A stretch of 32,500 nt of DNA from an uncultured Spirochaetales bacterium. GTDB lineage: Bacteria; Spirochaetota; Spirochaetia; Sphaerochaetales; Sphaerochaetaceae. The notes beneath the pieces are model-generated. The model saw only the letters and a program-made list of their open reading frames with translations, was not told the DNA's origin and did no database searches. Positions 1 to 32,500 of the stretch are shown in pieces (positions within the stretch are counted from its first letter, which is position 1; every line of letters begins with the position of its first letter). The position numbers and the translations under genes are program-made. The stretch covers positions 1-32,500 of the forward strand of contig CASDRY010000028.1 of NCBI GenBank assembly GCA_949283235.1, read 5' to 3'.

Positions 1-56
1 ACGCCCTCGCGCCGATGGTACTGCAGTCCGCTGCGGGAGAGTAGGTCGCTGCCAGG
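1..56 (+). rRNA. rrf: 5S ribosomal RNA, 3' part
   Basis: The first bases match the 3' half of bacterial 5S rRNA: the CGCCGATGGTACTGC block, then GGGAGAGTAGGTCGCTGCCAGG, the typical 3' end. The 5' half lies outside the window, so this is the promoter-distal end of an rRNA operon read on the plus strand. A run of T follows directly and a stronger hairpin terminator lies 57 bases on. Confidence 0.9.
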
Positions 57-112
57 TTTTTTTTCGTCCTTTCCATCCTCTTCCATGAGGGTGTTCATAT
101 ACTACCTCCTTG

Positions 113-141
113 TGTCCCCCATCCATAGGGGACATTTTTTT
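113..141 (+). terminator. Rho-independent terminator of the rRNA operon
   Basis: TGTCCCC (113-119) and GGGGACA (128-134) form a perfect 7-bp stem with an 8-base loop, followed by seven T (135-141). It sits downstream of 5S rRNA on the same strand. Confidence 0.75.
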
Positions 142-460
142 CATCATTGAGGGCTCAACGCGTTTTATTTGAGCCCGCGAGTCATGAGGAACCGCGTAAA
201 ATCGTTTCAGCATGTCTTCTCGTTGACAAAACGGCATGAAGAAGAGAACTGTGGTAGGTAAGGGATGAGAGCACTTAGTTTATATCCAGTCAGCTTTTGC
301 TTTGGATTCTCGAAGTTATCCTCCTTTTCAGTGCAATAAACGTTTGTGATGAAGGATGCCAGATTTATCCTGCGCAATCTAGTTACCACTGCCACAGCCG
401 CCTTGTCATATAGACCCCAATTCTTTCTTTTTTCATTAAGAACCTTTATTTGAATATTTG
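142..460. other. Intergenic stretch between 5S rRNA and the ridA operon
   Basis: No convincing gene is seen. GGGCTCAA (151-158) and TTGAGCCC (169-176) form an 8-bp hairpin with a 10-base loop; it has no T tract, so it is either a second rRNA-transcript hairpin or unexplained. A 62-codon minus-strand reading frame at 207-395 has no ribosome site and no recognisable domain and is probably chance. Confidence 0.4.
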
Positions 461-508
461 TCTAATTATTAGAAAATTTGTTGAAATATGTTTTTTCCGT
501 GCTATCCT
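461..508 (+). promoter_or_regulatory. Putative operator and promoter of the ridA operon
   Basis: A 13-base perfect palindrome TCTAAT-T-ATTAGA (461-473) lies 7 bases before a possible -35 TTGAAA (481-486). TATCCT (503-508) is a possible -10 after a 16-base spacer. Transcription would start near 515, just before the ridA ribosome site. The palindrome is a plausible binding site for the regulator encoded second in the operon; that link is inference. Confidence 0.35.
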
Positions 509-526
509 GATGCCAGGAGGAAGGTA

Positions 527-907
527 ATGGAAAAGAAACAGATATCAACTGATAAGGCTCCACAGCCAGCTGGTCCTTATTCACAGGTCATTACTTATGG
601 TGATTTCATATTTGTCGCCGGACAGCGTCCTGCGGATCCTGAGACAAACAAGATTGTAGAAGGCGGGATTAAGGAGCAGACAGAGCAGGTCATCAAGAAC
701 CTGAGCGCAGCACTTGAAGCTGCTGGCTCATCGCTTGCCGATGTCGTTTCAAGCAGGGTATTTCTTTCGGATATCGGTAATTTCGATGCTATGAACAGTG
801 TTTATGAGAAGATGTTCCCGAAACCATATCCAGTCAGGACTACCGTCTCATGCACGCTTCGCAACATTCTTGTGGAGATTGATGTCATTGCTATAAGGAG
901 GTCCTGA
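527..907 (+). CDS. ridA: RidA family reactive-imine/enamine deaminase
   Basis: RidA (YjgF/YER057c/UK114) proteins hydrolyse 2-aminoacrylate and related enamines released by PLP enzymes, protecting PLP-dependent enzymes in the cytosol. The 126-residue product has the family's standard length, an AGPYSQ start block (about 15-20), the substrate-binding Arg in PVRTTV (R104) and the VEID strand with E118. The ATG at 527 is chosen because AGGAGGAAGG precedes it at the right spacing; an upstream in-frame ATG at 488 has no ribosome site and would overlap the promoter. The stop overlaps the next start (TGATG). Being first in an operon with an aminotransferase-fold PLP enzyme fits its role in clearing the reactive intermediate of that enzyme. 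Confidence 0.93.
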   Translation: MEKKQISTDKAPQPAGPYSQVITYGDFIFVAGQRPADPETNKIVEGGIKEQTEQVIKNLSAALEAAGSSLADVVSSRVFLSDIGNFDAMNSVYEKMFPKPYPVRTTVSCTLRNILVEIDVIAIRRS

Positions 908-1536
908 TGAAGGATATCAGGGAAGCTCTGCCGATATTGGAACCGATTCTTCAGGGGCTTGGCAAGCATTTTGGAGACAGGTTCGAATTTGTCCTTCATG
1001 ATTACAAGAATGGGTTCAGATCCTCGATTATCTCGATTATAAATGGCAAGATAACCGGCCGCAAAGTCGGAGATAGCGGGACTAAGATAGGACTTGAGCT
1101 GACTAAACCGAAGCAGTCTTCGGAGGATGGACGCTTCCATTATTCATCTCAGACAAAAGATGGAAGGATGCTGACTTCTTCCACTATTTATCTGAAGGAT
1201 GATGAAGGGAATGTGATAGGAAGTCTCTGCATAAACTTTGACTGCTCGGACCTGATTCAGGCTAGGAGCTTCATGGATTCCTTCATAGGGGACAAGGATG
1301 AAGAGCCTGTGTTGTATGGGAGCGTGGATGATCTGCTGATGGATCTTCTGATGGAATCCGTTGAGAGGATAGGGGTGCAGCCAGCCCAGATGTCCAGGGA
1401 ACAGAAGCTGGACTGCATCAGATTCCTGCAGGAGAAGGGTGCCCTGGATATCAAAGGCAGTATCAATAAGATCGCAAAATTCCTAGGTATAACCAAAAGC
1501 TCTGTGTACAACTACATCAATGAGATAAATGCATGA
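907..1536 (+). CDS. YheO/DauR-like transcriptional regulator (PAS_6 plus HTH_22)
   Basis: A 209-residue cytoplasmic DNA-binding regulator. The N-terminal about 120 residues fit the YheO-like PAS domain (LGKHFGDRFEFVLHDYKNG opening, then the SSIISIINGKITGR and LCINFD strands). The C-terminal about 60 residues carry a helix-turn-helix (KIAKFLGITKSSVYNYINEI). Known members such as DauR control amino-acid catabolism in response to small ligands. It overlaps ridA by one base and the next gene's reading frame by 4 bases, so it is co-translated and likely autoregulates the operon, possibly through the palindrome at 461-473. The ligand cannot be read from sequence; the neighbours suggest an amino acid or its imine/keto product. 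Confidence 0.85.
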   Translation: MKDIREALPILEPILQGLGKHFGDRFEFVLHDYKNGFRSSIISIINGKITGRKVGDSGTKIGLELTKPKQSSEDGRFHYSSQTKDGRMLTSSTIYLKDDEGNVIGSLCINFDCSDLIQARSFMDSFIGDKDEEPVLYGSVDDLLMDLLMESVERIGVQPAQMSREQKLDCIRFLQEKGALDIKGSINKIAKFLGITKSSVYNYINEINA

Positions 1537-1556
1537 AAGCACAAAGGAGGTTAGAA

Positions 1557-2744
1557 GTGCTTGATAAAAATCTGCTACAGAAGGAATTCGGATTCCTGGG
1601 AGATGATATATTTCTGAATGTCTCTCAGGTATGCATGCCTGCCAAACGCGTGCAGGAAGCTTATGGAAGCTTCATGGACAATTATGTCAGGAAATTCGGA
1701 GAGGGTGTAGTTGATGAAGCCTGGGATATCGTCAACGGCTGTCGCCCGAAACTCCAGAAGTTGATAAATGCGAAAGAGGCGCACGAGATAGGATTTGTCA
1801 AGAATACTGCGGAAGGAATGGGCATCCTTGCATCAGGACTCAGGCTTGAGCCGGGAGACAGTGTTGTCATTGCTGATCAGGAACACCAGTCAACCCTGTT
1901 CCCTTGGATAAACCAGCATCAGCTAAGAGGAATAAAGCTGAATGTCGTTGCCAGCCGCAACCATGAGGTGAACGAGGATGATATGATTGCTGCCATAGAT
2001 GACAAAACAAAGGTACTGGTCATTTCATCTGCCCAGTTCTCCACAGGATTCAGGGCTGACCTCGAGAAACTTGGCAATGCATGCCATGAACGCGGAATCA
2101 TCTTTGCGGTTGATGGAATCCAGACGCTCGGGCGCTTTGTCATGGATGTTCAGAAATGGCATATCGATTATCTTGTAGCTGGTTCGAACAAGGGTCTTCT
2201 GGGATCCCTTGGCTGTGGATTTGTCTATTGCTCGGACAGGATAATCGACCAGATTACGCCACCTTATGCAGGATACCAGTCAACGACGAACCATGTCCCT
2301 GCGCCATCTGTCACGACGAACTTCGAATATCTTGAATGGCATCCGAATGCCAGGAAGTTCGAGAGCGGAAACCTGAGCTATAACTGTATCCTGGCGGTAT
2401 CAGAAGGTGTCGATGTCCTACTTGAGCTTGGGATGGAGAATATCGAGGAGCATATCAAGGTTCTTGAGAAGAGGCTTAGGGAGAACCTCAGAAATCTTAG
2501 CCTTTATGTTGTACAGGCACATGATGAGAAGAACTGGGGCGGTATCGTATGCGTCTATTATCCGAAAGAGCATGAGAATGACGTCGTCAGGATTCTCGGT
2601 GATTATCGCATACATGGAACGATGAGGGGCGGTTATATCAGATTTGGTCTCGATTTCTACAATACCATGGAGCAGATGGATATTATTTCGGAAGCGCTCT
2701 ATAAGATTGCAGCCCTTGGAGAAGGGAAAGGAGATAAAGCATGA
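1557..2744 (+). CDS. Aminotransferase class V-fold PLP enzyme
   Basis: A fold-type I PLP enzyme of the class V (cysteine desulfurase / isopenicillin-N epimerase-like) group, 395 residues. Visible landmarks: NTAEGM phosphate-loop segment (about 83-88), Asp in FAVDGIQT (D186) for the PLP pyridine nitrogen, and AGSNKGLLG with the Schiff-base Lys (K212). I chose GTG at 1557 because AAAGGAGG ends 6 bases before it; an upstream ATG at 1533 overlaps the regulator stop (ATGA) but has no separate ribosome site. It overlaps the following transporter by 4 bases. The specific reaction (desulfurase, lyase, epimerase or transaminase) is not determined. RidA upstream suggests the enzyme releases an enamine or imine such as 2-aminoacrylate. 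Confidence 0.85.
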   Translation: MLDKNLLQKEFGFLGDDIFLNVSQVCMPAKRVQEAYGSFMDNYVRKFGEGVVDEAWDIVNGCRPKLQKLINAKEAHEIGFVKNTAEGMGILASGLRLEPGDSVVIADQEHQSTLFPWINQHQLRGIKLNVVASRNHEVNEDDMIAAIDDKTKVLVISSAQFSTGFRADLEKLGNACHERGIIFAVDGIQTLGRFVMDVQKWHIDYLVAGSNKGLLGSLGCGFVYCSDRIIDQITPPYAGYQSTTNHVPAPSVTTNFEYLEWHPNARKFESGNLSYNCILAVSEGVDVLLELGMENIEEHIKVLEKRLRENLRNLSLYVVQAHDEKNWGGIVCVYYPKEHENDVVRILGDYRIHGTMRGGYIRFGLDFYNTMEQMDIISEALYKIAALGEGKGDKA

Positions 2745-3994
2745 GAAAGCTTTTTCAGGCATACAGGAAGGTTTCTCTCCTGAAGAAACTTCTTGTCGCT
2801 ATGATAGTGGGTATCCTCCTTGGAGCGATATTCGGGGAATCAATCAACATCATTAAGCCTTTCGGAACAGTGTTCCTGAATCTGCTTAAGATGGCAGCAT
2901 TGCCGCTTGTCCTTGTCAACCTGATTTCAGGAATAGCCTCTCTTGATGATCCGAAGAGCTTTGGACGTATTGGCGGAAAGATCATGGTCTATTATTTCGC
3001 AACAACGGCCATCGCGATTATTCTTGGTCTTGTCGTCGGGACACTCTTCAAGCCTGGCGTCGGATTCCAGCTTACTGGTGCTGAGGAATATACGGGAGCC
3101 ATAGAGACGATACCTTCTATTGGTAACACAATAATCAACCTCATTCCTTCAAATATCTTCGAGGCCCTTACTGCCGGAAAGTTTGATCAGATTGTTGTAT
3201 TTGCGGCTTTTGCCGGAATCGCAGCACTTCTTCTTCCAGAGCCGCACAGGTCAAGCGTGAAGTCAGGTGTTAATTCTCTTGCTGCACTATTCAACAAGAT
3301 GATCGGAATCATCATGGGATATGCTCCTATAGGCGTTGCTGCTCTTATGGCTTCAACTGTCGGCACTTATGGTTCATCTCTGTTCGGGTTCCTCGCGAAA
3401 TATCTTGGCGCCTCCTATCTTGCTTCGGCTTGCCAGATATTGGTCTATATCATATTCCTCTATGTTTTCACTAGGATGACTCCTGGTAAGTTCTTTAAGA
3501 AAGCTGCACCTCTTATTGTAACGACATTCAGCACCAGCTCATCGCTTGCTGCAGTGCCTGTCAATCTTGAATGTGCAGATGATCTGGAATGCTCGCGCAG
3601 CGTATCAAATTTCACAGTCCCTCTTGGTTCGCAGGTCAATAAGGATGGAAATGGTATCATGCTTGCAATTACATTCCTCTTTGCAGCACAATGTGCCGGC
3701 GCTGATACGAGCATTCCAACTCTCCTGAAGGTTATCCTTATTTCACTGTTGTTGACAACAGGTGCAGGCGGAGTTCCTGGCGGTGGAATCGTTACGGTTG
3801 CCATTGTCGTCGATGCATTCGGTCTTCCTCTTGAGGTAGTAGCTCTTGTCTCCGGAATCTTCACATTGATTGATGTTGTATTCACGACACTGAATTGTCT
3901 TGGCGACCTGGTCGGAACAGTTATCGTCGATAGATCTGAGAAGAGATATCACAAGAAGCACGGAACGGCAGTGCCTATACAGGAAACAACCTGA
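2741..3994 (+). CDS. DAACS-family amino acid/dicarboxylate:cation symporter
   Basis: An inner-membrane elevator transporter of 417 residues (GltP/DctA/SstT superfamily). The HP1 serine motif is present (STSSSLAAVP, 264-273). Two substrate-pocket positions depart from glutamate carriers. The TM7 NMDGT motif reads NKDGN (300-304). In TM8, aligned from memory to GltPh, the amine-binding Asp is kept (D378), as are T382, N385 and D389, but the Arg that holds an acidic side chain is Phe (F381). That predicts a zwitterionic, non-acidic amino-acid substrate rather than glutamate or C4-dicarboxylate. It is last in the operon with ridA, the regulator and the PLP enzyme (4-bp overlap), so it probably imports the PLP enzyme's substrate. 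Confidence 0.88.
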   Translation: MRKLFQAYRKVSLLKKLLVAMIVGILLGAIFGESINIIKPFGTVFLNLLKMAALPLVLVNLISGIASLDDPKSFGRIGGKIMVYYFATTAIAIILGLVVGTLFKPGVGFQLTGAEEYTGAIETIPSIGNTIINLIPSNIFEALTAGKFDQIVVFAAFAGIAALLLPEPHRSSVKSGVNSLAALFNKMIGIIMGYAPIGVAALMASTVGTYGSSLFGFLAKYLGASYLASACQILVYIIFLYVFTRMTPGKFFKKAAPLIVTTFSTSSSLAAVPVNLECADDLECSRSVSNFTVPLGSQVNKDGNGIMLAITFLFAAQCAGADTSIPTLLKVILISLLLTTGAGGVPGGGIVTVAIVVDAFGLPLEVVALVSGIFTLIDVVFTTLNCLGDLVGTVIVDRSEKRYHKKHGTAVPIQETT

Positions 3995-4026
3995 TAATCA
4001 TTGTATGATGAAGAAATATGATGAAA

Positions 4027-4058
4027 GGGGAGGCTTAACCTCCCCGATTATTCTTTAT
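4027..4058 (+). terminator. Hairpin terminator after the ridA operon
   Basis: GGGGAGG (4027-4033) pairs with CCTCCCC (4039-4045) around a 5-base loop, followed by a T-rich but interrupted tract to 4058. It lies 32 bases after the symporter stop. Confidence 0.55.
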
Positions 4059-4185
4059 TGAGATACAAAGTTTTTCTTTGAAAGTCTTAATTTGATTGAT
4101 CCTAGACATGTGGCATATGCAATTCTCCATTTATTACCACTGAAGAGCCTTTTCTTGTGTTTATACATTCTGGTATTGTCTCTCT

Positions 4186-4629
4186 ATGAGGATTATCTTT
4201 GTATGCCATGGAAATATATGCAGATCTCCAATGGCTGAATTTATCTTTAAGGACCTTTTGAGTAGTGCAGGTTCGACATCTGATTTCATCATATCTTCAG
4301 CAGGCGTAAGCAGCGAAGAAAGCGGTAATGATATCTATCCTCCTGCGAAGAGGATATTGAAAAGTATGGGTATTCCATTTACATCTCATAGAGCCCATAG
4401 GATTACGGATTCAGAGTTCGCTGAGAGTGATCTTGTGATTGCGCTTGATAGTTCTAATTTCAGGAATCTTGTAAGACGATTCGGAAATAATGCCAAGATA
4501 AGGATGCTTTTAGATAGAGATGTTGAAGATCCTTGGTATACAGATGATTTCGAGAAAGCCTTTGATGATATTTACCTTGGCTGTAAGAATCTTCTGAGTG
4601 GCCTAAATAGCTCAAGATTGTTATACTAA
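4186..4629 (+). CDS. Low-molecular-weight protein-tyrosine phosphatase
   Basis: A 147-residue cytosolic phosphatase, the usual length. The N-terminal P-loop CX5R is CHGNICRS with nucleophile C7 and R13, and the general-acid Asp lies in the DP pair at 115-116 (VEDPWY). Family members dephosphorylate tyrosine on BY-kinases and other proteins, or act on small phosphoesters; the substrate here is unknown. No good ribosome site precedes ATG 4186, but the P-loop starts 6 residues in, as is standard, so the start is secure. It lies 16 bases before kduI and is probably co-transcribed with it, although no functional link is obvious. Confidence 0.92.
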   Translation: MRIIFVCHGNICRSPMAEFIFKDLLSSAGSTSDFIISSAGVSSEESGNDIYPPAKRILKSMGIPFTSHRAHRITDSEFAESDLVIALDSSNFRNLVRRFGNNAKIRMLLDRDVEDPWYTDDFEKAFDDIYLGCKNLLSGLNSSRLLY

Positions 4630-4645
4630 TATAGAGGAGATAAAA

Positions 4646-5491
4646 ATGGATATTCGTTATTCAACAGGCAAAGAGCCATTTAAGAGAATGAACACAGATG
4701 AACTCAGAGACGAGTTCCTCATTCAGGATATTTTCCGCCCGGATGATGTTACTGCAGTATATTCCCATGTAGACAGAATCGTAACTATGGGAGCTATGCC
4801 TGTAAAGGAAACAATCTCTATCGATAAGAATATTGATTGCTGGAAGAATTTTGGAGTTACATACCTTCTGGAAAGAAGAGAGCTCGGTGCTATAAACATT
4901 GGTGGTAAGGGAAAGATTATCGCAGATGGAACTGAGTATCCAATGGATCATTTTGATGGAATTTATATTCCAATGGGAACAAAGGAAGTGAAATTCGCTT
5001 CTGATGATTCTGAAAATCCAGCTAAGTTCTATATGTGCACAACACCTGCACATCGTCCTTATCCTGCAAAGCTTATCCCTCTCAAGGATGCTATTCACAA
5101 GCATCTCGGATCACAGACTACATCCAATGAGAGAACAATTAATCAGTATATCCATCCAGATGTTCTTGATACATGTCAGCTTTCAATGGGCCTCACTCAC
5201 CTTGAGCCAGGTTCTGTATGGAATACAATGCCAGCTCATACACATGAGAGAAGAATGGAAGTTTATTTCTATTTTGAGATTCCAGAGGATAATGTAGTAT
5301 TCCACTTCATGGGCGAGCCAAGTGAGACAAGACATATTATCATGCACAATGAGGAAGCTGTAATCAATCCAGCATGGTCCATCCATTCTGGCTGTGGTAC
5401 ATCCAACTATACATTCATCTGGGCAATGGCTGGTGAGAACCGCGCTTATGATGATCAGGATGTTCTCAAAACAGATAAGGATCTTAGATAA
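4646..5491 (+). CDS. kduI: 5-keto-4-deoxyuronate isomerase (4-deoxy-L-threo-5-hexosulose-uronate ketol-isomerase)
   Basis: KduI converts 5-keto-4-deoxyuronate to 2,5-diketo-3-deoxygluconate in breakdown of unsaturated uronates from pectin or glycosaminoglycans. The 281-residue product matches the family length. The cupin zinc site is visible as HTHERRME (H198, H200, E205) plus H247 in SIHSGC. GAGGAG at 4634-4639 sets the start. Codon choice is strongly biased, as in enolase and the porin here, which suggests high expression. The other kdu genes are not nearby. The beta-glucuronidase gene at 11.6-13.4 kb is the other uronate gene in the window. Confidence 0.95.
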   Translation: MDIRYSTGKEPFKRMNTDELRDEFLIQDIFRPDDVTAVYSHVDRIVTMGAMPVKETISIDKNIDCWKNFGVTYLLERRELGAINIGGKGKIIADGTEYPMDHFDGIYIPMGTKEVKFASDDSENPAKFYMCTTPAHRPYPAKLIPLKDAIHKHLGSQTTSNERTINQYIHPDVLDTCQLSMGLTHLEPGSVWNTMPAHTHERRMEVYFYFEIPEDNVVFHFMGEPSETRHIIMHNEEAVINPAWSIHSGCGTSNYTFIWAMAGENRAYDDQDVLKTDKDLR

Positions 5492-5510
5492 TCTATTCAT
5501 GATTTCCTTC

Positions 5511-5543
5511 AGCTGCCACTCAATAGGGTGGCAGTTGTTGTTT
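5511..5543 (+). terminator. Terminator after kduI
   Basis: CTGCCAC (5513-5519) pairs with GTGGCAG (5528-5534), extended by a G-T and an A-T pair, with an 8-base loop and a TTGTTGTTT tract. Confidence 0.55.
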
Positions 5544-5550
5544 CACTGGC

Positions 5551-5579
5551 TTGGTTGAATCTTTATAAACTGATATAAA
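5551..5579 (+). promoter_or_regulatory. Probable sigma-70 promoter of metNI
   Basis: TTGGTT (5551-5556), 17-base spacer, TATAAA (5574-5579). Transcription would begin near 5586, leaving only about 12 untranslated bases that still contain the TTGGAG ribosome site before ATG 5598. There is no room for a leader or riboswitch, unlike metQ downstream. Confidence 0.55.
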
Positions 5580-5597
5580 TAGCCATTGGAGCAGATT

Positions 5598-6599
5598 ATG
5601 GAGATAAAACTGAAGAATCTGAGACGAAACTACGGCTCTCTTCATGCTGTAGATGATGTCTCATTGGTTATTCCATCAAATACTGTATATGGAATTATAG
5701 GTAAATCCGGAGCGGGGAAATCAACGCTGGTACGGCTTATATCTATGCTGGAGTCCCCAGATAACGGAGAAGTCTATTATGATGATAAGCGTGTAGATAA
5801 CCTCTCAAAGAAGGAACTCATAGAGGAGAGACGCCATATAGGAATGATCTTCCAGACATTCAATCTCTTCTCATCACGCAATGCAGCTGAGAATATTGCT
5901 TATCCAATGGAAATCTGCCATATGGAGAAAGATTACATAAAGAAGCGCACAGAAGAGCTTCTCGCTCTGGTAGGACTTGAAGGCAGGGGTAAAGCTCCTA
6001 TTTCAACGCTTTCAGGAGGACAGAAGCAGAGAGTAGCTATCGCGCGAGCTCTCGCTACGAATCCATCCATACTCTTCTGTGATGAAGCTACAAGCGCTCT
6101 CGATCCTCAGACAACAAGAGCAATTCTTTCACTCATAAAGGAAATCCAGAAGAAGATGAATCTCACAGTCGTGATGATCACTCATCAGATGGAAGTTGTC
6201 CGTGACTCCTGTGACAGGGTTGCTGTCCTCGATTCTGGTCATATCGTGGAAGAAGGTCTTGTCTCTGATATCTTCTCTGCGCCTCAGAGCGATGTTACAA
6301 AGGATTTTCTATCATCCCTCACCAATGTTCATGAATCAATGGTCAGATGGTCCAAGGATGGAGGGCATTACACGCTTCGCTTCCGTGGCTCGACTACAGA
6401 TGAGCCAATAATCTCGTCTGTTTCTTCTGTAACTGGAGCTATTTTCAATATAAGGGCTGCAGGTGTTCAGAATGTGAATAATGAGGAAATGGGCGTAATG
6501 GTTACGGATATCGGGCCAGATGAGGAAACAGCAAGGAAAGCTGTTACTCTTCTGAAGGAAAAAGGTGTCTCAGTTGAAGAGACAAAGGGAGGTGTATGA
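5598..6599 (+). CDS. metN: Methionine ABC transporter ATP-binding protein MetN
   Basis: MetN powers D/L-methionine import at the inner membrane. The 333-residue product (usual about 343) has Walker A GKSGAGKST (35-43), signature LSGGQ (138-142), Walker B ILFCDEA (158-164), and a C-terminal NIL/ACT-like regulatory domain (about 265-333) that in E. coli binds methionine and inhibits transport. ATG 5598 is preferred over TTG 5586 because TTGGAG ends 6 bases before it and the predicted transcript starts near 5586. The stop overlaps metI. The MetQ partner is about 1 kb downstream under its own promoter. Confidence 0.94.
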   Translation: MEIKLKNLRRNYGSLHAVDDVSLVIPSNTVYGIIGKSGAGKSTLVRLISMLESPDNGEVYYDDKRVDNLSKKELIEERRHIGMIFQTFNLFSSRNAAENIAYPMEICHMEKDYIKKRTEELLALVGLEGRGKAPISTLSGGQKQRVAIARALATNPSILFCDEATSALDPQTTRAILSLIKEIQKKMNLTVVMITHQMEVVRDSCDRVAVLDSGHIVEEGLVSDIFSAPQSDVTKDFLSSLTNVHESMVRWSKDGGHYTLRFRGSTTDEPIISSVSSVTGAIFNIRAAGVQNVNNEEMGVMVTDIGPDEETARKAVTLLKEKGVSVEETKGGV

Positions 6600-7285
6600 T
6601 GGAGCTGCTTCAGTCTTTTCTTGATGAGAGAATGTGGAGTCTTGTCGCATCTTCTACATGGCAGACAGTGGTGATGGTATTCCTCTCCACTATATTCTCC
6701 ATGATACTTGGCCTTCCTATCGGAGTGCTTCTCCATGTGACAAGCTCTGAAGAGCAGGGAGGTATAATACCGCATCCTGTTTTTTACAATGTGCTTTCCA
6801 GAATAGTGAACATCCTGCGTTCATTTCCGTTCATAATCCTCATGATTGTCCTCATGCCTCTTTCAAGGATCATCATAGGAACAAGTATCGGAACCATGGC
6901 TACAGTCATTCCTCTTTCTATAGCGGCGGCACCATTTGTTGCCAGGGTTATCGAATCCGCGCTGAAGGAAGTGGACCCCGGTGTTGTTCAGGCCGCGAAA
7001 GCTATGGGTTCCACCAATTGGCAGATAATCTTCAAGGTTCTCATTCCAGAGGCAATGCCATCTCTTGCTTCCGGAGTAACCCTCACCATAATAAACCTCA
7101 TCGGTTACTCTGCAATGGCTGGTGCTATCGGAGGCGGCGGATTGGGTGACCTTGCTATCAGATACGGCTATCAGAGATTCAACCCTGCATACATGGTTTG
7201 TGCTGTTGTTGTCATAATCATAATGGTTGAATTGATACAGTTCATAGGTGATAAAATAAGTGCAAGGTTAATTGCAAAGCGTTGA
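6596..7285 (+). CDS. metI: Methionine ABC transporter permease MetI
   Basis: An inner-membrane permease of 229 residues with about five membrane segments and the ABC EAA loop (AKAMGSTNWQIIFKVLIPEA) that docks on MetN. Two adjacent ATGs are possible: 6596 overlaps the metN stop, while 6599 sits at better spacing from AGGGAGG. Either gives a normal MetI. A perfect 9-bp terminator follows at once, so metNI is a two-gene unit separate from metQ. Confidence 0.93.
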   Translation: MMELLQSFLDERMWSLVASSTWQTVVMVFLSTIFSMILGLPIGVLLHVTSSEEQGGIIPHPVFYNVLSRIVNILRSFPFIILMIVLMPLSRIIIGTSIGTMATVIPLSIAAAPFVARVIESALKEVDPGVVQAAKAMGSTNWQIIFKVLIPEAMPSLASGVTLTIINLIGYSAMAGAIGGGGLGDLAIRYGYQRFNPAYMVCAVVVIIIMVELIQFIGDKISARLIAKR

Positions 7286-7288
7286 GAG

Positions 7289-7313
7289 AATCCCGACTCG
7301 GTCGGGATTTTCT
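7289..7313 (+). terminator. Rho-independent terminator of metNI
   Basis: AATCCCGAC (7289-7297) and GTCGGGATT (7301-7309) form a perfect 9-bp stem with a 3-base loop and end in a T tract. It begins 4 bases after the metI stop. Confidence 0.8.
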
Positions 7314-7397
7314 ATATCTAAAGTAAAAATCTTTTCAATATAATTCCTTGTATCAAAATGAGTAAATAAAATCTTTTTCAAAATACGGTAAAAATTA

Positions 7398-7426
7398 TTG
7401 CATACTCTTGCAGTTTTATGCATAAT
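7398..7426 (+). promoter_or_regulatory. Probable sigma-70 promoter of the metQ leader
   Basis: TTGCAT (7398-7403), exactly 17 bases, CATAAT (7421-7426). Predicted start near 7433, giving a leader of about 185 bases before metQ. The leader contains the Met-rich peptide. Confidence 0.6.
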
Positions 7427-7456
7427 GAAGCCATCAAAAGACAAGGAGGACACAGC

Positions 7457-7519
7457 ATGTTTAATTCAACATTCACAGCTATGATGATGTCCTCTATGAT
7501 GATGCCCGTCAGGGCATGA
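7457..7519 (+). CDS. Methionine-rich leader peptide upstream of metQ
   Basis: A 20-codon open frame, MFNSTFTAMMMSSMMMPVRA, with an excellent ribosome site (AAGGAGGA, 7443-7450, 6 bases before ATG). Seven of 20 codons are ATG, six of them in two runs of three (7481-7489, 7496-7504). The last codons before TGA (7505-7514) are the 5' arm of a possible 10-bp pairing with 7564-7573. This is the layout of amino-acid attenuator peptides such as those of his, trp or leu operons, here for methionine before a methionine-binding protein gene. The peptide itself probably has no function beyond being translated. I know of no named family for it. Confidence 0.7.
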   Translation: MFNSTFTAMMMSSMMMPVRA

Positions 7520-7581
7520 CACTTTTATTTCTCACCACATCTATATTCAGTTGTTTTCAGGTTCCCTGATGGGATTATTTT
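7505..7581 (+). promoter_or_regulatory. Candidate attenuator structure in the metQ leader
   Basis: CCCGTCAGGG (7505-7514) can pair with CCCTGATGGG (7564-7573), 10 bp with one G-T pair, followed by ATTATTTT (7574-7581). Competing local hairpins exist: GCCC/GGGC just before the leader stop, and TCAGG-TTC-CCTGA inside the 3' arm. TTTCTC (7528-7533) is also complementary to GAGAAA at the metQ ribosome site (7606-7611). Whether the long pairing terminates or antiterminates cannot be settled by reading. Confidence 0.45.
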
Positions 7582-7617
7582 CGAACGGTTTATCCGTATA
7601 TTCTGGAGAAAAAATAA

Positions 7618-8421
7618 ATGAAGAAATTGTTTGTAGTGGCTCTTGCCATCATCGCACTTGCAGTACCGGCTTTCGCTAATGGAGCGGAGGAAGAGAATTC
7701 AAATGTCATCAAGGTTGGTGCTACACCTGACCCACATGGAGCTATTCTCTCTCAGATTGTAGACCAGCTTGCAGAAGAAGGTTATGACCTTCAGATTGTT
7801 GAGTTCACAGACTATGTGACACCAAACGAAGCACTTGCTGCAGGAGAGCTTGATGCTAATTACTTCCAGCACCTTCCATACCTGGAGTCAGCAAATGCTG
7901 AGAGAGGATATTCTCTCGTATCTGCAGGTGGCATTCATATTGAGCCTCTTGCTGTATATAGCGATAAATACACATCCCTTGATCAGATTCCAGATGGTGC
8001 TACATTCGGTATTCCTAACGATCCTACAAATGAAGGAAGAGCGCTTCTTCTTTTGCAGAGCGCAGGTCTTATAAAGCTTGCTGACGATGCTGGTCTTGAA
8101 GCAGTTCCTGCTGATATCGTGGAGAATCCTCATGATTATGATTTCGTTGAAATCGAGGCTGCTTCCCTTCCGAGAATCCTTCCAGATGTTGATGCTGCTG
8201 TTATCAATGGAAACTATGCAATTCCTGCAGGTCTCATTGCTACTCGCGATGGTCTCTATGTTGAAGGTGCGGACAGCCCATATGTGAATGTAGTTGCAGT
8301 TCGCGAAGGCTCAGAGAATGAGCCAAAGATCCAGGCTCTCGTAGCAGCTCTCAAGAGCGATACAGTAAAAGAGTACGTAGCAGAACGCTATCCTAATGGA
8401 GAGGTTATCCTCGTAGATTAA
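7618..8421 (+). CDS. metQ: Methionine ABC transporter substrate-binding protein MetQ (NlpA family)
   Basis: MetQ captures methionine for MetNI. The 267-residue protein has a signal peptide (1-20, ending PAFA) and the NlpA fold signature: KVGATPDPHG start, FTDYVTPNEAL, and LDANYFQHLPYL. Most bacterial MetQ proteins are lipoproteins, but no lipobox Cys is present, so this one is probably soluble in the periplasm after signal peptidase I cleavage. The GGAG before ATG sets the start. It has its own promoter and leader, so it can be expressed in excess over metNI. A strong terminator follows. Confidence 0.94.
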   Translation: MKKLFVVALAIIALAVPAFANGAEEENSNVIKVGATPDPHGAILSQIVDQLAEEGYDLQIVEFTDYVTPNEALAAGELDANYFQHLPYLESANAERGYSLVSAGGIHIEPLAVYSDKYTSLDQIPDGATFGIPNDPTNEGRALLLLQSAGLIKLADDAGLEAVPADIVENPHDYDFVEIEAASLPRILPDVDAAVINGNYAIPAGLIATRDGLYVEGADSPYVNVVAVREGSENEPKIQALVAALKSDTVKEYVAERYPNGEVILVD

Positions 8422-8440
8422 AAAGGTATATATTTAGGAA

Positions 8441-8467
8441 AAGGTCGCTTTCGGGCGGCCTTTTTTC
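8441..8467 (+). terminator. Rho-independent terminator of metQ
   Basis: AAGGTCGC (8441-8448) pairs with GCGGCCTT (8455-8462), 8 bp with one G-T pair, loop of 6, then six T (8461-8466). Confidence 0.8.
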
Positions 8468-8490
8468 GACAATCCAGCTATATTAATTAT

Positions 8491-9861
8491 ATGGACCATT
8501 TGATTTACATATTAATCGGACTCGATTCAGTCATATTGATTCTCCTTCTTGTGCTTCTTTTCAGAAGAAAGGGAGGAAATGAGAATTCCTTTTTCAGGCT
8601 TTCCCAGGAGCTGCAGGACAGGATTTCCTCTTCAATTGAAGCCTTCAGAGCATCGCAGGAGAGCCGGTTTCAATCTATGGAAGCAAGACTTTCCGATCTC
8701 TCCATTTCATTAAGGGGGAGTATAGAAGCTCTCAATGCCTCAGAGAAGAAGCAGATGGAGCTGTTTTTCACTGAGACAAGGGCACTGAATGAAAAGCTCA
8801 CTCTCTCTGGAAAGGAAGCTTCGGAATCAATGAAGCTATCTCTCGATTCCATGCGGCAGGAGAATGCCAGGACTATGCAGATGGTTCTGAAGGAAACTGC
8901 TGCCCTGATAGAGAAAGTCAGGGAAGGCATGGATCAGATACGCACGGATAACAACAAGCAGCTCGATCTCATAAGAGGCACAGTCGATGAAAAACTTCAG
9001 AAGACTCTTGATGAACGTATCACGACATCATTCCAGGAAGTGACGAAGAATCTTGAAGCGCTCTATAAATCAATAGGAGAGATGAATTCACTTGCAAAGG
9101 ATGTTGGTAATCTCAACAGGATGTTCTCCAATGTGAAGGTAAGAGGAACCTGGGGAGAGGTACAGGCTGAGAATATCCTTTCAGATATGCTCACACCATC
9201 CCAGTATGTCAAGAATTACTCACCATCCAGAGGCGGTGGAACTGTTGAGTTCGCTATAAGGCTCCCCGGGAAGAACGAGGGTATGGATGTATATCTTCCA
9301 ATTGATTCAAAGTTCCCGAGCGAGGATTTCATCAGATACTCAGAAGCTGTCAGTGAAGGCAATGAGGAGGGGATGAAGAGCGCTATAAAGAATCTGAGAG
9401 CCAGGGTTATTTCAGAGGCTAAGGATATAAGGGATAAATACATTGTCCCTCCCAAAACCACTGATTTCGCAATTCTCTTCGTTCCTACAGAGAGCTTGTA
9501 TGCGGAACTTCTCAGAACAGATGGCTTTGCTGAGATGCTTCAGGAACAGTATAAGGTCGTGCTGACAGGTCCTACCAATTTTGCAGCTTTGATAAACTCC
9601 CTTCAGATTGGTTTCAGAACCCTTCAGGTTGAGAAGAACACTGAGCGTATATGGAAGCTTTTCAGGACACTGAAATCACAATTCTATCGCTTTGGTGAGG
9701 ATCTGGAGAAATCACAGAAGGCGCTTGGAGCCGCATCGGACAAGATAGAAGCCGCAATGAGACGCAGCAACTCTATCTCTGGAAAACTTTCCAGAATAGA
9801 ACTTCCGGATGCGGAAGGCGAGGAATTGGAACTTGCTGAAAAACCTGAAGAAATTGAATAA
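8491..9861 (+). CDS. rmuC: RmuC family DNA recombination protein
   Basis: A 456-residue membrane-anchored protein. One N-terminal transmembrane helix (about 4-24) is followed by a long coiled coil (about 35-200) and the RmuC nuclease-fold core, with GTWGEVQAENIL (about 219-230), the LPIDSKFP motif and the conserved IRDKYIVPPKTTDFAILFVPTE-type strand. E. coli RmuC limits inversion at inverted repeats; its biochemistry is poorly defined. No clear ribosome site precedes ATG 8491, but the membrane helix begins straight after it, which supports that start. It is probably a single-gene unit, since metQ's terminator precedes it and the argF promoter follows. Confidence 0.92.
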   Translation: MDHLIYILIGLDSVILILLLVLLFRRKGGNENSFFRLSQELQDRISSSIEAFRASQESRFQSMEARLSDLSISLRGSIEALNASEKKQMELFFTETRALNEKLTLSGKEASESMKLSLDSMRQENARTMQMVLKETAALIEKVREGMDQIRTDNNKQLDLIRGTVDEKLQKTLDERITTSFQEVTKNLEALYKSIGEMNSLAKDVGNLNRMFSNVKVRGTWGEVQAENILSDMLTPSQYVKNYSPSRGGGTVEFAIRLPGKNEGMDVYLPIDSKFPSEDFIRYSEAVSEGNEEGMKSAIKNLRARVISEAKDIRDKYIVPPKTTDFAILFVPTESLYAELLRTDGFAEMLQEQYKVVLTGPTNFAALINSLQIGFRTLQVEKNTERIWKLFRTLKSQFYRFGEDLEKSQKALGAASDKIEAAMRRSNSISGKLSRIELPDAEGEELELAEKPEEIE

Positions 9862-9913
9862 TTATGCATTGGCAGTCTTAATTATTGACAACTTATGCAT
9901 GAATATTTAGAAT
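9862..9913 (+). promoter_or_regulatory. Promoter of argF with a doubled TTATGCAT site
   Basis: TTGACA (9885-9890), 17-base spacer, TAGAAT (9908-9913), a near-consensus promoter starting near 9920. TTATGCAT occurs at 9862-9869 and again at 9893-9900, 31 bases apart (about three helical turns), flanking the -35. TGAAT at 9900-9904 resembles half an ARG box. A repressor site is plausible but unproven. Confidence 0.5.
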
Positions 9914-9936
9914 TTGTGTATATTGGAGAGTGGAAT

Positions 9937-10947
9937 ATGAATTTAAAAGGAAGAAGCTTTCTTACACTAAAGGATTATACGAAGGATGAGATTGTTTATC
10001 TTATCAAACTGGCTGCGGAGCTGAAGAAAAAGAAGAAGGGCAAGCCTGTTGATCCTGGTGTGCATGGACGTCTTCTTGCTGGAAAGAATATCGTTCTTCT
10101 CTTTGACAAAACCTCAACCCGCACCAGATGCTCATTTGAAGTAGCCGCTTATGATGAGGGGGCAGGTGTTACATTCCTCACTAATTCCCAGATGGGGAAG
10201 AAGGAGTCCCTTGAGGATACAGCCAAGGTCCTTGGAAGGCTTTATGATGGTATAGAATACAGGGGATTCGAACATAAAATCGTGGAGGAGCTTGCTGAAT
10301 TCTCAGGTGTTCCTGTATGGAATGGTCTTACAGATGATGATCATCCAACGCAGGTTCTTGCAGATTTCCTGACAGCTTCTGAACACTTGGATACGCCTCT
10401 TTCTGAAATGAAGCTTGCCTATGTGGGAGATGGAAGAAATAATGTCGCTAATGCGCTTATGATAGGAGCTGCGAAAGTCGGAATGGAGTATGCTGTTGGA
10501 ACTCCTGAATCATTGTCTCCTTCTCCATCTCTTCTCGCAGAATGCAAGACCTGGGCAGCTGAGAATAATTCTGCAATTACTGTTACGGCAGATCCATATG
10601 AAGCTGTCAAAGGTGCAGATATTGTCTATACGGATATCTGGTGCTCGATGGGAGAGGAAGATAAGATGGCTGAGAGAATTGCCCTTCTGAAACCTTATCA
10701 GGTGACGAAGGAACTCATTGAAGCAACTGGTAAGAAAACAATCTTCGAGCACTGTCTTCCTTCTTTCCATGACCTGAACACAACAACAGCGAAGATGGTT
10801 TATGAGAAGTTCGGTCTGAAGGAGATGGAAGTGACAGATGAAGTCTTCAGAAGCGATGCTTCCGTTGTCTTTGATGAGGCTGAGAACAGGATGCATACGA
10901 TAAAAGCTGTAATGGTTGCAACGCTCTCTGATACTCTGAAATTCTGA
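9937..10947 (+). CDS. argF: Ornithine carbamoyltransferase
   Basis: Transfers carbamoyl phosphate to ornithine (or the reverse in arginine breakdown) in the cytosol. The 336-residue product matches the family length. The carbamoyl-phosphate loop STRTR is at 60-64, HPTQ at 136-139, the ornithine loop SMGE at 237-240, and HCLP at 272-275. ATG 9937 is chosen because TTGGAG lies 6-8 bases upstream and the promoter's start point (about 9920) falls after the longer alternative start at 9895. No arginine deiminase or other arg gene is adjacent, so an anabolic (argF) versus catabolic (arcB) role cannot be decided. It converges with the next gene with no gap. Confidence 0.93.
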
Positions 10948-11613
10948 TTATCCCAGCAATCTGTTTATAGCAGACGCCTCGGTTCCTGGAAACTTTTTCC
11001 TGAGATGGGAGTAGAGTATATCTCTTGCATCTTCAGGAGTATGGGAATCGAGGTTTTCTTCAAAGTTATCGTAAACAGATTCCGGAAGGGCGTATCTGGC
11101 AATGCCCCAGCCATAGGGCTTTCCTTCTTTGGTGAGATTGTAATCGAAGCCTGAGATCATGATGAATGTCCTCATCTGCAACCTTGAATTTGAGGAATCA
11201 AAAGCGCTTTTTGAGAGATTGGCTTTGTATCTGAGGAAGGTGGATGTCTCGCTTCCTGTTTCTTCCAGAATCGAGTAGAGAATCCGCTCTGTATGAGTCA
11301 CAAGGCCATCATTGATCATTCCTTCAAAGTCATAACCATCGCGTCTGTATGCAGCGAGGAGAGGGAAAAGAGACGCAGAGACAAATCCGGGACGGGACAG
11401 AAAGAACTTTCCGTATGCGGCTCCTGTATTTTGTATCACAGGATTCTTCCAATCCCAGACACCTTCTCCCTTTGGAGGAAACCATACAGACGATGAGGCC
11501 ATTTCCTCTATGGAGAAGCCAGGGATTGCGGAGCGGAAGAAGGGGAGGAGACCATATTCTTCTACAATCTCCTCGATATCCTTCTCTTTTCTTATTACAG
11601 GAAGCGCGCTCAT
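10948..11613 (-). CDS. Conserved protein of unknown function (possibly AlkZ-related)
   Basis: A 221-residue soluble protein with a distinctive conserved-looking pattern: LPFFRSAIPGFSIEE near the N terminus, WKNPVIQNTGAAYGKFF, AAYRRDGYDF, LQMRTFIMISGFDY and YGWGIARY near the C terminus. I recall similar proteins in gut Firmicutes, some labelled AlkZ-related, but I cannot confirm that name. No signal peptide or membrane helix is seen. Its ATG overlaps the stop of the beta-glucuronidase gene (ATGA), so the two are translationally coupled. Its own stop abuts the argF stop base to base, with no terminator between. Confidence 0.75.
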   Translation of the reverse strand: MSALPVIRKEKDIEEIVEEYGLLPFFRSAIPGFSIEEMASSSVWFPPKGEGVWDWKNPVIQNTGAAYGKFFLSRPGFVSASLFPLLAAYRRDGYDFEGMINDGLVTHTERILYSILEETGSETSTFLRYKANLSKSAFDSSNSRLQMRTFIMISGFDYNLTKEGKPYGWGIARYALPESVYDNFEENLDSHTPEDARDILYSHLRKKFPGTEASAINRLLG

Positions 11614-13409
11614 TTCTTATAGCCGAAATCTGGTATTGATAGCCATCTATCTCTGAAATAATGGGCAGCCATCTTAGGCCGTCTATCCCTTGTGAGAAGA
11701 CCTTTCCTGTTTCCATCAGCTCTCATAGGGCCCTGTATTGTGTTGAAGTCCGCGAAATTCCAAGGATGCTCTCCGATGATGAAGCTGCGTTTATCGAACT
11801 CAGTATTCATCGTCTTGTAGTAGAGAATCTGGAATTCCTCGCTGAACATCTCAGGAGAAGAGAGATGAAAACCAGGAAGAGTATCAGCACCATATTCTGT
11901 TATTATCACAGGCTTTCCTATCTTCTCCCAGAAATCGAGCTCGATATTCAGAGCGTATGATGCCGCTTCCATATCTCCCGAAAGATTGTACCAGCCATAG
12001 TAGCGGTTGAGACACACCACATCCATCTCCCTTGTTATTCTGTCACGTTCATAGTTGTTCTGGTTGCAGACAAATGTGACAGGGCGGTTATCTGGGTCTA
12101 GTTTTTCTGTGTATTCATAAAGCGAATGCCAGTAATCATAAGCTGAATCAGGATATGTAACGACATCAGGTTCATTTCCCATCGACCACATCACTACAGA
12201 TGGATGGTTCTTATCCCTTGCTATTAAGTCTTTTATTACATCTTCATGGTGTTTCCTGAAATTCCCTATTCTGTATATATCCTCGCTTGTGCCACCGATT
12301 CCTACTGCTGGGGTTTCATCGATTATAACAATTCCTTCCCTGTCGCAGAGCTGATACATCTCCTCTGCGTATGGGTAATGGCTTGTCCTGAATGAGTTTG
12401 CCCCCATCCAGTGAATCATGCTCACATCTTTCATATCGAGGACGAAGTCAAAGCCCCTTCCATGGATAGCTGAATCCTCATGTTTGCCAAATCCTTTGAA
12501 ATAGAAAGGCTTGCTGTTTATAAGGAACTGTTTTCCCTTTACTTCGACAGTGCGGATGCCGAATTCCAGGGAGTAGGTATCATCCCCATAGGTTATTACA
12601 GCTTTGTAAAGGTATGGATCCCCAGGATAAGGCCACCAGAGATTGGCATCGCTGATCCTGAGCGTTCCATTTTTTCCATTTCCTTCTGCAGCTATTTTTC
12701 CTTCGCGGTCAAGAATCCTGATGGAAGCTTCTCCTTTTCCTTCTGTCTCAAGCGAGTAATTTACAACACCATCTTTGCCTTGGACAGCTGTCGTGATTGT
12801 CACATCCTCGATATGAGTGAAAGGCGTGGTGTAGATTCTTACAGGGCGGTTTATACCTGCATAGTTGAAGAAGTCGAAGTTAGGAAGGTTTGTAGGTTTT
12901 CTCCATTTCTTTGCGGCTATAACGCTTGGAACATCCGCGTTATCAGAACCGAAGAATGCGGTTCCCCCTTCATTTCCCATCGGGAGGGTGGAGTGGTTGA
13001 TTCTGTTATCTACAGCAACTATGAGCTCAGCTTCCTTTCCGCTCTTCATCTTCTCTGTGATATCAGCTTCAAAGGGAAGAAAACCTCCTTTATGTTCTGC
13101 AATAAGCTCTCCATCCAGGTATACTTTCGCATAATGGGTAACAGCATCGAAGCGAAGCATTATGCGTTCATTTCGTAACGCTTTCGGAACAATGATACTC
13201 CTCTTGTAATAAGCCCAGCCGCAGTGCTGTCTGTATTCTGGATTCTCTTTCAGGTCATTATAAGATGCAGGGACAGCTATGAGGTTATCTTCCCCGATGA
13301 AAGCAGAGTCTGCTTTTCCATCTGAGTGGTTTCCATCATCGAGACGGAAACTCCATGTCCCTGACAAATCGATAACGCTTCTTGCTTCATTTATTTCTGG
13401 ATAGAGCAT
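11610..13409 (-). CDS. uidA: Beta-glucuronidase (glycoside hydrolase family 2)
   Basis: Releases glucuronic acid from beta-glucuronides; no signal peptide is seen, so it acts in the cytosol. The 599-residue protein has the GH2 sandwich, immunoglobulin-like and TIM-barrel domains. The acid/base Glu is in SMGNEPD (E413), the nucleophile in ITEYGAD (E505), and the glucuronate-specific N-x-K motif is NRK (N567, K569), almost the E. coli GUS numbering. The C-terminal GEHPWNFADF and LTRDRRPK blocks are also GUS-like. ATG 13409 is preferred, with AGAGGTGA before it; a TTG 18 bases upstream lacks a site. It lies 54 bases after the DUF362 gene and is coupled to the gene at 10948-11613. Confidence 0.95.
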   Translation of the reverse strand: MLYPEINEARSVIDLSGTWSFRLDDGNHSDGKADSAFIGEDNLIAVPASYNDLKENPEYRQHCGWAYYKRSIIVPKALRNERIMLRFDAVTHYAKVYLDGELIAEHKGGFLPFEADITEKMKSGKEAELIVAVDNRINHSTLPMGNEGGTAFFGSDNADVPSVIAAKKWRKPTNLPNFDFFNYAGINRPVRIYTTPFTHIEDVTITTAVQGKDGVVNYSLETEGKGEASIRILDREGKIAAEGNGKNGTLRISDANLWWPYPGDPYLYKAVITYGDDTYSLEFGIRTVEVKGKQFLINSKPFYFKGFGKHEDSAIHGRGFDFVLDMKDVSMIHWMGANSFRTSHYPYAEEMYQLCDREGIVIIDETPAVGIGGTSEDIYRIGNFRKHHEDVIKDLIARDKNHPSVVMWSMGNEPDVVTYPDSAYDYWHSLYEYTEKLDPDNRPVTFVCNQNNYERDRITREMDVVCLNRYYGWYNLSGDMEAASYALNIELDFWEKIGKPVIITEYGADTLPGFHLSSPEMFSEEFQILYYKTMNTEFDKRSFIIGEHPWNFADFNTIQGPMRADGNRKGLLTRDRRPKMAAHYFRDRWLSIPDFGYKK

Positions 13410-13463
13410 ATTCACCTCTTCTAACAATTAGGATACTGAAAGAAGAGGCGAATGCAAAGAAAA

Positions 13464-14354
13464 TCAGAACTCTATCAGTTCATAATCTCTCACTCCGATT
13501 CCGAGATCCGCAGCCGCTTCAATTGTGTGGATACCATTGCGGCTGTTCACTCTTTCCATGAAGTGTTCCTTTCCAGGATCATCGGAAGCAATAACGAGGT
13601 CTATGCATGCCTGATCGATAGCAACTGGATCGAGGGAGGCAAGTATTCCTATATCCTTCATGCATGGATCTTCTGCAACTTCACAGCAATCGCAGTCAAC
13701 TGAAAGATTCTTCATAACATTGACAAAAGCAATTCTGTCCTTGAAGTGATTAACCACACTGGATGCGGCATCAGCCATAGCTTCCGGGAACACGACATTG
13801 CTTGCATGCTTCTTCCATGTCTCGAAACGATCATCAGTAACACCTGCAGAGTGGATAAGAGCCTTTCCCGCACGGCTTGCACAGCCGATTGACAGCTGCT
13901 TCAGAGCTCCGCCATAACCTCCCATCGGATGGCCTTTGAAGTGGGCAAGGACAAGCATTGAGTCATAGTTGAGGATATTCTTACCTACATGATTCTCCTT
14001 CAGAATCTTTCCATTTGGTACTTCCCAGATTACATCAGGGCCTTCCGCATCCATCAGGTCAACCTTGAAATACTTTGTCCATTCATGCTCTTCGAGAAGC
14101 TTCAGATGTGATTCAGTATTGTCTCTGACACCACCTGCCGCATCTCCATAAGCTGTATTGCATTCGACGATTGTACCATCTACAGCTTCTACCATCGGTT
14201 TCCAGAAATCTGGATGGAGATAGTTCTGATTTCCCCTTTCTCCTGAATGGATTTTTACAGCTACCTTACCCCCTAGATTGATACCAAGCTTATTGTAGGC
14301 TTCAACAACTTTCTCTGGTGTCAGTGTGCGTGTAAAATAAACCTTAGCTTTCAT
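13464..14354 (-). CDS. DUF362 domain protein
   Basis: A 296-residue protein of the DUF362 family (KVAVKIHSGERGNQNYLHP opening, AHFKGHPMGGYGGALK, IGCASRAGK, and a Cys-rich DCDCCEVAEDPC segment near residue 225). Members often carry or sit beside iron-sulfur centres and are found near metabolic oxidoreductases; no activity is firmly established. GGAGGG 7 bases before ATG 14354 fixes the start, discarding a longer in-frame start at 14387. It is first of a probable three-gene minus-strand unit with beta-glucuronidase, and its promoter region is shared with the divergent ACT-domain gene. Confidence 0.85.
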   Translation of the reverse strand: MKAKVYFTRTLTPEKVVEAYNKLGINLGGKVAVKIHSGERGNQNYLHPDFWKPMVEAVDGTIVECNTAYGDAAGGVRDNTESHLKLLEEHEWTKYFKVDLMDAEGPDVIWEVPNGKILKENHVGKNILNYDSMLVLAHFKGHPMGGYGGALKQLSIGCASRAGKALIHSAGVTDDRFETWKKHASNVVFPEAMADAASSVVNHFKDRIAFVNVMKNLSVDCDCCEVAEDPCMKDIGILASLDPVAIDQACIDLVIASDDPGKEHFMERVNSRNGIHTIEAAADLGIGVRDYELIEF

Positions 14355-14423
14355 AGTTTTCCCTCCGGAATAGAAAATATAATTCATGTTTGTGTGTTCG
14401 TCTAATACCTAATTTCTTATATT

Positions 14424-14448
14424 GAGATATAGTTATCAGCTATATCTC
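14424..14448. promoter_or_regulatory. Perfect inverted repeat between divergent genes
   Basis: GAGATATAG (14424-14432) and CTATATCTC (14440-14448) are perfect 9-base arms around a 7-base spacer. Neither side has a T tract, so it is not a terminator. Lying between the DUF362 gene and the ACT-domain gene, it could be a shared operator or a 5'-UTR hairpin. Confidence 0.4.
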
Positions 14449-14481
14449 CGATGTTTGATTATTGTCAGGAGAGTTTGGCTT

Positions 14482-14499
14482 ATGCTATCACGATAGCAT
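14482..14499 (+). promoter_or_regulatory. Hairpin covering the ACT-gene start codon
   Basis: ATGCTAT (14482-14488), loop CACG, ATAGCAT (14493-14499): seven base pairs that take in the first two bases of ATG 14498. A ribosome site (AGGAG, 14467-14471) is well placed for a tiny frame ATG-CTA-TCA-CGA-TAG at 14482-14496, which ends just before ATG 14498. This would allow translation-coupled opening. Confidence 0.35.
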
Positions 14500-14872
14500 G
14501 AAGATAGTAGTGAAGGTAATTGATGGAAGTTTCTCAGTCTGCAAGGTCTCTGATTATTCGCTTGTGAATCCAGAGAAGCCTTTCTGCTTCATAGGGACAA
14601 CTCCTGATGAGAAATCTCTTGTGTGCAGAAGCTCTGATGTTCCTGAAAATACAATTGAAAGAGATGATGGCTGGTCCCTTTTCATGATTGAAGGAGTTCT
14701 CGATTTCTCCCTCATCGGGATACTTTCATCAATCTCATCCATTCTCGCATCTGCCTCTGTCGGGATATTCGCAATATCTACATTCACCACTGACTACATA
14801 CTTGTGAAGAATGAGAACAGGGAGAAGGCTATAAAGGCATTGGTGTCTGGAGGTTTTGAAGTTACGGAATAG
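14498..14872 (+). CDS. ACT-domain protein (ACT_7 type)
   Basis: A 124-residue cytosolic protein. The C-terminal half is a clear ACT domain of the ACT_7/CASTOR-like type (EGVLDFSLIGILSSISSILASASVGIFAISTFTTDYILVK pattern, residues about 66-105). Such stand-alone proteins are presumed to bind amino acids; no partner or ligand is known. ATG 14498 is chosen because the similarity starts at KIVVKVI; an upstream TTG at 14462 is the only other choice. The start codon lies in a hairpin. It is followed after 39 bases by pepF and probably heads a unit with pepF and the methyltransferase. Confidence 0.8.
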   Translation: MKIVVKVIDGSFSVCKVSDYSLVNPEKPFCFIGTTPDEKSLVCRSSDVPENTIERDDGWSLFMIEGVLDFSLIGILSSISSILASASVGIFAISTFTTDYILVKNENREKAIKALVSGGFEVTE

Positions 14873-14911
14873 CCGTTGGAATAAAGATGCTGCTTTGTGT
14901 ATCATCATGCC

Positions 14912-16615
14912 ATGAATAGATTACCTCATTGGGATATGACTAGGATCTATCCGTCTCCTGAGTCGGAAGAGTTTCACAGAGATATAGAAAAGCTTGGAGA
15001 GATTGGAAAGAGGCTTATAGAGCTCTCTCTTTCAGAAGGTTTCCATCTTAAAGACCTGATTGCGCTCAAGGATGAGGGTGATAGCATAGCAATTAATCTG
15101 ACCGCATATGCTGAATCAATACTCTCAACAGATTCAGATAATCCTGTCTATTTTAAAGCAATGGGGGAGGCGGAAGAAGCAACGGTAGCTTATCAGAAGG
15201 CTGAGAATGCTTTCATCAGGGCTGTAGCTGAGAGAAAGGATGAATTTGATGATCCCTCACTCTCTGATTACAGGAAGTATCTTTCAGACATCATTGCTGA
15301 AAGCCAGCATCTTATGAGTGCGGAGGAGGAAGCACTTGCTGCTGAGCTTTCTCGCTTCGGTTCTTCCGCGTGGGAAAGACTGATGATGAATATAACATCG
15401 TCAATAAGCAGGGAAGGAAAGACTCTGACTGAGCTTCGTCTCCTTGCATCAAGCCCAGATAGAAAGATAAGAGAGAAAGCCTATGAGGATGAGGTTGCGC
15501 TTCTTGAAGAGCACAAGACAGCAATTGCGGCTTCTCTTAATGGCATAAAGGGTACTGTGCTTCTTTTGGAGAAGAGAAGGGGCTGGAAAGATTCCCTCGA
15601 TCGTTCCCTTTTCGAATCAGCGATAGATCATCAGATTCTCGATAGCTTATTAACAGCCATTGTCGATTCCCTTCCTATATTCAGGGAGTATTTCGATATA
15701 AAAGCAAAGCTTCTTGGTCTTGATAAACTTGATTTCTTCGATCTATTTGCTCCAGTTGGCAAGAGCGTGAAGGAATATACATATGAGGAAGCGAAGGAGA
15801 TAGTTGTAGCTTCTTATTCCTCCTTCTCTCAGGAGATGGGGGCCTTTGCTGAAAATGCTTTTGATAATGCCTGGATAGATGCGGAGCCGAGGAAGGGCAA
15901 AGCGGGAGGCGCATATGATGTGTTCTTTCCAATTGCAAGGGAAAGCAGGTTATTCTGCAACTTCGATGGAAGCTATGACAGCGTATCCACACTAGCTCAT
16001 GAGCTTGGACATGCATATCATGATTCGGTTGTTAAGGACCTTCCACCTTCGCTTTCGTCATATCCAATGACGCTCGCGGAGACTGCTTCCATATTCGGTG
16101 AGATGCTTGTCTTTGATAATGTCCTTTCATCCTCCTCCGCAGAGGATTCTCTTCCTGTTATCGAGGCGTTTGTTCAGTCTGCGGCACAGGTCATTGTAGA
16201 TATCTACTCAAGATTCCTTTTCGAGAAAGCTGTATTTGAGGAGAGGAAGGGTGGAGAGATAAGCGCTGATAGGCTTTCCGCTTTGATGCTTGAAGCTCAG
16301 GAGGAATCCTATGGGGATGCTCTAGGGATAAAGCATAAATACATGTGGGCTGTGAAGTCACACTACTATTCAGCGGATTTCTCTTATTATAATTACCCAT
16401 ATGCATTCGGAGAGCTTTTTGCACTTTCTCTTTACTCGAAGAGAAATGAGAAGGATTTCCCTCTCACTTACAAGAAAGTCCTGAGAAATACTGGAATGAA
16501 AGATGCTAAGGATGTCGCGGCTATAGCTGGTGAGGATATAACTGATCCAGGATTCTGGAAGAAGGGTATAGATGTTATTTCCGGATACATAGAGAGGCTT
16601 AAAGAATGGATCTGA
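14912..16615 (+). CDS. pepF: Oligoendopeptidase F family zinc metallopeptidase (M3)
   Basis: A cytosolic M3 peptidase cutting medium-length peptides, 567 residues from ATG 14912 (a GTG at 14897 would add five). The gluzincin motif HELGH is at 363-367 (H363, E364, H367), with the third zinc ligand Glu in TLAETASIFGEM (E390). The N-terminal helical M3_N domain covers about 95-175. No signal peptide is seen. The 3' end overlaps the methyltransferase gene by 10 bases. Its role is probably breakdown of imported peptides, in line with other amino-acid scavenging genes in the window. Confidence 0.93.
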   Translation: MNRLPHWDMTRIYPSPESEEFHRDIEKLGEIGKRLIELSLSEGFHLKDLIALKDEGDSIAINLTAYAESILSTDSDNPVYFKAMGEAEEATVAYQKAENAFIRAVAERKDEFDDPSLSDYRKYLSDIIAESQHLMSAEEEALAAELSRFGSSAWERLMMNITSSISREGKTLTELRLLASSPDRKIREKAYEDEVALLEEHKTAIAASLNGIKGTVLLLEKRRGWKDSLDRSLFESAIDHQILDSLLTAIVDSLPIFREYFDIKAKLLGLDKLDFFDLFAPVGKSVKEYTYEEAKEIVVASYSSFSQEMGAFAENAFDNAWIDAEPRKGKAGGAYDVFFPIARESRLFCNFDGSYDSVSTLAHELGHAYHDSVVKDLPPSLSSYPMTLAETASIFGEMLVFDNVLSSSSAEDSLPVIEAFVQSAAQVIVDIYSRFLFEKAVFEERKGGEISADRLSALMLEAQEESYGDALGIKHKYMWAVKSHYYSADFSYYNYPYAFGELFALSLYSKRNEKDFPLTYKKVLRNTGMKDAKDVAAIAGEDITDPGFWKKGIDVISGYIERLKEWI

Positions 16616-17742
16616 TAATCGAGAAGATGGCAACAGATGCATTTGGCGTCAGCCATTATAATGGCAAGACTGTTCTTGTTCGTGGCTCTCTTCCTGGAGA
16701 AAGAGTTGAGTGCCGTATTACAGAAGACAGGAGCGGCTATTCGGTTGCTGAGACTGTCGGTGTAATAACACCCTCTCCGATGCGAAGGGATGCTGTGTGT
16801 CCTTATTATGAAAGCTGCGGTGGCTGTGATTTCCAGATTGTAGGGGAGAAGGACAGCGCGGAGCTGAAGAAGAGCGTGTTTGTGGATAACCTCAGGAGAA
16901 TCGGAAAGGTTGAGTCCCTTCCTGATGATATCCCGGTGTATTATGGAGAGTTCGAAGGCTATAGAAGAAGAGTTCGCTTCCATGTGGATTATCCTGCGAG
17001 AAAGTGGGGATTCCTTGGAAGAAAATCTTCAGAGATTATCCCGATCAGAAACTGTCCTGCGATATCAAGGCGTCTTAATTCCCTGCTTGAAGATGGCAGG
17101 ATACTCCTTGACGAGGCAAGAAAGGCAATGTTCTCGAATAGCCTTAAGCGCGATACAGGTCATGCTGAGATAAGAGCTTTTGATGGAGATGATGGCCTTT
17201 CGCTTGGAAAGGAGAATGTTTCTATAGATATAGCTGGAATAAGATATACAGTAAATGCGCTTGTGTTCTTCCAGTCAAATTCATCTGTGCTTCCTCATCT
17301 GCTTTCATTTGTGAAGGAGAATGCGATTGGTGACTCCATAATGGATCTTTACAGCGGGGTGGGTACATTCTCCGCGCTTTTCGAGAATACAGGGAAGAGG
17401 GTATATGCCGTTGAACGTGATAAGCTCTGCCTCTCCCTTTCAAAACTCAATGCGCCTTCTGCGCTTTCATTCACGGCAGATGTTGCGCTCTGGGGAAAGA
17501 AGAATGGCCGCCATGTTGATACTGTTATCGTGGATCCTCCTCGCACTGGCCTTTCCAGGGAGGCCCTTTCAGAGATCATTTCATGGAAACCTGAGAGGAT
17601 AATCTATGTTTCCTGCAATAGCTCCACGTTATCAAGGGACGCCGCGCTGATGGCTGATTATAAGATAACGAAAGCCGCTGTCTTTGATTTTTACCCAGGT
17701 ACCGGCCATGATGAGAGCGCATTGGTTCTGGATAGAAAGTGA
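16606..17742 (+). CDS. 23S rRNA (uracil-5-)-methyltransferase, RlmD/RlmC/TrmA family
   Basis: A SAM-dependent RNA m5U methyltransferase of 378 residues. An N-terminal TRAM-like domain (about 1-60) is followed by an iron-sulfur site (C65, C71, C74 and C150), SAM loop DLYSGVGTF (247-255), DPPRTGLS (310-317), the catalytic Cys in YVSCNSSTLSRD (C337) and a C-terminal GHDESALV with the base Glu. The iron-sulfur cluster favours an RlmD/RlmC-type rRNA enzyme over tRNA TrmA, but the target uridine cannot be read. Start at ATG 16606, within the end of pepF. Confidence 0.9.
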   Translation: MDLIIEKMATDAFGVSHYNGKTVLVRGSLPGERVECRITEDRSGYSVAETVGVITPSPMRRDAVCPYYESCGGCDFQIVGEKDSAELKKSVFVDNLRRIGKVESLPDDIPVYYGEFEGYRRRVRFHVDYPARKWGFLGRKSSEIIPIRNCPAISRRLNSLLEDGRILLDEARKAMFSNSLKRDTGHAEIRAFDGDDGLSLGKENVSIDIAGIRYTVNALVFFQSNSSVLPHLLSFVKENAIGDSIMDLYSGVGTFSALFENTGKRVYAVERDKLCLSLSKLNAPSALSFTADVALWGKKNGRHVDTVIVDPPRTGLSREALSEIISWKPERIIYVSCNSSTLSRDAALMADYKITKAAVFDFYPGTGHDESALVLDRK

Positions 17743-17847
17743 AGAATAAGAGCCTATATGTCATTCTATGAGAGTAATTTCAGAGAAGATAAATATTTGA
17801 ACTTCTTTTCAGCTCTTTCTGTTCTTTGTCTCAGACTTAGGCTTTTC

Positions 17848-17878
17848 TTGACTTTTAAGGTGTTTAAGAAGATATTAT
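17848..17878 (+). promoter_or_regulatory. Possible eno promoter
   Basis: TTGACT (17848-17853) with TATTAT (17873-17878) at a long 19-base spacing, or GATATT at 17. The 166-base gap after the methyltransferase has no other clear signal. A 44-codon frame at 17759-17893 has no ribosome site and overlaps this promoter. Confidence 0.3.
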
Positions 17879-17899
17879 CTGTAACTATATAAAGATTAG

Positions 17900-19204
<1,305 letters not shown>

Positions 19205-19228
19205 TAGAACAGCTTTGAATTGATAATT

Positions 19229-19263
19229 GAGCAGGGCTTCATTTCTGAGGTCCTGTTCTTTTT
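19229..19263 (+). terminator. Rho-independent terminator of eno
   Basis: GAGCAGG (19229-19235) pairs with CCTGTTC (19252-19258), one G-T pair, followed by TTTTT (19259-19263). Confidence 0.7.
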
Positions 19264-19289
19264 CTCTCAACACGGCTCTTCAAGATAAT

Positions 19290-19326
19290 AAAGAAAGACT
19301 ACCATTTGCTTAGGTAGTCTTCCTTT
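19290..19326. terminator. Bidirectional terminator between convergent genes
   Basis: AAGACTACC (19295-19303) and GGTAGTCTT (19313-19321) form a perfect 9-bp stem. CCTTTT follows on plus; on minus the stem is followed by TTTATTAT. It backs up eno and serves the substrate-binding protein gene coming from the right. Confidence 0.65.
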
Positions 19327-19343
19327 TCGTGGAATGGATTATC

Positions 19344-20315
19344 TCACAGCTCGATTTCCGCTCCATCCTTGATTACATATGAAGCGCTCTCGAGGATGTC
19401 CGCAGGTATTTCTATTCCGAGTTTATCTGCTGTGTCGAGATTTACATATATCTCAAGATTCTCAAGATAGAGTGTTCCTATATCCTCAGGCTTCTCTCCA
19501 TTGAGTATTCTCTTTATGACCTCTCCTGTAAGACGTCCTGACTGATAATAATCAAATCCACCTGCAAGAAGCACTTCAGTTCCAAATGAGGAAGTGGTAT
19601 CTGCGGAGAAGAGTGGAACATTGTTATCTGAACAGACTTCGGAAAGGGCAGAGATTGCGGAGATTACTGTGTTGTCTGTTGATACATACATCGCATCTAC
19701 TCGATCTATGATGGTCTGTGCTGCCATCATTACTTCAGATGAATTCGATACAGAGGCAGTTACAAGTTCGACCCCAGCTTCCTCGCAAGCTGCTTTCATT
19801 GCCTCCATCAGTGTGATTCCATTAGCTTCTGATGATGTATATACCATTCCCAGTGTCTTCGCATCTGTGACTTCCTCTATGAGCCTGAGCTGTTCTTTTA
19901 CCGGTACCATGTCCGAAGTGCCGCATACATTGGGAAGTCCTGTAAGACCTGCAGATTCCGGATCAGTTACTGTTGCAAAGACTACAGGTGTATCTGTGAA
20001 TACATTTGCAAGCGCCTGTGCTGTAGGAGTAGCAATTCCAACTACTATGTCCTTTCCTTCTGTCTGAAAGAGCTGCGCAATGGATGCTGCTGTGCTTATT
20101 TCTCCATTGGCTGTCTGGGTTTCATATACAGCATCGATGTTGTTATCTGCAAGATAATCCTTGATTCCCTGCTCGATTGAATCAAGGGCTGGGTGAACCA
20201 TTAGCTTGGATATTCCAACCTGAAGACGTCCATCGAATTCTGGACTTCCCTGAGCGAATACCGCTGTGAGTGCTGCTGCTATTACTACTAATGCTAAGAC
20301 GATGAACTTCTTCAT
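19344..20315 (-). CDS. ABC transporter substrate-binding protein (TrpX-like, ABC_sub_bind family)
   Basis: A 323-residue periplasmic binding protein with a signal peptide ending AVFA (about residue 21) and no lipobox Cys. It fits the PF04392 family (QVGISKLMVHPALDSIEQGI start, PVVFATVTDPESAGL, VYTSSEANG, YVSTDNT, LFSADTTSSFGTEVLLAGGFDYYQSGR). Members in Gram-positives include tryptophan/tyrosine binders encoded with a permease and ATPase. Here neither is adjacent: eno converges on one side and the accessory island starts on the other, so its transporter is elsewhere. GAAGGAG sets the start. A perfect inverted repeat overlaps its promoter, so it is likely repressed by a ligand-sensing regulator. 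Confidence 0.88.
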   Translation of the reverse strand: MKKFIVLALVVIAAALTAVFAQGSPEFDGRLQVGISKLMVHPALDSIEQGIKDYLADNNIDAVYETQTANGEISTAASIAQLFQTEGKDIVVGIATPTAQALANVFTDTPVVFATVTDPESAGLTGLPNVCGTSDMVPVKEQLRLIEEVTDAKTLGMVYTSSEANGITLMEAMKAACEEAGVELVTASVSNSSEVMMAAQTIIDRVDAMYVSTDNTVISAISALSEVCSDNNVPLFSADTTSSFGTEVLLAGGFDYYQSGRLTGEVIKRILNGEKPEDIGTLYLENLEIYVNLDTADKLGIEIPADILESASYVIKDGAEIEL

Positions 20316-20329
20316 ATGTTTCTCCTTCT

Positions 20330-20371
20330 AGTAACGTTTGTTACTTTAAATAGTATCTAAAACAATGTCAA
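20330..20371 (-). promoter_or_regulatory. Promoter and operator of the TrpX-like gene
   Basis: Read on minus: TTGACA (20371-20366), 17 bases, TAAAGT (20348-20343). A perfect inverted repeat, AGTAAC-4-GTTACT (20330-20345), overlaps the end of the -10 and the start point, ending just before the ribosome site. This is classic repressor-operator geometry. Confidence 0.6.
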
Positions 20372-20388
20372 TACTATTTGTAGAAACA

Positions 20389-20532
20389 TTAGAAATCTAT
20401 ATCAAACTGCTCATCATCAAGATCTTCATACTGGGATTCCTCTTCCTCGTCATCCTCTGTATCAAGCTTGGGGATAATACTATAAAGCTCTTCTATCTCT
20501 TCAAGTATTTCATCATCGTCTTCAAAGCACAT
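20389..20532 (-). CDS. Small highly acidic protein, 47 residues
   Basis: A short minus-strand frame from ATG 20532. About half the residues are Asp or Glu (MCFEDDDEILEEIEEL opening, EDDEEEE in the middle, DIDF end). Codons are of the coding type used nearby. There is no good ribosome site, and an in-frame stop lies two codons upstream, so it may be a real small gene or the tail of a broken one. It ends 18 bases before the -35 of the TrpX-like gene on the same strand. No family recognised. Confidence 0.35.
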   Translation of the reverse strand: MCFEDDDEILEEIEELYSIIPKLDTEDDEEEESQYEDLDDEQFDIDF

Positions 20533-20683
20533 GCATTAAGAATAGCACCATCATTATTTCCTGTCCAAAAACTCACATTTAACAGCAGCACGAGAGTGAA
20601 ACTAAATAGGAGTGTAAGATTTTCATGCTAGAATATGATAGCTGTGGCATAAGAGTTCAAAATATTTTGTAATCTGGGACTGA

Positions 20684-20712
20684 TTGAATACGTTCTTTTC
20701 TAATTGTATAGG
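20684..20712 (+). promoter_or_regulatory. Possible promoter of the YhcG-family gene
   Basis: TTGAAT (20684-20689), 17 bases, TATAGG (20707-20712). A ten-codon frame (ATG 20722, MRKLDYMPRP) follows before the gene and could be a leader or chance. Nothing else is seen between 20,533 and 20,772. Confidence 0.3.
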
Positions 20713-20772
20713 AATGTGAATATGAGAAAGCTTGATTATATGCCTAGGCCCTGATGATTAGAGGAGATGAAA

Positions 20773-21801
20773 ATGGCTGATAACAAACAGACGATATATG
20801 ATGAGCTTTATACCGAGATTAAGGAAACATTGCTTGCTTCCAGACAGCAGGCGTATGTTGCTGTGAATTTTACCATGGTTCAGGCATATTGGCAGATAGG
20901 ACGGATTATCGTTGAACACGAAAATGCTGGAGATTTCCAGCTTGGGAGAAGGGTGCCTGAATTCGAGTCACTTGCAGCACGTCTCTCTGTTGAGTTCGGG
21001 AAAGGGTTTTCTGTTCGCGCTCTGTATCAAATGAGGAAATTCTATGTCCTCTTTCCGAGTTTGAACGCACTGCGTTCACAATTGACATGGACACACTATC
21101 GTCTTTTATTACAAGTAGATAACGATGAAGCAAGGTTGTGGTATATGAATGAAGCTGTGGAAGCAGGATGGTCCAGCCGTCAGCTTGAGAGACAAATCTC
21201 CACTATGTACTACGAGAGACTCCTTGTAAGCCGTGACAAGACATCTGTGAAGGCAGAGGCCAAAAACCTGCTGGCAGCTGTTACTTCAGAGAAATTCATC
21301 AAGGATCCTTATGTTCTGGAGTTCCTGGATCTTAAGGATTATCCGGCTCTGAGGGAATCTAATCTTGAACAAGCTCTTATTGATAAGCTGCAGGAGTTCC
21401 TTCTGGAGCTGGGGCGTGGTTTTTGCTTTGTTGCGCGACAGAAGCTTATGCGGTATGAGGATGAAGACTTCTATCTTGATCTGGTGTTCTATCACAGTAT
21501 TCTTAAGTGTCATGTGCTTATTGATCTGAAGATTGGTAAGCTCACTCATGGTGATATCGGGCAGATGGACAGTTATATAAGGATGTTCGATGCGCTTTAT
21601 AAGAACCCTGATGATAATCCAACCATTGGCATTATCCTCTGTTCGCAGAAGAATGAAGCGATAGTCAAATACTCTGTTCTTAATGATGCAAAGCAGATTT
21701 TTGCATCAAGATACAGCCTTGAATTGCCCACAGCAGAAGAATTGCAGCATGAGATTGAGGCAGAGCGTAAGAGAATAGAGAATGACAGAAATAATCTTTG
21801 A
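20773..21801 (+). CDS. YhcG/DUF1016 family PD-(D/E)XK nuclease-like protein
   Basis: A 342-residue protein with the DUF1016 N-terminal domain (about 10-150; WQIGRIIVEHE, LTWTHYRLLLQV, SSRQLERQISTMYYERLL) and the YhcG C-terminal nuclease domain (about 170-335). The active-site pattern is visible as DEDFYLDLVFYH (D236) then LIDLKIGKL (D251-x-K253) and GQMDSYI. The family is common in accessory DNA and suspected of acting on DNA, but its job is unproven. ATG 20773 is chosen with GAGGAG 6 bases before it; ATG 20767 would touch that site. A 15-base near-palindrome inside the gene recurs after its stop and again at 23.16 kb. No restriction-modification partner is present. Confidence 0.92.
   Translation: MADNKQTIYDELYTEIKETLLASRQQAYVAVNFTMVQAYWQIGRIIVEHENAGDFQLGRRVPEFESLAARLSVEFGKGFSVRALYQMRKFYVLFPSLNALRSQLTWTHYRLLLQVDNDEARLWYMNEAVEAGWSSRQLERQISTMYYERLLVSRDKTSVKAEAKNLLAAVTSEKFIKDPYVLEFLDLKDYPALRESNLEQALIDKLQEFLLELGRGFCFVARQKLMRYEDEDFYLDLVFYHSILKCHVLIDLKIGKLTHGDIGQMDSYIRMFDALYKNPDDNPTIGIILCSQKNEAIVKYSVLNDAKQIFASRYSLELPTAEELQHEIEAERKRIENDRNNL
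21063..21077. repeat. Short palindromic repeat, copy 1 (inside the YhcG gene)
   Basis: GAACGCACTGCGTTC: 6-base arms around ACT. It encodes part of NALRS in the YhcG-family protein. Confidence 0.6.
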
Positions 21802-21817
21802 AGACTCTGCCATAATC

Positions 21818-21840
21818 ACGCGAACGCACTGCGTTCGTGT
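21818..21840. repeat. Short palindromic repeat, copy 2
   Basis: The same 15-mer GAACGCACTGCGTTC at 21822-21836. Its arms extend outward by four more pairs, giving a 10-bp hairpin with an ACT loop, 17 bases after the YhcG-family stop. It has no T tract. Confidence 0.65.
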
Positions 21841-21919
21841 CTATCAGTTGGTCAAATTCTAAAAGTTTTAAGATTGCAGAGAATCGACCATCGTTTTGGA
21901 GGTATGGGAGAATATTTCG

Positions 21920-21934
21920 TATTGTAGTACAATA
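21920..21934. promoter_or_regulatory. Perfect palindrome upstream of fic
   Basis: TATTGTA-G-TACAATA, 7-base arms, 44 bases before the fic start and containing a TACAAT that could serve as a -10. It resembles a repressor operator; no matching -35 is evident. Confidence 0.35.
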
Positions 21935-21978
21935 TTACTTAAGTTCTTTAGGACGAATTCAAGGGTGGAGTAAGGACA

Positions 21979-22746
21979 ATGTATTTACAGGAAATAATCA
22001 ATGAATGTAAGGCTCGAAATGAGATTATTGCCAAGAAACGACCATTTTCCGATATTTTCACACTTAATCAGATTAAGGATTTCTACAGAGTTCCGAATGT
22101 TTGGAGTTCCAATGCAATCGAAGGTAATACTCTTACAGAGGATGAAACCGCAATCATTCTACGCGATGGGGTAACTGTAGGCCAGCATATGCTTGGAGAG
22201 ATGTTTGAGGCTATTGGAGGTGGCAAAGCATATGACTTTATGTTCACTCTCCTTAAATCAAAGACAATAACCAAAGCTGATATTCTCCATTTCCATGAGC
22301 TTGTTACATTTGGTCAGCCAGAGTTACATCCAGGAAAGCTGAGAGATGTTGATGTAATCATTACAGGTCTTGATGAAAGCCTTCCTTCCTATCAGGATGT
22401 TCCTTCATTGTTTGATGAATTTGTAGAGTGGGGAACTGAATCTGAAAGGCAAGAAGATCCTATTGTTTTTGCAGCAGAAGCTCATGCGAGACTTGTATCG
22501 ATTCATCCTTTCAGAGATGGTAATGGAAGGGTATCGAGGCTGGTTATGAATACAATCCTTTTACAGCATGGATATCTTCCTGTATCGATTCCACCGATTT
22601 TCAGGTATGACTATATTTCTGCTTTGCAGAGTTATCGTCTTGGAAAAGGAAAGCTAGATAGCTTCATTGATTTCATAGCAAAGACAGAATTGCAGACACA
22701 GAAGGATTTCATGAGACTGCTCAGGATTCCTTTTAATAAGAAATGA
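21979..22746 (+). CDS. Fic/DOC family protein, class II (likely AMP-transferase)
   Basis: A 255-residue protein with the Fic catalytic loop HPFRDGNGRVSR (176-187), which transfers AMP or another nucleotide moiety to target hydroxyls. The inhibitory helix motif [S/T]xxxE[G/N] is N-terminal: SNAIEG (S44, E48, G49), making it a self-inhibited class II Fic. No C-terminal winged-helix domain is seen, unlike many long Fic proteins. A GGAG/AAGGA site precedes ATG 21979. The target is unknown. It stands beside the YhcG-family gene in a region of decayed toxin-antitoxin genes, so a mobile or defence-type origin is likely. Confidence 0.92.
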   Translation: MYLQEIINECKARNEIIAKKRPFSDIFTLNQIKDFYRVPNVWSSNAIEGNTLTEDETAIILRDGVTVGQHMLGEMFEAIGGGKAYDFMFTLLKSKTITKADILHFHELVTFGQPELHPGKLRDVDVIITGLDESLPSYQDVPSLFDEFVEWGTESERQEDPIVFAAEAHARLVSIHPFRDGNGRVSRLVMNTILLQHGYLPVSIPPIFRYDYISALQSYRLGKGKLDSFIDFIAKTELQTQKDFMRLLRIPFNKK

Positions 22747-22747
22747 G

Positions 22748-22906
22748 CTATTTTCTTTCCAATTCTTCAATGAATATCTGCAAGAATGCAATCATTCTTC
22801 TTAATATTAAGCTATGTTTGTTATCACCGGAGATTGTTAGATGCTCACAATAATGAGACCTGCTCAATTCAACAGACAGTGTCTGGCATTTCTGACGAGG
22901 TGTTCT
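22748..22906 (-). pseudogene. Unidentified gene remnant
   Basis: A minus-strand frame of 52 codons ends at 22748 but has no start: an in-frame stop lies at 22907-22909. Its peptide looks real (LSVELSRSHYCEHLT, DNKHSLILRRM, FIEELERK end). A frame one base away upstream offers an ATG (MKDPHNLSPLKNT) that would join it, so a single frameshift in a gene of about 62 codons is a good explanation. No family recognised. It starts 2 bases after the fic stop, on the opposite strand. Confidence 0.4.
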
Positions 22907-22954
22907 TCAAAGGTGAGAGATTATGAGGATCTTTCATGATGTTGACATGGTTGA

Positions 22955-23150
22955 GCAACTTTGAAGGTTGTTTTTAAGTTTGCAATGTCTGTATATGAGG
23001 TAATTTCTAATAGTTCACAAATAACTCGCGAACAGTTCGCGAATCATTTAATAGTTCGAAAAACAGTTCAGAAAATAGTTCAGAGAAAGCTGAAATAATA
23101 GGAAGAATTGAAACAATAATAGGGATACTGGAAAGTCCCTTTGAGATTCT
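22955..23150 (+). pseudogene. C-terminal remnant of an AlbA_2/RecG-like ATP-binding protein
   Basis: The frame 22955-23098 encodes a helix-turn-helix tail (ISNSSQITREQFANHL, then VRKTVQKIVQRKLK and stop). Just beyond, in other frames, come GRIETI and GYWKV (23123-23137), the usual closing words of AlbA_2-type (schlafen/RecG-related) proteins, often seen as ...RIG...GYWKV. At least two frameshifts separate them, and the catalytic part is missing. Repeated AGTTC units (23012, 23034, 23053, 23065, 23077) come from its repetitive VRKTVQK-type codons. Confidence 0.5.
23026..23042. repeat. Perfect 17-base palindrome in the AlbA_2 remnant
   Basis: TCGCGAAC-A-GTTCGCGA: 8-base arms around one base. 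It lies in the helix-turn-helix coding remnant and may be chance or an operator. Confidence 0.5.
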
Positions 23151-23158
23151 ATCAAATG

Positions 23159-23176
23159 CGAACACACTGCGTTCGT
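23159..23176. repeat. Short palindromic repeat, copy 3
   Basis: GAACACACTGCGTTC at 23160-23174 matches the two copies near the YhcG-family gene with one change, and is flanked by C and G as in copy 2. Confidence 0.55.
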
Positions 23177-23298
23177 ATTTAAGTCAAACTTAGAAAAAAG
23201 GAGAATTTTGTCTCTTATTCTCTGCAAACACATATGTTCACACCAGGCAGTATTGCCATATCTGGTTTAGAAGTTTGGATTATAATAGCCCTTCTTGG

Positions 23299-23565
23299 TT
23301 AGAGCTGTCCGCTTGAAACTCCATGCCTAAGATAATCATTAACTCTTGTCTGCCACCCTGCACCGCTGCGTTTAAGAGTGGCGAGGACATCTGCATCAAT
23401 CCTAATACTTACAACTTCCTTTTTGGGCTTCCACATGTCCTTATTCACAAGGTGGCATGGCCTTAGCTGTTTCAGTTGTTCATCAGTGAGCGGCGGGCAT
23501 TCAGGGTCGGTGAATGTCTCAGGGAAATTCTTAATTTCTTCCAAGCGTTCTCTTGAGATTTTCAT
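23299..23565 (-). CDS. brnA: BrnA family antitoxin (orphan)
   Basis: An 88-residue protein with a C-terminal ribbon-helix-helix of the BrnA type (KKEVVSIRIDADVLATLKRSGAGWQTRVNDYLRHGV, about 49-83) and an N-terminal toxin-contact region (PECPPLTDEQLKQLRP). BrnA neutralises the RNase BrnT and represses the operon. AAGGAGG lies 7 bases before ATG 23565. The toxin gene that should precede it is only a remnant (23562-23714), so this is an antitoxin without an active partner here. Confidence 0.85.
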   Translation of the reverse strand: MKISRERLEEIKNFPETFTDPECPPLTDEQLKQLRPCHLVNKDMWKPKKEVVSIRIDADVLATLKRSGAGWQTRVNDYLRHGVSSGQL

Positions 23566-23714
23566 AATATGCCTCCTTTTCTGTCAGTGAATACGACGAA
23601 GACAATAAGATAATCTTCAATGCCTATATCACCGATACATGCATATCTGTCTTCCTCCTCTACTATTTTGTAATAGTGGTATGTATTACATAATGAGGTC
23701 AATGTTTTTGCCTT
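23562..23714 (-). pseudogene. BrnT toxin remnant
   Basis: A 50-codon frame ends in the brnA ribosome site and start (TGA at 23562-23564 overlaps ATG). It retains the middle of BrnT (EEEDRYACIGDIG, YLIVFVVFTDR), but there is no start codon, the N-terminal KHG segment is out of frame, and the RIISAR active-site tail is gone. The toxin should be inactive. Confidence 0.6.
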
Positions 23715-23764
23715 TTAGGAGGGGTTCAAGGCTTGTCCTGTCACAATGATATTATACAATTTGG

Positions 23765-23847
23765 CGAGTATCTACGATTCTGTTCGTTGTCTGAATATAA
23801 GAATCATTTCTGCAAGACCTGCTACAAGGGAGGAAATCAATGAGTAA
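23765..23847 (+). pseudogene. Second BrnT toxin remnant, C-terminal part
   Basis: On plus, RVSTILFVV (stop at 23792) and then, one frame away, IRIISARPATREEINE with a stop at 23845-23847. RIISARxAT is the BrnT C-terminal hallmark. A deletion and frameshift join the two pieces and the N terminus is missing. It runs opposite to the first BrnT remnant. Confidence 0.6.
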
Positions 23848-24081
23848 TATGAAGAGAATGACATTAGAAGAAATTAAGGCATATAAGCCCACTGCGTAAG
23901 AACTCGATAGAGCACGAACTTTTGTGAACACAGATTTCTCCGATTGTCCAGCGCAGACACCTAGAGAGCTTAAGATGTTTAAAAAGATCGGCTCAATCGA
24001 TAAGCCAATCAAGAGTCACACATAACGCCTCGGCTTGATAATGATATAATTGCGATTTTCAAAGCAGGCGGAAGAGATTGA
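23840..24081 (+). pseudogene. Second brnA antitoxin, interrupted by a stop and a frameshift
   Basis: GGGAGG precedes ATG 23840, which overlaps the BrnT tail as in working brnTA operons. The frame reads MSNMKRMTLEEIKAYKPTA, then TAA, then ELDRARTFVNTDFSDCPAQT up to KPIKSHT and stop (24021-24026 region). The ribbon-helix-helix continues one frame over: ITPRLDNDIIAIFKAGGR, ending at TGA 24079. With one nonsense and one frameshift, no working antitoxin is expected. Confidence 0.6.
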
Positions 24082-24248
24082 TACTGAGGACAATAGCGAA
24101 GTTGATTTCTCGGAGACCAACTTCTTCTATGCTGTGAAAGTACCTAAACCAAAGATTTGTATCCATTTCTGTTGATCTCGAAATGGTTCTTCGGATCATA
24201 TTTGACAATGAAGATTCCAATTTTCTTGACTCTCGGGCTGTGAAATAG
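24050..24248 (+). pseudogene. Third antitoxin-like remnant
   Basis: A frame from TTG 24050 reads EEIDTEDNSEVDFSETNFF then VKVPKPKI and hits TGA at 24173. One frame over it continues VSISVDLEMVLRIIFDNEDS to TAG at 24246-24248. The order acidic linker, KVPKPK, then SISVD-x-x-(M)VL resembles BrnA/CopG-type antitoxins before their ribbon-helix-helix. It overlaps the end of the preceding brnA remnant, so a deletion may have fused two antitoxins. Confidence 0.4.
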
Positions 24249-24261
24249 TAGGTTTCAAATA

Positions 24262-24376
24262 CGGCATTGGAATATGCCGGCAGCGGTGAAAACCAGTCTG
24301 ATGCGACTAAGCGTAATGTTAAGTACGTTGGTCACCGCGGAAAGCCACCTCAGTTATATGTAGGTGGTTTCTTTTT
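24262..24376 (+). ncRNA. Candidate structured RNA with intrinsic terminator
   Basis: A run of compatible helices in an otherwise gene-free stretch. Hairpin CGGCAT/ATGCCG (24262-24279). A long helix GCGGTGA/TCACCGC (24283-24289 with 24332-24338), continued by CCA/TGG across an AAA bulge. It encloses two small hairpins, GTC/GAC (24296-24307) and CGTA/TACG (24312-24327). Last is a 9-bp terminator, AAGCCACCT/AGGTGGTTT (one G-T pair, 24342-24370), ending TTTCTTTTT. It could be a transposon-end guide-RNA relic, a regulatory RNA or a riboswitch without its gene. No known family was recognised. Confidence 0.4.
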
Positions 24377-24464
24377 CAGGTAAACATCTGGATATCCTGG
24401 CAAAAGTGCATATTGGATTGTAAGCTTTACGTATTGTTCATAAATAGATTATAAACAGTCCGCG

Positions 24465-24517
24465 ATTAGTCCGCGGACTAATGGAAATGCCACTATATGA
24501 TTAGTCCGCGGACTAAT
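24465..24517. repeat. Two copies of a perfect 18-base palindrome
   Basis: ATTAGTCCGCGGACTAAT occurs at 24465-24482 and 24500-24517, 35 bases apart, with a partial copy (AGTCCGCG) at 24457-24464. The GC-rich core stands out from the AT-rich surroundings. Operator pairs of this shape bind dimeric repressors; no target gene is evident. Confidence 0.65.
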
Positions 24518-25070
24518 GAAACAATCCATAAATCTGTTTCGATTGAAGTGCAAAACAGGGATTCTTTATAACCAGTATGCTCCATGTAAGGTAGAGTCAA
24601 AAGTTGAAGTCGTGTCATATCAAGCATATTGTGCAGATGAGGGAGAACTGTCATAAAAAGTAGGAACAGAAATATTGTAGACTTTGAATAAGGATTCCTT
24701 TGTTCTGTGATTGATGTTGTAAGAATATGACAGTAAACCAAGCTCCTGAACATGCAAAGCCGCTATGATTTGATTGTTTGGCTATACAATCTTGTCTATG
24801 TTACGAGTTGTTTTTTCTCTTGTTTAATGCTGAAAATCCTGTTGATAAGCCAGATTTTGGCTCTTCATTCGTTCTTCACACGATTCACACGTACTAATTC
24901 ATAAAGTTTGCTGTATCAACCTCCTGTTTTTGACAATATTTGCTAATATGTCAGCTAAAATCTTAGATAACGAACAATTAGCTATCAAACTGTATTAATA
25001 AATCGCCTTTGAAACAACAAAACAAATATAATTTTAATTAATGAACTATTGTGGTGAATGTGAATTTAAC
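24518..25070. other. AT-rich stretch without recognised genes
   Basis: No gene, RNA or clear repeat can be supported here. An 86-codon minus-strand frame at 24493-24753 starts without a ribosome site and has no recognisable domain. The final part leads into the porin promoter. Confidence 0.4.
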
Positions 25071-25100
25071 TTGACAATTGAATGAAGCGGTTGCTACAAT
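25071..25100 (+). promoter_or_regulatory. Strong promoter of the porin-like gene
   Basis: TTGACA (25071-25076), 18-base spacer, TACAAT (25095-25100). A leader of about 70 bases follows, with GGGG near its start and CCCC at about 25153, which can close a loose hairpin before the GGAGG ribosome site. Confidence 0.6.
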
Positions 25101-25176
25101 CTTCACAAGAATAACGGAAAAGGGGAGTTTTTGGACTTCTTTTTGAGGTTCACCCCACAATTTTTTGGAGGAAGTA

Positions 25177-26262
25177 ATGAAAAAGGTACTTGTATCTCTG
25201 CTTGTTCTCGCTCTTGCTACAGCAGGTGTATTCGCAGCTGTTAACGTAAATGGAGAAATCGTAGCTGGTTACACATTCAACTATGCTAATGATACTTGGA
25301 ACAACGACGTTTTCGGACAGGACAACTATGGTTCTCAGGCTTTCAAGCTTAATGCTAACATCTCTGATGATGAGGGTATCTGGTCTGGAAACCTCAAGGG
25401 TGTTATGAATGCTGATAGCAGACTTGACGGAAAGTTCACAGTAGACTTCGGCAAGGTATTCATGGGTGCAGATAGTGATGTATCCATCAAGCTTGATGTT
25501 GCAGCAAATAACAGAATTGCAGGTCTCAATGCATACAACAATGCTTCTGGTCTTAACCTTTCAAGAATCAGAACAAACAATGATAACCTTTGGTTCGGAC
25601 TCACAGTTGGCTACACAGACCTTGTTCAGGTCCAGATAGCTGGTGGTCCTAATACAATTGCAAAGGCAGATGCTAATTATGCAGGTGAAGGAGACCTCCT
25701 TGCATCTGTACTCGTAAAGCCTCTTGATGGCCTTGCAGTATCTGCTGGTTATGTTATGAATGGTGAGGGAAAGGTTCTCTATGATGTTGGCCAGACAGGA
25801 AAGGGAGCTCTTAATGCTGCTGTAGATGTAAATGTAGGAACTCTTGCTGGTCTTGATTTTGACCTTGGTGTAAGTGCTGCTTATAAGTATGGTTTTGGTA
25901 GTGAGGTTAATGGCATCTATGCAACAGTTTATGGTGGAATGGATGTTGTTGATGTAGCAGTTGAGTATGCTGCAATGATTCCTGCACAGGGTGCTACAGC
26001 ACATGCTCTTTATGCTGGTGTTGATCTCAACGTTGTTGAGAACCTCCTTCTTAACGTATACGGCGGTGCTACAGACATTGCAACAGAGGATACATTCTAT
26101 GTTGGTGGTAACGTTGGTTATACAATTTCTGGAATTACGCTTAATGCTAACATCCAGTATACTGGCGCTAACACAGCTACTGGTTGCTTCGGTGATATCG
26201 GAGAGGGTGCTGTTAAGGCTAAGGGATTCTCCATCACACCATCTATCGCTCTCGCATTCTAA
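25177..26262 (+). CDS. Major outer-membrane beta-barrel protein (porin-like)
   Basis: A 361-residue exported protein with a signal peptide (MKKVLVSLLVLALATAGVFA, cleaved near 20) and then alternating hydrophobic and polar beta strands with Gly/Asn-rich turns. It ends SIALAF, the C-terminal aromatic signal recognised by the BAM machinery. Strand pairs such as LNVYGGATDI and YVGGNVGYTI recur through the barrel. No family name can be given with certainty; spirochaetes have many such lineage-specific barrels. ATG 25177 follows GGAGG by 6 bases. Strong promoter, strong codon bias and a terminator point to an abundant protein. Confidence 0.85.
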   Translation: MKKVLVSLLVLALATAGVFAAVNVNGEIVAGYTFNYANDTWNNDVFGQDNYGSQAFKLNANISDDEGIWSGNLKGVMNADSRLDGKFTVDFGKVFMGADSDVSIKLDVAANNRIAGLNAYNNASGLNLSRIRTNNDNLWFGLTVGYTDLVQVQIAGGPNTIAKADANYAGEGDLLASVLVKPLDGLAVSAGYVMNGEGKVLYDVGQTGKGALNAAVDVNVGTLAGLDFDLGVSAAYKYGFGSEVNGIYATVYGGMDVVDVAVEYAAMIPAQGATAHALYAGVDLNVVENLLLNVYGGATDIATEDTFYVGGNVGYTISGITLNANIQYTGANTATGCFGDIGEGAVKAKGFSITPSIALAF

Positions 26263-26285
26263 TAGCAGAATACAAGACTGTGATA

Positions 26286-26319
26286 AAATGGCCGCAGGTG
26301 ACTGCGGTCATTTGCTTTT
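26286..26319 (+). terminator. Rho-independent terminator of the porin-like gene
   Basis: AAATGGCCGCA (26286-26296) pairs with TGCGGTCATTT (26303-26313), 11 bp with one G-T pair and a 6-base loop, then GCTTTT. Confidence 0.75.
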
Positions 26320-26346
26320 ATTCATGGTTTGTTGTTGAATTGAGAC

Positions 26347-27324
26347 ATGTATTCAAGATGGAGAACTTATTCCTCGTATCTGAAAGAGAAGTATGGGGAG
26401 GCTGTATATAGGATTGGAGTTGATGGAGGGTTTTCCTGTCCTAATCGTGATAAAACCAAGCATGGGGGATGTTCATTCTGTGATGGAACTGGATCCATTG
26501 CTGTTTATCAGAGGGTAGCTGAGTCTGGTTTTAAGAGAACATCTGATTATGACAAAAAGACAGCTGATACTATTCTTCCAAGATTGCTGTCTATAAGAGA
26601 GCAGATAGAGAGGGGACAGGAGTTTCTTTCAAGGCGATATAAAGCTAGGTTATTCAGCCTTTCTTTTCAATCTTGGACCAATACCTATGATAATCCAGAG
26701 AATCTTAAGAGGATTTATGATGAGGGACTTTCAGTACTTCCTTTCAGGGAGCTTTTGATATCTACTCGTCCAGATTGTGTTGATGAGGATGTAATGTCTC
26801 TTCTTGAATCTTATATAACTCCCGAGCGTGATGTCTGGGTTGAGTTTGGTTTGCAGACTGCGAATGATGAGACGCTTAAGAGTATCAATAGGGGGCATGA
26901 TACTGCGTGCTATATGGAAGCAACAGAGAGAGCCAGAAAACATGGTCTGAAGGTCTGTACACATGTAATTCTAGGGCTCCCAGGGGAATGTAGGGAGGAT
27001 TTTATAAGGACTGCAAAGGCTGTTAATGAATCAGGGGCTGAGGCTGTCAAGATCCATAACCTTCATATAACAGGTGGTACTGCACTTGCTGATGATTATC
27101 TTTCAGGTTTGTGTACTGTTATGGGGGAAGAAAGAACACTTGAGAGTACTGAGCTCTTCCTTCGACATCTTTCGGGGGATATCATAATAGAGAGGCTGAT
27201 TTCAGAGACGCCATATCATAGGCTACTGGCTCCCAGGGTTTTCCCTGATAAATCAAAATTCCTCAGAAGACTGGAAGAAAGGATGGAAAGAAATGATACC
27301 AGACAAGGCGATAGCGCGTGTTAA
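26347..27324 (+). CDS. Radical SAM protein, YhcC family
   Basis: A 325-residue radical SAM enzyme of the YhcC/TIGR01212 type. The cluster cysteines are C31, C42 and C45 (CX10CX2C), with the N-terminal GVDGGFSCPNRD and GGCSFC. Further family blocks are LSFQSWTNTYD, LLISTRPDCVDEDVM, VWVEFGLQTAND, INRGHD and HVILGLPGE. The reaction is unknown; the C-terminal half resembles Elp3-like substrate-binding parts. The gene ends 32 bases inside the fumarase alpha gene, so expression is tied. Confidence 0.9.
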   Translation: MYSRWRTYSSYLKEKYGEAVYRIGVDGGFSCPNRDKTKHGGCSFCDGTGSIAVYQRVAESGFKRTSDYDKKTADTILPRLLSIREQIERGQEFLSRRYKARLFSLSFQSWTNTYDNPENLKRIYDEGLSVLPFRELLISTRPDCVDEDVMSLLESYITPERDVWVEFGLQTANDETLKSINRGHDTACYMEATERARKHGLKVCTHVILGLPGECREDFIRTAKAVNESGAEAVKIHNLHITGGTALADDYLSGLCTVMGEERTLESTELFLRHLSGDIIIERLISETPYHRLLAPRVFPDKSKFLRRLEERMERNDTRQGDSAC

Positions 27325-28117
27325 GGATGGTCTTATAGAAGCTGCAAGAATACTTCCTGAAGATATCGAAAAGGCGATTCTCAGTGCAGTTCCTGAAGGA
27401 GGAAAAGCTGAGAGTGTCATGAGTGCTATAAAGGAGAATCTTGAGATATCCAGAAAGACAGGGCTTCCGATGTGTCAGGATACAGGTGGGTTCTGGTGTC
27501 TTGCCTCGATTGGAAGGGATTCTGATGTTCGCCTTTCAGATATTGAACATCTGATTCTCCGTGGAGCAGAAGAGGCTTCCCTTGCGGGGTATTTCCGCAA
27601 AAGCATTGTCACAGATCCTGTGAGAAGCAGAAAGAATACCGGTAATAATCTTCCTCCTTTCATTTTCTATGAGCTTGAGGATGGAGATGCGGTAGAGCTT
27701 TCATTCCTTCTTAAGGGCTTCGGTTCTGAGAACTGCTCATCAATAAGAATGCTTAATCCTACAGCTGGAGAGGATGGAGTTATTAATGCAGTTGTCCAGA
27801 TGATGCAGAAAGCTGGGGGTAAGCCATGTCCTCCGGTATTTCTTGGTGTCGGTATAGGTGGGACTATGGATAGAGCTGCATTCCTTTCAAAGAAAGCCTT
27901 CTTCCGTCCTTCTGATGATACTTCTCTTTCATCCAGAATACTTTCAGCTGTGAATGAACTTGGAATTGGACCTGGAGGGCTTGGCGGAAATCCTACAGCC
28001 CTTGGTGTATCTGTTCTTACAGAACCGACACATATAGCAGGACTTCCTGTTGCTCTGACTGTGAACTGCTGGGCAGAGAGAAAGGCTGTTATCCGTTTTG
28101 AAAGGGGTGAGTTATGA
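27293..28117 (+). CDS. Fumarate hydratase class I, alpha subunit (or tartrate dehydratase alpha)
   Basis: The iron-sulfur subunit of a two-subunit class I fumarase, 274 residues. Three cluster cysteines are visible: C61 in GLPMCQDTG, C179 in GKPCPPVFLGVGIGG, and C259 in VNCWAERKA. It acts with the beta subunit encoded next (ATGA overlap) to interconvert fumarate and malate; L-tartrate dehydratase has the same architecture and cannot be excluded. ATG 27293 lies inside the preceding radical SAM gene, with AAAGGATGG as ribosome site. The 4Fe-4S cluster is oxygen-sensitive, which suits an anaerobe. Confidence 0.92.
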   Translation: MIPDKAIARVKDGLIEAARILPEDIEKAILSAVPEGGKAESVMSAIKENLEISRKTGLPMCQDTGGFWCLASIGRDSDVRLSDIEHLILRGAEEASLAGYFRKSIVTDPVRSRKNTGNNLPPFIFYELEDGDAVELSFLLKGFGSENCSSIRMLNPTAGEDGVINAVVQMMQKAGGKPCPPVFLGVGIGGTMDRAAFLSKKAFFRPSDDTSLSSRILSAVNELGIGPGGLGGNPTALGVSVLTEPTHIAGLPVALTVNCWAERKAVIRFERGEL

Positions 28118-28635
28118 AAAGGTATCTGAATCTGCCATATGAAGATGCTGCTATAAGATCTATAAAAGCTGGAGATGATGTTATTCTCTCTGGAATTCTC
28201 TATGTGGGAAGGGATCAGGTTCATAAGAGGCTTTATGAGTCTTTAGGAAAGGTTCTTCCTTTCTCCTTTGACAAGAATGCGATTTACTACATGGGACCAA
28301 GTCCAGCGCTCCCAGGTTTTGCTATAGGGGCTGCAGGTCCTACAACAAGCGCAAGGATGGATCCATTCTCACCATCTCTTATAAAAGCTGGTCTGAGGGT
28401 TATGGTCGGGAAAGGTCCAAGAAGTGCTGCGGTTGTGGAAGCTGTAAAGGAATGCAAAGGTCTTTATCTGCAGGCATATGGTGGCTGCGGAGCTCTCTAT
28501 GCATCTAGAATCAAGAGTTCTGAGATAGTTGCTTATCCTGAACTTGGACCAGAGGCTCTTCTCCGTCTGGAGATAGAAGATTTCCCTGTAATCTGCACCA
28601 TAGATAGCGAAGGAAACAGCCTGTATCGTGTCTAG
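28114..28635 (+). CDS. Fumarate hydratase class I, beta subunit
   Basis: A 173-residue product, the usual beta-subunit length. It has the family's swivelling domain: DDVILSGILYVGRD near the N terminus, IYYMGPSPALPG (about 57-68), GPTTSARMD, MVGKGPRS and the C-terminal YGGCGALYA. It pairs with the alpha subunit to complete the active site. AAGGGG precedes the ATG, and the start overlaps the alpha stop by 4 bases. It overlaps the MFS gene by 8 bases. Confidence 0.92.
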   Translation: MKRYLNLPYEDAAIRSIKAGDDVILSGILYVGRDQVHKRLYESLGKVLPFSFDKNAIYYMGPSPALPGFAIGAAGPTTSARMDPFSPSLIKAGLRVMVGKGPRSAAVVEAVKECKGLYLQAYGGCGALYASRIKSSEIVAYPELGPEALLRLEIEDFPVICTIDSEGNSLYRV

Positions 28636-29767
28636 GCTTCTTTTCCTTCTTATTCCACAGGCTCTATCATTATTAGGTTCTTCGATAGCCCAGTTCGGGA
28701 TAATCTGGTCATTAACGATTGCTTATTCCTCTGGGAAGGTGCTTCTTCTCTCTTCTCTAGCTGCATTCCTGCCACAGATTGGACTTATGGTTTTGTCAGG
28801 GGTGCTATCAGATAGGAGAAAGAGAAAGCAGATGATAATCCTTTCAGATGCTGTTTCCGGTATTGTTGCATTGGTTCTCGCTACTTTCTCTTTCAGCGGG
28901 GTATTGCCATTAATTATGGCTCTTTTGATTCGCTCTGCTTGTTCCGGGTTGCAGACTCCTGCGGTGGATTCAGCTGTTGCGCTTCTCTCTGATGATGATA
29001 CGCGAGAGCGGGCTAATGCATTGAGAGGGCTTCTGAGTTCTGCAGTGATGCTCCTGTCCCCGGTATTAGCTGGAATACTGCTTCCGATTGCAGGAATAAG
29101 AGGTTTGATGCTCCTCGATGCTGCAACAGCTGTATTGGCTATTATGTTCATTGCTTTCACTTCTATTCCTGAGAGCAGTAATGAAAGTAAATTGTCTTTG
29201 CTTTCAGGAGTACGATATGCATTCGGTGAATCCCAGATCAGGAAGCTTCTCCTTTTTCATTTCATAGCACTTTTCCTTATAAGCCCTGGGGCTTCACTTA
29301 CACCGCTTCTTGTTCAGCGTGTCCATGAGGGAGGAGAAGCATATTTGTCGCTGTCAGAGACAGCATATAGTTTCGGAATGGTAATAGGAGGAATGGTGTT
29401 ATCAATAGGGAAGCCTGTTAAAGACAGGAAGCTATCAATAGCTTTAAGCCTTATGATTTACGCTTTGATGCTTTTATTGATTGGATTCACGCCATTTTTC
29501 CTTCTGTATCTTCTGATGAATGCTGCCATTGGCTTTGTTTCCCCTAGGTATACTGCATTGATGAACTCAGAAGTTCAGGAAGAATGCTCCGATGACATGA
29601 TGGGTAGAGTCATGTCATTTCTTTCTATTATTTCATCAACAGCTATTCCATTGGGACTGCTTATTGCAGCGCCTCTTTCAGATGTTGTTGATATAAGAAT
29701 TGTTTTCATATGCTTTGGTATTGCAGCTATGCTTCATTCTCTTCTTTTCATGAGGAGGGGTAGATGA
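28628..29767 (+). CDS. Major facilitator superfamily transporter
   Basis: A 379-residue inner-membrane protein with about 11-12 hydrophobic helices. It has the MFS loop-2 motif as GVLSDRRKRKQ (about 58-68) and the EntS/MFS_3-like pattern (SALQTPA-type ACSGLQTPAVDSAVALLSDDDTRERANALRG). Related proteins export siderophores or macrolides; the substrate here is unknown. The GTG start overlaps the end of the fumarase beta gene, with no strong ribosome site of its own, so it depends on coupling. Confidence 0.88.
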   Translation: MSRLLFLLIPQALSLLGSSIAQFGIIWSLTIAYSSGKVLLLSSLAAFLPQIGLMVLSGVLSDRRKRKQMIILSDAVSGIVALVLATFSFSGVLPLIMALLIRSACSGLQTPAVDSAVALLSDDDTRERANALRGLLSSAVMLLSPVLAGILLPIAGIRGLMLLDAATAVLAIMFIAFTSIPESSNESKLSLLSGVRYAFGESQIRKLLLFHFIALFLISPGASLTPLLVQRVHEGGEAYLSLSETAYSFGMVIGGMVLSIGKPVKDRKLSIALSLMIYALMLLLIGFTPFFLLYLLMNAAIGFVSPRYTALMNSEVQEECSDDMMGRVMSFLSIISSTAIPLGLLIAAPLSDVVDIRIVFICFGIAAMLHSLLFMRRGR

Positions 29768-30132
29768 GTGTTTTACTGTTTGTCTGGGAGCTCCCTCAGA
29801 TTCTTCTTGGCCTGATTATAAGACTTTTATTCGGAGGGCGCTTGATGAGAAGAGTTGGCAGGGTCAGGATTATCTCATGGCGCTTTTCAAGCGGAGTATC
29901 ATTAGGCTGGTACTGCTTTGTTCCGTTGAATGCTCCTCTTACTATGATTAACCATGAGTATGGACATACAAGACAGAGCTTTATGCTGGGACCGCTATAT
30001 CTTGTCATTATAGGACTTCCATCGCTTATCTGGGCTTTCCTTTTTCATTTAGGACTTTTCAGAAAGCATGGATACTTCTCTTTTTACACTGAACGATGGG
30101 CTGAAAGACTAGGTTCTGACTGCATTAAATGA
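29764..30132 (+). CDS. Small membrane protein with an HEYGH motif, unknown family
   Basis: A 122-residue protein with hydrophobic segments at about 3-25 and 75-98. Between them lies NHEYGHTRQSFMLGPLYL, including a zinc-type HExxH (H64, E65, H68), and near the end FYTERWAERLG. I have seen this overall pattern (HEYGH, LGPLYL, PSLIW, FYTE.WA) in uncharacterised proteins of gut anaerobes. A membrane metalloprotease activity is possible but unproven. It is last in the overlapping run (4-bp overlap with the MFS gene). Confidence 0.75.
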   Translation: MSVLLFVWELPQILLGLIIRLLFGGRLMRRVGRVRIISWRFSSGVSLGWYCFVPLNAPLTMINHEYGHTRQSFMLGPLYLVIIGLPSLIWAFLFHLGLFRKHGYFSFYTERWAERLGSDCIK

Positions 30133-30193
30133 CGTATGACATATTTCTAGCTTGAAGTTGGCTGATATCTTCTCGCAATCAATTTATTATAGT

Positions 30194-30221
30194 TGTTATA
30201 TACGATTTTATCGTATATTAT
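30194..30221 (+). promoter_or_regulatory. Promoter and palindromic operator of the toxin-antitoxin operon
   Basis: A perfect inverted repeat ATATACGAT-3-ATCGTATAT (30198-30218) lies just before the toxin gene. TTGTTA (30194-30199) and TATTAT (30216-30221) could be -35 and -10 at 16 bases. The palindrome covers the spacer, the usual place for toxin-antitoxin autorepression. Start would be near 30228, almost at the GTG. Confidence 0.55.
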
Positions 30222-30228
30222 TATTAGG

Positions 30229-30558
30229 GTGAAAAGAGAATTTATATATACAGAGCCTTTCAGAAAATGCTGGAAAGCAATGGGATTGGATGATGAGGCA
30301 CAGCATGAGCTGGAAAATATATTACTTGAGAATCCAAGAAAGGGTGCTGTGATAGAAGGTTTAGCTGGTATAAGGAAATTACGGATAAAACTTGAAGGTA
30401 GGGGCAAGAGCGGTGGCGGGAGAGTGATTTATCTTGATGTATTGGAGAAAGAGAAGCTATACCTGCTATTTGCTTACCCTAAAAACGTACAAGAGGATTT
30501 GACTTCTGAACAGCGTAAGCTACTTAGGCGAATGGTAGAAGCAATAATGGAGGAGTAG
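30229..30558 (+). CDS. RelE/HigB-type mRNA-cleaving toxin
   Basis: A 109-residue protein of the RelE-like PF06296 family: FIYTEPFRKCWKAMGL start, ELENILLENPRKGAVIEGLAGIRKLRI, GRGKSGGGRVIYL, YLLFAYPKNVQEDLT. The family pattern GxGGxRKxR is here GLAGIRKLR, with the basic residues kept. These toxins cleave mRNA, usually on the ribosome. GTG 30229 is chosen because the operator lies just upstream; longer frames would run through it. Toxin-first order is as in higBA. The antitoxin gene follows after 2 bases, with its ribosome site inside the toxin's end. Confidence 0.9.
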   Translation: MKREFIYTEPFRKCWKAMGLDDEAQHELENILLENPRKGAVIEGLAGIRKLRIKLEGRGKSGGGRVIYLDVLEKEKLYLLFAYPKNVQEDLTSEQRKLLRRMVEAIMEE

Positions 30559-30560
30559 AT

Positions 30561-30935
30561 ATGAGTGATAAGGTGTTCAAATCAAAATACAGTATGGAAG
30601 AAATAGAGAATAATTTCAAAGATGCTGATTTCTTTAGCGGAATAAAGGAAGGTCTTGAAGAGGTTCTTGCATATGAGAAAGGAAAAGCAAGTGCAGAAAC
30701 GATTGCTAGAAAGAGAAGTCTTCCTGATGTGGATGTGAAAGCGGAGCGTGAATCTCTTGATATGACGCAGAAAGCTTTTGCAAATGTGCTTGGGGTTTCT
30801 AAAAGAACTGTAGAAGCTTGGGAAACAGGTCGAAGTACTCCATCTCCTACAGCAAAGAATCTGATTTATCTTATATCAAAGGAACCAGATCTTGTGCTCA
30901 TGCTACAGGAAGCAAGAGGTGATTATTTAACCTGA
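30561..30935 (+). CDS. XRE-family antitoxin of the RelE/HigB-type toxin
   Basis: A 124-residue partner antitoxin. The N-terminal half (about 1-60) is the likely toxin-binding part. A helix-turn-helix follows at about 66-105 (LDMTQKAFANVLGVSKRTVEAWETG, then PTAKNLIYLI), which should bind the palindrome at 30198-30218. GGAGGAGT precedes ATG 30561. Gene order, 2-base spacing and the pairing of domains make this an intact type II toxin-antitoxin unit. Confidence 0.9.
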   Translation: MSDKVFKSKYSMEEIENNFKDADFFSGIKEGLEEVLAYEKGKASAETIARKRSLPDVDVKAERESLDMTQKAFANVLGVSKRTVEAWETGRSTPSPTAKNLIYLISKEPDLVLMLQEARGDYLT

Positions 30936-31021
30936 TTCTGATTTGCCATCAAAGTTCTTGAAATTTTTGAGATATGTGAGATTGCCATGATGCAATAAAA
31001 AATAAGTAGTGGAGGTGTATT

Positions 31022-31393
31022 ATGTTGGTAGTCGTGAATCAGCCCCATATCAATGATTTTAAGATAGAGGGAACGCTTTCCAGTACATTCCTTGATAATC
31101 TGAAAAAGGAATTTGGAACTTCCATGAAAATCATCGAGCAGGATGAAGATGAGGAACTGGTAAACCCGTTTGAGCTGGATTTCTTCAAGGATTTCAAGCG
31201 TAGAGAAACGCCAGGAGCTAATCTTCGTTTTTATAGAAAGCTTGTTGGTATGACTCAGAAAGAACTTGCAGAGAAGCTTGGAATGACAAAGCAGCATGTA
31301 TTGGATATGGAAAGAAACCAGCGTGCGATAAGTAAGAAAACAGCAAAAGAGCTTGCAAGGTTTTTTGATGTTTCAGTTGCTAGATTTATCTAG
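31022..31393 (+). CDS. XRE-family DNA-binding protein (antitoxin-like)
   Basis: A 123-residue protein: an N-terminal strand-rich part (about 1-55, acidic EQDEDEE near residue 40), then FKRRETPGANLRFYRKLVGMT leading into a helix-turn-helix (QKELAEKLGMTKQHVLDMERNQRAISKKTAKELARFF, 75-111). I recall this layout from antitoxin-like genes of gut spirochaetes and Firmicutes; no partner toxin is intact here. GGAGG 7 bases upstream sets the start. The following gene remnant could be part of its lost partner. Confidence 0.75.
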   Translation: MLVVVNQPHINDFKIEGTLSSTFLDNLKKEFGTSMKIIEQDEDEELVNPFELDFFKDFKRRETPGANLRFYRKLVGMTQKELAEKLGMTKQHVLDMERNQRAISKKTAKELARFFDVSVARFI

Positions 31394-31479
31394 CGGTTTG
31401 CCTTTTGCTATGGGATTTTATGTCCTATAGTTACATTTCTGATTTTAATATTTTGAAATTGGTAACCTGCAGGAGCAGT

Positions 31480-31626
31480 AGAATATATGATGGAGTGTCA
31501 TCAGTATATGCAGGCCTAGATAGACAGGTTTCAGCATGGCTTGCATTGCGTGAGGATGAGCTTTATGAGGCATGGAATAATACTGTACAGATGAAGCAGC
31601 TTTCAAAAATAAAGCCTCTGGACTGA
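31480..31626 (+). pseudogene. DUF4160 C-terminal remnant
   Basis: The end of the frame reads VSAWLALREDELYEAWN then KQLSKIKPLD, which matches the usual close of DUF4160 proteins (LxxWxxLHxDELxxxWxxxxxxxxxxKIxPL). The N-terminal DUF4160 core is missing: upstream residues (31405-31480) do not resemble it. DUF4160 genes commonly pair with DUF2442 in toxin-antitoxin-like loci; no DUF2442 is seen after it. Confidence 0.45.
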
Positions 31627-31721
31627 TAAGGAGACAGAAGTGTATTTTCAAATGGATTCGTTTATAAGATATGCCGCAAGAAAACCTGCAGGCTCGTCCT
31701 GCTGGATGAATGCGGCAACAT

Positions 31722-31921
31722 TCACTTTGTTTTGTAGAAGGCAATCACCTTGTTACAATCCGTGAATAATAGGCTTCAGCTTTCTTTTCAGGCATCAAGC
31801 AGAATCTTCCATCTTCTGTGTTAGATTCAGATTTGAACATTGCATTTGTGCTGAAAGGCATGCTTCCCGATGATATGACTGTTCCTTTGTGTATTTCTTT
31901 GTCACAGATTGGGCAATTCAT
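31722..31921 (-). pseudogene. Frameshifted small zinc-ribbon protein
   Basis: From ATG 31921 the frame reads MNCPICDKEIHKGTVISSGS and on to KKAEAYYSRIVTR, stopping at 31745. One frame over, DCNKVIAFYKTK continues to a stop at 31722. The intact form would end AYYCKDCNKVIAFY, giving the second zinc-binding Cys pair to match CPIC. A one-base loss near 31765 explains it. Similar PF20097-like small zinc ribbons exist in gut anaerobes. GGAGG precedes the ATG, which overlaps the stop of the upstream gene (ATGA). Confidence 0.55.
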
Positions 31922-32130
31922 CGTTCAGTTCCTCCGATGGTTGGCTTCTGGTTCTCGATGTACTTCTTCACACTCTTCCTGGTGATTGTCCAAGGACTTC
32001 CGTAATAGCTATCCCAGAACCCGTGTTTCTCATCTTTCGGATTGATGGAGAAAAGAGCAGAAATTATTCTGTAACTTATTGCGTTACTGGGTGCCCCATG
32101 GTAGACTGAATTTATGAGAAGGTCTATCAC
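31918..32130 (-). CDS. Hypothetical protein, possibly 5'-truncated
   Basis: A 70-codon minus-strand frame ends in an ATGA overlap with the zinc-ribbon gene, so it was probably its upstream operon partner. The second half looks like true protein (NPKDEKHGFWDSYYG, then TITRKSVKKYIE). No family recognised. There is no ribosome site before ATG 32130, and the tnpB relic begins on the other strand at 32114, so the gene may have been cut by insertion. Confidence 0.4.
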   Translation of the reverse strand: MIDLLINSVYHGAPSNAISYRIISALFSINPKDEKHGFWDSYYGSPWTITRKSVKKYIENQKPTIGGTER

Positions 32131-32500
32131 TGTTTACCCGAAGCTCACAGACAAGGAAGTCTCTGCAATCGTGGAGACGAGGAAGCAGTATGCAATGGCC
32201 TTCAACATGTCGGTAGAGTGTCTTATCAATAACAGCAGCACATCCAAGAGTTTTCTTCACTGCAGTATGAGAGGATGAAGGAGGAATGTCCTTCTCTTCC
32301 CACAGGTCTCATACAGTGTGCCCGTGATGTCGCAGTTGAAGCCGTGAAGACCTGGAACGTGAAGAAGACGAAGCTGAAGCAGAAACATCCAAAGAAAGCT
32401 GAAAGAATGAGAAGGCCATCGATGAAGGAGAGGTGCACGATGCGCTATGATGTTCGCACTGTGACCCTCAGAGGCAGTCAGCTCACATTCAGCACCTGCG
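32114..32500 (+). pseudogene. tnpB: IS200/IS605-type TnpB N-terminal half, frameshifted, cut by the window edge
   Basis: From ATG 32114: RRSITVYPKL, ETRKQYAMAFN, then SFLH and a stop at 32274. One frame over from 32260 it continues LQYERMKEECPSLPTGLIQ, ARDVAVEAVKTWN, RPSMKERC, MRYDVRTVTLRGSQLTFST. This is the N-terminal wedge/REC part of TnpB, the RNA-guided nuclease of IS605-family elements, with Ala-x-Ser/Trp helix and the beta strand MRYDxRT. A one-base loss near 32250-32262 breaks it. The RuvC residues and any guide-RNA end lie beyond the window. Confidence 0.7.

Follow-up and report, generated by a model that had tools for sequence, protein, structure and literature searches.

A conserved methionine-codon leader upstream of metQ in a spirochaete family: a candidate ribosome-read methionine sensor

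A short, methionine-rich open reading frame (ORF) directly precedes metQ in the 32,500-nucleotide stretch of spirochaete DNA analysed here (the window), and comparative sequence evidence indicates that the leader to which it belongs is real and strongly conserved. The ORF, its two clusters of Met codons, two RNA structures (P1 and P2), a tract that follows the stop codon and the gene context are all evident when related leaders are compared. As a whole, the leader is probably a ribosome-read methionine sensor with a likely Rho-dependent output, although the parts of this reading differ in strength. It is very likely that the Met codons make the translated leader responsive to methionine supply. 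An output through Rho is a more tentative proposal, suggested by base composition and by the absence of a terminator.

The leader and its RNA structures in the window

In the window, metN starts at about position 5598 and metI occupies positions 6596–7285. Transcription of metQ is separated from that of metI by an intrinsic terminator 3′ of metI (7291–7311, + strand), on which the terminator scan was also validated. The metQ gene (7618–8421, +) encodes a methionine ABC transporter substrate-binding lipoprotein (NCBIfam MetQ, 5e-69; Pfam NlpA, 8.5e-90) and is the gene predicted to be regulated by the leader. The promoter predicted for the leader–metQ transcript (7398–7426, +) comprises TTGCAT (7398–7403), a 17-bp spacer and CATAAT (7421–7426), which places the expected transcription start at A7433. 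An earlier note on this DNA had called this promoter consensus-like. The boxes are present, and TTGCAT-17-TATAAT-like boxes recur 5′ of the leader in relatives, but the description is generous, because the −35 box matches the consensus at only three of six positions, and the promoter was absent from the promoter scan. An imperfect inverted repeat, TGCATA..TATGCA, lies within the same promoter (7398–7426) and is kept in many relatives. Elsewhere in the window, positions 24255–24381 (+) match Rfam family RF02969 (DUF3800-I RNA) at 45.7 bits, against a gathering value of 44.2.

The leader ORF, MFNSTFTAMMMSSMMMPVRA* (7457–7519, +), has 20 codons between a start ATG at 7457–7459 and a stop TGA at 7517–7519. 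It is preceded by the Shine-Dalgarno (SD) sequence AAGGAGG (7443–7449, +), which is found in nearly all relatives. Two runs of Met codons, each reading ATGATGATG, occupy codons 9–11 (cluster 1; 7481–7489, +) and codons 14–16 (cluster 2; 7496–7504, +). The ribosome site, the 20-codon frame and the two ATG runs ahead of metQ are all present in the sequence, as the earlier note had described them. Six of the 19 internal residues are Met, which has a binomial p of about 9e-6 given the local Met frequency of 2.8%. Among the window's 28 small ORFs with an SD ahead of them, this one has the most Met, and the runner-up has three. Taken over its full length, the leader RNA folds no more stably than shuffled sequence (z = −1.25).

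P1 pairs the leader SD with an anti-SD inside the ORF. Its 5′ arm, GGAGGACA (7445–7452, +), pairs with the 3′ arm, TGTCCTCT (7488–7495, +), which is the anti-SD and lies between the two Met clusters; the assignment of both arms comes from covariation. Cognate SD/anti-SD pairs scored 19.9 compared with 15.9 for swapped pairs, and none of 5000 permutations scored as high. Double-change cells in P1 numbered 85, against 22 in shuffles, in a model-fitted alignment that leans to the structure, and in which a shift of the partner by 1–3 columns abolished the covariation signal; a MAFFT alignment gave 26 against 12. P1 is weak or missing in leaders L047, L049, L084 and L085, as well as in the two leaderless cases described below.

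P2 is a hairpin, AUGCCC-GUCA-GGGCAU (7502–7517, +), in which 7502–7507 pair with 7512–7517, and it ends at the stop codon. Its stem is near-invariant across relatives (AUGCCC-NNNN-GGGCAU) with a free tetraloop, and the stem cells are paired in 99.8%. In L156, P2 reads AUGCGC-UAGC-GCGCAU, a fully compensated change from CCC/GGG to CGC/GCG, and in L157 it is a U-G variant, AUGCCU-UUCG-GGGCAU; together, these variants show that pairing is what matters in P2. Sensing of a proline codon or of m1G37 at CCC was also considered and set aside, since the codon is CCU in L157 and Pro is absent from L156. Both conserved structures, P1 over the leader SD and P2 over the stop codon, had been overlooked in the earlier note.

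Conservation, distribution and downstream genes

MetQ matches were found in 130 of the 139 genomes of this gut-spirochaete family, and the upstream DNA was compared for most of the family's MetQ loci. When 50 leaders were turned into a covariance model and the 139 genomes were searched with it, the leader element was detected in 80 of them, spread over 8 of 22 genera. In the window's own genus, 46 of 48 genomes carry the leader, and the remaining two also lack a metQ match. Genera in which metQ lies directly 3′ of metI in one operon are mostly without it. The element is also carried by Bullifex porci, a cultured isolate from pig gut. Run on 393 sampled Spirochaetota genomes, the covariance model gave no credible match outside the family. 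When 84,980 species genomes were scanned for the exact pattern, there were 45 matches, comprising 40 in Spirochaetales and 5 chance matches elsewhere. Pattern matches in Erysipelotrichaceae, Rhodoferax and Maricaulis had no leader context and were discarded as chance, and the weak covariance-model matches L158–L163 were rejected as coding noise.

Comparison of the leader regions of relatives, a check proposed with the original reading, found the reading frame, the Met clusters and the stop position conserved in 81 distinct leader peptides. These are 17–27 amino acids long, except in one row with a wrong automatic start call. Met accounts for 26.6% of their internal residues, compared with a local background of 2.8%. 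With the Met codon that falls in P2 taken as codon 0, Met near the stop occurs at codon 0 in all 81 peptides, at −1 in 76 and at −2 in 66; at the upstream cluster, it occurs at −5 in 53, at −6 in 47 and at −7 in 58.

Met-Pro is kept at the P2 position in 80 of the 81 peptides. The residue after Pro (+1) is free (V, A, D, G, F, L, W or S) and is followed by R, W or G. The stop falls within the P2 loop in three leaders (L040, L046 and L075), whose peptides end MMMP*, and the peptide of L156 ends MMMMR*. The pattern of residues around Pro is attributed to the P2 stem and not to the peptide. In L076 and L095, the ORF is apparently leaderless: the SD is replaced and P1 is lost, with the Met codons and P2 kept. 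The spacing of the −10 box in these two cases, with the start at or next to the ATG, suggests that the ORF sits on a leaderless transcript.

The element is also found 5′ of genes other than the principal metQ. It precedes a second metNIQ (L105), a locus of MetQ-like and metN genes (L156), OppA-like peptide transporters that are putative methionine genes (L106 and L107), and the homoserine O-acyltransferase gene metA (L157). The arrangement with metA occurs only in genome G003; other metA genes follow another gene or are without the leader. Five operons that pair a MetQ-like gene with an M20 hydrolase also carry the element (L100, L101, L103, L104 and L108), in which the M20 amidohydrolase may act on N-acylated methionine or on a dipeptide. 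The MetQ-like protein of L100 looks circularly permuted, its two halves matching the MetQ/NlpA profile in swapped order; this was shown for L100, and the same permuted look is suggested for L101, L103, L104 and L108. One leader (L155; G116:C37:8416-8508, minus strand) occurs in a genome without a metQ match, where it precedes a ybdH-like oxidoreductase gene (PRK10586, over the cut-off) and a methionine-aminotransferase-like gene.

The element thereby shares two features with amino-acid leader-peptide regulators: a short ORF with its own ribosome site lies upstream, and its enrichment in Met codons matches the targets MetQ, MetN, MetA and related proteins. The conservation of the ORF, the Met clusters and the stop position, together with the methionine-related or transporter genes downstream, supports the central proposal of the earlier note, that a translated Met-codon leader would control metQ.

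Methionine genes are normally under the control of SAM-binding RNAs, T-boxes or DNA-binding repressors. The leader gave no covariance-model match to SAM riboswitches or other Rfam families: a search of positions 7380–7680 against Rfam had no match up to E = 5, and RF00162 (SAM-I) had no match in the window's genome. SAM-I riboswitches occur in 22 of the 139 family genomes. They were rejected as the missing control of metQ, as none of the eight SAM-I loci inspected precedes metQ. The inspected loci with a recognisable gene (L175, L176, L180, L181 and L182) precede metK or an O-acetylhomoserine-sulfhydrylase-like gene.

Proposed mechanism and alternative readings

In the proposed mechanism, the leader ORF would be translated from its own SD, which P1 would tend to close through the internal anti-SD. 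Since a Met cluster lies on each side of the anti-SD, all within the span of a single ribosome footprint, a ribosome waiting for Met-tRNA at either cluster would be expected to cover the anti-SD and hold P1 open. Placing a ribosome on Met cluster 2 in a folding model lifted the accessibility of the leader SD from 0.10 to 0.29, and a ribosome on the stop codon changed it too. With methionine plentiful, the ribosome would pass and stop at P2, P1 and P2 would refold, and re-initiation would drop; with methionine short, the leader would remain occupied and re-initiated. Judging by the function of the targets, the system would be ON when methionine is short. Ribosome stalling, the direction of the response and a role for Rho are inferences.

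A G-free, pyrimidine-rich, rut-like tract lies directly 3′ of the stop codon (7520–7549, +), the first G being at 7550. Across the 81 leaders, G is at or below 2% at nearly all positions from +6 to +18, and positions +6 to +50 contain 22% C and 9% G, compared with 13% C and 16% G in upstream intergenic DNA. Against a role for Rho, roughly one leader in four has a C/G ratio under 1.5 over the 55 nt that follow P2. Rho loading sites in Escherichia coli and Borrelia have a like composition (PMC12121999, PMC10319736), and Rho is active in Borrelia, another spirochaete (PMC10319736). The window's genome encodes a rho gene. Given the lack of a terminator and of a metQ switch (see below) and the adjoining rut-like tract, Rho appears the likeliest effector. 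The output would then most likely be transcriptional: the exposed tract would load Rho, and transcription would end before metQ unless ribosomes occupied the tract. The edge of a ribosome stalled at Met cluster 2 should lie a few bases before the tract, which leaves direct masking without an obvious geometric basis.

The earlier note had instead proposed a classical attenuator, in which stalling toggles an antiterminator (7505–7514 with 7564–7573) and an intrinsic terminator. The 10-bp pairing is indeed present in the window, with nine Watson–Crick pairs and one G-U pair, and its downstream arm (7564–7573) is followed by ATTATTTT, as the note had seen; this arm falls within P3, a small local hairpin (TCCC-TGAT-GGGA; 7563–7574, +) that forms part of the proposed pairing. 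All ten pairs, however, can form in only 2 of the 81 leaders, and P3-like hairpins occur in close relatives only and are absent from many others. The scan found no intrinsic terminator in the leader of the window, and 15 of the 81 leaders have terminator-like sites, compared with 4–13 in shuffles, although the same scan recovers the real terminators after metI and metQ. An intrinsic terminator at P2 or at P3 was considered and is not general among leaders. With neither an intrinsic terminator after the leader nor a conserved, mutually exclusive antiterminator pairing of the his/trp/leu kind, toggling between the two is very improbable, and this part of the earlier proposal falls away. Between leader and metQ, the close relatives L003–L013 have two elements in common, a small hairpin (GGUCCC..GGGAC) and the motif ACGG..CCGU; the window counterparts lie at 7563–7574 and at about 7586–7600, and neither is general in the family.

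The same Met-codon leader could instead act on translation or mRNA stability, with the ribosome opening or protecting the metQ message. We regard this output as possible but less likely than not to be the one used. It would fit the finding that the window leader has no terminator and the family no conserved one, as well as the SD–anti-SD nature of P1, a device typical of translational control. Similarly, the mycobacterial poly-Cys leaders are reported, in the accounts that cite the original study, to act on downstream translation (Canestrari 2020, cited in PMC9031893 and PMC13236596). P1, however, covers the leader SD and not the metQ ribosome site (GGAGA; 7605–7609, +). Mean accessibilities of the metQ SD in the folding model were 0.29, 0.30 and 0.33, the same with or without a ribosome at cluster 2 or at the stop codon. 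Nor does the metQ SD prefer its own upstream sequence over swapped partners for pairing. Among eight tests of co-evolution with the metQ ribosome site and other downstream sequence, run on segments of the leader and on the stretch between it and metQ, none was significant after correction, two of them (leader SD and P2 3′ arm) having nominal p values of 0.03–0.05. The suggestion that the leader switches the metQ ribosome site is not borne out by these results, and sequestration and release of that site by stalling, as in erm-type translational attenuators, was not seen in what is a thermodynamic model only.

The remaining alternatives differ in what would be sensed. If scarce fMet-tRNA slowed initiation on the leader, P1 would close first and the untranslated leader would be the ON or the OFF state. 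P1 does compete directly with initiation, leaderless variants exist, and a similar fMet-tRNA idea has been published for the streptococcal fthC uORF (PMC11109978). Initiation sensing nevertheless leaves unexplained the internal Met codons at fixed places flanking the anti-SD, and it seems unlikely. Methionine or SAM might also be sensed in the exit tunnel by a nascent peptide containing MMMP, as tryptophan is by TnaC. Retention of Met-Pro in nearly all peptides and the rut-like tract after the stop, as in tnaC (PMC8429421), are in line with such arrest; the variable residues after Pro and the MMMP* and MMMMR* endings speak against it, making it slightly less plausible still than initiation sensing. 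The near-invariant sequence of the P2 stem would suit a riboswitch in which P1 and P2 together bind a metabolite and the ORF is incidental. This is the least credible of the readings: Rfam returned no match, the frame, the start and the Met codons are conserved within an otherwise variable P1–P2 interval, and P1 is absent from the leaderless cases.

Ribosome-read sensing of methionine through internal Met codons thus remains the preferred reading. In its fullest form, it describes a regulator without a terminator, in which a Met stall keeps the leader SD open and continued leader translation keeps Rho off the rut tract, and which would be the main methionine control of a family with sporadic SAM riboswitches. 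This complete version is less likely than not to hold. Methionine starts every protein, and sensing at elongation and at initiation can therefore be directly separated in this system. The regulon is named (metQ, metNIQ, the MetQ-like operons and one metA), and the exact bases to mutate are given.

Comparison with known systems

No description of the spirochaete element was found in the open-access literature, a scope that leaves out most subscription journals. On the sequence evidence, it is a previously undescribed, conserved variant of leader-peptide control for which the attenuator details are unsupported. In attenuators of the his/trp/leu/ilv type, too, a translated leader carries codons for the amino acid of the pathway, whereas the spirochaete leader has no conserved terminator or antiterminator.

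Leaders with Met codons have been suggested twice before, with little conservation. In Campylobacter jejuni, a predicted MetL of 20 amino acids with three Met codons precedes metBA and is confined to three Campylobacter species (PMC3847290). In Streptomyces lividans, a predicted, leaderless MetL of 29 amino acids precedes metNIQ, with no clear intrinsic terminator (PMC8079986). Both resemble the spirochaete leader in placing a short Met-containing ORF before methionine genes, and the S. lividans case also in its want of a clear terminator. However, both are predictions without a described P1 or P2, and the MetL peptides, judged by their published descriptions, look unrelated to the spirochaete leader, which is supported by occurrence in eight genera and by covariation. 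The 81 distinct leaders, in which selection has acted jointly on the Met codons and two RNA structures, provide far stronger evolutionary support.

In the tnaC leader of the E. coli tryptophanase operon, which encodes 24 amino acids, a rut site lies directly after the stop codon and ribosome occupancy decides the access of Rho (PMC8429421). The tract is placed alike in the spirochaete leader, where its rut-like character is judged by composition only. TnaC arrests at its stop codon on free tryptophan through conserved nascent-chain residues, whereas the spirochaete leader has no conserved arrest residues at its C-terminus and it is the Met codons that are constant.

The closest studied system is that of the mycobacterial poly-Cys leaders of cys operons. 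These leaders have the regulated codons near the stop, no terminator and candidate polypyrimidine Rho sites, as in the spirochaete leader (PMC1262725). They differ in that they respond to cysteine, are actinobacterial and, as far as described in these sources, are usually leaderless (PMC1262725; Canestrari et al. 2020, as cited in PMC9031893). Furthermore, the polypyrimidine motifs of the poly-Cys leaders are stated not to be conserved (PMC1262725), whereas the G-free tract of the spirochaete leader is.
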